From a virus, in IMG/VR virus record IMGVR_UViG_3300025313_000066, positions 1 to 37,999 of that record: 37,999 bases of DNA; one strand, written 5' to 3'. The position numbers were made by a program, and so were the translations under genes. Below the pieces are notes generated by a model, which was given only the letters and a program-made list of their open reading frames with translations, had not been told where the DNA came from and did not search any database. Each line of letters starts with the position of its first letter. Position 1 is the first letter of the stretch. Positions 1-37,999 of this stretch are shown here, piece by piece.

Positions 1-62
1 GTCTAGTACTTTGCCTAACCTGAAAAAATAGGGTGGGGCATGCTATTACGTAGACTGCCACA
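1..62. other. Left end of window, non-coding
   Basis: No gene is visible between the left edge and the stop codon of the HNH gene. If the window ends are joined, this segment plus the last 54 bases on the right form a spacer of about 116 bases between the HNH gene and the small terminase gene. That is where a cos or pac site would be expected. I found no direct terminal repeat between the two ends. Confidence 0.4.
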
Positions 63-383
63 CTACTCCCCCCTCGTCGTTCGCCGTGCATGGCACCGCT
101 GACACAGTGTCAGACAGTTGTCTTCGGCGAACTGTTTGATCCTCGCATCCTTCAGCCGCTCCAAGTGGTGGACCTCCAGGTTCTTCCGATTGTCGATTCC
201 TCGCGACCAACAATCCTCGCAGCGTGGGTGTCGCGACAGGAACCACGCGCGGAACTTCTGCCACCTGGCGTCGTACCCTCTTGTGGCCGAAGTGGGCCTA
301 ACCTTAGCTCGCACGTGGCATCCACACTCACCTACGACCAGGCAATGACACCGCACACAAGCGTGGCTTATCTTCGCTGCCAT
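63..383 (-). CDS. HNH endonuclease, packaging-associated type
   Basis: This 106-residue protein has an HNH nuclease layout. A Cys-rich N-terminus (CVRCHC, then CGC) precedes RHPRCEDC, the LEVHHLERL histidine motif and the CQRCHARRT zinc-ligand end. Small HNH proteins of this form usually lie directly beside terS/terL in cos-type phages and help the terminase cut DNA. Here it is the last leftward gene, so it would lie just upstream of the small terminase if the genome is circular. The start lies one base after the stop of the preceding gene (TGA, C, ATG), suggesting coupled translation. The family call is firm; the packaging role is inferred from position. Confidence 0.85.
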   Translation of the reverse strand: MAAKISHACVRCHCLVVGECGCHVRAKVRPTSATRGYDARWQKFRAWFLSRHPRCEDCWSRGIDNRKNLEVHHLERLKDARIKQFAEDNCLTLCQRCHARRTTRGE

Positions 384-384
384 G

Positions 385-747
385 TCATCGCTCGAAATGG
401 AAGTACAGATCCCCGTCCGCGTTCACTACCGGCAAAACGAATCCCATGCCGCCCAGCGCAGGATGCAGCTCGCACTCCTCGTCAGCCGCCACCACCTGGC
501 TAATTACTTCCCTGTCGTACGCCTTGGCCGCACGCCCCGTAACCCCCGAGGCGCGAGTGCCATACCATGTGATCAGCGTGATAGGGGATCCCGTCGGTAC
601 GTACACAGACCCGAAGGGGAAGCCTCGCTTGTCGATCTCCGCTGTGGTACTGACATCTGTGGTGCAGGCTGCCGTGACATCAAAGTCAGAGCCTTGGACG
701 TTCACTTGCGCGCCACCGGCTGGTCTCTGATGGGTCGTTACAGTCAT
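385..747 (-). CDS. Hypothetical protein, possibly structural
   Basis: A 120-residue protein I do not recognise. It is rich in Thr, Val and Gly, has no membrane segment, and reads like a small all-beta protein (alternating Val/Thr stretches such as GSVYVPTGSPITLITWYGT). It lies between the deacetylase gene and the HNH gene on the same strand and is tightly coupled to the latter. Position and composition would fit an accessory virion or surface protein, but nothing in the sequence proves a function. Confidence 0.7.
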   Translation of the reverse strand: MTVTTHQRPAGGAQVNVQGSDFDVTAACTTDVSTTAEIDKRGFPFGSVYVPTGSPITLITWYGTRASGVTGRAAKAYDREVISQVVAADEECELHPALGGMGFVLPVVNADGDLYFHFER

Positions 748-796
748 CGTATGGACTCCGTCAATTTGATTGGCATTTGCACATCACCCTGAACAT

Positions 797-2026
797 CTAA
801 AACCGATGCGAGTACGTCCGCGGGTATAGCTTCTTCCTTTTCCATGCGGGATCCAGCGAAAACGCACGCTCACATGCTCGCATGTATTCGCTGACGGTCG
901 GCACCCACAACGTACCTGCTTGGATGCGCGTAACGAGTCCGTCCGCAAATGTCGCAAAGTCCGTTGTGTTGTACTCAAGTGCCCCGGGAGCACCTGCGGT
1001 AAACTTGTGAAAATAGAACGAAAGAACTCCCTTCGTCACGATCACCCGATCCGCAACAGCCAAGAGTTCAGCGGGTGTTTTCCCATAGGAGTCATAGGCC
1101 GGCATATACATTTCGGCCAATCCATCAGGTTGCCTATGTGCAGAGTTTACGAATGCGGTAATCGTCCGCCCAGATGCGAAACGCCTGCTGGCTTCCGTCG
1201 CAATTGACACACTCACCCCACCGTATGGATAGGCGATGAATGGCGCAGAGTCGAAGAATCCGTTGGTTTTAAGGTAGTTTGAGGTATTGACTACCTGGCC
1301 TGCCACTTGGCCAGCGTCGAGCGTCGTAAAGTTCGTGTGAGTGTGACCATGTGAGGAGATGTCGACACCATCAGCATACAGCACGTGAAGTTCCGCCAAT
1401 GAGCACAGACCCGCTCCACCGATTTCATTCGTTGGACAATATTGTGTCCAGCGGATGTCGCGAGCGACCATGAGCGGGTACATCAGATCATACACGGTGT
1501 CCGAATTGTCATCCGCCGTGACAACAATCGTGCCGCGACCATCGAGACCCTGATACTCTTTTGTGAGCACATCAGGCACAAACCAGCCAGCCTTACCTGC
1601 TGAATTGCCAAGTTCGATGCTGAAGCGAATAATCGCGCCCCAGTTACTGGCACCGCCAACCGCTGTAAATGCAGCCTTGTCAATCGACACATCATTCCAG
1701 CCGGGGATTGGATTGATGACGTACTTGTAATAAACGGTCACCCCCGTGGATTCGCAAAATTGAAGTTCAACGGAATTCAACAGCTCCGCTGAGTCGGTCG
1801 GGCAATAGAACCGAAACGCAATGTTTGTCATTGCGGACAGATCCCACGCCACGGTGCGCAACATGCGTGCCCAACCCGACACTGCAGTCCCGGCTCGGAC
1901 ATTGTTCGCGCCTTCGCGAACATACGTAGTTTCGACCGCAAGCGCCGGATAGCCTGCGGTACCAGATAATGTCCAGTCACCGGTAGTAGCAAACGATTCG
2001 AGAGTTGTTCCGCGATCAATCGTCAT
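797..2026 (-). CDS. Polysaccharide deacetylase with N-terminal beta-sandwich domain
   Basis: The protein has 409 residues. The first 165 or so form a beta-rich, jelly-roll-like module resembling a carbohydrate-binding domain. The C-terminal part carries NodB/carbohydrate-esterase-4 motifs: VTADDNS (the Asp pair of motif 1), SSHGHTH (the metal-binding His-x3-His of motif 2) and IAYPYGG (motif 3). Such enzymes remove acetyl groups from surface glycans. No signal peptide is visible, so it would act inside the cell, be released at lysis, or be carried on the virion. I place the start at the ATG at 2026, which has a CGGAG sequence 8 bases upstream, rather than at the GTG 9 bases earlier. It may be a receptor-modifying tail enzyme, but its position next to lysis-like genes also allows another role. 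Confidence 0.85.
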   Translation of the reverse strand: MTIDRGTTLESFATTGDWTLSGTAGYPALAVETTYVREGANNVRAGTAVSGWARMLRTVAWDLSAMTNIAFRFYCPTDSAELLNSVELQFCESTGVTVYYKYVINPIPGWNDVSIDKAAFTAVGGASNWGAIIRFSIELGNSAGKAGWFVPDVLTKEYQGLDGRGTIVVTADDNSDTVYDLMYPLMVARDIRWTQYCPTNEIGGAGLCSLAELHVLYADGVDISSHGHTHTNFTTLDAGQVAGQVVNTSNYLKTNGFFDSAPFIAYPYGGVSVSIATEASRRFASGRTITAFVNSAHRQPDGLAEMYMPAYDSYGKTPAELLAVADRVIVTKGVLSFYFHKFTAGAPGALEYNTTDFATFADGLVTRIQAGTLWVPTVSEYMRACERAFSLDPAWKRKKLYPRTYSHRF

Positions 2027-2056
2027 ATCACGCACTCCGCTACTTGCCGCTGGGTC

Positions 2057-2458
2057 TCACGCCTCGCCGATGATCCGTTCGATCTCACGCGTATGCTCGT
2101 CCACTCTCGCCGCACTGTTCGGGAATTCTTTCGCCGCCACGGTGCGACACATCACACATGCACTTCGCATTGCAGAACGCATGGCCATGTCGTGCGATGA
2201 AACGTTGTCGGCTATCTGGTCGCTTGCTTGGCCATGCCTTGCGCATAACACCTGTTGCGTCTCCATGCTTACCCGGAGTGTCTCATTCTGTTTTTCCGTT
2301 TTCTCGACAAGCGACTCAGTGGCGAGAACGTGGCGTTCCGCCAACCCATAGGCTTTCGTCCCACCACGCATCAGGATAATCCAACCGCCCCAGCACACTG
2401 CCAACGCGAACGCGCCCAACGGCCCGTATCGCAACATTTCAATAGCCCATTCGGCCAT
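2057..2458 (-). CDS. Small membrane protein with coiled coil, holin-like candidate
   Basis: This 133-residue protein has one hydrophobic segment near the N-terminus (about residues 10-31, GPLGAFALAVCWGGWIILM). A long charged helical region with coiled-coil character (about 45-70) and a C-terminal segment with a CVMC motif follow. A single N-terminal membrane span plus a soluble coiled coil is seen in several phage lysis accessory or holin-like proteins. A GAGGA site lies 6 bases before the ATG. The location in the presumed lysis block supports a membrane or lysis role, but no family match can be claimed. Confidence 0.7.
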   Translation of the reverse strand: MAEWAIEMLRYGPLGAFALAVCWGGWIILMRGGTKAYGLAERHVLATESLVEKTEKQNETLRVSMETQQVLCARHGQASDQIADNVSSHDMAMRSAMRSACVMCRTVAAKEFPNSAARVDEHTREIERIIGEA

Positions 2459-2471
2459 GATGTATCCTCAT

Positions 2472-2696
2472 TTACCTAGGATGTGAGCAGGCCTCGAAAT
2501 CTCCCATCGTGCACACGTATTCGCCCCGATGATCCACGATGCTCAGCAGCACCGGTGCCGTCCATGGCGGGACGACTGGTTCACGCCTCGAGCGTTGCAC
2601 GCGTTGGCATTTCGACCAACCCGACCGGATCTGTTGGCACGCCTCCGCAATCTCTTGCTGCGTCGGCTCGTAGCGGGGATCATTGCGCGACATCAT
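2472..2696 (-). CDS. Small conserved protein, paralogue of the 6.4-6.7 kb gene
   Basis: A 74-residue protein. The segment YEPTQQEIAEACQQIRSGWS matches YEPSQAEIRQACELIRQGWP in the gene at 6431-6694, so the two are paralogues sharing a roughly 20-residue helical motif. Beyond this motif comes an Arg-rich stretch and a Pro/Trp segment (PVVPPWTAPV). I recall this motif in small proteins of Planctomycetota and their phages; no function is known to me. The start codon lies one base past the stop of the preceding small ORF, suggesting coupled translation. Confidence 0.7.
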   Translation of the reverse strand: MMSRNDPRYEPTQQEIAEACQQIRSGWSKCQRVQRSRREPVVPPWTAPVLLSIVDHRGEYVCTMGDFEACSHPR

Positions 2697-2697
2697 G

Positions 2698-2862
2698 TCA
2701 CCGTCGCCGTTTCAGCACACGCCACGACGTGCGTTCCTTCACGAGTTGCTTTTCGACTTTCACAACGACCGACTTTTGCACGCGCCGTTCGAGGAGGGGA
2801 CGTTCGAGTCGACAGGCACCGTTGTGGCAGCCACCAGCGAAGAGGACGAGTTCAAACAGCAT
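2698..2862 (-). CDS. Possible small basic protein (54 aa)
   Basis: An open frame of 54 codons fills the otherwise empty stretch between two leftward genes. It begins 12 bases after the stop of the gene at 2875-3075 and ends one base before the start of the next gene. The N-terminus is hydrophobic with a Gly-Gly-Cys (LFELVLFAGGCHNGAC), which could be a short lipobox-like or membrane segment. The rest is strongly basic and ends in KRRR. No clear Shine-Dalgarno sequence precedes the ATG. The neat fit into the operon favours a real gene, but the absence of an RBS leaves doubt. Confidence 0.4.
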   Translation of the reverse strand: MLFELVLFAGGCHNGACRLERPLLERRVQKSVVVKVEKQLVKERTSWRVLKRRR

Positions 2863-2874
2863 GGGAGGTTTCTT

Positions 2875-3075
2875 TCAAAGTTTGTTGACCATGTCATCCA
2901 CAATACTCAAGGCCAACGCCACCGACTCGACGACACCTTGGTTCGCAATGTTCGTGTAGCCGTTCGAGAAGCACACGCCGAACTCGCGTTTATTCTCGTC
3001 CGTCCCCAGCCAGTAGATCACGAGCGTGGGATCGGTGCGTTTCTCGACGTCGGTGATGAAGAGGTTCTTGGACAT
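2875..3075 (-). CDS. Hypothetical small protein (66 aa)
   Basis: A 66-residue soluble-looking protein with mixed beta and alpha character (LVIYWLGTDENKREFGVCF, then a C-terminal helix). Its ATG overlaps the stop codon of the upstream gene by one base (TAATG), a coupling arrangement typical of this operon. I do not recognise the family. It sits between two small proteins with hydrophobic segments in the presumed lysis block. Confidence 0.7.
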   Translation of the reverse strand: MSKNLFITDVEKRTDPTLVIYWLGTDENKREFGVCFSNGYTNIANQGVVESVALALSIVDDMVNKL

Positions 3076-3383
3076 TAGGATTGCGGCCGAAATTGCTTCC
3101 AGAGGGCAACGATGGCTTGAATGATGGCTAGGATCATCATCGGGTTGATCGCGGCGGCTTGTAGTGCCGCACCAACGTCGTCGCCTGCCTCAACGAGAAT
3201 CGGCTCATCCTTCGTGAATCGGCCGATCAGCATGAAGACCCACGACCAGATCAAATCTGAGTCGATCGCCTTCAATGCCATTTCGCACACCTGATCGTCG
3301 ATAGTCGTGCCGGTCAGTGAAGCACCGGACCGCATGACTTCGATGATTTTCCGCACAAAGTTCCGCATTTCCAATTCGTTCAT
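3075..3383 (-). CDS. Hypothetical protein with hydrophobic C-terminus
   Basis: A 102-residue protein. The N-terminal two thirds are helical and amphipathic; a hydrophobic segment (about residues 80-95, NPMMILAIIQAIVALW) near the C-terminus could be a membrane span. Its ribosome-binding sequence (CGGAG, 9 bases upstream) is formed by the last codons of the peptidase remnant at 3390-3467. That suggests this gene originally followed the peptidase gene directly. A holin or holin-partner role is possible from the hydrophobic tail and location but is only a guess. Confidence 0.75.
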   Translation of the reverse strand: MNELEMRNFVRKIIEVMRSGASLTGTTIDDQVCEMALKAIDSDLIWSWVFMLIGRFTKDEPILVEAGDDVGAALQAAAINPMMILAIIQAIVALWKQFRPQS

Positions 3384-3389
3384 AATCGC

Positions 3390-3467
3390 TTACTCCGTTA
3401 GTTCGGTTGAAATGAATCCGTAGGCTTCGTCCGGCACACCCTTTGAGCCTGTCAGTTCGATCACGTC
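3390..3467 (-). pseudogene. Displaced 3' end of the papain-like peptidase gene
   Basis: Twenty-five codons plus a TAA stop, without their own start. They encode [20 protein letters not shown] followed by TELTE, exactly the last 25 residues of the peptidase encoded at 4062-4856. The nucleotide sequence differs from that functional copy at 21 of 25 sense codons and the stop, all silently. The remnant overlaps the last bases of the HNH gene in another frame. It also supplies the RBS of the next gene. It is best explained as the original gene end, pushed aside when the HNH cassette inserted with a replacement end. Confidence 0.85.
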
Positions 3468-3997
3468 GCTACCTTTCGCTTTGGTCGGCGATTAAACGCT
3501 TGTTGTGACCTAGTTGCCCATCGGCAATTGCCGGGTTCGTAATTCCCATCGTTGTTGACTCGGTCTATCGTCAAGTACGGTCGATATCCGTGAGACACTG
3601 ACCATGCAAAAAACGACCACAGATCACCCCTCCACTCTTCGCACACTGTAATCCCTCGACCGCCGTAGTTCTTGTATGCCCGATTTTCTGGATCTGAACA
3701 GCGGTCAATCATCTTTCGCCAAATGCCATACAAGGGATGTGTCCCAAGTCCGTGTGTAATCTTCTTGCTTCGCATAGCCTCGGACGTTGCACAGCCACAC
3801 GACCTGGCACCACCTTTTCTCAGCACATCCCCGCGAACAACGTGATTCGTCCCGCAATCACACTTACACACCCAAAACACTCGCTTGCCGCGCCTGCCAG
3901 GAGTGACGCGATCAATCCTTTCCAACACGACCAACCCGCCATAACGATTTCCAGTTTCGTCGATTGCGTTGTCAGCTACGCTTCCCTTAAGATTCAT
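3461..3997 (-). CDS. HNH homing-type endonuclease
   Basis: A 178-residue free-standing nuclease. The N-terminal half has a zinc-ribbon-like DNA-binding module (WVCKCDCG ... SCGC, about residues 42-69). The C-terminal half carries the family's conserved blocks: [56 protein letters not shown] very strong RBS (AGGAGG, 9 bases from ATG) precedes it, after a hairpin. It lies between the functional 3' end of the peptidase gene and a displaced copy of the same 3' end. Free-standing nucleases of this family copy themselves into uninserted alleles by cutting the target. The context shows the peptidase gene to be the target. Confidence 0.9.
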
Positions 3998-4030
3998 CTA
4001 TTCAGACCTCCTAGTAAGGTTTGGATCACT

Positions 4031-4057
4031 CCCTCGGGTGCGACAACACCGCGAGGG
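4031..4057. promoter_or_regulatory. Strong hairpin between peptidase gene and HNH gene
   Basis: The arms CCCTCG-GGTG and CACC-CGAGGG pair over 10 bp (minus-strand reading) with one bulged C and a 6-base loop. On the plus strand it is followed by TTTTCT, and on the minus strand no T-run follows. For leftward transcription it is therefore more likely a regulatory or stabilising stem ahead of the strong HNH ribosome site than a terminator. It may also be part of the homing cassette. Confidence 0.55.
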
Positions 4058-4061
4058 TTTT

Positions 4062-4139
4062 CTACTCAGTCAACTCCGTCGAGATGAAACCATACGCCTC
4101 ATCTGGAACACCTTTTGATCCAGTTAACTCAATAACATC
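4062..4139 (-). repeat. Recoded duplicate of the peptidase 3' end (functional copy)
   Basis: This is the in-frame C-terminal coding segment of the peptidase gene. It encodes the same 25 residues as 3390-3467. Only 4 of 25 codons (TCA, GGT, TTC and the final GAG) are the same in both copies. The two copies lie 672 bases apart in the same orientation. The functional copy prefers T- or A-ending codons more than the remnant does. Confidence 0.9.
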
Positions 4140-4856
4140 GTCTTCATTATGGCTATTTCTGATAACCCACACGATGTTATTCACGACGGACTCATCCCAC
4201 CTCATCGCAACTAAACTCAAAGCGTGCCCCCACCACGACAGCGCGATCTGCAACGGGCGCCCGTAAGCCAGAATCGACAGGCAGTGCTGAATCATCGTAG
4301 TGTCACCATCACGGGCGTTGGTGTCCCACACAGCACTGAGTCGGTACTTGGCTCGCTCGGTATCCCACCCCACCTTGAACGACTGTGGTGATGGCGCATG
4401 CTGGTTCGACACATAGTCCGCTGGAGCAATGCCTTGCTCTTGAGCACCCTTGATAAACGATTCAAGGTAGTTGCCCTTGTTCTGCCACTTCACGAGGTAG
4501 CCCATCGAGACCGGAGCAAGTTGCACGGTCGGCTTGCCTTCAATGCCGCGCACGTCCATCACTGCGCCAGTACCGCTCCACGTCCAACAGTAGCCGAGTC
4601 CATCCTGATTCCAGCGACTGCCGACTGGACACCATGACGCATATTGGTGGTACTGCGGAAATATCTTCAGTTCGTGGCAACGTGCGATCGTCTCCTTAAA
4701 GGCGTCCTTCGCCACCAAGGCATCGGGAATACCTTCCACGGGTACACCGGCCGCATCCGCATCACCGTAACGAGTGCGCCGCGGATAGATTTGCACCATG
4801 CTCGGCTGTAGCAACTGATGCGATTGGGTGTCCGTGTCAAAGCGATGAATCGTCAT
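4062..4856 (-). CDS. Papain-like (C1-type) cysteine peptidase
   Basis: The protein has 264 residues. Papain-family catalytic landmarks are visible in order. NQDGLGYCW holds the oxyanion Gln and nucleophile Cys (about residues 82-90). WWGHALSLVAM holds the His (about 208-218). WVIRNSHNED holds the Asn (about 230-239). No signal peptide is seen. It overlaps the upstream secreted-protein gene by 4 bases (ATGA) and heads a group of small putative membrane proteins, so a lysis or host-envelope role is plausible; processing of a virion or host protein is an alternative. The C-terminal 25 residues come from a recoded segment next to the HNH gene, starting soon after the catalytic Asn. The fold call is good; the substrate is unknown. 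Confidence 0.85.
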   Translation of the reverse strand: MTIHRFDTDTQSHQLLQPSMVQIYPRRTRYGDADAAGVPVEGIPDALVAKDAFKETIARCHELKIFPQYHQYASWCPVGSRWNQDGLGYCWTWSGTGAVMDVRGIEGKPTVQLAPVSMGYLVKWQNKGNYLESFIKGAQEQGIAPADYVSNQHAPSPQSFKVGWDTERAKYRLSAVWDTNARDGDTTMIQHCLSILAYGRPLQIALSWWGHALSLVAMRWDESVVNNIVWVIRNSHNEDDVIELTGSKGVPDEAYGFISTELTE

Positions 4857-5644
4857 GGGATCACCTCCGTCGCCAGCAGTTTTTCGAGGTCCGCAATGTT
4901 CGCGGGCAACGGGAAGTCGGCAACCTTTCCGCCGTCGAGTTTCGCAATGGCAATGCGGGGCAGTGGATCATCTTTGACGGCGTCGAAGAAGGCTTTGAAC
5001 TTCGAGGGTACTGTCGGGTCGATCGTTTGGGCGGCAAGCACCCCCAGAACACGATGCCCCGCTGCGGTCAGCTTCTGCCGGTGCACGAGGGACGTCAGCA
5101 GGTCTCGCTGGTTGGACGGCAGGTTGTCCAGTTGGTCCTGGTCGTAGAGCAGCAATATCTGATAGGGTCCGCCTGGGACGGGTGGCACCGGTGGCACTGG
5201 CGGAAAAGGGGGCACAGGCACATCCGGGCCCACGGTGAAGGTTTTGGAATATTCGTACATGCCAAAATCTTGGAGAGAACCGCCCAGTTTCCCGGTGTCG
5301 GTAACAACCCAAATGCCCTTGGCGGCAATCGTGTGAGTCCCAGACGCAGCCCAGCAGTAGAAAACGCTCTCGGTCGGAATTGGCTGCAGCGTGTTGGCGT
5401 TGCTGACTTGGAGCGAACCACGCAGCAACGCCGTTTCCGGCACACCCGTGGGAACAACTTTGATGACGATAGCCTCTCCGACCTGGAAGGCGTCCTTCGT
5501 CAGTTCGATGTCGCCGTATGCAATCGCACAAGCTGCCAGCACGGCCAGAAACGCAAACAGCCGGGCGGCGGCAACACCCTTGGTCTGGGAGAGCGAGGGG
5601 ATGAGCCAGCCCGCCCGGCGGGGGAAATGTTCGGACTTTCGCAC
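4853..5644 (-). CDS. Secreted two-domain protein with Pro-Val linker
   Basis: The protein has 263 residues. It has a signal-peptide-like hydrophobic stretch (ARLFAFLAVLAACAIAYGD, about residues 26-45), a beta-rich domain to about 140, and a linker of repeated Pro-Pro-Val units. A C-terminal domain with ILLLYDQDQ and RIAIAKLDGGKVADFPLP resembles a thioredoxin-like fold but lacks a CxxC motif. I choose the GTG at 5644 because GGAGGG lies 7 bases upstream; the ATG at 5659 has no RBS. It overlaps the peptidase start by 4 bases. The two may act together in the periplasm or at the envelope. The family is unrecognised. Confidence 0.75.
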   Translation of the reverse strand: MRKSEHFPRRAGWLIPSLSQTKGVAAARLFAFLAVLAACAIAYGDIELTKDAFQVGEAIVIKVVPTGVPETALLRGSLQVSNANTLQPIPTESVFYCWAASGTHTIAAKGIWVVTDTGKLGGSLQDFGMYEYSKTFTVGPDVPVPPFPPVPPVPPVPGGPYQILLLYDQDQLDNLPSNQRDLLTSLVHRQKLTAAGHRVLGVLAAQTIDPTVPSKFKAFFDAVKDDPLPRIAIAKLDGGKVADFPLPANIADLEKLLATEVIP

Positions 5645-5710
5645 GGTGAGTCCCTCCATGCTGCGCAGCGTGGAGGACGCCGGGTCCGTTTGTCAAGATG
5701 GAAACGCAAC

Positions 5711-5740
5711 CTTCCAGTTGTGTTTTTTGCTCGCTGGAAG
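5711..5740. other. Inverted repeat in the gap 5645-5833
   Basis: CTTCCAG and CTGGAAG form a perfect 7-bp stem around a 16-base loop containing a T-run. It lies in a 189-base gap without a convincing gene between the HTH gene and the secreted-protein gene. A minus-strand TTGACA occurs at 5691-5696, but no good -10 box follows. A transcription boundary between the early and lysis-like blocks would fit here. Confidence 0.35.
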
Positions 5741-5833
5741 CGTAATGCACTTTTCAGGACTCAATGGGGCTCTTTTTAAACGCCACGAAAGCACCTTCGC
5801 GCCCACCCTGCACCTCGCATCTCGGCGACTTTG

Positions 5834-6058
5834 TCAATGCACATCCTGGCAATCTTCAGCCGGGATATCATGCCACTGGGTATATCTCCCCCAGCTCGCT
5901 GCCGCCTCCCTGACGCACTCGGAAACGGTTTTCGCGTCCAGGTCCAATTGCTTGGCAATCGCATCGTACGTGAGCAGCCAGGTACCTTCCTGCCGATATC
6001 TGACCAACCGCAGGATCGAATCCACCTGTCGTTCCGTCAGTCGCTTACCGCTGGTCAT
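5834..6058 (-). CDS. Small helix-turn-helix protein
   Basis: A 74-residue protein. LTYDAIAKQLDLDAKTVSECVREA reads as a helix-turn-helix (about residues 28-50), preceded by a helix (RLTERQVDSILRLVRYRQ). The start at 6058 has GGAAGGA upstream; a longer frame begins at 6094 but lacks this support. It is the last gene of the leftward early run and lies before the gap ahead of the lysis-like block, so it may control late transcription. This role is inferred only from location and fold. Confidence 0.75.
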   Translation of the reverse strand: MTSGKRLTERQVDSILRLVRYRQEGTWLLTYDAIAKQLDLDAKTVSECVREAAASWGRYTQWHDIPAEDCQDVH

Positions 6059-6428
6059 TCGTCGATATCCTTCCACAGTGCCCCAGGATTGCACATCGTA
6101 CGAAATCGGCGAAATACTCCGAGGTCGCTGGCCCAGTTATCGCGTTCCAGTCCGCCACGATCGCGTTCCGGTCGTCGCACGCCGCCAGTTGCGCGCGGCC
6201 CCAACGCCACTGCCGTGCACACACACCGCGAAATGATCGCATGTGTCCCGCTTGGGCCGCATCGATCTCTGCGATGCGATGTTCGGCCGCCGGCTGCTCG
6301 GCAGTCACTTGATCCGCGAAGAGCGGCAGTCGCTCACGCTCGACGGCCAACGTCTTCTGCGCACGTCGTAGTCGCGATGGAGTGGCCCCGTTGGTCACCG
6401 ACCGGAACATGCGGCTATGGCGGATTCC
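6045..6428 (-). CDS. Hypothetical protein (127 aa)
   Basis: The start at 6428 is set by a perfect AAGGAGG 10 bases upstream. The protein is helical and charged over its first 60 residues (RLRRAQKTLAVERERLPLF), then contains Trp- and Cys-bearing segments (CARQWRWGRAQLAACDDRN). The end overlaps the next gene's start by 14 bases. I recognise no family. A DNA-binding accessory role would fit the basic N-terminus, but nothing proves it. Confidence 0.65.
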   Translation of the reverse strand, partial: GIRHSRMFRSVTNGATPSRLRRAQKTLAVERERLPLFADQVTAEQPAAEHRIAEIDAAQAGHMRSFRGVCARQWRWGRAQLAACDDRNAIVADWNAITGPATSEYFADFVRCAILGHCGRISTNDQR

Positions 6429-6430
6429 CA

Positions 6431-6694
6431 TCAGTTTCGTCGCCTCCTTCGCTCCACCAGGCCCAAGTTCGGGCTGGGCACTTCGGTGATCTCCAGCTCC
6501 TCGCCATGGCCCTCCTGGCTCGCGAGCTTGTGTTGTGGCCAGCCCTGGCGGATCAGTTCGCATGCCTGGCGAATCTCGGCCTGGCTCGGCTCGTACGCTT
6601 TCATGTGTCCCATGCAGCGCGGGCACCTCGTCCACGTGCGCGCATCCCAGGTGTATTCGCACACGTCGCAGGTTGTCAGGATGGCGTCACTCAT
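6431..6694 (-). CDS. Small zinc-ribbon protein with YEPxQxEI motif
   Basis: This 87-residue protein begins with two Cys pairs (TTCDVCEY and RCPRCM, about residues 7-26) that would bind zinc. YEPSQAEIRQACELIRQGWP follows, the motif shared with the gene at 2472-2696. The C-terminus is Arg-rich. Its ATG overlaps the end of the preceding small gene by 8 bases, and GAGGA lies 6 bases upstream. Function unknown; the zinc ribbon suggests nucleic-acid or protein binding. Confidence 0.75.
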   Translation of the reverse strand: MSDAILTTCDVCEYTWDARTWTRCPRCMGHMKAYEPSQAEIRQACELIRQGWPQHKLASQEGHGEELEITEVPSPNLGLVERRRRRN

Positions 6695-6860
6695 CGGCGT
6701 CCTCGTCAACCTTTTCGTTGCTGTCACCGATATGGCCAACCAGACGTTTCGCATGCTCGTACCATTCCCGCGTTAGGCTCAGTCGATTGAGGCCACACTC
6801 ATAGGCGTCCACCGCAGTGGCGAGTAACTGTCTCGACTCACAGTCCTGTTCAGTCAGCAA
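6687..6860 (-). CDS. Small protein with TTG start, paralogue of the 7.1-7.3 kb gene
   Basis: This 57-codon frame contains no in-frame ATG and probably starts at TTG (6860) inside the end of the preceding gene. Its product contains QLLATAVDAYECG and REWYEHAKRLVG, clearly related to QLLETAVDAWECG and PAWYEAARKLVAE in the gene at 7053-7304. The two look like a duplicated family, with this copy lacking the N-terminal part. The protein similarity is the main evidence that the frame is real. It fits the gap between neighbouring genes and overlaps both slightly. Confidence 0.65.
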   Translation of the reverse strand: MLTEQDCESRQLLATAVDAYECGLNRLSLTREWYEHAKRLVGHIGDSNEKVDEDADE

Positions 6861-7056
6861 TCACCACCCCGCTTTCCAAGTCTTCGGAAATCCCGAATAG
6901 TTCGCGTTTCATCCGCCTCCGAGCCCGCTTGCTCATCGTACGTTTGATGTTTCGGCCAACTCCCGGCCTGCCGCAATAGCACAACACCTTCCGCCAATCG
7001 GAGCACCAGTCCTGCTCGTCACCGCTGATGGCCGGCTCGCGTTCCTTCTTGCTCAT
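6850..7056 (-). CDS. Small basic protein (68 aa)
   Basis: A 68-residue protein with a Cys/Trp segment (DWCSDWRKVLCYCGRPG) and a very basic middle (RNIKRTMSKRARRRMKREL). The start at 7056 overlaps the preceding stop in an ATGA arrangement and has GGAGA upstream; a longer frame to 7161 has no such support. The basic helix suggests nucleic-acid binding. No family is recognised. Confidence 0.7.
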   Translation of the reverse strand: MSKKEREPAISGDEQDWCSDWRKVLCYCGRPGVGRNIKRTMSKRARRRMKRELFGISEDLESGVVIAD

Positions 7057-7304
7057 GTCTGCGTCTCCGCAACCAGCTTCCTCGCCGCTTCGTACCAGGC
7101 GGGAGGCAGCGATGCAAGCTTCCAGCCTGGGCCGTACGGGAGGATGACGGGCTGTCCGCACTCCCAGGCATCCACCGCCGTTTCCAGCAGTTGCCGCAGC
7201 TCGCGAATTGTGCCGTGGAGGTTCGCCACGGCCAGGATCACATCGGGTGATACATTGCTGGCCTCCGCGTCTCGCAGCCGATCTTCAAGATCACACTCAC
7301 TCAC
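7053..7304 (-). CDS. Hypothetical protein (83 aa), GTG start
   Basis: The GTG at 7304 is preceded by AGGAGGT with 6-base spacing and overlaps the stop of the preceding gene by 8 bases, so I prefer it to the ATG at 7376. The N-terminal part is a helix (DLEDRLRDAEASN ... RELRQLLETAVDAWECG). The C-terminal part resembles the product of 6687-6860. This is an accessory early-region protein without a known function. Confidence 0.75.
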   Translation of the reverse strand: MSECDLEDRLRDAEASNVSPDVILAVANLHGTIRELRQLLETAVDAWECGQPVILPYGPGWKLASLPPAWYEAARKLVAETQT

Positions 7305-7803
7305 AGCACACCTCCTCAATTCGCGTCGCCATTGCCTGCAGCAAGAACGACTCTCGATTGTTCGTTGTCTCGGCAATCAATCGAAGTTCATTCGCGATAC
7401 CGCGTAGGTTTATCACGTCACGCTCGGCCGCCGCCAGCTTGGTTTGCAACTGTTTAATCTGCGGCAGCAGGAAACCTAGCTGTTCATCCAGTGTGTCAAA
7501 CTGGTCGTCTACTGTCCTCGTTGGGGTCATGTTGTATACGCAGCACTTCGCCTCACGCAACGCAGCCTCGGCCGCCGCGAGCTTGTCTTCCAACCCTTTT
7601 ATCGTCTTCAGTCTCAAGTCGGCGACTTTCTTTGCCAGGTCCCATTTTTCAAATAATACACCGGACTCATAATGCAGCCGGGTGATCTCGGCAGACTGCC
7701 GTTCGATCTCATCAGCCGCATCGACTTTCAACTGAGCGCATTCGATACACTCTCCACACTCGTCGGGGCAGTTGGTATGTAGTCGTTCGGTTAGCTCACT
7801 CAT
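7297..7803 (-). CDS. Coiled-coil protein (168 aa)
   Basis: The N-terminus carries a tight Cys cluster (CPDECGECIEC, about residues 12-22), which may bind zinc. Long coiled-coil helices with Leu/Ala heptads follow (KTIKGLEDKLAAAEAALREA; LQTKLAAAERDVINLRGIA). It has a strong AGGAGG upstream of ATG. The layout is reminiscent of Ea22-like accessory early proteins of temperate phages, but I cannot assign it to that family with certainty. Confidence 0.75.
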   Translation of the reverse strand: MSELTERLHTNCPDECGECIECAQLKVDAADEIERQSAEITRLHYESGVLFEKWDLAKKVADLRLKTIKGLEDKLAAAEAALREAKCCVYNMTPTRTVDDQFDTLDEQLGFLLPQIKQLQTKLAAAERDVINLRGIANELRLIAETTNNRESFLLQAMATRIEEVCCE

Positions 7804-7813
7804 CGTCTTCCTC

Positions 7814-8095
7814 CTATTCTGAAATCACCACGTACCAGTCACAGTCCTCAAGGTCCCAACTGCACATCTCACCGTTACATTCCAGCGAAAAGAAATCCGA
7901 GTCGCAACTGATCGTCGCCACGGCGAACTCGTAGAACCACGCGTCTGTTACCACTCCGTGGACGTGACGGTACTCCGGCACCGCCATAAGCAGCACCGTT
8001 CCATCGAGCCAAGACCGTTGCGGGTCGATTGGAAGCCAGTCTAGATCGCTCAGTGCTTCGGCGATTTTCGCCAGGTCGGGTGTGTGGTCATGCAT
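7814..8095 (-). CDS. Hypothetical acidic protein (93 aa)
   Basis: The ATG at 8095 has GAGGAGG upstream with suitable spacing and is preferred. An ATG 21 bases earlier at 8116 overlaps the preceding stop and is a possible alternative. The product is acidic with several aromatic residues and a Cys-rich end (DSDFFSLECNGEMCSWDLEDCDW). A small soluble alpha/beta protein seems likely. No family is recognised. Confidence 0.7.
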   Translation of the reverse strand: MHDHTPDLAKIAEALSDLDWLPIDPQRSWLDGTVLLMAVPEYRHVHGVVTDAWFYEFAVATISCDSDFFSLECNGEMCSWDLEDCDWYVVISE

Positions 8096-8112
8096 CGTCG
8101 GAATCCTCCTCG

Positions 8113-8325
8113 TCATGAATTGGCATCATCCTCGTCGTCCTCGGGCCAATCGTTCTCGGCAACATCCTCGGCATCCTCAGCCATGGTTACTACGTCGTCC
8201 GCATCGTCGGCCGCGTCTTCGAGCATAGGTTGCAGCCGTTCAATCTCGGCGAACAAGCACTTGATCTCCCCGCCACTGACAGTCCGCGTGTCCTTGCGGG
8301 CCATGGCTTCGTCGAGGTCAAACAT
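8113..8325 (-). CDS. Very acidic small protein (70 aa)
   Basis: About a third of residues are Asp or Glu, with an almost uninterrupted acidic C-terminal half (DAEDVAENDWPEDDEDDANS). AAGGAG lies 7 bases before the ATG, and the start overlaps the preceding stop by 8 bases. Strongly acidic small phage proteins can act as DNA mimics against host nucleases, but charge alone does not prove that here. Confidence 0.7.
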   Translation of the reverse strand: MFDLDEAMARKDTRTVSGGEIKCLFAEIERLQPMLEDAADDADDVVTMAEDAEDVAENDWPEDDEDDANS

Positions 8326-8689
8326 TCAGGTCTCCTTGGCTCGGTCTCGCCGTATTGAGCGCCTCGCAGATCGCTTCGAACATCCCTTGTGGATCCGTGT
8401 TCAGCTGCCGCTCACTGAATCGCAGCACAAGCCAACCAAGACAGGCGGCCGCGTTGTATTTTTCCATGTCGGCCAACATGCCCAACGCGGTTCCGTGCCG
8501 GCCGCCGTTCCACAGCCCGCCTTCGATCTCGACGGCAACCCGTTGCGCCGGCCAGGCGAAATCGAACCGCCATTTACGCGCAGGGTGGAAACGATACTCG
8601 CGCTCGGGCGCGACGGGCTGCATGCCGTTGAGTATGCACAGTCGCGGCCAGGAGGCGAAGAAGGATTCTTCAAGGTCGGATGTAGACAC
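8318..8689 (-). CDS. PD-(D/E)XK-type nuclease, DUF559/Vsr-like
   Basis: The protein has 123 residues. The core reads EREYRFHPARKWRFDFAWP then RVAVEIEGGLWNGGRHG then DMEKYNAAACLGWLVLRFS. The Asp in FDFAW and the Glu-Ile-Glu pair are the expected metal-binding residues of the PD-(D/E)XK fold. The later Lys-Tyr-Asn and Gly-Trp positions match the family too. Such small phage nucleases trim or resolve DNA during recombination. The GTG at 8689 has AAGGA upstream, partly within the stop of the previous gene. The fold is clear; the exact substrate (branched DNA or ends) is not. Confidence 0.85.
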   Translation of the reverse strand: MSTSDLEESFFASWPRLCILNGMQPVAPEREYRFHPARKWRFDFAWPAQRVAVEIEGGLWNGGRHGTALGMLADMEKYNAAACLGWLVLRFSERQLNTDPQGMFEAICEALNTARPSQGDLNV

Positions 8690-8701
8690 TGGAACGCATC
8701 C

Positions 8702-9055
8702 TTACATTGGAATGTCATTATCTTCGTCACTTTCTGTCGGTGCTGACAACCGCGGAGCCTCGTACTCGGAAAACGACCTTTGTCGGGATTGTGATGCAAA
8801 CGCTCGGGCGGTCTCCTCGGTGCAGGGGCTTATCGCGTAAATCGACCCCGCCCCCAGGAGCTTTGTAAAGGCCGGAAGGACATCTTTTGGCAAAGTTCCG
8901 CGACGTCCGTCAGTGCGGCCAGCGCTCACCTCCGGCACGTCCACCCGAACGAAAGACACGCCGCCAATCGCCTGTTCGCTCACGAACCCAGCAAATTGTC
9001 GGTGCCCCATCACTTCCACGATTGCCCAGGTTTCAAACATCTTACTAGCACTCAT
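8702..9055 (-). CDS. Conserved phage protein of unknown function (117 aa)
   Basis: The segment MFETWAIVEVMGHRQFAGFV and the later TKLLGAGSIYAISPCTEE are familiar from small conserved phage proteins in replication or early gene clusters. No enzymatic motif is evident. The N-terminal half looks like a small beta-barrel and the C-terminus is disordered and acidic (SAPTESDEDNDIPM), the composition often seen in single-strand-binding proteins' tails. SSB-like function is a speculation. Confidence 0.75.
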   Translation of the reverse strand: MSASKMFETWAIVEVMGHRQFAGFVSEQAIGGVSFVRVDVPEVSAGRTDGRRGTLPKDVLPAFTKLLGAGSIYAISPCTEETARAFASQSRQRSFSEYEAPRLSAPTESDEDNDIPM

Positions 9056-9082
9056 TACTCAACTCGCTTTCCTTTTTAGAAA

Positions 9083-9673
9083 TCACTCCTTGCAGCATTC
9101 GACAACCGCGCGTGTTCCTAATTGTGCTTCCGCTTGAATCTGATCCCACGATAGACCAACGAGTCCGAACGTTTCGAGACACATGCGTTCTTCCGCTGCC
9201 GTGTGGTCATCGGCCATGATGATGGCAGCATCGTATGAACCGTCTTCCGCACGCACGCTGCCAGGTCGTGCATATTTCTGCACACCGGCGGCAGTTGTTA
9301 CGCCAAGCAGTTTGTCGGCTGCCATCGCACACCGCAGCATCCAAGCCATTTTCGGTTGCTTGAGAATAGTTCCGTACAATGGAACTCGCTTCCACTCTTG
9401 CGGTTTCCTGAGTTTCTCATTCAACTCCAACGCTCGCTTACGGATCTCCAGCGCGAATTGACCGAGTTGCCTGTTGTCGACTGGTTCGAGTTCGCCGGAT
9501 TGAATACCCTCCGTGACATCATCGAGGGTGGCATAAGTGAATCCCATCAGTGTGTTATGCCATCCGTTGAGGAGTTCTTTGGGATCTATCTGGCGACCTG
9601 CATATTCTCCGACAGCAGGGAACCTTCCCTTGAATCGCTGAAACCAGGCATTGAAGTCATCACGCGTTAACAT
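9083..9673 (-). CDS. Helicase-loader-like replication protein (candidate)
   Basis: The protein has 196 residues. The N-terminal 75 residues (DDFNAWFQRFKGRFPAVGEY and following helices) resemble the helical domain of phage helicase loader/inhibitor proteins. The C-terminal part contains APDRP-type short motifs but no nucleotide-binding site. It overlaps the end of the replication-initiator gene by 7 bases, the place where helicase loaders lie in many temperate phages. The role is inferred mainly from location; the N-terminal similarity is weak. Confidence 0.6.
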   Translation of the reverse strand: MLTRDDFNAWFQRFKGRFPAVGEYAGRQIDPKELLNGWHNTLMGFTYATLDDVTEGIQSGELEPVDNRQLGQFALEIRKRALELNEKLRKPQEWKRVPLYGTILKQPKMAWMLRCAMAADKLLGVTTAAGVQKYARPGSVRAEDGSYDAAIIMADDHTAAEERMCLETFGLVGLSWDQIQAEAQLGTRAVVECCKE

Positions 9674-10476
9674 TCCTGCTTACCTCCCAAGAAAGACGCC
9701 AGTGGATCCCTGCGCTGTGCGTTCCCGTTGTCGGACGACATTTTCGCTCGCAACTGATCGAACCTGCTTCTCAGCGACTTGGGGCACAGAACATTCGCAC
9801 GCCAAAAACTGTCGAGGTTCGCCCAGGCGAATACCGCCCGGATATCAACGTCTGCTCGCTTGTCACGTTCCCGCATCAAGCGGATTTCATTCGCCCAAGC
9901 TGGAAGCGACGGGGGTTTCGCGCTTGGTGAGACGTTATCGAGGATCTTCTGGAACATCCACTCCGCACACTCCATATCAGCCGCTTCCCATGTCGGACGT
10001 CGTGCGTTCGACGAAGAGAGTTCCGGTCCGGTAGGATCGTCTCCGGTCCGGTCCGGTCCGGTCCCGCGCGCACGCGTGGGGAGCGAGGTGTCGGCGATTT
10101 GTCGGTGAGGTGTCGACGATTCATCGGCGATTTGTCGGTGAGGTGTCGACGATTCTGGTTTCGGATATTGGCACCTTGGCCGCTCGATTTTCTGGTGATG
10201 CCAACCAGTAACCTGCCAAAAAACCTTGTCGTCCGCCTCGTATTCGACGAGCAAACCCACCCGCAACAACTCACCCACCAACGCCGCAACCTGCTTGGTC
10301 GTGATATCGTCCCCAGGAAATACTTCCATTTTGAGTTGCCGGGGTGATGCCGGATGAATCCCGGCGTCATCGCAGAACAGCCACATACCGATGAAGAGCA
10401 GCCGACATGTCGGCGATACGTCGGCGATTTGTTCAGACACGAAGAACTCTGGCTTGATGCTGCGGATCCGTGCCAC
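9667..10476 (-). CDS. Replication initiator / replisome organiser with internal iterons
   Basis: The protein has 269 residues. The N-terminal 105 or so form a winged-helix initiator domain (MARIRSIKPEFFVSEQIA, SPTCRLLFIGMWLFCDDAG, MEVFPGDD). A flexible linker of duplicated residues (SSTPHRQIADE twice, then RGTGPDRTGDD) follows, and the C-terminal helical part is DnaD/DnaT-like. Such proteins open the phage origin and recruit the helicase. A GTG start at 10476 is preceded by AAGGAG inside the stop of the upstream gene. The linker DNA holds direct repeats, as in lambda O, suggesting that the origin is within this gene. Confidence 0.8.
   Translation of the reverse strand: MARIRSIKPEFFVSEQIADVSPTCRLLFIGMWLFCDDAGIHPASPRQLKMEVFPGDDITTKQVAALVGELLRVGLLVEYEADDKVFWQVTGWHHQKIERPRCQYPKPESSTPHRQIADESSTPHRQIADTSLPTRARGTGPDRTGDDPTGPELSSSNARRPTWEAADMECAEWMFQKILDNVSPSAKPPSLPAWANEIRLMRERDKRADVDIRAVFAWANLDSFWRANVLCPKSLRSRFDQLRAKMSSDNGNAQRRDPLASFLGGKQEC
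10022..10065. repeat. GTCCG pentamer repeats
   Basis: A run of GTCCG pentamers (one group near 10027, then four in a row at about 10043-10063) within the linker-coding part of the replication gene. It has the same 5-base rhythm as the array at 13387-13456, read on the other strand. It may be part of an origin or a simple-sequence expansion that also writes the Gly-Pro-Asp-Arg-Thr linker. Confidence 0.5.
10091..10156. repeat. Tandem 33-bp repeat and iteron-like 9-mers (origin candidate)
   Basis: Two adjacent 33-base units (10091-10123 and 10124-10156) differ only in the last base. The 9-mer TCGRCGATW occurs at 10091, 10113, 10124 and 10146, and again at 10410 and 10421. All intervals are multiples of 11 bases. 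Because 11 and 22 are not multiples of three, the motif falls in different reading frames, which argues for a DNA-level signal. Confidence 0.7.
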
Positions 10477-10480
10477 GGGC

Positions 10481-11434
10481 CTACTCCTTGCCGTTCAACC
10501 GCTGCCCCCGCGACTCTCGAATCGCCTCCCGCCGCACGTCGCACCACTCACCCAACAGGATCTTGTCCTCGTCAGTCGTCAGCAGCGCCCCCGCCGCTTC
10601 CTGGTACGCGTTCACGTCCGTGACCTGGTCCATCGCCCCCAGGATGGCCTCAATGCCGATGAAGATGGTAGGCTCGAGTTTCTGCTCGGGTGCCACTTCA
10701 GACGACGCCTCTGGCTCAACGGGCGCCTCAATGTCGGCCAGTGACAACACGTCGATCGTGGGCGCGTCCATTTCGGCCTCTTCGGCAATCCAGGTTGATC
10801 CACTCACGCGGGCAAAAATCTGGGCATAGAGCTTGCGAGTCGCTTTCCCGAAAATGGCGTCAACGCCCATGCTCGCGTTGACCCGCACCGGGATGCGGGC
10901 ATCACCACCACTATTCTTCTCGCAGATCAGTTCGGCGGGCACGCCGTGGAGCTTCCAGGAGGCCCGCATCGGCACGAGCGCGCCGCCCTCGCTGGTGCTC
11001 GGGACGCCTCTGACGACCACGAGCGAAGTCAGCCCGGGCCACTCACGCACCTGGCGCTCGAAGTATTGCTTGCTGAGGTAGCAGCGCGAGGCGATGATGT
11101 TGAACTCGTTGCCGATCGGTTGTGCCCCGCGCAACATCGCCTCAATAACACAATCCCGCACTACCTCGTCGCCGTACGGCTTGAGTGGGTTGCCGGCCTT
11201 GTCCTTTGAGCCTGGTCCTCGGTCCGTCAGAAACCCGAGCGGCGTGTTGGCCAAGCTCTTCACAGTTGCCAGAATTTCCCCGTTAAAATGGGTCCGCATG
11301 GCCGCCATCGACTCCGCCAGCGTCAGCGTTCGCTCCAACAGTGTCATGTCCCGCAGCTTGGTCGCGCTGCAGTTTGCCAACGCCGTTTCGATAGCCTGCA
11401 GACTGGTTTGCCGTGTGGTCAGTTCTTTGCTCAT
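10481..11434 (-). CDS. RecT-like single-strand annealing protein (candidate)
   Basis: The protein has 317 residues. The middle part (VVRDCVIEAMLRGAQPIGNEFNIIASRCYLSK, then YFERQVREWPGLTSL, and KATRKLYAQIFARVSGS) resembles phage annealing proteins, where a conserved 'gnqFNIIagr.Y.tKe' block is found. The C-terminus (from about 225) is acidic and probably flexible. It lies beside an SbcC-like ATPase gene and the replication initiator, the usual place for a phage recombination module. A good AGGGGGA site precedes the ATG at 11434. The family assignment is from memory and moderately sure. Confidence 0.55.
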   Translation of the reverse strand: MSKELTTRQTSLQAIETALANCSATKLRDMTLLERTLTLAESMAAMRTHFNGEILATVKSLANTPLGFLTDRGPGSKDKAGNPLKPYGDEVVRDCVIEAMLRGAQPIGNEFNIIASRCYLSKQYFERQVREWPGLTSLVVVRGVPSTSEGGALVPMRASWKLHGVPAELICEKNSGGDARIPVRVNASMGVDAIFGKATRKLYAQIFARVSGSTWIAEEAEMDAPTIDVLSLADIEAPVEPEASSEVAPEQKLEPTIFIGIEAILGAMDQVTDVNAYQEAAGALLTTDEDKILLGEWCDVRREAIRESRGQRLNGKE

Positions 11435-11648
11435 TCAATCGTCCCCCTAAAAATTGTGCGATAGAGTGGCAGGACCACACCATCGGAAGGTCATAAATCC
11501 GCCGCTGCAATGCCCCCGCTCTGATCTGATCCTCGGGACTGCCCGGCGCCTCGGCAAAGCGTTCCTCCAGCAGATCCACGATCCGCTGGCGATCCTCGCC
11601 GCGACCGCGGGCAATGTACACGTCGTATTCTTCAGTGCCGGTTTGCAT
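11283..11648 (-). CDS. Hypothetical early protein, overlapping the annealing-protein gene
   Basis: AAGGAG lies 6 bases before the ATG at 11648. The first 70 residues (TGTEEYDVYIARGRGEDRQR, RIVDLLEERFAEAPGSPEDQ, IYDLPMVWSCHSIAQFLGG) look like a real folded protein. The last 50 residues run inside the annealing-protein gene in another frame and look like low-value overlap sequence. Either the long overlap of 152 bases is genuine or the original stop was lost. Function unknown. Confidence 0.6.
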   Translation of the reverse strand: MQTGTEEYDVYIARGRGEDRQRIVDLLEERFAEAPGSPEDQIRAGALQRRIYDLPMVWSCHSIAQFLGGRLNEQRTDHTANQSAGYRNGVGKLQRDQAAGHDTVGANADAGGVDGGHADPF

Positions 11649-11658
11649 GTCAATCTCC

Positions 11659-11952
11659 TTAGCGCATGCGCCTGATTTCGCTGATGGGCGCCGAGCCGTC
11701 CGCGGGTTCCGTCCAGGCGCAGCGGTCCTGCAGCAGCCGTTTCCAGAGTGTTTGCACGTCCGTCGAACAGTGCGCAATTGCGTCGGCCCAGGTCGGCCAG
11801 CGGCCCCACTGGCCATAAAAACGGTACTGGTAGAACAGCGACGCCGCGTTGTGCGCCTCGGTATGCCGATGATTGACGGCGCACAGCTCGCAGGTTCCCC
11901 GAGCCGGCGGCAGTAACTGAAATGCGCCACACGGTAATGTATTCGTATTCAT
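11659..11952 (-). CDS. Conserved small Cys-containing phage protein (97 aa)
   Basis: The 97-residue product contains CELCAVNHRHTEAHNAASLF, a Cys-x2-Cys with nearby His residues that could bind zinc. YRFYGQWGRWPTWADAIAHC and a helical C-terminus follow. I recall this pattern in small proteins of early phage gene clusters; no activity is known to me. The start overlaps the stop of the ATPase gene by 4 bases (ATGA). Confidence 0.75.
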   Translation of the reverse strand: MNTNTLPCGAFQLLPPARGTCELCAVNHRHTEAHNAASLFYQYRFYGQWGRWPTWADAIAHCSTDVQTLWKRLLQDRCAWTEPADGSAPISEIRRMR

Positions 11953-13202
11953 TGCGCGGTGGCCTCCGCGTCGACTACCAAACCGTCCTCAATCACGATG
12001 CTGCACTCGTCGCCCGTGCTGACACGTGTGGCGATCGCCTGGAGCCCCTCGGATTCCAGCCACGCACCAAACTCCTGCAGCGTCTGCAGGTCCATCTGTT
12101 CGAGTTTGTCGAGTAGGACGAACTTGCAGTCTGGCCGCACCTTCCGGGCAATGGCCACGGACACGCGGAGCTGATCGGAGCCGCTCATGCAATCCCACTG
12201 TCGGCCGTGGTAGGTCAGTTCGCCGGCTTCCACCGAGAGTCCTGGCAGGGGGAGTTTTGCGCCCTGCAGTAGTTGCTGACGCACCTTCTTGACGGCCGCC
12301 AGCTTGGCCGTGAGTGAGTTGACCTGTTCCGTGAGTTCGGTCGCTTCCTGTTCCGCACGAAACTTTTCCGCGTTGATCCGAATCCGCCGGTTGGTGTCGT
12401 CGATCTGCGTGAGAGACGCTTCCAGTTCTGCAGTGGATTCATCCGCCAGTGATTCGGCAGTCCGTGACGAGACAGCGTACTGATCCTGCGCCGCAATGAG
12501 TTTCGACTCCGCCTCTCGCAGTTTCCGTCGCAGTAATTCAGCGTCGGCGTGCAGTGTCTGCACCTGTCGGCCCACCTGATCACGTGTTGTGCGGAGCCGC
12601 TGGTTCTCCCCGTTGCGTGCGAGGATCGATTGCTGCTGCTGGATCAACTCGCCGGCGGATACCTCCCGGTCCGGGACGCCTTGCTCAAACGGCAGATCCT
12701 CGGCGTGCTTCTGCTTGCGCGCCTGCACCTGGCCGATCGTGTGCCGCTCGTTGTAGATTCGCTCGGCCTCTTGGTCGAGTTTCGCGAGTTGCTGCCCGAC
12801 ACCGATCACCTGTAGCAATGTCTCGGCTTTCTCGCGCGGCGACGCCTGCAGAAACTTCGGCAAGTCCAGGGCCAGTTGACCAATCAATTCATCGAGTAGA
12901 GATTGTCCGCCTTTGTTGCCGTGCTGGTCGATGACTTTGAGTGTGGCGTTTTTCCCCTCGCGTACCACAACCAGGCCGTTGTCCAACTCGATGCGGATGC
13001 GCGGATCCGCCATGCCGCCGTCACGCCGTGGTTCACTTGGCCGGTACTTGTTACCGCCGAGTGCCCACACGATCGCATCCAAGACGGATGTCTTGCCCTG
13101 GCCATTCCGGCCGCCTACCACGGTCAGACCTGTAGTGGACGGTTCAATCTGCACCGCCTGGACCCGCTTGACGTTTTCGATTTCGAGACGACTGATTTTT
13201 AC
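11949..13202 (-). CDS. SbcC/SMC-like AAA ATPase
   Basis: The protein has 417 residues. Walker A is GGRNGQGKTS (about residues 31-40). A long coiled coil follows (about 150-325, QLAKLDQEAERIYNERHTIG through LTEQVNSLTAKLAAVKKVR). The ABC signature is MSGSDQLRVSVAIA, and Walker B is CKFVLLDKLEQMD. These proteins pair with an SbcD-like nuclease in DNA-end processing, but no such partner gene is present. Many phages carry this single short form next to annealing proteins. I choose ATG 13202 (MVKISRLEIENVKRVQ); a G-run lies upstream. Confidence 0.85.
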   Translation of the reverse strand, partial: VKISRLEIENVKRVQAVQIEPSTTGLTVVGGRNGQGKTSVLDAIVWALGGNKYRPSEPRRDGGMADPRIRIELDNGLVVVREGKNATLKVIDQHGNKGGQSLLDELIGQLALDLPKFLQASPREKAETLLQVIGVGQQLAKLDQEAERIYNERHTIGQVQARKQKHAEDLPFEQGVPDREVSAGELIQQQQSILARNGENQRLRTTRDQVGRQVQTLHADAELLRRKLREAESKLIAAQDQYAVSSRTAESLADESTAELEASLTQIDDTNRRIRINAEKFRAEQEATELTEQVNSLTAKLAAVKKVRQQLLQGAKLPLPGLSVEAGELTYHGRQWDCMSGSDQLRVSVAIARKVRPDCKFVLLDKLEQMDLQTLQEFGAWLESEGLQAIATRVSTGDECSIVIEDGLVVDAEATAQ

Positions 13203-13468
13203 CATCTGCGTTTCCACCCCCCTTTTCAAAGCCGCGCCCGCCCGGGCAGGCACCCACACGGGCGCGGCGGATAATCCGCAGCTACGAGCCGCGGCGATAC
13301 AGTTTCAAAAACGGTCCGGCGGCCGGATGGTTCGTGGGCCGCTCAACCGCCGGACCAGCCCGCACGCGCGGGTCTCGTGTAGGAATGACAGGACATGACG
13401 CGACAGGACACGACCTGACCCGACCTGACCCGACCTGACGCGACAGGACGGGACCCGTTGATTCATCA
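13203..13468. other. Non-coding gap holding a repeat array
   Basis: The 266 bases between the ATPase gene and the next upstream gene contain no convincing gene. An open frame to 13282 exists but is made largely of repeat-derived sequence (RQVGSGRVRSCPVASCP). The gap is GC-rich and includes the GACNN array. An origin, a recombination site or a regulatory segment is possible. Confidence 0.55.
13387..13456. repeat. Fourteen consecutive GACNN pentamers
   Basis: The motif GAC recurs every 5 bases for 70 bases: GACAG, GACAT, GACGC, GACAG, GACAC, GACCT, GACCC, GACCT, GACCC, GACCT, GACGC, GACAG, GACGG, GACCC. The fixed 5-base phase with a changing last two bases is not a simple tandem copy. The array lies in the non-coding gap of the replication/recombination cluster. 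Confidence 0.85.
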
Positions 13469-13762
13469 TCACTCCACCCCCAACAGTTCCATAAACGCCG
13501 CATCGTCACGTTTTTTCGCCTGTTCCATCAGAAACGCCTGGTGCTTACTCGCCCGGTCCGTACACCGTACGACACAAAACATCTCGTGCGGCCTACAGGG
13601 ATACCGCTGATAAGCCCGCCGAAACGCGATATCCAGGGCCTCCACCTCGTCGTGCCCGTATGACGTGATCCCGCTGATCGGGGTGCGGAGATCGAGCGCC
13701 GCGCCAACACGGACGCGGTAGACGAACCAGCGGTATTTGCGATAGTGAACGGCATAACGCAT
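13469..13762 (-). CDS. Hypothetical protein (97 aa)
   Basis: The product starts MRYAVHYRKYRWFVYRVRVG and continues with ISGITSYGHDEVEALDIAFRRA, an alpha/beta layout. The C-terminus is helical. An AAAGGGA sequence precedes the ATG. No family is recognised. It is placed between CsrA and the recombination genes in one leftward run. Confidence 0.7.
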   Translation of the reverse strand: MRYAVHYRKYRWFVYRVRVGAALDLRTPISGITSYGHDEVEALDIAFRRAYQRYPCRPHEMFCVVRCTDRASKHQAFLMEQAKKRDDAAFMELLGVE

Positions 13763-13774
13763 GTGTGTTCCCTT

Positions 13775-13993
13775 TCAAAAAACCACCGGCCAGGTGATGC
13801 GAGCAACACCGTCCTGACCGATGGCAGGTTGCAAACCACGAGTTTGACAACCAGGGATTTGTTCCAAGTAATCGAGAAAGTCTTCCAGCAGTACCTTCGA
13901 ACACGATCGTGCGATCGTGCAACCAGGTCCGCCGACTTGGGCGATCCAATGTTGCGTGGTGGCGTCCCAAGTAATCTTCGTTGTGGCATTCAT
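13775..13993 (-). CDS. Hypothetical small protein (72 aa)
   Basis: The protein begins MNATTKITWDATTQHWIAQV and contains two short beta segments and a helix (SKVLLEDFLDYLEQIPG). The ATG overlaps the CsrA stop (ATGA) and GGAGG lies 8 bases upstream. The tight coupling means it is made with CsrA. Function unknown. Confidence 0.7.
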   Translation of the reverse strand: MNATTKITWDATTQHWIAQVGGPGCTIARSCSKVLLEDFLDYLEQIPGCQTRGLQPAIGQDGVARITWPVVF

Positions 13994-14151
13994 TTCGAGT
14001 CCTCCCTGATCAACTCCGTCCGCACAATGTCGACGTCCCGCGGTGCGACAATCCCGATCCGCGCCTGACCGTGCCGCAGATCCACGACGACGATTTCGAT
14101 ATCCTCACCGATCTTGATTCGCTCATTCAATTTCCGTGTCAGTACCAACAT
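13990..14151 (-). CDS. csrA: CsrA/RsmA-family RNA-binding regulator
   Basis: A 53-residue protein that starts MLVLTRKLNERIKIGEDIEI and ends VAPRDVDIVRTELIREDSK. It matches the CsrA fold throughout. Arg6 and Arg44, which contact the GGA of target RNAs, are both present, and the usual hydrophobic core pattern (RIGIVAP) is kept. CsrA dimers bind GGA in mRNA leaders and block or alter translation. The gene is too short for many gene finders. It overlaps the preceding stop by one base (TGATG) and the next start by four bases. A phage copy could retune host carbon metabolism or phage mRNAs; this is inference. Confidence 0.93.
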   Translation of the reverse strand: MLVLTRKLNERIKIGEDIEIVVVDLRHGQARIGIVAPRDVDIVRTELIREDSK

Positions 14152-14432
14152 CATTCATTCCTTGATAATGTGTCCGCCGCTGGCTCCTGCCGGGGACGGA
14201 CTGTTTCTGCTGGGCTGCATCGTGCAGTCCACACGTCCCTGCGTTCCTGCTGCGATCCTGAAATGGGCAGTTTTCTACTCGCATACTGGAGACGTGCCCA
14301 GGTCCCCCCGGTTATCGCCGTACTACGGCGTTGGTATTTCTTTCCCTGCCATTCATGCCACGCCGCCCACGCGGCGAACGCGGCGGGGACGAGGGCACCG
14401 GTGAAGAGACCCGCGATAAATGACATTTCCAT
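14151..14432 (-). CDS. Small membrane-anchored protein (93 aa)
   Basis: A single hydrophobic N-terminal segment (MSFIAGLFTGALVPAAFAAWAAW, shown here only as residues 3-25) is followed by a basic soluble tail. AAAGGA lies upstream of the ATG at 14432; a longer frame begins at 14477 but has no RBS support. The gene is one base away from CsrA. It probably sits in the inner membrane with its tail in the cytoplasm. Function unknown. Confidence 0.65.
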   Translation of the reverse strand: MEMSFIAGLFTGALVPAAFAAWAAWHEWQGKKYQRRSTAITGGTWARLQYASRKLPISGSQQERRDVWTARCSPAETVRPRQEPAADTLSRNE

Positions 14433-14445
14433 GGGGTGGTTCCTT

Positions 14446-15069
14446 TCACGCAAACAACGTCGCAGCCACACTGGCACTGTCTTGCCTCACGTCTCGTAAG
14501 AAGTGCACGACACTGTGGCAGTCGTCGCAGAGCAGCCACAAGTTATCGAGATTCACGAACGCTTCACGTGTTGCATCGCCGTAGTCGTGGTGATGGCAAT
14601 GCAGTTGTTCCGCACTTCCGCCGTGATCTGCTTTGCAAATCTGACAGGTGAAGTCATGCTTCCGTCTCAATTCAGCCTGTGCCGACCGCCATTCCTGTGA
14701 ATCGCGAAATTCGACGAACTCGGGAGAGTAGCTGCTTTCCCGCTGCTCGAGATAATCTTGCATGCGGTGCAAGGTTGTCCGGTCTAACCTTTCTGCCTTG
14801 TACTCGTCCATGGTTTTCTCACCGGTCATTACCTCCTTGGGAATCGCACCAGTCTTGCTTAGGTTGTGAATCGATTCCCTGACCATGTCCGTGTGGTACC
14901 CGCTGTAGGGAGCAGGCAGCAACGCCCGCAGATTCGTCAGGCTGCGACTGTCGTTGAGAATGTCCGACAAATCAAAATGGCGATTGTTCCCCCAATACTC
15001 ACGGACAGCTTTTAGAATCACATCCCTCGGGATGTTCGGGTTAAGCGACGACGAGTCTTGTGGTTTCAT
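14446..15069 (-). CDS. HNH endonuclease-domain protein
   Basis: The protein has 207 residues. The N-terminal 115 residues are helical and unrecognised (NPNIPRDVILKAVREYWGNN). The C-terminal part is an HNH domain with FTCQICKADHGG, LHCHHHDYGD and LWLLCDDCHSVVHF, in which two Cys pairs bind a structural metal and the His cluster is catalytic. The ATG at 15069 lies inside the end of the methyltransferase gene, with GAAGAGAG upstream. It could be a homing nuclease or a restriction-like partner of the methyltransferase; sharing an operon with a methylase makes the second option worth noting. Confidence 0.85.
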   Translation of the reverse strand: MKPQDSSSLNPNIPRDVILKAVREYWGNNRHFDLSDILNDSRSLTNLRALLPAPYSGYHTDMVRESIHNLSKTGAIPKEVMTGEKTMDEYKAERLDRTTLHRMQDYLEQRESSYSPEFVEFRDSQEWRSAQAELRRKHDFTCQICKADHGGSAEQLHCHHHDYGDATREAFVNLDNLWLLCDDCHSVVHFLRDVRQDSASVAATLFA

Positions 15070-16354
15070 TTGCAACTCTCTTCTTGGATAAAGTGACTTG
15101 GCTTTTTCGAATATCCATGCCAATTCCTTGACGACCGTAACAGCGAGCGACCGCCAGCGTTGTGCCACTCCCGCAGAACGGGTCGAGCACGATGCCGCCG
15201 GCGGGGCAGAATGACCGGACAAAGAACTCGGCGAGCTTCTCAGGAAACGGTGCTTCGTTTTCGTGGCACCGCTTGGAGCCCATTGTGCCTCCGCCGGCAA
15301 CGCACTCGATGACATTGCCGGGGTTGACTTTCTCAGGAGCCGAGTAGTTCGACTCGGTAAATGTCCCGTCCTTCTTCCGTGGACTGTGGCTGCCTTCGTT
15401 GCCCCACTTCGGTTTCGTACCGCAAGCTGTGTTGTCCGCGCCTGGGATGTCTCCGCCGTTCGTACAGCACAAGACGAACTCGTAATCATTGCGCAGCCAG
15501 TCGGGGCCGCCGGCTCCGGGAATGCCCTGCCGCTTGTAGATAACAGGCTTGCGGAGGTGAACGCCGGCTTGATGCAGTTTCGCCATTAAGAGCACTGGCG
15601 TGGCCGACCAACGGTATTGCTTCGTCTTGCCCTCGACGACGAACGCCACGAGTCCCTTGCAGACCCGCAGGGATTCCATAACGCGCTCGAACATCCAATC
15701 CACCCAAGCATCGCCCACGAGGTCGAAGCTGATGCCGTAGGTGCGCGCGTCTTCATAGGGTGGCGAACCAAAGACCAGGTCGACAGAGCCGGCAGCCATC
15801 TCCTGCATCAGCTCAAGGCAATCACCGTGGCGAACGTCGCAACCACTGTTCGTCAGGTTGATGGTGTCGGCGTCGGGCTCTTCCCTATTCACTCTTGGCG
15901 GGTGCGACTTGATGATGTCACGGGCGAGCTTGGTAGTGATTCGCTCACCTTGCTCTGCACGTTCGAGAGCTTCGGCCGTGGCTTCCTCGGGGCAGGATGG
16001 GGCGGAGAGAAGATAGAGAGCAGTGGGGTCGGCTGATTGGGAAATCATTTCCCGATCTTTGAATGTGTCGCAAACTCCCATCATGTTCCGGGCGTGGCGT
16101 GCAGTGAGTCCGCACCGAAGGCTACACCACTTTCCGAATGTGCCGTCACCATGGTTGCTGAGTTTCGCGTGAGCAGCGGTCAACTCCGCCCCCAGTTTCA
16201 TCACGCCTTCCGCAGTCGTTCTGCGGACACGCTCGACGGTGTCGCAGATCGCCTTGGCGTGTTTCTCCAGCGACTTGGCTTCCTTCGTGTCGATGGCGTT
16301 CGCTTCGTAGTCGAACGAAAGCTGGACGAGTGCCAATGAGCGGCTGGAGTCCAT
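15041..16354 (-). CDS. DUF3102 / DNA adenine or cytosine-N4 methyltransferase fusion
   Basis: The protein has 437 residues. The first 150 or so hold a DUF3102-like helical domain (GVMKLGAELTAAHAKLSNHG, FGKWCSLRCGLTARHARNMM), which is found in DNA-partition-like and methylase-linked contexts. The C-terminal part is an N6/N4 methyltransferase. The catalytic motif GSPPY (about residue 200) precedes the AdoMet motif DPFCGSGTT near the end, the beta-class order. GGAGGG lies 8 bases before the ATG at 16354. It probably protects phage DNA from host restriction or marks it for control. Confidence 0.9.
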   Translation of the reverse strand: MDSSRSLALVQLSFDYEANAIDTKEAKSLEKHAKAICDTVERVRRTTAEGVMKLGAELTAAHAKLSNHGDGTFGKWCSLRCGLTARHARNMMGVCDTFKDREMISQSADPTALYLLSAPSCPEEATAEALERAEQGERITTKLARDIIKSHPPRVNREEPDADTINLTNSGCDVRHGDCLELMQEMAAGSVDLVFGSPPYEDARTYGISFDLVGDAWVDWMFERVMESLRVCKGLVAFVVEGKTKQYRWSATPVLLMAKLHQAGVHLRKPVIYKRQGIPGAGGPDWLRNDYEFVLCCTNGGDIPGADNTACGTKPKWGNEGSHSPRKKDGTFTESNYSAPEKVNPGNVIECVAGGGTMGSKRCHENEAPFPEKLAEFFVRSFCPAGGIVLDPFCGSGTTLAVARCYGRQGIGMDIRKSQVTLSKKRVANETTRLVVA

Positions 16355-16474
16355 TCTGGGACCCTCCATGCGTTCCTGTGTCGGTGCGATGCGCGATAGT
16401 CGCGGGTCCGGGGGTTGCACCCGGCGAGGCAGGCTTATGAGACCCACCCGAGCACTGGCCCACCCGCACAGCGG

Positions 16475-16666
16475 TTACAGTGCAGCCCGGATGGCCGCGT
16501 CTTTCGCTTCGAGCAGCTTCCGCAGTGCGACGGTCGTTTCGGGATTGTCTCCCCGGGCCGCCACTTCCTCGGCCAAGTCGCGGAACGGTCTGGAGATGGA
16601 TTGCAATCGTTCCGGCAGATGATCGAACGCGAAAAACTTCACGATGTGTTCCGTGGCTGGGTGCAT
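16475..16666 (-). CDS. Small conserved phage protein (63 aa)
   Basis: The product MHPATEHIVKFFAFDHLPER then LEAKDAAIRAAL is helical and strongly resembles a short protein I recall from many phages ('...FF.y.HLP..LQ.vS.pf.dLA...'). AGGAG lies upstream of the ATG. No function is known, but the family is widely found beside early or lysis genes. Confidence 0.85.
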   Translation of the reverse strand: MHPATEHIVKFFAFDHLPERLQSISRPFRDLAEEVAARGDNPETTVALRKLLEAKDAAIRAAL

Positions 16667-16704
16667 GGACGGTCTCCTGATTGTCGGGGCGTGTCTGACG
16701 GTCG

Positions 16705-17313
16705 TTATCTAGCAATTGCCATCCGCAGTCTCATACAAGACGGGGTATGGCCTTCGTAGTCGCTGTCAATCGTCTTGGCAGTGGCCATGGGAATGAACGC
16801 ATCTGCAACACCGAGTCGGGAGCACTGCCGCAGATCATTCTCAAGTTGTGCACCGCCGCGGTTTATCGAGAGGCTCGAATACCACTGAGCGATTCTCTTG
16901 GATGCGTACACGAGATCGGAAGCATCGTTGAATTGGTTGCGAATAGCCTTGAGAGTTGCCATGCGCAGCAGGTCCTTGTACACGTCCGCAATTTGAGACG
17001 GCACATGAGCGTTGGACTGTGCAACTGGCCACGATTCTTTGTTGAACAAGTGAGCACCGGTCAGCGAAGTGATCCAGACTGCTTCGATTGCTCGTCCCTC
17101 TTCCTTGCTTTCAGTCCGTGCGATCTCTCGCATGACAATCTCATGGCCGGATATCCGCTCCCAGTAAATCCAAATTCCCGCCAATGTCACCTGCGTACAG
17201 TGGTTGGCTAATCGGGGAACCGGATTCTCGGTGCATCCGACGTACCGAAAGAGGTTCGGTTGTGCAGTGCTCGACAGCACGTACACAACGTGCGTGGCGT
17301 CCCTGTCGGACAT
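16705..17313 (-). CDS. GIY-YIG-type nuclease-domain protein
   Basis: The protein has 202 residues. The N-terminal half shows a GIY-YIG-like core: HVVYVLSSTAQPNLFRYVGCTENPVPRLANH, then IWIYWERISGHEIVMREIA with the Glu expected from the family. The GIY and YIG tripeptides appear as VVYVL and FRYVG, as in many divergent members. The C-terminal half is helical, with no motif I know. Start ATG 17313 has AGGAG upstream; a longer frame to 17391 runs into the terminator and is less likely. It is the first gene of the leftward early run and probably a homing or DNA-processing nuclease. Confidence 0.7.
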   Translation of the reverse strand: MSDRDATHVVYVLSSTAQPNLFRYVGCTENPVPRLANHCTQVTLAGIWIYWERISGHEIVMREIARTESKEEGRAIEAVWITSLTGAHLFNKESWPVAQSNAHVPSQIADVYKDLLRMATLKAIRNQFNDASDLVYASKRIAQWYSSLSINRGGAQLENDLRQCSRLGVADAFIPMATAKTIDSDYEGHTPSCMRLRMAIAR

Positions 17314-17373
17314 CCGTGAGGCTCCTGATTGTGCAAGCGTGCGACTCAGGATTCGGCAGAGGGCCAAAAGAAA

Positions 17374-17402
17374 AGTCGCCAATCGTTTCAACGATGGCGA
17401 CT
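17374..17402 (-). terminator. Rho-independent terminator for the repressor transcript
   Basis: The arms AGTCGCC-ATCGT and ACGAT-GGCGACT form a 12-bp stem with one bulged A and a 4-base loop. In the leftward direction the stem is followed by TTTCTTTT. The 5' half overlaps the -10 region of a leftward promoter, so a transcript begun there would lack the full stem and would not be stopped. Confidence 0.7.
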
Positions 17403-17429
17403 CTAACAGATGTGTTAGACTGGTGTCAA
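17400..17429 (-). promoter_or_regulatory. Leftward early promoter with operator in its spacer
   Basis: A consensus TTGACA (-35, plus-strand positions 17424-17429) and TAGAGT (-10, 17400-17405) are 18 bases apart on the minus strand. The 14-bp inverted repeat TAACAGATGTGTTA (17404-17417) covers the spacer and touches the -10 box. The promoter would drive the GIY-YIG gene and the early genes to its left. Inference from sequence only. Confidence 0.5.
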
Positions 17430-17436
17430 TGACACC
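17422..17436. other. Perfect inverted repeat GGTGTC-AAT-GACACC
   Basis: A 6-bp stem with a 3-base spacer that includes the -35 box and touches the repressor stop codon. It may be a second protein site at the promoter. Confidence 0.4.
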
Positions 17437-17684
17437 TAGCCGACTTTTCTGGAAATCTTGTCCGCCAATAGGTGGTCAGTCGGGACGTGCAATGCTTCAG
17501 CCAGTCGCGCCAACGCCCCGACCCCCGGCATCACAGCACCACGGACATATCGGCTGACGTTCATTTCGCTGTCACCCGTCGTGCGTGCAAGATCAGCTTG
17601 GGAGATTTCCCTGTCTTCGAGTAGCTGTTTCAGGTTTCGGGACAGGTTTTTGACGGCCTGTTCGTCGGTAATCACGATTGACAT
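17436..17684 (-). CDS. XRE/cI-like helix-turn-helix repressor
   Basis: An 82-residue protein with one helix-turn-helix domain. ISQADLARTTGDSEMNVSRYVRGAVMPG covers the recognition helix (about residues 28-55), and ALARLAEALHVPTDHLL forms the following helices. It lacks the C-terminal protease part of LexA-like repressors, so it would not be self-cleaved by RecA. AGGGGGC precedes ATG 17684. It lies between a leftward early promoter and a divergent gene, the position of a lysogeny repressor. Candidate operators lie at 17404-17417 and 17696-17709. Confidence 0.85.
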   Translation of the reverse strand: MSIVITDEQAVKNLSRNLKQLLEDREISQADLARTTGDSEMNVSRYVRGAVMPGVGALARLAEALHVPTDHLLADKISRKVG

Positions 17685-17695
17685 GCCCCCTACGG

Positions 17696-17709
17696 TAACA
17701 TATATGTGA
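17696..17709. promoter_or_regulatory. Candidate second operator upstream of the repressor gene
   Basis: TAACATATATGTGA matches the perfect repeat at 17404-17417 (TAACAGATGTGTTA) at 11 of 14 positions and contains the palindrome ACATATATGT. It lies 12 bases before the repressor ATG, a good place for self-regulation. Confidence 0.45.
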
Positions 17710-17722
17710 GGTTGATTCAAGT

Positions 17723-17800
17723 GGCAGGTGGTGTTGAAACGATCAGCGACACTGATGTTTTGCAGGCCCTCGCGGACACCCGCCCACCTGCCGTTTTTTT
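17723..17800 (+). terminator. Long-stem terminator or attenuator before the rightward gene
   Basis: GGCAGGTGG (17723-17731) pairs perfectly with CCACCTGCC (17784-17792), and a G plus seven T residues follow. The 52-base interval contains a smaller hairpin (ATCAG and CTGAT). The T-run ends 17 bases before the start of the rightward gene at 17818. It could stop rightward transcription early unless relieved. Confidence 0.5.
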
Positions 17801-17817
17801 CTCGGGAGTGAATCGGA

Positions 17818-18105
17818 ATGCAGCTCACACCCCTCCACGAAGAATCCAATATCGAACGCCTGCGGCGGCACATCGAAGAGCAGTACGAGGGTGTTATCCT
17901 CGGAGACGGCCACAGCTACGGCGATTTCGACCAAATCCTGTGCTTCGAGATGCACTGGGGAGACGACCCACGACCAGCTGGTTTGACGTACAGCGGACTC
18001 GCCAAAAAGTGGGGCATCCCCGTGACCACCCTTGGCGAACTCATACACGACCACTGCAAGCGGCTCGAAGACCTGCCGAAGGTGACACACGGCCCGACTG
18101 CCTAG
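17818..18105 (+). CDS. Rightward hypothetical protein, divergent from the repressor
   Basis: A 95-residue protein with a helical N-terminus (NIERLRRHIEEQYEGV) and a helix-turn-helix-like end (LTYSGLAKKWGIPVTTLGEL). GGGAG lies 9 bases upstream. It faces the repressor as a Cro or excisionase gene would, but I do not recognise the family. A small DNA-binding switch protein is plausible. It overlaps the end of the opposite-strand gene 18102-18260 by 4 bases. Confidence 0.65.
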   Translation: MQLTPLHEESNIERLRRHIEEQYEGVILGDGHSYGDFDQILCFEMHWGDDPRPAGLTYSGLAKKWGIPVTTLGELIHDHCKRLEDLPKVTHGPTA

Positions 18106-18260
18106 GACAACTTGAGACATTCCTGACACTTGGGGCGGCCGCCAGTGCCAGCTACTCGGTTCTCGGGCTGGATATTGTCGCCAGTCTTGCACTTGTCGTT
18201 GTCGTGGTAGACCTTCGGATCGTTGGGCTTCTTTGAATGAAACGCGGCGACTTTTGCCAT
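18102..18260 (-). CDS. Small conserved protein (52 aa)
   Basis: A basic protein with two cysteine-containing segments (NDKCKTGDN and PKCQECLKLS) and a start MAKVAAFHSKKPNDPKVYH. The CxxC near the end plus the earlier Cys and His could bind zinc. AAGGGG precedes the ATG by 8 bases. Short zinc-ribbon proteins of this style are common in phage gene clusters. It is the only leftward gene between the integrase and the rightward switch gene. Confidence 0.7.
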   Translation of the reverse strand: MAKVAAFHSKKPNDPKVYHDNDKCKTGDNIQPENRVAGTGGRPKCQECLKLS

Positions 18261-18433
18261 TTGAAAACCCCTTACTGAACGAGAAAAGAGACACACAGCG
18301 AGGCCGCCTGGTTGCGCGGCCAGCGGAGAGGACAGGATTCGACAGGATGCACTCACGATGAGTGGCGAATGGATAACCGGTTCCCATTTGCGTACAGCCA
18401 CACTGCGACGTAGTGTTGCCGGGAGTCGCATCC
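18261..18433. other. Intergenic region upstream of the integrase
   Basis: No gene is seen. The element GACAGGAT occurs twice, 10 bases apart (18331-18338 and 18341-18348). The region is divergent between a leftward gene and the integrase, so it should hold both promoters. An attP site could be here or downstream of the integrase; a core cannot be identified without the host junctions. Confidence 0.4.
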
Positions 18434-19297
18434 GTGTTGCTAGATGTGTTCTTCGACGACCTCTACCGGCCGCTGCGGCTGCGGTCGCGCAGCTCCAATA
18501 CGATTCGGCTGTACGCGTACTCGATCCGCTGCTTCAGTAAAAGCCTAGGTCATCCAGCACACCTCGGTGACTTCACGGACGATACGGTTTCTCGCCACCT
18601 GGCTCGACTCATCGGGGACCACTACAGCCCCTACAGCGTGAATAAAGAGCGCTCCCAACTGTTGGCGATGTGGAACTGGGCGGCGCGCAAGAAGCTGGTC
18701 GACCGCTGGCCGGACGTGACTCCCGAGGTGACACCCACCAGGATCCCGGTTGCATGGCTGCGTGGGGAACTGCTGCGACTCGTGGCAGCTTGCCGTGCAG
18801 AACGTGGTGATTACGACGGCGTCCCGGCAGCGGCCTGGTGGGTAGCCCTGCACATGGTTTGCTGGGATACCGCGGAGCGGATCGGAGCTGTACGACAACT
18901 GAGATGGGATCATCTGGACGAAGGCGGTTGGCTGCTCGTCCCCGCCGAACTCCGCAAGGGCAAACGGGAGGACAAGCACTTTCGCCTGGGGCCTGACACG
19001 CTCGCCGAACTCGCCACTATCCGGGAGCCGCCGCGACCGCTCATGTTCCCGTGGCCGTACAGCGCGACGTACATCTACCGCTGTTACCGCAAGATCATTC
19101 AGCGGGCTGGATTGCCCACCGACGCGCGGAGTAAATTCCACCGGCTGCGTCGCAGCGTGGCATCGTACTATGAGGCCAACGGAGGCAATGCCACGGATCT
19201 CCTCGGCCACGGCAACCGCAGCACAACGAAGCGGTACCTTGACCCGCGCATCCTGCAGGTGAGGCAGCCGTGCGATGTGTTGTTTCGGCTCGCGTGA
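18434..19297 (+). CDS. int: Tyrosine-family site-specific recombinase (integrase)
   Basis: The protein has 287 residues. The N-terminal SAM-like core-binding domain (SSNTIRLYAYSIRCFSKSLG) is followed by the catalytic domain. It has the first Arg in CWDTAERIGAVRQLRW, a Lys in ELRKGKRED, HRLRRS (His-x-x-Arg), the LLGHGN histidine and the KRYLDPRI tyrosine. Only the usual full-size arm-binding domain seems short or absent. I choose GTG 18434, which has GGGAG 8 bases upstream; an upstream GTG at 18413 has no RBS. It is the one large gene on the plus strand, so it is independently regulated. Its presence shows a temperate life style. Confidence 0.95.
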   Translation: MLLDVFFDDLYRPLRLRSRSSNTIRLYAYSIRCFSKSLGHPAHLGDFTDDTVSRHLARLIGDHYSPYSVNKERSQLLAMWNWAARKKLVDRWPDVTPEVTPTRIPVAWLRGELLRLVAACRAERGDYDGVPAAAWWVALHMVCWDTAERIGAVRQLRWDHLDEGGWLLVPAELRKGKREDKHFRLGPDTLAELATIREPPRPLMFPWPYSATYIYRCYRKIIQRAGLPTDARSKFHRLRRSVASYYEANGGNATDLLGHGNRSTTKRYLDPRILQVRQPCDVLFRLA

Positions 19298-19408
19298 GCC
19301 AGCTCGGCACACCCCCGCTGCCACCCCTGTAGAAAAGGCGACCGCCACCCGCTGGTAGTTCCACGACGCATCATGGCCAGCAAGCGACGATCGCCTGCGC
19401 CAGCGATT
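19298..19408. other. Gap between integrase and tail genes with weak dyad symmetry
   Basis: The integrase and the last tail gene converge here. AGGCGA (19336-19341) and TCGCCT (19391-19396) enclose CGCTGG (19350-19355) and CCAGC (19377-19381), giving a nested imperfect dyad about 60 bases long. No T-rich tail follows, so I do not call it a terminator. An attachment site is one possibility. Confidence 0.3.
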
Positions 19409-19738
19409 TTACCAACGCCCCAGCGGACATTTACTACTCGACGTTCTCGCTACCCGCAGAAACGTCGAACGACACCCCAAGTCCATCACGTCGCACCGGA
19501 CGCCCTTGAAGTGGTTGCAGATTGTGCAGGCTGCTTCCCGCTCGGTCGGGAATGACAGGTCGGGTGGCTGGATGGGTGATTCGCCGCTGGGTTTCAGCTG
19601 ACCTGGTCCGCGGCCCTCGTCCCAAGCAGTGCGGTACTTCTCGTTCGTCTGGCACAGATGCACCCAGTGCGACGACTTCAGCACCTTGTGCCTATCGCAC
19701 CACACGGGACCAGGACCGACGCAATCACAGTCGTCCAA
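19409..19738 (-). CDS. Cys-rich protein at the end of the tail operon (109 aa)
   Basis: The start is TTG 19738 with GGAGG 6 bases upstream, right after the preceding stop. CDCVGPGPVWCDRHKVLKSS, HLCQTNEKYRTAWDEGRGPG and CTICNHFKGVRCD include eight or more Cys plus His, arranged as zinc-binding or disulfide motifs. I recall similar modules in small tail-region proteins of Planctomycetota phages. It may be a minor structural protein; no activity can be assigned. Confidence 0.7.
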   Translation of the reverse strand: MDDCDCVGPGPVWCDRHKVLKSSHWVHLCQTNEKYRTAWDEGRGPGQLKPSGESPIQPPDLSFPTEREAACTICNHFKGVRCDVMDLGCRSTFLRVARTSSSKCPLGRW

Positions 19739-20914
19739 TTACGCCTCCGTGATGGCGATGTAATACTCGCCAGTGTATGGGGGAGGGGGATCTTCATTGG
19801 GCGGACCAATCGACGGATCGTTGAAGTCCCAGCACGCATTGCATGTTGCTTCACCGCGGCTCAGCGAGAATGGCCCGAATACCAGGCTCAGCGGTGTGCA
19901 TGTCGACGATCCTGCGATCGGCAGATACACTCCGTCGCACCCGCCAGAATTGCCCGAACAGCATGTCTTGTAGCCGGGATACCACGTCAGCGAGAAATGA
20001 GCGAATGGATTGTTAGGATCGTGCGTCCCGCACTCGAAAAACCACTTGAAATCTGAGTAAGCAGAAGACCCTTCTGTCTGGCTGTAGATGCGCATCACAT
20101 CGGACACCCAGCGAGCATTGCCAGAATTCCACTCCCACGTCATGCCCACGGACATCGCGCCCATGCACGATGCCCTGTCCGTGGCGTCGAAGATCGTCAG
20201 CGCGAGAGTGCTCTTGATATTGTTGCGATCATTGAGAGTCCCGCAGTGACAGAAGCAGCTCACGCAATCCACATTTGCGCGCAGTTCGCGAATCTGAAAC
20301 GAGTCGAATACCGCCCCGTGCGTGTCGTTGTTGTGACCGAGGCCCGCGTAGCGGCCGTCGCCAGTTGCAGCCCCATCAACCCATGGATATTCATCGCCCG
20401 AGGCAGCGATGGCGCCATACATGAATCCATCAGAATCGATGCACCCCACGACCGGCGTCGTTGTCGACAACGGTTCTGGCGGGGAGTATGTTTGCGTCTT
20501 GGATGCGCCCGTGGATAGGGTGACGAGCCATGTGTGGAGCGACGCGTAGGTGAACCGAACCCAATCACCGCCCGCACCATTCGCGTCCGTGCACGCGAGA
20601 AAAATATAGAACACGTCATCAATCACCGGATCGACGATCGACACGTTGACGATCATTTCACCCGCGGAGCGAGCTGGCACGGGCTGTGTGCACATCACCT
20701 TCGCATTTGCAGTACCGTCTGTGCCGGGCGTCGTGCCCGCCAGCTCGTGCAGCCAACCGGCGATCGCATCACCGATGGTCTCCCAGTTGCCCGTTACCTC
20801 ATTCCACTCGCTGCCAAGATCCGTGGAGGCGGGGACGTCGAAGTTGTCAGCGAACGACCAGCAGCCAGATGGACAGCAGCACGAGCCAGGCCCAAAGCGA
20901 AACGGGAACGCCAT
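19739..20914 (-). CDS. Large Cys-rich tail-region protein, probable fibre or tip protein
   Basis: The protein has 391 residues. The N-terminus has a CCCPSGCW cluster, followed by a concanavalin-like beta-sandwich segment (SFADNFDVPAS, WLVTLSTGASKTQTYS). The middle and C-terminal parts contain more Cys groups (CVSCFCHCG, TCCSGNSGGCDG, CTPLSLVFG, CNACWDF) and a Pro-rich end. The Cys number is unusual for a cytoplasmic phage protein, so the protein is probably folded with metal or disulfides in the virion. Its position at the end of the tail run suggests a tip or side fibre. Confidence 0.65.
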   Translation of the reverse strand: MAFPFRFGPGSCCCPSGCWSFADNFDVPASTDLGSEWNEVTGNWETIGDAIAGWLHELAGTTPGTDGTANAKVMCTQPVPARSAGEMIVNVSIVDPVIDDVFYIFLACTDANGAGGDWVRFTYASLHTWLVTLSTGASKTQTYSPPEPLSTTTPVVGCIDSDGFMYGAIAASGDEYPWVDGAATGDGRYAGLGHNNDTHGAVFDSFQIRELRANVDCVSCFCHCGTLNDRNNIKSTLALTIFDATDRASCMGAMSVGMTWEWNSGNARWVSDVMRIYSQTEGSSAYSDFKWFFECGTHDPNNPFAHFSLTWYPGYKTCCSGNSGGCDGVYLPIAGSSTCTPLSLVFGPFSLSRGEATCNACWDFNDPSIGPPNEDPPPPYTGEYYIAITEA

Positions 20915-20926
20915 AGGATCCGCTCC

Positions 20927-21322
20927 TTACGCTGGGCAGTCCTGACCGGTGAACCAAAAAATTCCGTGGATGTCCTGCTCGATGAAAATCCACAGAATGC
21001 CACCCGTTTCGCCAGCCGGATCCGACGAGGCAGCGGTGACCCAGGAGTAGACAGGGATCTCTGGGCCGTAGTCGACGAACACGCGCGGAGTGGCTGCGTT
21101 GAGGCGTTTCCGCTGGCACAAGATCGGCCCGCCGGGCGTGGTCCCCGAGCGACCCGGAATGATCGTGCCCGTGGTAGCCACGCTGTTGGCGCAGTCGTCA
21201 CCCAGCTCCGTGCGCAGCGCCCGCAGCATCACCCGCAGTTCGCGCACCTCGTAGCGCAACCGTTCGTGGTCGCGTTTGAGCGACTGCAGCGAGTCGTCAG
21301 AGAGGACGTTGAGCGTTGTCAT
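20927..21322 (-). CDS. Tail-region protein with coiled-coil N-terminus (131 aa)
   Basis: The N-terminal 40 residues form a coiled coil (SLQSLKRDHERLRYEVRELR). A Gly/Pro-rich bridge follows, and then a beta-rich end (RVFVDYGPEIPVYSWVTAA, GILWIFIEQDIHGIFWF). A trimer-forming coiled coil in front of a beta domain is common in phage tip or fibre subunits. The ATG overlaps the stop of the upstream gene by four bases. The family is unknown. Confidence 0.65.
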   Translation of the reverse strand: MTTLNVLSDDSLQSLKRDHERLRYEVRELRVMLRALRTELGDDCANSVATTGTIIPGRSGTTPGGPILCQRKRLNAATPRVFVDYGPEIPVYSWVTAASSDPAGETGGILWIFIEQDIHGIFWFTGQDCPA

Positions 21323-22401
21323 TTGAACACGTCCACGGGCAGGATGTTGAACGCGCCATAGGGATGCACGCGCCAGCGGAAATAGACCGGTGGCGCCTCC
21401 CAGGTATCCGAGCCGCGCAATGGTTGTCCGTGGCCATCGAGCAGTACCATTTCCGGAACACGACGATCTTCGATGTCTCGCACGGCCGCGGCCTCCGCCA
21501 TACCCGCCTTAAAGTCCCCGGAGCTGTACGTGCCACCGCGCCCGTCCGGTGCGCCAGGATTCGCAATCCGTGTCAGTCCTCGATCAAGCACCGATTCAAG
21601 GAAACCGTCTTGCGGATTCGTCGCGTCCGCCGGCGTCCGCAGCCGAAATTCAAATGTGTACCGCCAAAAACGATACCCATTCTCCACCCGATAGTCCGCA
21701 GTAGCAGACGCACACAGCACGCAATGCGCCGCGAAGCTTTGCGCGTGAAAGCCGTACTTTTCGCAGAGTCGATCGGACCAAGCCACCGCGAATTGATTGA
21801 TCGTGCCCGCGTTCACGGTCAGGATGGCCGCCCAAAATTCGAACGCATTGCCGGAAAGTCGCACGACCGTCTCGGGCACCTCGCACGTCAGGGGTGGATC
21901 GTAAACGACTCCCGCCGAATTGTGCACCGGTCCCAGTGAATTGACCGTGCGTTGATATCCAGCGCCCGCACCGCCCACAGGCATGGGATCCATGTTCCAT
22001 GCCTTCCACACAGGCACTTGGAAAAACTGCGTACCGCTGGAGATCTCGTAGCGCCAGTCCACAGGATTCTCAGCCGGCTGGCTGTCTTCGTCCTCCTTGT
22101 CGGAGTTGTCCTTTGGATCGAGTGTCGACGATTGGCAGATCACTTGCCAGTGCAGCGCGCTGCCAGGCATCCGTGTGGGCGTGATCTGCTTGCAAAAGCT
22201 GAACGCATCTTCGCGATCGCCGTAGCGAAAACTGGACGACAGGCCGCGGCCGATCGTGTCCATGAAATCAACGCACGCCTTGGCGTCGTCCCGCGGATCG
22301 TCGACGGTCAGGATGTAGGGCGCCGTCCATTCGCGCTTGCCACCCCGTAAGGCGGTCAGCGTGGCGTGCTCTTTGGCTTCTTTCCAGTCGACGATTGCCA
22401 T
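21319..22401 (-). CDS. Putative distal tail/baseplate protein (360 aa)
   Basis: The product has 360 residues without signal or membrane segments. Several parts look beta-rich (AIVDWKEAKEHATLTALRGG; LTVDDPRDDAKACVDFMDT; YRFWRYTFEFRLRTPADAT). It directly follows the tape-measure gene, where distal tail proteins lie in siphophages. I recognise no named domain; the call rests on order alone. Confidence 0.6.
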   Translation of the reverse strand: MAIVDWKEAKEHATLTALRGGKREWTAPYILTVDDPRDDAKACVDFMDTIGRGLSSSFRYGDREDAFSFCKQITPTRMPGSALHWQVICQSSTLDPKDNSDKEDEDSQPAENPVDWRYEISSGTQFFQVPVWKAWNMDPMPVGGAGAGYQRTVNSLGPVHNSAGVVYDPPLTCEVPETVVRLSGNAFEFWAAILTVNAGTINQFAVAWSDRLCEKYGFHAQSFAAHCVLCASATADYRVENGYRFWRYTFEFRLRTPADATNPQDGFLESVLDRGLTRIANPGAPDGRGGTYSSGDFKAGMAEAAAVRDIEDRRVPEMVLLDGHGQPLRGSDTWEAPPVYFRWRVHPYGAFNILPVDVFK

Positions 22402-23669
22402 TAGAGATTCACCGGGGAGAGTATGACGGTAGACCCGCGCACGGCCGATTCAATGCGTGCGTACCAGGCTAGTATTTCGCGATGGCGGCGGTCCGCGTCT
22501 TGCTTATCGCGCTGAGCCTCCTGCAGCGCCGAGAACCCGGCACTGCTTCCGCGGGTCACGGCGCCGATGCCGGGCGTCTTGAAGTCCGAGATTTCTTTTC
22601 TCGTCGCGATCACATCTTGCATCGCCTTCTTGGCGGCCCTGGTATAGGTCGACCAGGTGATAACGCCCTTCTGTACCAGCTTGTTGAGTTCGGCCAACGA
22701 GTCGCGGTAGACTTCCATCGGTGTCCGCATGGACTCGGTCAGATTATTGCCACGCTCCGTCATTTTTTTAAGCGCAGCTTCGGCCTCCTTAGCCGCTGTT
22801 GTCGCCATCGCTGCTTCGGCGGCTTGTCTGGCAGCGACATTGGCCGACGGGCCGACTATGGGAGTGATTTTTATTTTGTTGTTGAAGGCATTGAATTGTG
22901 CCAACACCTTGGCAATAGCTCCGCCAACAATTTCCAGAAACGGCGTGGTGGTAATTACCATTTGTTGGACTGCCCCGCCCCACGTGCGTTTCACTTTATT
23001 CATCGTGTCCCCGAGGCTCTCAACATCGCCGCGCGCGTTGCCCAGCAGGATCCCCATCGCTTCCGCTTCTTTGCCATAGGCCTCGAGACCCTCTGCGCCC
23101 AGTGCCAATGTGTTAATCAGTTCGCCGCCCGATTTCCCGAAGATGTCCAGGATGACCTTTGTGCGTTCGCTGGCTGAGCCGATGTCTTTGATGCGTTCGG
23201 CAATTATCGAGAATTGTTGATCAGGCTTGAGCGTTTGCAGGGACGAGACAGACAGGCCGATTGCTGCGAAGGCGGCCGCCGCTTCCTTGGATCCGGCCGT
23301 CGCTTCACCGATCAGGTTTTGCATCTTCTGCAATGCGGCGTTCATCGTCTCTTGCGACGCACCGCTCTGTTCGGCCGCGTACCCCAGGACCGTCAACGCG
23401 TCGGCCGACATACCGAGACGGGACGCGAATTCGTCCATCTTCCCCATCTCGTCCATGGCGCTCATAAATGAACCGATGGCCCCTTGCGCCGCCGCAAAGC
23501 CGGCTCTGATGACAGTCAGGCCTGCCGTAAACTTGGCCATCCCCATGGCGACATTGGACGACATACCGGCATCGAGTTTCTGAATCGCCGCCCGTGCTTC
23601 GCCGAAACCCTTTTGCAGCGTGGCCGTCTGGGCGTCAATCTGGATCGAGATTTTTGCGGCTGTGCTCAT
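22401..23669 (-). CDS. Tail tape-measure protein, short form
   Basis: The protein has 422 residues and is mostly helical. A Gly/Ala-rich hydrophobic stretch (MGMAKFTAGLTVIRAGFAAA, about residues 43-65) and long Ala/Lys helices follow. The motif ADALTVLGYAAEQSGASQET is typical of PhageMin/TP901-type tape measures. The length sets tail length; using the usual 0.15 nm per residue, the tail would be near 60 nm. It follows the two chaperone frames and precedes the tail-tip genes, the canonical order. Confidence 0.85.
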   Translation of the reverse strand: MSTAAKISIQIDAQTATLQKGFGEARAAIQKLDAGMSSNVAMGMAKFTAGLTVIRAGFAAAQGAIGSFMSAMDEMGKMDEFASRLGMSADALTVLGYAAEQSGASQETMNAALQKMQNLIGEATAGSKEAAAAFAAIGLSVSSLQTLKPDQQFSIIAERIKDIGSASERTKVILDIFGKSGGELINTLALGAEGLEAYGKEAEAMGILLGNARGDVESLGDTMNKVKRTWGGAVQQMVITTTPFLEIVGGAIAKVLAQFNAFNNKIKITPIVGPSANVAARQAAEAAMATTAAKEAEAALKKMTERGNNLTESMRTPMEVYRDSLAELNKLVQKGVITWSTYTRAAKKAMQDVIATRKEISDFKTPGIGAVTRGSSAGFSALQEAQRDKQDADRRHREILAWYARIESAVRGSTVILSPVNL

Positions 23670-24251
23670 CGGCGATCGCCTGTTCTATGCGGTCCATCTC
23701 TGCGAGGATTTCATCGTCAGATAACCCGCGCTCGATATACGGCCAGAGCAGCTTGACCTCTTTGCTGCCCCAGCCCAGGCACGCGTGCGCCCACGTGCGG
23801 AGGTCTGATCGCAGGTCACCGAACGGCTCTTCGCAGTACAGTAACCACCACTCGAAAAACTGCGCGGCGGTAAGTTGTTCGAACAGTACGTCAGGGTGGA
23901 TCACTCCCAGTTCTCGGCACAGCTCGAACGCGAAACGGTAGAGCGGTTGCGCTAGTTTTTTTTTGCTTCCTCGGCGAGCAGCCCGTTGACCCGCAACGCC
24001 TGCATCCCCAGCACCTTCAGACTTTCCGCGGTGACCTCCATCCACTCCTCAGGTGTGGCCTGGTGGGACTCCACGCACACGGCCAGCAACTCGGCGTAGA
24101 ACCGCAGGGCCGCGGGCGTGTCCACGGCCTCCCCGTTCATCCCCGCGAATTTGGCTAGTGTGGCGGCGCTGATCGGCCGGAACACCACGTCGGCCTCCCA
24201 ACGGTCGTAGTGCCAGGTCACGGGCTTGCGGTCCAAGTCGGCCAGGTTCAT
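23635..24251 (-). CDS. Frameshifted tail assembly chaperone (G-GT-type fusion)
   Basis: Reading 98 codons from ATG 24251, slipping back one base on the A-run, and continuing to 23635 gives a 205-residue fusion. The second part includes QPLYRFAFELCRELGVIHPD and AAQFFEWWLLYCEEPFGDLR, typical of the T segment in phage tail chaperones. The second frame has no good start of its own in this context. Such fusions recruit tape-measure and tube proteins during tail assembly. The exact slip step is inferred. Confidence 0.8.
23952..24251 (-). CDS. Tail assembly chaperone, unshifted product (G-type)
   Basis: A 99-residue protein: MNLADLDRKPVTWHYDRWEA at the start and GLLAEEAKKN at the end. The ATG overlaps the tail-tube stop in an ATGA arrangement, so I choose this start. 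It stops at TAG immediately after the slippery A-run, as expected for the major product of a -1 frameshift pair. Confidence 0.85.
   Translation of the reverse strand: MNLADLDRKPVTWHYDRWEADVVFRPISAATLAKFAGMNGEAVDTPAALRFYAELLAVCVESHQATPEEWMEVTAESLKVLGMQALRVNGLLAEEAKKN
23955..23964 (-). promoter_or_regulatory. Slippery sequence for -1 ribosomal frameshift
   Basis: Nine A followed by C and the TAG stop (minus-strand reading GCA AAA AAA AAC TAG). It contains both A AAA AAA and A AAA AAC heptamers in the correct phase. The -1 frame continues straight into the second chaperone part. Confidence 0.85.
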
Positions 24252-24697
24252 CACGTCACCGTGTCCGTAATGGCGCCCGTGCGGGAGACCTTGCACGTGC
24301 GCGGGGTGCCCGTGCCACCCTCGACGGTCGCCGGCGTGATCGCGAACAACACCCCGGTGAAATCCTTGGTCCACGTCGACGTCACGCCCACGGCTGTCAG
24401 CGTCGCGATAATCAATTGCCATTTCACGCTCGCACCGCTGGCGTAGAGCGCATCCAGGGCGTCGTCCGTAGTGTCCGACGGATCGTGCAACGACGTGAAG
24501 GAGAACTCCGATAATTGCTCAATGCCCGAGGCAGCCACCGCAACAGTGTCCTCCATGGCTGTCAGATCAATCAGCGACTTTTCCCGCGCGGGAGGCGTGG
24601 CGCTCGTGCACAATCCCACCGTCAACATGGTTATGCCGTCACCCGACGAATTCACTTTTACCAGCGCACCTTTTCCCGTATAGCGAACTTTGGCCAT
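24251..24697 (-). CDS. Major tail tube protein
   Basis: The protein has 148 residues and is beta-rich: KVRYTGKGALVKVNSSGDGI, IEQLSEFSFTSLHDPSDT, VKWQLIIATLTAVGVTSTWT, TCKVSRTGAITDTVT. The length and the composition fit a lambda gpV-like or TP901-type siphovirus tube subunit. It is followed directly by the chaperone frameshift pair and the tape measure, as in siphophages generally. Confidence 0.8.
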   Translation of the reverse strand: MAKVRYTGKGALVKVNSSGDGITMLTVGLCTSATPPAREKSLIDLTAMEDTVAVAASGIEQLSEFSFTSLHDPSDTTDDALDALYASGASVKWQLIIATLTAVGVTSTWTKDFTGVLFAITPATVEGGTGTPRTCKVSRTGAITDTVT

Positions 24698-24753
24698 GGC
24701 TTTATCCTTTCGCGTTGCAGTGACTGCCGGCGTGTCACAGTGACACCGTCACG

Positions 24754-25380
24754 TCACCCCTTGATGTCAACCAGAAATTCGATTGCCCCGATGGACGCTG
24801 TCACCGCAGTGGCCGTCGCCGAATCGGTCACCGTGATCGTCAGCCGCACGTCCAACACGTCGCCCGCCGAGAGACCCGTGGGCGTGATCGTGAAGTCCTT
24901 GTTGGCGAACGTCAGCGAGTTGATACTCTGGGCAGCCGTCGCACACAGGTCGCTCCCGAGGCCCGCCGCCCGGTCGGACTTGTAGCATTCCACGTCCAGG
25001 GTGGTCGACGCGCTGGCCACCGTGGTTTCCATGCCGGCGTTGAGTCGCAGCGTCAGGGTCTCGCCGGCGTCGTACTCGGCGGGCACCTGAAATTGAAACC
25101 GGCCGTAGCGGGTCGTGGTCGTGTTCTTGAGGTCGCCCGTGGAGACCTTGGGCGTGTTGGTGGCGAAGGTGCCACCCACCAGGCCCAGATCATCGGCTGC
25201 TGGCGTCCCCGGCAGGTTGGTCGCCAGGGCGTCCCAGGTCCGCAGGTCGACCAGGGGGACGGCGAAGACGGCCGCCGCGTCCTGCTTCAGTTCGCTCCGC
25301 TGATAGACCGGCATCGTCCCATCCACTTGGAGGTTGCCCGTTATCCGCGTGTCGCCTTCGATTCTCTGCACAACTGTCAT
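24754..25380 (-). CDS. Beta-structured virion protein (208 aa)
   Basis: The N-terminus reads MTVVQRIEGDTRITGNLQVD, a small fibre-type segment. The C-terminal part is a beta sandwich (GRFQFQVPAEYDAGETLTLR, FTITPTGLSAGDVLDVRLT). It overlaps the end of the tail-terminator fusion gene by 4 bases. The protein looks like a decoration or fibre subunit that may sit on the neck or tail. No family can be named. Confidence 0.6.
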   Translation of the reverse strand: MTVVQRIEGDTRITGNLQVDGTMPVYQRSELKQDAAAVFAVPLVDLRTWDALATNLPGTPAADDLGLVGGTFATNTPKVSTGDLKNTTTTRYGRFQFQVPAEYDAGETLTLRLNAGMETTVASASTTLDVECYKSDRAAGLGSDLCATAAQSINSLTFANKDFTITPTGLSAGDVLDVRLTITVTDSATATAVTASIGAIEFLVDIKG

Positions 25381-26150
25381 GGTCGGATTACCTCCACGTC
25401 CAAACTTGAAACGAATAGATTCTCTCCCGCGTCGGTATTCCGCGGGACGTATGTTTCCGCCGCGTCACTGACGGAAATCCACGAGTAGACACCCTCGCCC
25501 ACCTGGCCCTGTAAACCGTTGAGCGATCTGCGGACCGCGTCCGAGACTTCGATCACGGTCAGGCCGTTTTCGGAGACACACTCCACGTCGAACGTTTCCT
25601 TCCATGGTTCGTCTTCCACTTCCCCCATGGCGGCCACAAATTGCACGCCTCGTCGCTGGATCCAGACGAATGGCATCTCCACACCGACAGGCACCACACC
25701 GCCGTAGACGCGACCATCGACCAGCACGTCCACCGCGTGCTCCAATTTCAATGCGTCGATCAGGTCGGCGGTGGCATCGCTTCCGTTGGCGACTCCGCTG
25801 CTGGTCTCGTTGCTGGCTGGCGAGTCAATGGTCGTACCCGCCGAATAAGTGCCCTGAAATTCCGCGCCACCAGCACCGTACCAAACTCCGTAGGCCACGT
25901 TCGCGGTCGATGGTAGCTCAAGTGTTCCCGCCAACGGCACGTCGTTGATCATGTACGCTATGCCATCTTCAACGTTTTCTACGCCAGGGTCGGTGCTTGT
26001 CCCTCCGGCAACCACTAACGTTCCGATGCCTCCGTCACCCCGACCCACTCCCAGCCGAATATCGCCCAACGCAACGAGTCGGCTCAGTACGGTCGGCGCG
26101 AGCCGATACGCACCTGGCGTGGTTGGTCGGGCTGTGAAACGGTAGGCCAT
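25377..26150 (-). CDS. Fibre-type N-domain fused to tail-terminator (DUF3168-like) domain
   Basis: The protein has 257 residues. Residues 1-125 carry loops like VENVEDGIAYMINDVPLAGT and ANVAYGVWYGAGGAEFQGT, a motif also seen near the end of the 27985-29403 product. From about 126 it reads ATADLIDALKLEHAVDVLVD, GRVYGGVVPVGVEMPFVWIQ and a beta-rich end, matching the tail-terminator family (DUF3168-like). It directly precedes the tube region, as expected for a terminator. The fusion and the related 22-codon fragment at 29725-29793 suggest insertion of fibre genes into the gene. Confidence 0.7.
   Translation of the reverse strand: MAYRFTARPTTPGAYRLAPTVLSRLVALGDIRLGVGRGDGGIGTLVVAGGTSTDPGVENVEDGIAYMINDVPLAGTLELPSTANVAYGVWYGAGGAEFQGTYSAGTTIDSPASNETSSGVANGSDATADLIDALKLEHAVDVLVDGRVYGGVVPVGVEMPFVWIQRRGVQFVAAMGEVEDEPWKETFDVECVSENGLTVIEVSDAVRRSLNGLQGQVGEGVYSWISVSDAAETYVPRNTDAGENLFVSSLDVEVIRP
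25746..25772. repeat. Direct repeat copy 1 (27 bp)
   Basis: This 27-base segment matches 29755-29781 at 24 positions and begins TTTCAA on the plus strand. Both copies encode the same LID-x-LK region of a tail-terminator start. The two flank about 4 kb of fibre-type genes. Confidence 0.75.
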
Positions 26151-27376
26151 TACGGGATGACCTCCATCATTGTGTCGAGCTTGTCCGTCGTGGCCTTAAT
26201 CGCGTCGACCAGCAGATCCAGCCGACCATTGTTTAGCCAGTCGTCGTAAACGACATCAAGCTTGCTGCCGTTAGTTTCCATCGCCGTTACGATCTCGGTC
26301 GCTGTCGGCACCGTCACCCAGGTCGCTGGCAAGCAATCGACGTAACTGATGATCGTTTGAATCTCCGTGTCGATGTACCCAGCGACAGTCGCTAATGCTG
26401 ACGCCGTTGCCAAACCGCTCGTAGCGGCCGTGATCGCCGCTTCTACCGCACTCTGGTCAGCGGGATCAGAAGGAAGATTGTCCGCATATCCAAGGATGTC
26501 CGCGAGGTACTTGCCCAACGAACCAGCCGTGGTAATGTCGGTGATGGCAACCGCACCTGTGAGCGTCGTGGTCGTAGACACCACAAGTGAGTTAAATGTG
26601 GTGGCTCCCGTGCTTGTAATCGTCGCTGCTTGAATCGTACCACTGCAGGTCAACGAGGTAGCCCCAATGGCACCTGCTGTGATCGCCGCAAACGTGGTGG
26701 CTCCCGTGATAGTCAATGTCGTCCCGATGCTGACAGCACCTGTAACCGTAATGGAAGCGAATGTCGTCGCACCCAACGACACTGCTCCAGTTTGTGTAAT
26801 AGCCGCCAACGTTGTCGTACCGGTCACACCCAGAGTGGAGCCGAGCGAAACAGCCCCAGTCAAGGTCGTAGTGGTGCCGACCGTCACGGCCCCATCCACT
26901 CCGAACGAGGCACACGTTAGGGCACCAACAACATCTACCGTCGTGTCGATACTCACGGAGTTGGCAGTCAACGCTCCCACCACGTCGAACGTGGAACCAC
27001 ACGACACGGCCCCCGAGAGGGTTGTCGCATTCGTGACCGTTACGGCACTGAAGGTTACGGCCGGCTGTGCGGCTGCGAGCTGCACGTTGCCAGGCACGCT
27101 CGATGCCGTGGTCACCACCGAGATACTGGCCGAGGTGCACGACGCCTTGTAGATGAACACCATGAACGATGTGTAATTCGTTTCCGCTTGCGTCGGGGTG
27201 TAGTACCACCCACCGCTCGTCGTGTCACAAGCCAACGTTCCTCCGCCAGCCCCAGCCGCTCCGCCTTGTCCCATGACTCTGACAGACGCGCCCGTCGTTT
27301 GAATCGTCCCGTCGGCGATCAGGTAGATGGACCCTACGGCAATGCGTTCGGGGGCAGCAGCATTGATTGGATACAC
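26150..27376 (-). CDS. Repetitive fibre protein with T-x-T-G-A-V repeats
   Basis: I prefer GTG 27376 (GGAGGAG 8 bases upstream) over the frame's ATG at 27505. The protein has 408 residues. The middle holds many 9- to 12-residue repeats such as TTTLTGAVSLGSTLGVTG, ATTFASITVTGAVSIGTTL and TGATTFAAITAGAIGATSL, which suggest a beta-solenoid or trimeric shaft. The N-terminal part (IAVGSIYLIADGTIQTTGAS) and the helical C-terminal part (VDAIKATTDKLDTMMEVIP) would be the attachment and end parts. It is probably a virion fibre. Confidence 0.75.
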   Translation of the reverse strand: MYPINAAAPERIAVGSIYLIADGTIQTTGASVRVMGQGGAAGAGGGTLACDTTSGGWYYTPTQAETNYTSFMVFIYKASCTSASISVVTTASSVPGNVQLAAAQPAVTFSAVTVTNATTLSGAVSCGSTFDVVGALTANSVSIDTTVDVVGALTCASFGVDGAVTVGTTTTLTGAVSLGSTLGVTGTTTLAAITQTGAVSLGATTFASITVTGAVSIGTTLTITGATTFAAITAGAIGATSLTCSGTIQAATITSTGATTFNSLVVSTTTTLTGAVAITDITTAGSLGKYLADILGYADNLPSDPADQSAVEAAITAATSGLATASALATVAGYIDTEIQTIISYVDCLPATWVTVPTATEIVTAMETNGSKLDVVYDDWLNNGRLDLLVDAIKATTDKLDTMMEVIP

Positions 27377-27377
27377 G

Positions 27378-27536
27378 CTAAGCTCCTCCGCCAATGACTT
27401 GTGACTGCTGCTGCCGGGCCCATAGCCAATAGGTTGCCGCTGGTGGCCCACCAGCACCCACCGTCCACAACTTGAGCCGCATCGGCCTCCGCAGTGGAGT
27501 AGCAATGAACGGTCGTCGGTAGACGTAGCGTTGCAT
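27378..27536 (-). CDS. Small protein with conserved C-terminal motif (52 aa)
   Basis: The ATG overlaps the stop of the upstream gene (TGATG) and the product ends just before the GTG of the fibre gene. Sequence features are a basic N-terminus (MQRYVYRRPFIATPLRRPM), then TVGAGGPPAATYWLWARQQQ and an end SQVIGGGA. The fit into the operon and the Trp/Tyr-rich pattern support a real gene. It could be a small virion or assembly component. Confidence 0.65.
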   Translation of the reverse strand: MQRYVYRRPFIATPLRRPMRLKLWTVGAGGPPAATYWLWARQQQSQVIGGGA

Positions 27537-27979
27537 CAGATCTCTTCCCAGCAAACCCAGCCGGACATCTCGAACGCATCGGCCACGTCACACACCAGGG
27601 CAATCCCCGTGCTGACTTCAATCACCGGTCGCATCTCAGGTGTGTAGATCATGCCCAGCGGGCCGCGTTGCTCCCAGGCGAATCCCATCAATACGTCACC
27701 GGGCGTTCCCGGCGTCGTGTCACCGTATCGCACGGCACCAACGATAGCGCCGTTGTCGGTATCAAGCATGACTTCCGTAGCCGCTGTACCAACCGATCCC
27801 ACCGCTGATAACCTCAGCAAGGCACACTCCAGCAACACGCTGGTAATTGAATCGCTCGTAATCTCCCAGCCGTGTAGGATCAGTTTGTTCGTGGCGGGTG
27901 CCATCAGCGACCACAAGTCCTGCGTGGCGTCGGCTCCAATCGTGACACTGCGAAACGGACATATCACCATGCGTCCCAT
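27536..27979 (-). CDS. Beta-rich virion-type protein (147 aa)
   Basis: The third-codon ATG at 27979 has GGAGGT with 7-base spacing and is preferred. The sequence is beta-rich throughout (FRSVTIGADATQDLWSLMAP, HGWEITSDSITSVLLECALL, GMIYTPEMRPVIEVSTGIAL). It resembles small jelly-roll proteins found in phage head or tail decoration modules. It belongs to the inserted fibre block and is translated with its neighbours. No family name can be given. Confidence 0.65.
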   Translation of the reverse strand: MGRMVICPFRSVTIGADATQDLWSLMAPATNKLILHGWEITSDSITSVLLECALLRLSAVGSVGTAATEVMLDTDNGAIVGAVRYGDTTPGTPGDVLMGFAWEQRGPLGMIYTPEMRPVIEVSTGIALVCDVADAFEMSGWVCWEEI

Positions 27980-27984
27980 AAACA

Positions 27985-29403
27985 TTACCTCCCAATAAGT
28001 GTACTTCGTCGTGTTGCAATCAAACCACCGCCAGCCACCAGCGTGCCAACTAGGTTATCTGGCGATGGATCGCCGTATGCTACAGCATTCTCGACGTTTG
28101 CTACGGCAGGCAACGTGGGACTGACTCGCTGGAATGCTCCACAGTCGGATGCAAAAATGCCAGCCTCTTTTCCGTAACTTGCAGGTCGCAATCGGTAATC
28201 CTTGCTCGCATCGTCGATATACTCAGCATCGGCGTCGGCATTCGCGGTAGCAACGTTGAAAAGTGACGCAACTTCGACATAGTTAGCACCTCCCGATGTC
28301 CAGCCACTCGTGAGTCGTGTATTCCGATTGCGGAACAGGATACCCCCCTCGTCCGCATCAAAGAAGTTGACACCGTACCCGCCGCAATCGGTAATCTGAT
28401 TGTTGACAATGCATATTGGATAGATCATTCCATCCGCAATATAAACCGCGTTGCCATTGCTTGAAAGGAGTGTGTTGCCAACTATACACATAAACGTACT
28501 CGCGTAGGACATGACAATACAGTGTCCGTACACGTCAATTAGATTTCCAACGACAGGGCCAGCGTGGCTCACTCCACCTCCCGTGTTTCCTCCAGACGTG
28601 ACTAGGCGATTACCTACAATCTCACCCCCGTAACCTGTCTCGAAATTAATACAGTACCCTGCACCGCTCGACGCTGTCTTGAAAATGTCGCACTCAACCA
28701 CCGCACCGCCATAGGGTCGATACATGTAAATGCCGTCGGCACCAGCACCCGATGCCGTCACAATGCAGTTGATCAGTAGATTTGACGAATATGCGTACAC
28801 GGCCTGTGTTGTCGCAGCGCTGGCTACGTTGAGGTTCCGGAGCACCAGAAACGACTTGATCATGAACAGATATCCGGTCGTGTAGGACAGGACAGGCATG
28901 TTCGTCGTGCTCAATGCGCCATGGCCATTGGCTCGCGCAGGCGTGAGAATATTCCACGAACTGTCACAGCCGACAAACGCGATAGGACTCGTTATCGTGC
29001 CCGAATTCGTTGGCGCCGTCGTTTCTGTTCCGCGGTTATACGTACCGCTTGCGATCTTGACCAGATCACCCGCAGCGGCACTGGCTAATGCCTGCGTCCA
29101 TGTCCACGGATACGTGGAGGACGAACCATCCACATTCGCAAAGGTTGGATTGGCCGCCCCCTGATCGGCAAGTTTGTCGGCATTTCCAGTAACTCCAACC
29201 ACTTCACCTAACGTATAGGTCCCATTGCGTGACTTGACGACGTAGGTTGTGGCAGTCAGTTTGATAACCACCGTGCACGTCTTGGCACTGGTCTGACCGG
29301 TCACAACATCATCAACAGCCCAGTCCGTTGCGGGTGACACATCGAGCGTAATCACCTCGTAGGTCGGCGCGTCTGACGTGACGTATCGCACTGTCATGGC
29401 CAT
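27985..29403 (-). CDS. Right-handed beta-helix protein, probable fibre or tailspike
   Basis: The protein has 472 residues. An N-terminal beta domain (to about residue 90) is followed by a long solenoid of short turns with Asn/Gly corners (LFMIKSFLVLRNLNVASAAT; NLLINCIVTASGAGADGIYM; GAVVECDIFKTASSGAGYCI; NAVYIADGMIYPICIVNNQI), a pectate-lyase-like pattern. The C-terminus has ANVENAVAYGDPSPDNLVGT, a motif shared with the 25377-26150 product. Such proteins bind or digest surface glycans. No catalytic residues can be named. Confidence 0.8.
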   Translation of the reverse strand: MAMTVRYVTSDAPTYEVITLDVSPATDWAVDDVVTGQTSAKTCTVVIKLTATTYVVKSRNGTYTLGEVVGVTGNADKLADQGAANPTFANVDGSSSTYPWTWTQALASAAAGDLVKIASGTYNRGTETTAPTNSGTITSPIAFVGCDSSWNILTPARANGHGALSTTNMPVLSYTTGYLFMIKSFLVLRNLNVASAATTQAVYAYSSNLLINCIVTASGAGADGIYMYRPYGGAVVECDIFKTASSGAGYCINFETGYGGEIVGNRLVTSGGNTGGGVSHAGPVVGNLIDVYGHCIVMSYASTFMCIVGNTLLSSNGNAVYIADGMIYPICIVNNQITDCGGYGVNFFDADEGGILFRNRNTRLTSGWTSGGANYVEVASLFNVATANADADAEYIDDASKDYRLRPASYGKEAGIFASDCGAFQRVSPTLPAVANVENAVAYGDPSPDNLVGTLVAGGGLIATRRSTLIGR

Positions 29404-29405
29404 GG

Positions 29406-29720
29406 CTATGGACTTCCGTTGACTTCGATGCTCAGCAGGATATTCAGTTTGAGGTTGCTGCTTGCTTCCAAATCCGTCAGCATCAATCCGATATGGTTCT
29501 TCAGACCGTTGACGTTAGCGCCAGTAATCGGACTACGGCCATCCTGCGCGGAACCGTCCACAACCAGATCAGTCGTGTTGGGGATCTTGGCGCCCATGCC
29601 AGTGGCGTTCCACTCGTTTGTAAATGCCTTCGCGGCGTAGTAGTATTTCGTCGCGATGTCTGCCAATTGTCGAACTCGCTCGTTGCAAAATCGCACTGCT
29701 TCGGGATTCGTGATTTCCAT
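29406..29720 (-). CDS. Hypothetical protein of the fibre block (104 aa)
   Basis: The first half is helical (RFCNERVRQLADIATKYYYA) and the second half contains short beta and helix parts (LKNHIGLMLTDLEASSNLKL). It is the first gene of the inserted block, right after the 22-codon fragment. I recognise no family. A small structural or chaperone protein is possible. Confidence 0.65.
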   Translation of the reverse strand: MEITNPEAVRFCNERVRQLADIATKYYYAAKAFTNEWNATGMGAKIPNTTDLVVDGSAQDGRSPITGANVNGLKNHIGLMLTDLEASSNLKLNILLSIEVNGSP

Positions 29721-29724
29721 CTCT

Positions 29725-29793
29725 TCACTCCTTCTCGTCCTTAAATCGTCTCGCTTTCAACACGTCGATCAGGTCGGCAGTTACGTCGGCCAT
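29725..29793 (-). pseudogene. Truncated N-terminal fragment of a tail-terminator gene
   Basis: A 22-codon frame begins 2 bases after the stop of the gp10-like gene and reads MADVTADLIDVLKARRFKDE. It resembles the start of tail-terminator proteins and matches ATADLIDALK inside the 25377-26150 product. It stops after 22 codons. It is probably the stranded 5' end of the original gene, cut off by insertion of the fibre block. Confidence 0.55.
29755..29781. repeat. Direct repeat copy 2 (27 bp)
   Basis: See the copy at 25746-25772; 24 of 27 bases are identical. It lies within the stranded terminator fragment. Confidence 0.75.
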
Positions 29794-29795
29794 GG

Positions 29796-30335
29796 TCAGA
29801 CCCTCAGCTTGCTGATTTCTGCTTGCAGCCCAGCAGCAAACCGTTGCTCAAACGCCGACACCGCTGGCGCGAAACTGGTCTCCGCCGCCTGTTCCATGAA
29901 CGGATTCGGCTTGCTTCCAGGATGCTGCACCCGCGAGAACACGCGCCCACCAAAGACGGCGTACTGGCGGATTATGGCGTCTTTCCTTCCTCGCTTGCGC
30001 GTCTTGGGAATTGCGTGCGGCTTCGTCCCGCCGATTACCATGTGCGCGTAGTATGCATCGCGACCCTTCTTCTTCTGGGCCTTGGTGCTCTTGAATTGAA
30101 TCGTACCGACCACGGATCCTGTGGCGCGCTCCAGTTTCAGCGAGCCGCGAATACTACCGGCCAGCGTGCCGGTCCGCCGCGGAGTGTACGCCTTGGCTGT
30201 TTTCACCACGACCGCATTGGCGGCCCGCACAGCTGCCGAGACGACACGCCGACGGGCTGCAAATTCCAATGTCCGCAGATTGGCCATCGCCTGTTCGATA
30301 CCTCGCACGTCGATGCTGACCACAACCTCACTCAT
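29796..30335 (-). CDS. HK97 gp10-like neck/tail completion protein
   Basis: The protein has 179 residues. It begins MSEVVVSIDVRGIEQAMANL and then shows RRRVVSAAVRAANAVVVKTAK, YTPRRTGTLAGSI and YYAHMVIGGTKPHAIP, matching the gp10 family (minor tail/neck). The start at 30335 overlaps the preceding stop by 4 bases (ATGA); a longer frame exists but is less likely. It lies just after the head-tail adaptor, as in HK97-type phages. Confidence 0.85.
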   Translation of the reverse strand: MSEVVVSIDVRGIEQAMANLRTLEFAARRRVVSAAVRAANAVVVKTAKAYTPRRTGTLAGSIRGSLKLERATGSVVGTIQFKSTKAQKKKGRDAYYAHMVIGGTKPHAIPKTRKRGRKDAIIRQYAVFGGRVFSRVQHPGSKPNPFMEQAAETSFAPAVSAFEQRFAAGLQAEISKLRV

Positions 30336-30661
30336 GCCGGCACCTCGGTTGCTAAAATTCGCAACCACTTGCCATCTTCGTCGACGTTCTCGACGTACCC
30401 AAAATGAAACGTCCGCGTACCCACCACTAATCGCTGAGCGGCCGTTACGCCACTGCGATACCGCATCCACAGCACGTGGGTCGTCTGGTCGTACAACTGA
30501 TGCGCATACTCGACGGTCCTGCCACTCAACGGTTCAATCTTCACCCGCACCGTCGAAACTGTCTCCCACGTCCCTGTCGGCTGCCCGCGGCTGTCGGTTC
30601 CGGTTTGCGAAAACGACTGCAGCTCCCCCGCGGTTTTAAGTTGGTTCGCGTGTATCCTCAT
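30332..30661 (-). CDS. Head-tail adaptor (head closure) protein
   Basis: The protein has 109 residues: LKTAGELQSFSQTGTDSRGQ, VRVKIEPLSGRTVEYAHQLY, HVLWMRYRSGVTAAQRLVVG. This is the pattern of the phage head-tail joining family (SPP1 gp16-like), with a beta barrel and a loop. It closes the capsid after DNA packaging and seats the tail. It overlaps its upstream neighbour by 4 bases. Confidence 0.85.
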   Translation of the reverse strand: MRIHANQLKTAGELQSFSQTGTDSRGQPTGTWETVSTVRVKIEPLSGRTVEYAHQLYDQTTHVLWMRYRSGVTAAQRLVVGTRTFHFGYVENVDEDGKWLRILATEVPA

Positions 30662-31239
30662 GGGTAGACCCCAACGGACGCACCGCGTACGATCCGCTCA
30701 TAGGCGTCAGACGCTCCGCGATTGGTCCCGGACGCATCAGCGTTCCAACCGTCGTACTCCATTTGACCTCGGAGCAAGCAAGCCTGCCGCAACTCATATG
30801 GCACGTTGCTACCAGCAGCCCCGTAGCCTGTGACGTACGTTACCGCAATATTCCGGAGATCGCCGCGAATCGATGGCCAGCTCTTGCCGTATCCGAGTAC
30901 GATCAAGCCCGGAACACTATCGGTGTCGATCACATAGTCAGCACTGGAGACGGTCTGCGTGGCACCGTCCGTGTCCACGTACGTGATGCTGGTAACCGAC
31001 TGGATCGGCCCGTTGTGCAAGACGATCGCACTGACTGGCCAGGTATCCAGCTTGAGCCGCCAAGTCTGCGTAATGAGCGATCGGCCCGTGTCCCGCTCGA
31101 CCCAGTCCCGACACGCCTTGATCAAATTCGTCAGGGCCGTGTCGTCGTCATTGTGATCGACTCGCAGGTGGGCTTTCAGCTCAGTCAGGCTGACGGGCTC
31201 GGCGCTTGGTTCGAGTGTGCGTTTGAGACTGTAATCCAT
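30658..31239 (-). CDS. Head-tail connector protein (gp6-like)
   Basis: The protein has 193 residues. The N-terminus SLTELKAHLRVDHNDDDTAL and TNLIKACRDWVERDTGRSLI are the signature of HK97 gp6-like connectors. The rest is a beta-rich domain ending in QACLLRGQMEYDGWN. Twelve-fold or similar rings of this protein join the portal to the neck. Position between the capsid and adaptor genes agrees. Confidence 0.85.
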   Translation of the reverse strand: MDYSLKRTLEPSAEPVSLTELKAHLRVDHNDDDTALTNLIKACRDWVERDTGRSLITQTWRLKLDTWPVSAIVLHNGPIQSVTSITYVDTDGATQTVSSADYVIDTDSVPGLIVLGYGKSWPSIRGDLRNIAVTYVTGYGAAGSNVPYELRQACLLRGQMEYDGWNADASGTNRGASDAYERIVRGASVGVYP

Positions 31240-31381
31240 CCGGCTCGACTTTCCGCGCGATTCCCCGCCGGATCAGCACGTTGGCCCACCCCCGAGGCCG
31301 AGCAGCGTAGATCCGCTCGGCTCGGAAGATGCGGCCGCTCGCACTGATCCAGTCGCGATTAAACTGGAGATCAACGTACAT
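31181..31381 (-). CDS. Small head-region protein (66 aa)
   Basis: The product reads MYVDLQFNRDWISASGRIFR then WANVLIRRGIARKVEPD and a basic tail. The 'NVLIRRGIA' segment is seen in short proteins between capsid and connector genes of other phages. It overlaps the connector start by 59 bases, and its last part is probably a consequence of overlap. The role is unknown. Confidence 0.6.
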   Translation of the reverse strand: MYVDLQFNRDWISASGRIFRAERIYAARPRGWANVLIRRGIARKVEPDGLQSQTHTRTKRRARQPD

Positions 31382-31384
31382 CGC

Positions 31385-31840
31385 TCAGACCCTCAGGACG
31401 GTATCGCAGCCGCGCTCGGCTACCGTGTTGGGCGACTGCTTGGCGCGGCTGAGCAGACCAATAATCGTCAAGTACGTGCCGTTCGTTCCATCGCCAGCCG
31501 TGGCTGTGACGTCGATGTACCGCTTGCGGGCGCGCAGGTCGATATCAAAAGACACGAACTTATTGTCATCAGTAGCCGACGGCAGCACCGACGCGGTGCC
31601 GTCGATGTCCACACTGGTGCCCATGATCAGTCCGGTCACGTCGGCGTGGCCACTGCCACTCGTGTCCGACTCGGTCACCGTCAATGCCGTCATGGCAATG
31701 TCGGTCGCACCGAGTTGGCAAATGATGTTCAAGTAATCGAACCCGGCCGTGTCGATTTCGGCCACCGTGTACGACGCATTATCGACGATGGCAGCGGGCG
31801 GGGTCATGCTGATCAGCTTGGTATTTTGCAAAGGATTCAT
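31385..31840 (-). CDS. Probable capsid decoration or minor head protein (151 aa)
   Basis: The product is beta-rich and includes DTAGFDYLNIICQLGATDIA, MTALTVTESDTSGSGHADVT and TNGTYLTIIGLLSRAKQSPN. AGGAG precedes the ATG. It lies right after the capsid gene, a position where decoration proteins are frequent. The family cannot be named with certainty. Confidence 0.65.
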   Translation of the reverse strand: MNPLQNTKLISMTPPAAIVDNASYTVAEIDTAGFDYLNIICQLGATDIAMTALTVTESDTSGSGHADVTGLIMGTSVDIDGTASVLPSATDDNKFVSFDIDLRARKRYIDVTATAGDGTNGTYLTIIGLLSRAKQSPNTVAERGCDTVLRV

Positions 31841-31917
31841 TCGAAATTCTCCTGATTGAACTCATGCCGCCCGGCGCGCTGCAGGCCGCGCCGGGTAAAG
31901 GAATGCTCCACCCACGA

Positions 31918-33273
31918 TCAGCTGGCCGGTGTCTTGAGCACAAGCATGGCGCCTGGATTCGACGCGTCTCCAGTCTCGTGCACATTGATATCGAATCGCT
32001 CGGTCCCGAGGATGCCGATCTGGTCGTATTCGAGATACCGCTGATCGCTGATCTTCACACCCAGCCCACGGCGATTGCCCAGGATGGCTGCCAGCTTAAG
32101 ATCGCCGAAGGCCAGAATCTTCGTGCTCGCCTGCGCGGTAAGCGTGGCGTTGAGCACCTTCGTGAACACCACGGGATAACCCAAGAACAAGGGGCTCCGC
32201 ACTCCGCCGGCGAGATCCCCGGCCGCATTGCCGCCGCCGGCGTCCATCAGGCGAGCCATCGAAGCGTAGTAGCCAGCCCGGCTGATGAACCACTTGGCAT
32301 TCGCTTCAGCGTATTGCGGTAGCTTGCCAACGACCGCCTCGAGGTCGGCCAGGTCCAGCGTGGAGAACGCCGTGTTACCCGTGATGGCGTCGTAAACGCT
32401 GCCGGCCGCCACGGAGTTGAGAACTCCCACGATGTGACCATACGTACTGGCACCCGTCCCGTTCCAGCCGCACTCGTCTTCCTTATTCGCAAAGGCGTAC
32501 GCGATCTCGTTGGTCAGATCGTCACCGATGTCGATGATCGCATCCTCGGCCAACTCGCTACTGTACTTGCACAACGCAGCCAGCTTGCGAGCCGTCAAGC
32601 CAACCTGATCCCAGCCCTTGTCACTGGCAGTGACCAAGCCATTCTCGGCGACGAAATACGCCGTCACGCCCGACGTGCGGCGTGGCACGGTCTTGACGTC
32701 GGTAGCCATGGGTACGATCCGCGCCTCGCGACGGAACACGCCATACTCCTCACGCAGATCGATGACGGCAAGTTCCATCTCCTCGGGGACCAGGGCACCG
32801 CCGAGCATGTTGTCCGATCCGCCCATCGCATCGCGAAACTGTACACCGTGGTCGTTACACCACTGGATCGCACTGGCACTCTTCCACAACACCGCTGCCA
32901 GGAACTGCCCGGCCTTGTGGGCATGTTCTTCCGCTTGCTCGCCACGATAAGCCTTCAACCGCTTGTGCCGGAACGCGCTAGCCGGAACGATGCGGCCTGC
33001 ATCCGGCGGCCGCTGATCGCTCCGCAGATTGCGAAAGCCTTCGACGGTCGTCTCGAATTTCTGCGCTCGCTCCAGAGCCAGGTGCAGCCCCGTAGCTGGA
33101 TTTCCTTCGCTGGATTGCTGACCGATCTCAGCCTGCCAGCCGTCAAACTGCGACTGTTCGTCGGCAGTGAATTCCCGGTTTGCGTCATCCTTGGCCAGCT
33201 TCGCCAGGGCCTGCATGTTGTCGATCCGCTCCTGAATCTGTTCGCGGATCTCTTTCGCCGACAATCGTGGCAT
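31918..33273 (-). CDS. Major capsid protein, HK97 fold
   Basis: The protein has 451 residues. The first 110 or so form a charged coiled-coil delta domain (SAKEIREQIQERIDNMQALA), which acts as scaffold and is usually cleaved by the protease. The rest has HK97 features: ALVPEEMELAVIDLREEYGV, VDVKTVPRRTSGVTAYFVAE-like loop, LCKYSSELAEDAIIDIGDDL. I place the start at 33273, since GGAGGTGA lies upstream and inside a longer frame. It follows the protease gene. Confidence 0.95.
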   Translation of the reverse strand: MPRLSAKEIREQIQERIDNMQALAKLAKDDANREFTADEQSQFDGWQAEIGQQSSEGNPATGLHLALERAQKFETTVEGFRNLRSDQRPPDAGRIVPASAFRHKRLKAYRGEQAEEHAHKAGQFLAAVLWKSASAIQWCNDHGVQFRDAMGGSDNMLGGALVPEEMELAVIDLREEYGVFRREARIVPMATDVKTVPRRTSGVTAYFVAENGLVTASDKGWDQVGLTARKLAALCKYSSELAEDAIIDIGDDLTNEIAYAFANKEDECGWNGTGASTYGHIVGVLNSVAAGSVYDAITGNTAFSTLDLADLEAVVGKLPQYAEANAKWFISRAGYYASMARLMDAGGGNAAGDLAGGVRSPLFLGYPVVFTKVLNATLTAQASTKILAFGDLKLAAILGNRRGLGVKISDQRYLEYDQIGILGTERFDINVHETGDASNPGAMLVLKTPAS

Positions 33274-33288
33274 GATAATCACCTCCAT

Positions 33289-33463
33289 TGGTTTGCCGGC
33301 GAGCCGGAAAACGACAATGCCGGCGAGCCGACTGGTTTAATACACTACAACCAATCGAATCACCGGCATTGGCGGGTGACTACTTACAGGTCCTCGGCAT
33401 TGGCGAAGGACCTTTGATGTAGCCGGTAGTGTGACAAGTCATCGCACGGACGTCAAGACGAAC
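33289..33463. promoter_or_regulatory. Leader upstream of the capsid gene with hairpins and repeats
   Basis: No gene is seen in 175 bases, unusual for this tightly packed operon. Two stem-loops share the loop motif CGGCATTGGCG or close to it: 33388-33413 (AGGTCCT/AGGACCT) and 33360-33379 (TCACC/GGTGA). A 13-base direct repeat TGCCGGCGAGCCG occurs at 33294 and 33318. The leader may carry an mRNA processing or stabilising element, or a promoter that raises capsid output. Confidence 0.5.
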
Positions 33464-34207
33464 TCAGGAAATCGCCAGCCTGGCCCGCAATAGACTGATC
33501 TGATTCCGGACCCGCCTGGAGGCTCGCTGGCCGGCCGCAGCTGACTCCTGCTTAGTCTTGCGAGTGCCGATCACCTCATCAATCAGGCCCAGCTCCAGAG
33601 CCTCCTGGGCGGTCAGGTAGGTATCTTTGTTTTGCAGCACCCGGAATTCCTCCGCCGTGCGTCCGCTGCGGGTGGCGTAGGTCTCCGCAATCTGTCCATC
33701 GATCTTCGACAGCACATCGGCCATCTCGCGCAGGTCTTGCTCGTTACCCATCACGATCGTCCACGCGTCGTGAACCATGAGCTGGGACACCTCGGCCGCT
33801 TGGATCTTGTCGCCAGCCATAGCAATCACGCTGGCAATACTGGCAGCCAGCCCGTCGATCACCACCGTGGTCACAGCTGGGAACTGGCTGAGCTGATTGT
33901 AGATCGCCATGCCGTCCCACACGTCGCCACCCGGAGAGTTGATCCGGACAGTCAGCCGCTTCACATCCCCCAGGCTATCCAGATTCTGCTTGAATGACAG
34001 GGCTGTTATCCCAGTGTCGGACCACCAATCATAGCCGATGTAATCGTAGAGCAAGATCTCCGCGTCCCCGGCTTCGTCGGCCGCTCGAAATGTGAAGCGC
34101 CCGCTCTGGCCAATCGGACCGTCGCAGATTCGGTCGGCAAGTTTCCTTGGCATCCCGAGCCCTAGCAGCATATTCGCGCGAATATCGCGTGGGTGGTAAG
34201 AAATCAT
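33464..34207 (-). CDS. ClpP-like head maturation protease (S14 family)
   Basis: The protein has 247 residues. The fold reads VKRLTVRINSPGGDVWDGMA, then VVIDGLAASIASVIAMAGD with the nucleophilic Ser, and LMVHDAWTIVMG with the His; a conserved Asp follows. It processes the capsid delta domain during assembly. The start at 34207 overlaps the portal stop by 4 bases (ATGA), with GGAG upstream, and is preferred to the ATG at 34261. Confidence 0.93.
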   Translation of the reverse strand: MISYHPRDIRANMLLGLGMPRKLADRICDGPIGQSGRFTFRAADEAGDAEILLYDYIGYDWWSDTGITALSFKQNLDSLGDVKRLTVRINSPGGDVWDGMAIYNQLSQFPAVTTVVIDGLAASIASVIAMAGDKIQAAEVSQLMVHDAWTIVMGNEQDLREMADVLSKIDGQIAETYATRSGRTAEEFRVLQNKDTYLTAQEALELGLIDEVIGTRKTKQESAAAGQRASRRVRNQISLLRARLAIS

Positions 34208-35838
34208 TGGCGTACTCCCGTAATCCACTCGACCACTTGTTGCGGCCGGCTGAGCGGCCAAGGTTTGATTGTCGCGTCGATGGCAGATGGCAATTGTCCA
34301 GGCTGGCTATTCACGAGCAGATCGCGGACCGCGTCCATGGACGACTCGCAGTAGGCGACTGCCAATAGATATGGATCGGCATCACATTCAGACACAGTCC
34401 GGTAGGCTCGTAGGCAGACAGCCAATGCTGATGCGATCTTGGGCCGCAGCTGCTCGTACATGGCACTCATGCCAGCCACAGGGTGCTCACCACGAGCCAA
34501 CCGCCTGAGCCCCGTACATTCTGTCCCTACCAGTTGTCGCATGCGATCTACGATCAACTCACGGAGGGCAGCCACTGCTTGTTGATTCCCGTCAGTACCG
34601 TCTGGCTTTGTCTCCGGTTTCTTCCCGTCGCTTGACGTGGCCGCATTCTCAAATACATCGCCACCTTGCACGCTATTGAGATTGAACTTCTTGCGGGCCT
34701 CGTTGCGAGTGATGATCTTCGCATTCTTGAGCTGTACCGCCACGCTGCTCTGCGTCGCGAAGTCTCCCTCGATCAGTGCGCCCGTATTGTGTTCGAAATA
34801 CCACCAGGCCTTTTTCTCACGGGTCGAGAGTAGTTTAACGTCACACTCAGCCTCCCAGCGTTTGAACCAGCGCATCAGAGTCTGGCTGACATACGAACGC
34901 TCCTCAGCCTCCACGCTGTTGTAGCTGAGCCTGGCATCACTGCCGAGCTTGTGCGGCGGCAGGGAGAGCCACGAGGCTACCTCGTCGCGAGAAAACTTCC
35001 GGCTCTCGATCCATTGGCTATCCTCGTTCGAACCTGAGATTGGCACGGCATCCAACGCCCCTGTGAGCAACGCCGGCCGGTTTGGGTTTTGTCTGTGTCG
35101 CGCATCCCATTGCTCGAGTAGCAAATCGCGGTCTGGCTTGCTCATGTCGACGGGTGTCTTGAGGATGATGCCAGGCCTGGCATCGTTGGAAAAATGCCGG
35201 CTGCCATGCCGCTGAGCGGCCAGGCCCAGGCCCAGACTTTCTCGGGCGTAGCGGTAAACGCTATAGCCCGCTAAGGCGCTGCCCAACCCGCGAATATGCA
35301 GGATGTCCTCCGAACTGTAAAACCTCTCCTCGCCGCCCGGCTGCCGGTGCACAAACACCACGCGGTTGTCAGAGAGCTGCTCTGGCCACATGACGTCAGG
35401 TGAGATCGGGATCAAGGCCGCTGGCTGAGCGCCCTGCCAGATGATGGCCGCATAGCCATTGCCCCAGCTCAAGGCGTAGCTCGTGATCGTTTCGCGGAGC
35501 GTGAAGGATGTCATCGTCGGGTTGGCTTGACGATTTAAGAGTTCATAAGCCGGGTGCTCACGCTGCTTCTCCCGATCGTCATCCGCGTTGCGCGAGAAAA
35601 TATCCGACGGCACGCGAGCCACGTCACCGCTGATGATCCCGATTCCCTGGAACCACGGAGCAATCGTCAAGGCCTTGTCGGCGGACACGTGGATGTCGCT
35701 CTCTGATCTGACCGCCCCCGTGAGTGCCTCCCACAACCAGTCTTCTGGATTCGCGTAGGTGCTCGCGAATACGCCTGCCAGGCCTGTGTCCGCGAGCACG
35801 AGATACTGAGTGTGCAAGTCGTCTCGTTTGACCATCAT
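34204..35838 (-). CDS. Portal protein (HK97 type)
   Basis: The protein has 544 residues. It has the HK97-family portal order: DKALTIAPWFQGIGIISGDV near the N-terminus, SYALSWGNGYAAIIWQGAQP, HIRGLGSALAGYSVYRYARE, and SLPPHKLGSDARLSYNSVEA with the conserved Tyr-Asn near the middle, then a C-terminal charged helical region. It forms the 12-fold ring for DNA entry. AGGAGC precedes ATG. It lies between the large terminase and the protease, the canonical place. Confidence 0.95.
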   Translation of the reverse strand: MMVKRDDLHTQYLVLADTGLAGVFASTYANPEDWLWEALTGAVRSESDIHVSADKALTIAPWFQGIGIISGDVARVPSDIFSRNADDDREKQREHPAYELLNRQANPTMTSFTLRETITSYALSWGNGYAAIIWQGAQPAALIPISPDVMWPEQLSDNRVVFVHRQPGGEERFYSSEDILHIRGLGSALAGYSVYRYARESLGLGLAAQRHGSRHFSNDARPGIILKTPVDMSKPDRDLLLEQWDARHRQNPNRPALLTGALDAVPISGSNEDSQWIESRKFSRDEVASWLSLPPHKLGSDARLSYNSVEAEERSYVSQTLMRWFKRWEAECDVKLLSTREKKAWWYFEHNTGALIEGDFATQSSVAVQLKNAKIITRNEARKKFNLNSVQGGDVFENAATSSDGKKPETKPDGTDGNQQAVAALRELIVDRMRQLVGTECTGLRRLARGEHPVAGMSAMYEQLRPKIASALAVCLRAYRTVSECDADPYLLAVAYCESSMDAVRDLLVNSQPGQLPSAIDATIKPWPLSRPQQVVEWITGVRQ

Positions 35839-35843
35839 TGCTC

Positions 35844-37517
35844 CTAGTAGATCGCCGGTATCCCAAGTTGCTTGTGATAGACGATCCCGGCATACGCCTC
35901 CAGAGTCGCAACCAGCGCGTCAATCTTCTGCCAGCCGACGCCCTTCTCTGGCATCCACAGATCCATCGCGTTGCGACGGATCGTGATATTGCGGGCCTGC
36001 CAGGTCAGGCAGGGGTCGCGGCCGTGCAGCACATTCCCTGCCTTCAACTCCCGCAGGAAACTGCGGATCGGCTCGTTGTAGCTCCGCGCCGACTGAATGA
36101 ATTCGTAGACCTGCAGGCCGTGCAACGACTGCAGCCGCTGCAGCAACTGACCGGCAAACGTCGGATCGCTGGCCCAGTTGACGATGCGAATTCCACGGTT
36201 GCGAGACAGGTCCACGATCCGCTGTTCAATCGCCGTGAAGTCAATAGCATCACCCTCGTGCTCGATCAGAACACCACGATCAATCCAGCTCTGGACTTCG
36301 GCCGTCTGCAGTTCCTTGCACCGTTCTTGGCACGTGTAAGATTCTGCCCACACGTGAATCTTGTCGTTGCCCTTGCTCACGATCGCCAGGGCCGCGAAGT
36401 CGTCACTCCGCCCGAGGTCGATCCCGCCGAACGCCTGGTCACCATGCTGCAGCTCATCCACCGCACCCGCATTCCATAGTTCGGGAAGAATTGCCCGCTC
36501 GTGGCTCGTTGTGCAGATGTTGCAGTGGTAACGCAGCCACGCGTTATGGCTCGCTGGTTTCCCCTTCGCTTCCACTGCTTGCTCGCGCAGATATTCGCGC
36601 GACACACTCACGTCAATGTTGGGGTTAGCCTTGACCCAGACACTCTCGTCGAACGGATCGTCATCCTTGTCGAGACATGCGACGAACGCAAACACTGTGT
36701 CGTTCACGATCTCCTTTGCCTCGACAGCTTCAACAATCCTGGTTGCGTAATCGAGTTCCTCTTTCCAGATGTTGCTTTTGTCGTCGCCGGCCGTCGTGAT
36801 GATCACTTCAAGCGGCTGTGCCCGTGACGCGCCGCCGGTGCTCATCTCGTCGAACAAGTTACGGTGTCTGTCTCGCCAGGCGTGCAGCTCGTCCTTGATC
36901 ACGCCGTGCGGATTGAATCCGCTCTGATCACTGTCACTACCCAGCGGCTTGAACGATCCGTCATTGCGGACGCAGGTGATCGCCTTGGTAAAAACCTCGG
37001 CGTAACGGCCGAGATCCAGCGACCGGCGGACCATGCGTTTGGCTTCCTCGTGCACAATCCGGGCTTGTTCTTCCTTAGTGGCCACCACGTACACTTCCGC
37101 GCCGCCCTCGAGTGGATTGTCGAAGAGCATCAACAGTAAAGCGATCGCCGCACACAATGTGCTCTTGCCGTTCTTGCGGCCAAGTGTGATGAACGCCTTG
37201 CGGAAACGCCTGGTGCCGTCCACCTTCCGCCGCCAACCGAACACGCACCAGACGATGAACTTCTGCCAGGCCTCCAACCGCAGCAACTGTCCAGCCCACC
37301 GGCCCTTCGACTGCGGGCAGAGTTGGAGAAAATCAACTGCCTCATTGGCGAATCTCGACTCAAACTTGTACGGATACTTTTTGCGGCGAGTCTTTTTCAG
37401 ATCCGCCACGTGCCTCCGAACCGCGAGCTTCACCAGTCGGCTGGTCGCAATCTCATCCCCCAGCACATCATCAATGTACCCTTGCACCTCTCGGCTGTGG
37501 TCGTTCGCACAGATCAT
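35844..37517 (-). CDS. terL: Terminase large subunit
   Basis: The protein has 557 residues. Walker A is LGRKNGKST, and the Walker B region is HGVIKDELHAW. The C-terminal nuclease has GGIDLGRSDDFAALAIV with the first Asp and NWASDPTFAGQLLQRL. The layout fits HK97-family/Terminase_1 subunits that work with P27-type small subunits. The ATG overlaps the terS stop by 4 bases. It drives DNA into the head at the portal. Confidence 0.95.
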   Translation of the reverse strand: MICANDHSREVQGYIDDVLGDEIATSRLVKLAVRRHVADLKKTRRKKYPYKFESRFANEAVDFLQLCPQSKGRWAGQLLRLEAWQKFIVWCVFGWRRKVDGTRRFRKAFITLGRKNGKSTLCAAIALLLMLFDNPLEGGAEVYVVATKEEQARIVHEEAKRMVRRSLDLGRYAEVFTKAITCVRNDGSFKPLGSDSDQSGFNPHGVIKDELHAWRDRHRNLFDEMSTGGASRAQPLEVIITTAGDDKSNIWKEELDYATRIVEAVEAKEIVNDTVFAFVACLDKDDDPFDESVWVKANPNIDVSVSREYLREQAVEAKGKPASHNAWLRYHCNICTTSHERAILPELWNAGAVDELQHGDQAFGGIDLGRSDDFAALAIVSKGNDKIHVWAESYTCQERCKELQTAEVQSWIDRGVLIEHEGDAIDFTAIEQRIVDLSRNRGIRIVNWASDPTFAGQLLQRLQSLHGLQVYEFIQSARSYNEPIRSFLRELKAGNVLHGRDPCLTWQARNITIRRNAMDLWMPEKGVGWQKIDALVATLEAYAGIVYHKQLGIPAIY

Positions 37518-37945
37518 GCTCGATTACCCATCATCCGATCCAGTGTCGATTGCGATTCTTCGACTCCATGCTTCAGTTTCGCGCGGTCCGCAGGAGTCAA
37601 CCCGAACCGCGAAGCCATGTCGACGAACGTGCGCCAAGCCGCGGCGGCGCTATAGAGCAACTCCCGCTGTCGCAAATCGTGCGGCTTGAGCTTCTGCAGA
37701 CGATCGTAGATCACACGGAATTGCTGGTACCAGCGGCACATGCCAGCCAGGCACTCCGTGTCACACTCGCCCGCGCCAGCCGACTCGACAAAATCAATCA
37801 CGCTGTTCCACAGTCGCAGTCCATGCTGCCCGAGGCCGGTCGGACGCACCAACTCACCGCCAGCCGTCGGTTGAACCTGCTGACGGCCGGGCTTGTAGGT
37901 GCCCTGCCGCATGTGCAGCGTCGCTGGTTTCGCTCGCCGACCCAT
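37514..37945 (-). CDS. terS: Terminase small subunit, P27 type
   Basis: The protein has 143 residues. It has an N-terminal basic/Gly region (LHMRQGTYKPGRQ), a helical core (GLRLWNSVIDFVESAGAGEC, YQQFRVIYDRLQKLKPHDLR) and the C-terminal WRTFVDMASRFGLTPADRAK, which is a hallmark of P27-like small terminases. It recognises phage DNA for packaging. The ATG at 37945 is preferred; an upstream ATG at 37986 is in another frame. Confidence 0.9.
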   Translation of the reverse strand: MGRRAKPATLHMRQGTYKPGRQQVQPTAGGELVRPTGLGQHGLRLWNSVIDFVESAGAGECDTECLAGMCRWYQQFRVIYDRLQKLKPHDLRQRELLYSAAAAWRTFVDMASRFGLTPADRAKLKHGVEESQSTLDRMMGNRA

Positions 37946-37999
37946 AAATCAATCCACATAATGGCTAGATTTCGTTTTTCGTCCACAAATATGGAGGGG
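37946..37999. other. Right end of window, non-coding
   Basis: There is no gene. The region precedes terS and could contain a promoter or half of a packaging site. It is AT-richer than neighbouring genes. Confidence 0.4.

Follow-up and report, generated by a model that had tools for sequence, protein, structure and literature searches.

An HNH Endonuclease Gene between Two Synonymous Copies of a Phage Gene End: A Candidate Homing Cassette with a Recoded End of Its Target

Results

Organization of the Locus

The window analyzed here is the whole 37,999-nucleotide stretch of the IMG/VR virus record IMGVR_UViG_3300025313_000066. Genes for a terminase, a portal protein, and a major head protein are present, as expected for a tailed phage. 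The features of the locus are presented in Table 1. An endonuclease gene is flanked by a new, in-frame end of a peptidase gene and by the displaced old end of the same gene, and this anatomy of the cassette is secure.

Table 1. Features of the Duplicated Gene End and Its Surroundings in the Window
Feature	Position	Strand	Basis
Papain-like peptidase gene, invaded, intact, 264 aa	4062..4856	-	open reading frame
Seven codons preceding the junction (RNSHNED), odd codon choice	4140..4160	-	sliding codon-usage score
Functional recoded gene end, 25 codons + TAG	4062..4139	-	silent differences from 3390-3467; atypical codons
Hairpin between recoded tail and HNH gene	4031..4057	-	RNA fold, -24.2 kcal/mol for 76 nt, z -2.3
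AGGAGG, ribosome-binding site of the HNH gene	4007..4012	-	read from sequence
HNH endonuclease gene, 178 aa	3461..3997	-	phrog_374 profile match, E 9.2e-64
Putative mobile insert of 672 bp, made up of recoded tail, spacer, and HNH gene	3468..4139	-	distance between copies
Displaced gene end without a start, 25 codons + TAA	3390..3467	-	same peptide as 4062-4139
Next gene, native neighbor, beginning 6 nt past the displaced stop codon	3075..3383	-	open reading frame

The 25-residue tail of the peptidase and its stop codon are encoded twice on the minus strand, with the HNH gene in between, and the two peptides are identical. The codons differ at 22 of 26 positions (21 sense codons and the stop, TAG versus TAA), which corresponds to 24 of 78 nucleotides and to no amino acid changes. 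The first-pass annotation of this DNA, made from the sequence, had reported the duplication with precisely these codon differences. This pair is the sole instance found of a peptide repeat of at least 12 residues across the 38-kb window.

We infer that the insert begins at the point where the match between the tails begins. The spacer separating the recoded tail from the HNH gene is 64 nt long and contains the hairpin and the AGGAGG motif; no terminator was called at the hairpin, and a T-run does not follow it. The HNH open reading frame overlaps the displaced copy by 7 nt, and its stop codon TGA (3461-3463) is built from displaced-tail bases (GAC GTG ATC); the junction therefore looks exact.

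The HNH gene was identified as a phrog_374 HNH endonuclease by profile (Table 1). A Pfam search with the protein returned no match, and searches of solved structures, including one of the PDB with the HNH model that found nothing, left the HNH fold unconfirmed. Another small HNH protein, unrelated to this one (PF01844), is encoded at positions 63-383 (-), near one end of the contig, and the terminase large subunit is located at the opposite end.

Target Gene and Its Uninserted Relatives

The target gene probably encodes a papain-like peptidase. The structure model is weak (mean pLDDT of 61), and its best structural matches are papain-family enzymes. Residues Q84, C90, H211, and N234 are invariant across eight peptidase homologues, and the junction directly follows the motif RNSHNED, which includes N234. 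Homing sites are usually found in conserved stretches.

Seven peptidase homologues from IMG/VR, with 28-60% identity over the full alignment, have a single tail and no HNH gene directly behind it. No peptidase relatives were found in the phages collection, and a scan of the genome contig collection yielded one weak fragment. The first-pass reading would be at odds with uninserted relatives whose gene end equals the functional copy, and no such identity was observed. The closest uninserted homologue (L040), itself too distant to decide the point, shares 12 of the 24 differing sites with the displaced tail and 7 with the functional tail, and the remaining, more distant homologues are mixed at these sites. 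The comparison with L040 leans towards the displaced copy as the native end. The tail peptide is not rigid in this family: the homologues depart from it at 2-6 of 17 residues at comparable silent divergence.

Codon Statistics of the Two Tails

The tail peptide was encoded at random and independently using the codon usage of the phage. On average 16 of 26 codons differ between such encodings, and 22 or more differ with P = 0.008; the value is P = 0.04 when the functional copy is drawn from the codon usage of L002, an AT-rich relative. No identical run shared by the two tails of the window exceeds 5 nt, compared with a random mean of 10.6 nt for the longest run (P = 0.035). Because of these values the copies are read as being at or past silent saturation, with the peptide unaltered. 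A simple tandem duplication would leave either near-identical DNA or an unused copy decaying through amino acid changes; here all of the nucleotide differences are silent, and the earlier statement that the silent change exceeds that of a simple duplication is borne out.

The displaced copy has codon usage typical of the phage. In the functional copy the usage is atypical at approximately codons 233-252, with an onset slightly upstream of the junction, and codons are shared with the AT-rich L002. The seven codons preceding the junction are a possible upstream extension of the imported tract, a suggestion taken from codon choice because the displaced copy does not cover them.

Recurrence around Other Phage Genes

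A set of 204 unique related HNH units from IMG/VR was searched for peptides that occur on one side of the HNH gene and again on the other. Duplicated gene ends or starts around an HNH gene were obtained for five other target genes from these units and the isolated Lactobacillus phage Lb (L377). The differences between copies are near-silent in some cases and diverged in others. The first-pass proposal that the insert bears a recoded gene end and leaves the protein intact is supported, and the layout is not confined to the window. The repeat scores are 127 for the window, 80 for L123, 68 for L238, 55 for L060, 54 for L055, and 46 for L102; GC-matched permutations gave a best same-strand match of 49 without the HNH sequence itself and antisense matches of up to 57, and the last three cases, which lie near this noise, were accepted by their anatomy and not by score.

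Three of the cases involve gene ends. The repeat DKES[Y/F]YRHIKLTSSGV* of L123 has 12 silent and 1 non-silent differences in 17 codons, and the HNH stop codon is likewise built from target bases. In L055 the tail belongs to a C39-like/SH3 protein, and the displaced copy is fused in frame to the C-terminus of the HNH protein. The integrase tail of L238 shows 12 silent and 14 non-silent codons.

Mirror images are found at gene starts. In L060 the start of a Dam methylase (MKTPCSYYG) is repeated with 5 silent and 0 non-silent differences in 9 codons; an ATGA overlap links the upstream gene to the displaced start, and one of the same kind links the HNH gene to the functional start. The start of ssb is duplicated in L102 and, with an insertion at the same ssb position, in phage Lb (7 silent and 5 non-silent of 18 codons). 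In L102 a small antisense open reading frame (2742-2912, -) separates the displaced ssb start from the HNH gene. Phage Lb is the exception among 16 HNH loci of isolated phages, the other 15 of which are without a convincing gene-end duplication.

Several further candidates were set aside. The matches in L208, L301, L024, and L020 are paralogous proteins or HNH domain duplications, and the repeat of L027 reflects unrelated paralogous proteins with a common C-terminal motif. In L189 (2372-2494 and 3094-3327, -) the HNH gene is opposite in orientation to a small minus-strand target gene; a gene-end duplication there is possible but weak, with 26 of 41 codons non-synonymous, and was not counted. 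The repeats of L316 are two group I introns and not a gene-end duplication; they lie at 759-1689 and 2407-3352 (-) within 5.6 kb, and each match overlaps an HNH open reading frame. Three similar elements of L212 (3230-3420, 4300-4520, and 4640-4830) flank HNH genes upstream of a terminase-like open reading frame. These repeats are apparently non-coding and were set aside; they gave no intron match in Rfam and are possibly diverged intron RNA.

Exchanged Codes in a phiKZ-like Group

The most compelling evidence comes from this group. The target gene of L123 is a homologue of PhiPA3 gp037 (phrog_3179). Its relatives in L363, L364, and L365, at 85-87% identity, all carry the cassette. L363 and L364, assembled from two samples, show no difference in 5,539 bp. 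Around the locus, L364 and L365 share approximately 99% identity, with 19 mismatches over 1200-3150 and 4 over 4377-5783. The functional tail and the immediate upstream sequence contain 26 mismatches, and the displaced tail contains 11. All 32 amino acid differences between the two HNH proteins fall within residues 3-150, in the 5' part of the gene, and the 502 bp between this part and the displaced tail contain one mismatch.

In L365 the functional tail has the core AGT TAT TAC AGA CAT ATC AAA and the displaced tail has the core TCC TAT TAT CGC CAC ATT AAG; in L364 the two cores have changed places. The functional tail of L364 differs from the displaced tail of L365 by 1 nt, and the functional tail of L365 differs from the displaced tail of L364 by 3 nt. 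Both copies in both phages encode the same peptide, with two synonymous codes exchanged between the functional and displaced positions. Outside the 7-codon core and the stop codon, the copies of L365 are the same, and an identical run of 20 nt is tolerated. The simplest reading is that two codes circulate and that a difference between the copies is required within a short core, as the target of a nuclease would need.

L123 combines an L364-like HNH protein with an L365-like functional code. Nuclease type as a simple predictor of code type finds no support in this genome, and the code-swap reading accordingly rests on few genomes. Both gene ends of L123, recoded and displaced, are followed by hairpins (2420-2455 and 3530-3562), and for this reason the phiKZ-like cassette may also carry its own terminator.

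Discussion

Proposed Mechanism

We consider it likely that a mobile homing-endonuclease cassette enters a conserved gene near its end and restores the gene with its own, differently coded end. Cutting by the HNH protein would take place in the uninserted gene, spanning the junction at about codons 239/240, and repair of the double-strand break would copy the cassette in. The cassette-borne end would then restore the gene and would have to be synonymous but different: with the same code, next to the unaltered upstream half, it would rebuild the cut site in the genome of the element itself. The displaced end would be spared from cutting because its upstream half is lost. The silent differences would predate this insertion, since the unused copy has no amino acid change.

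We infer the cutting, the immunity, and the toggling of codes from comparisons among the sequences. The same applies to avoidance of the cut site through recoding, which the first-pass annotation had already proposed; the evidence is indirect and consists of the code swap between L364 and L365 and the concentration of their differences in a short core.

A broader model can be put forward tentatively, as a possibility that falls somewhat short of even chances. The alleles would be reciprocal, each cassette bearing a synonymous code that escapes its own nuclease but is cut by the nuclease of a rival. The code of the segment would then be a mark of self and non-self that flips with each invasion and loss, and the system as a whole would amount to a natural gene drive of the home-and-rescue type, with immunity that toggles, acting at either end of many phage genes.

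Alternative Explanations

The main rival is neutral import of the donor's gene end. The HNH gene would have arrived from a diverged relative with the recoded end as a passenger, and the differences would reflect old silent divergence under purifying selection with no selection for difference. The many amino acid changes between the copies in L238, L102, and Lb fit plain import of a donor end, the functional tail of the window has codons in common with the AT-rich L002, and the fungal mitochondrial cases have been interpreted likewise (PMC3630166). Retention of 25 of 25 residues with 22 codons changed is nevertheless unusual for old divergence alone because the homologues, at similar silent divergence, vary at 2-6 of 17 residues. 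The exchange of codes on both sides of a near-identical stretch in L364 and L365 also argues against a passenger, and we regard this explanation as rather unlikely.

Still less probable is that the copies are kept different in order to block deletion of the cassette by direct-repeat recombination, and not on account of cutting. The 5-nt longest identical run in the window and the spread of the divergence over the whole tail are consistent with such a role. The identical run in L365, where the copies differ in the short core alone, argues against it and leaves weak the first-pass suggestion that recoding avoids recombination between repeats.

The displaced end, which encodes the same peptide, could act as a functional second exon, used through splicing or translational bypass, but this is very improbable: splicing is unnecessary because the recoded copy continues the gene in frame without a break and ends in a stop codon, and no group I or group II intron was matched in Rfam around the HNH open reading frame of the window at E values up to 1. 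No intron was found in L123, L238, L055, L060, or L102 either, in a scan that included the positive control L316 (91 and 66 bits). An assembly artefact or chance is hardly credible. The window is a single metagenome contig and lacks a close relative, but the same anatomy appears in independent contigs, in the identical assemblies of L363 and L364, and in one isolated phage.

Relation to Known Systems

The cassette is thus best read as a homing element that restores its target with a recoded end. If this reading holds, phage homing genes would not be limited to intergenic space, introns, and inteins but would enter coding sequence and pay with a recoded end. Such elements would be a source of strong silent divergence that is unexpected under codon-usage models, and the target of the nuclease could be read from sequence alone as the stretch where the copies must differ. 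For L364 and L365 the prediction is direct: each nuclease should cut the gene end of the other phage and spare its own.

The parallel with fungal mitochondria that had been drawn in the first-pass annotation is real. Mobile open reading frames insert a foreign C-terminus in Allomyces atp6 and in atp6, atp9, cox2, and nad3 of Glomus sp. (PMC3630166). As in the window, the endonuclease gene lies near the 3' end of the target, the new C-terminus is upstream and the native one is displaced downstream, and the differences between copies are largely silent, which is ascribed there to horizontal transfer (PMC3630166). The fungal enzymes are of the LAGLIDADG or GIY-YIG type in mitochondria, whereas that of the window is HNH-type in a tailed phage; C-termini alone are described there, whereas the phage cases include gene starts, and no swapped codes are reported in the passages covered (PMC3630166).

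Free-standing homing endonuclease genes of phages, HNH types among them, are similar in standing alone among phage genes and apparently in their patchy presence (PMC10448857, PMC12724721). They are described as lying between genes, within introns or inteins, or as splitting genes, and a re-supplied recoded gene end was not found in the passages covered (PMC10448857, PMC12724721). The phage survey likewise describes interruption of genes through introns, inteins, or gene splitting (PMC10448857). Within the partial literature covered, no phage precedent was found for the re-supplied recoded end, the gene-start version, or the swapped codes.

A prophage can restore the 3' end of its target upon integration, as phage 21 or e14 does in icd of E. 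coli. There too the element carries a replacement gene end with silent changes; integration is mediated by an integrase, involves the whole prophage and attachment sites, and uses no homing nuclease.

In engineered homing-rescue gene drives, a nuclease is combined with a copy of the severed gene segment that is synonymous and resists cleavage. Because the arrangement described here affects at least five further phage genes, it has the appearance of a natural equivalent to this recoded rescue. The engineered drives were designed and tested, whereas the resistance of the phage cassette is read from its sequence; if that reading holds, phages would provide a natural parallel to engineered rescue drives.
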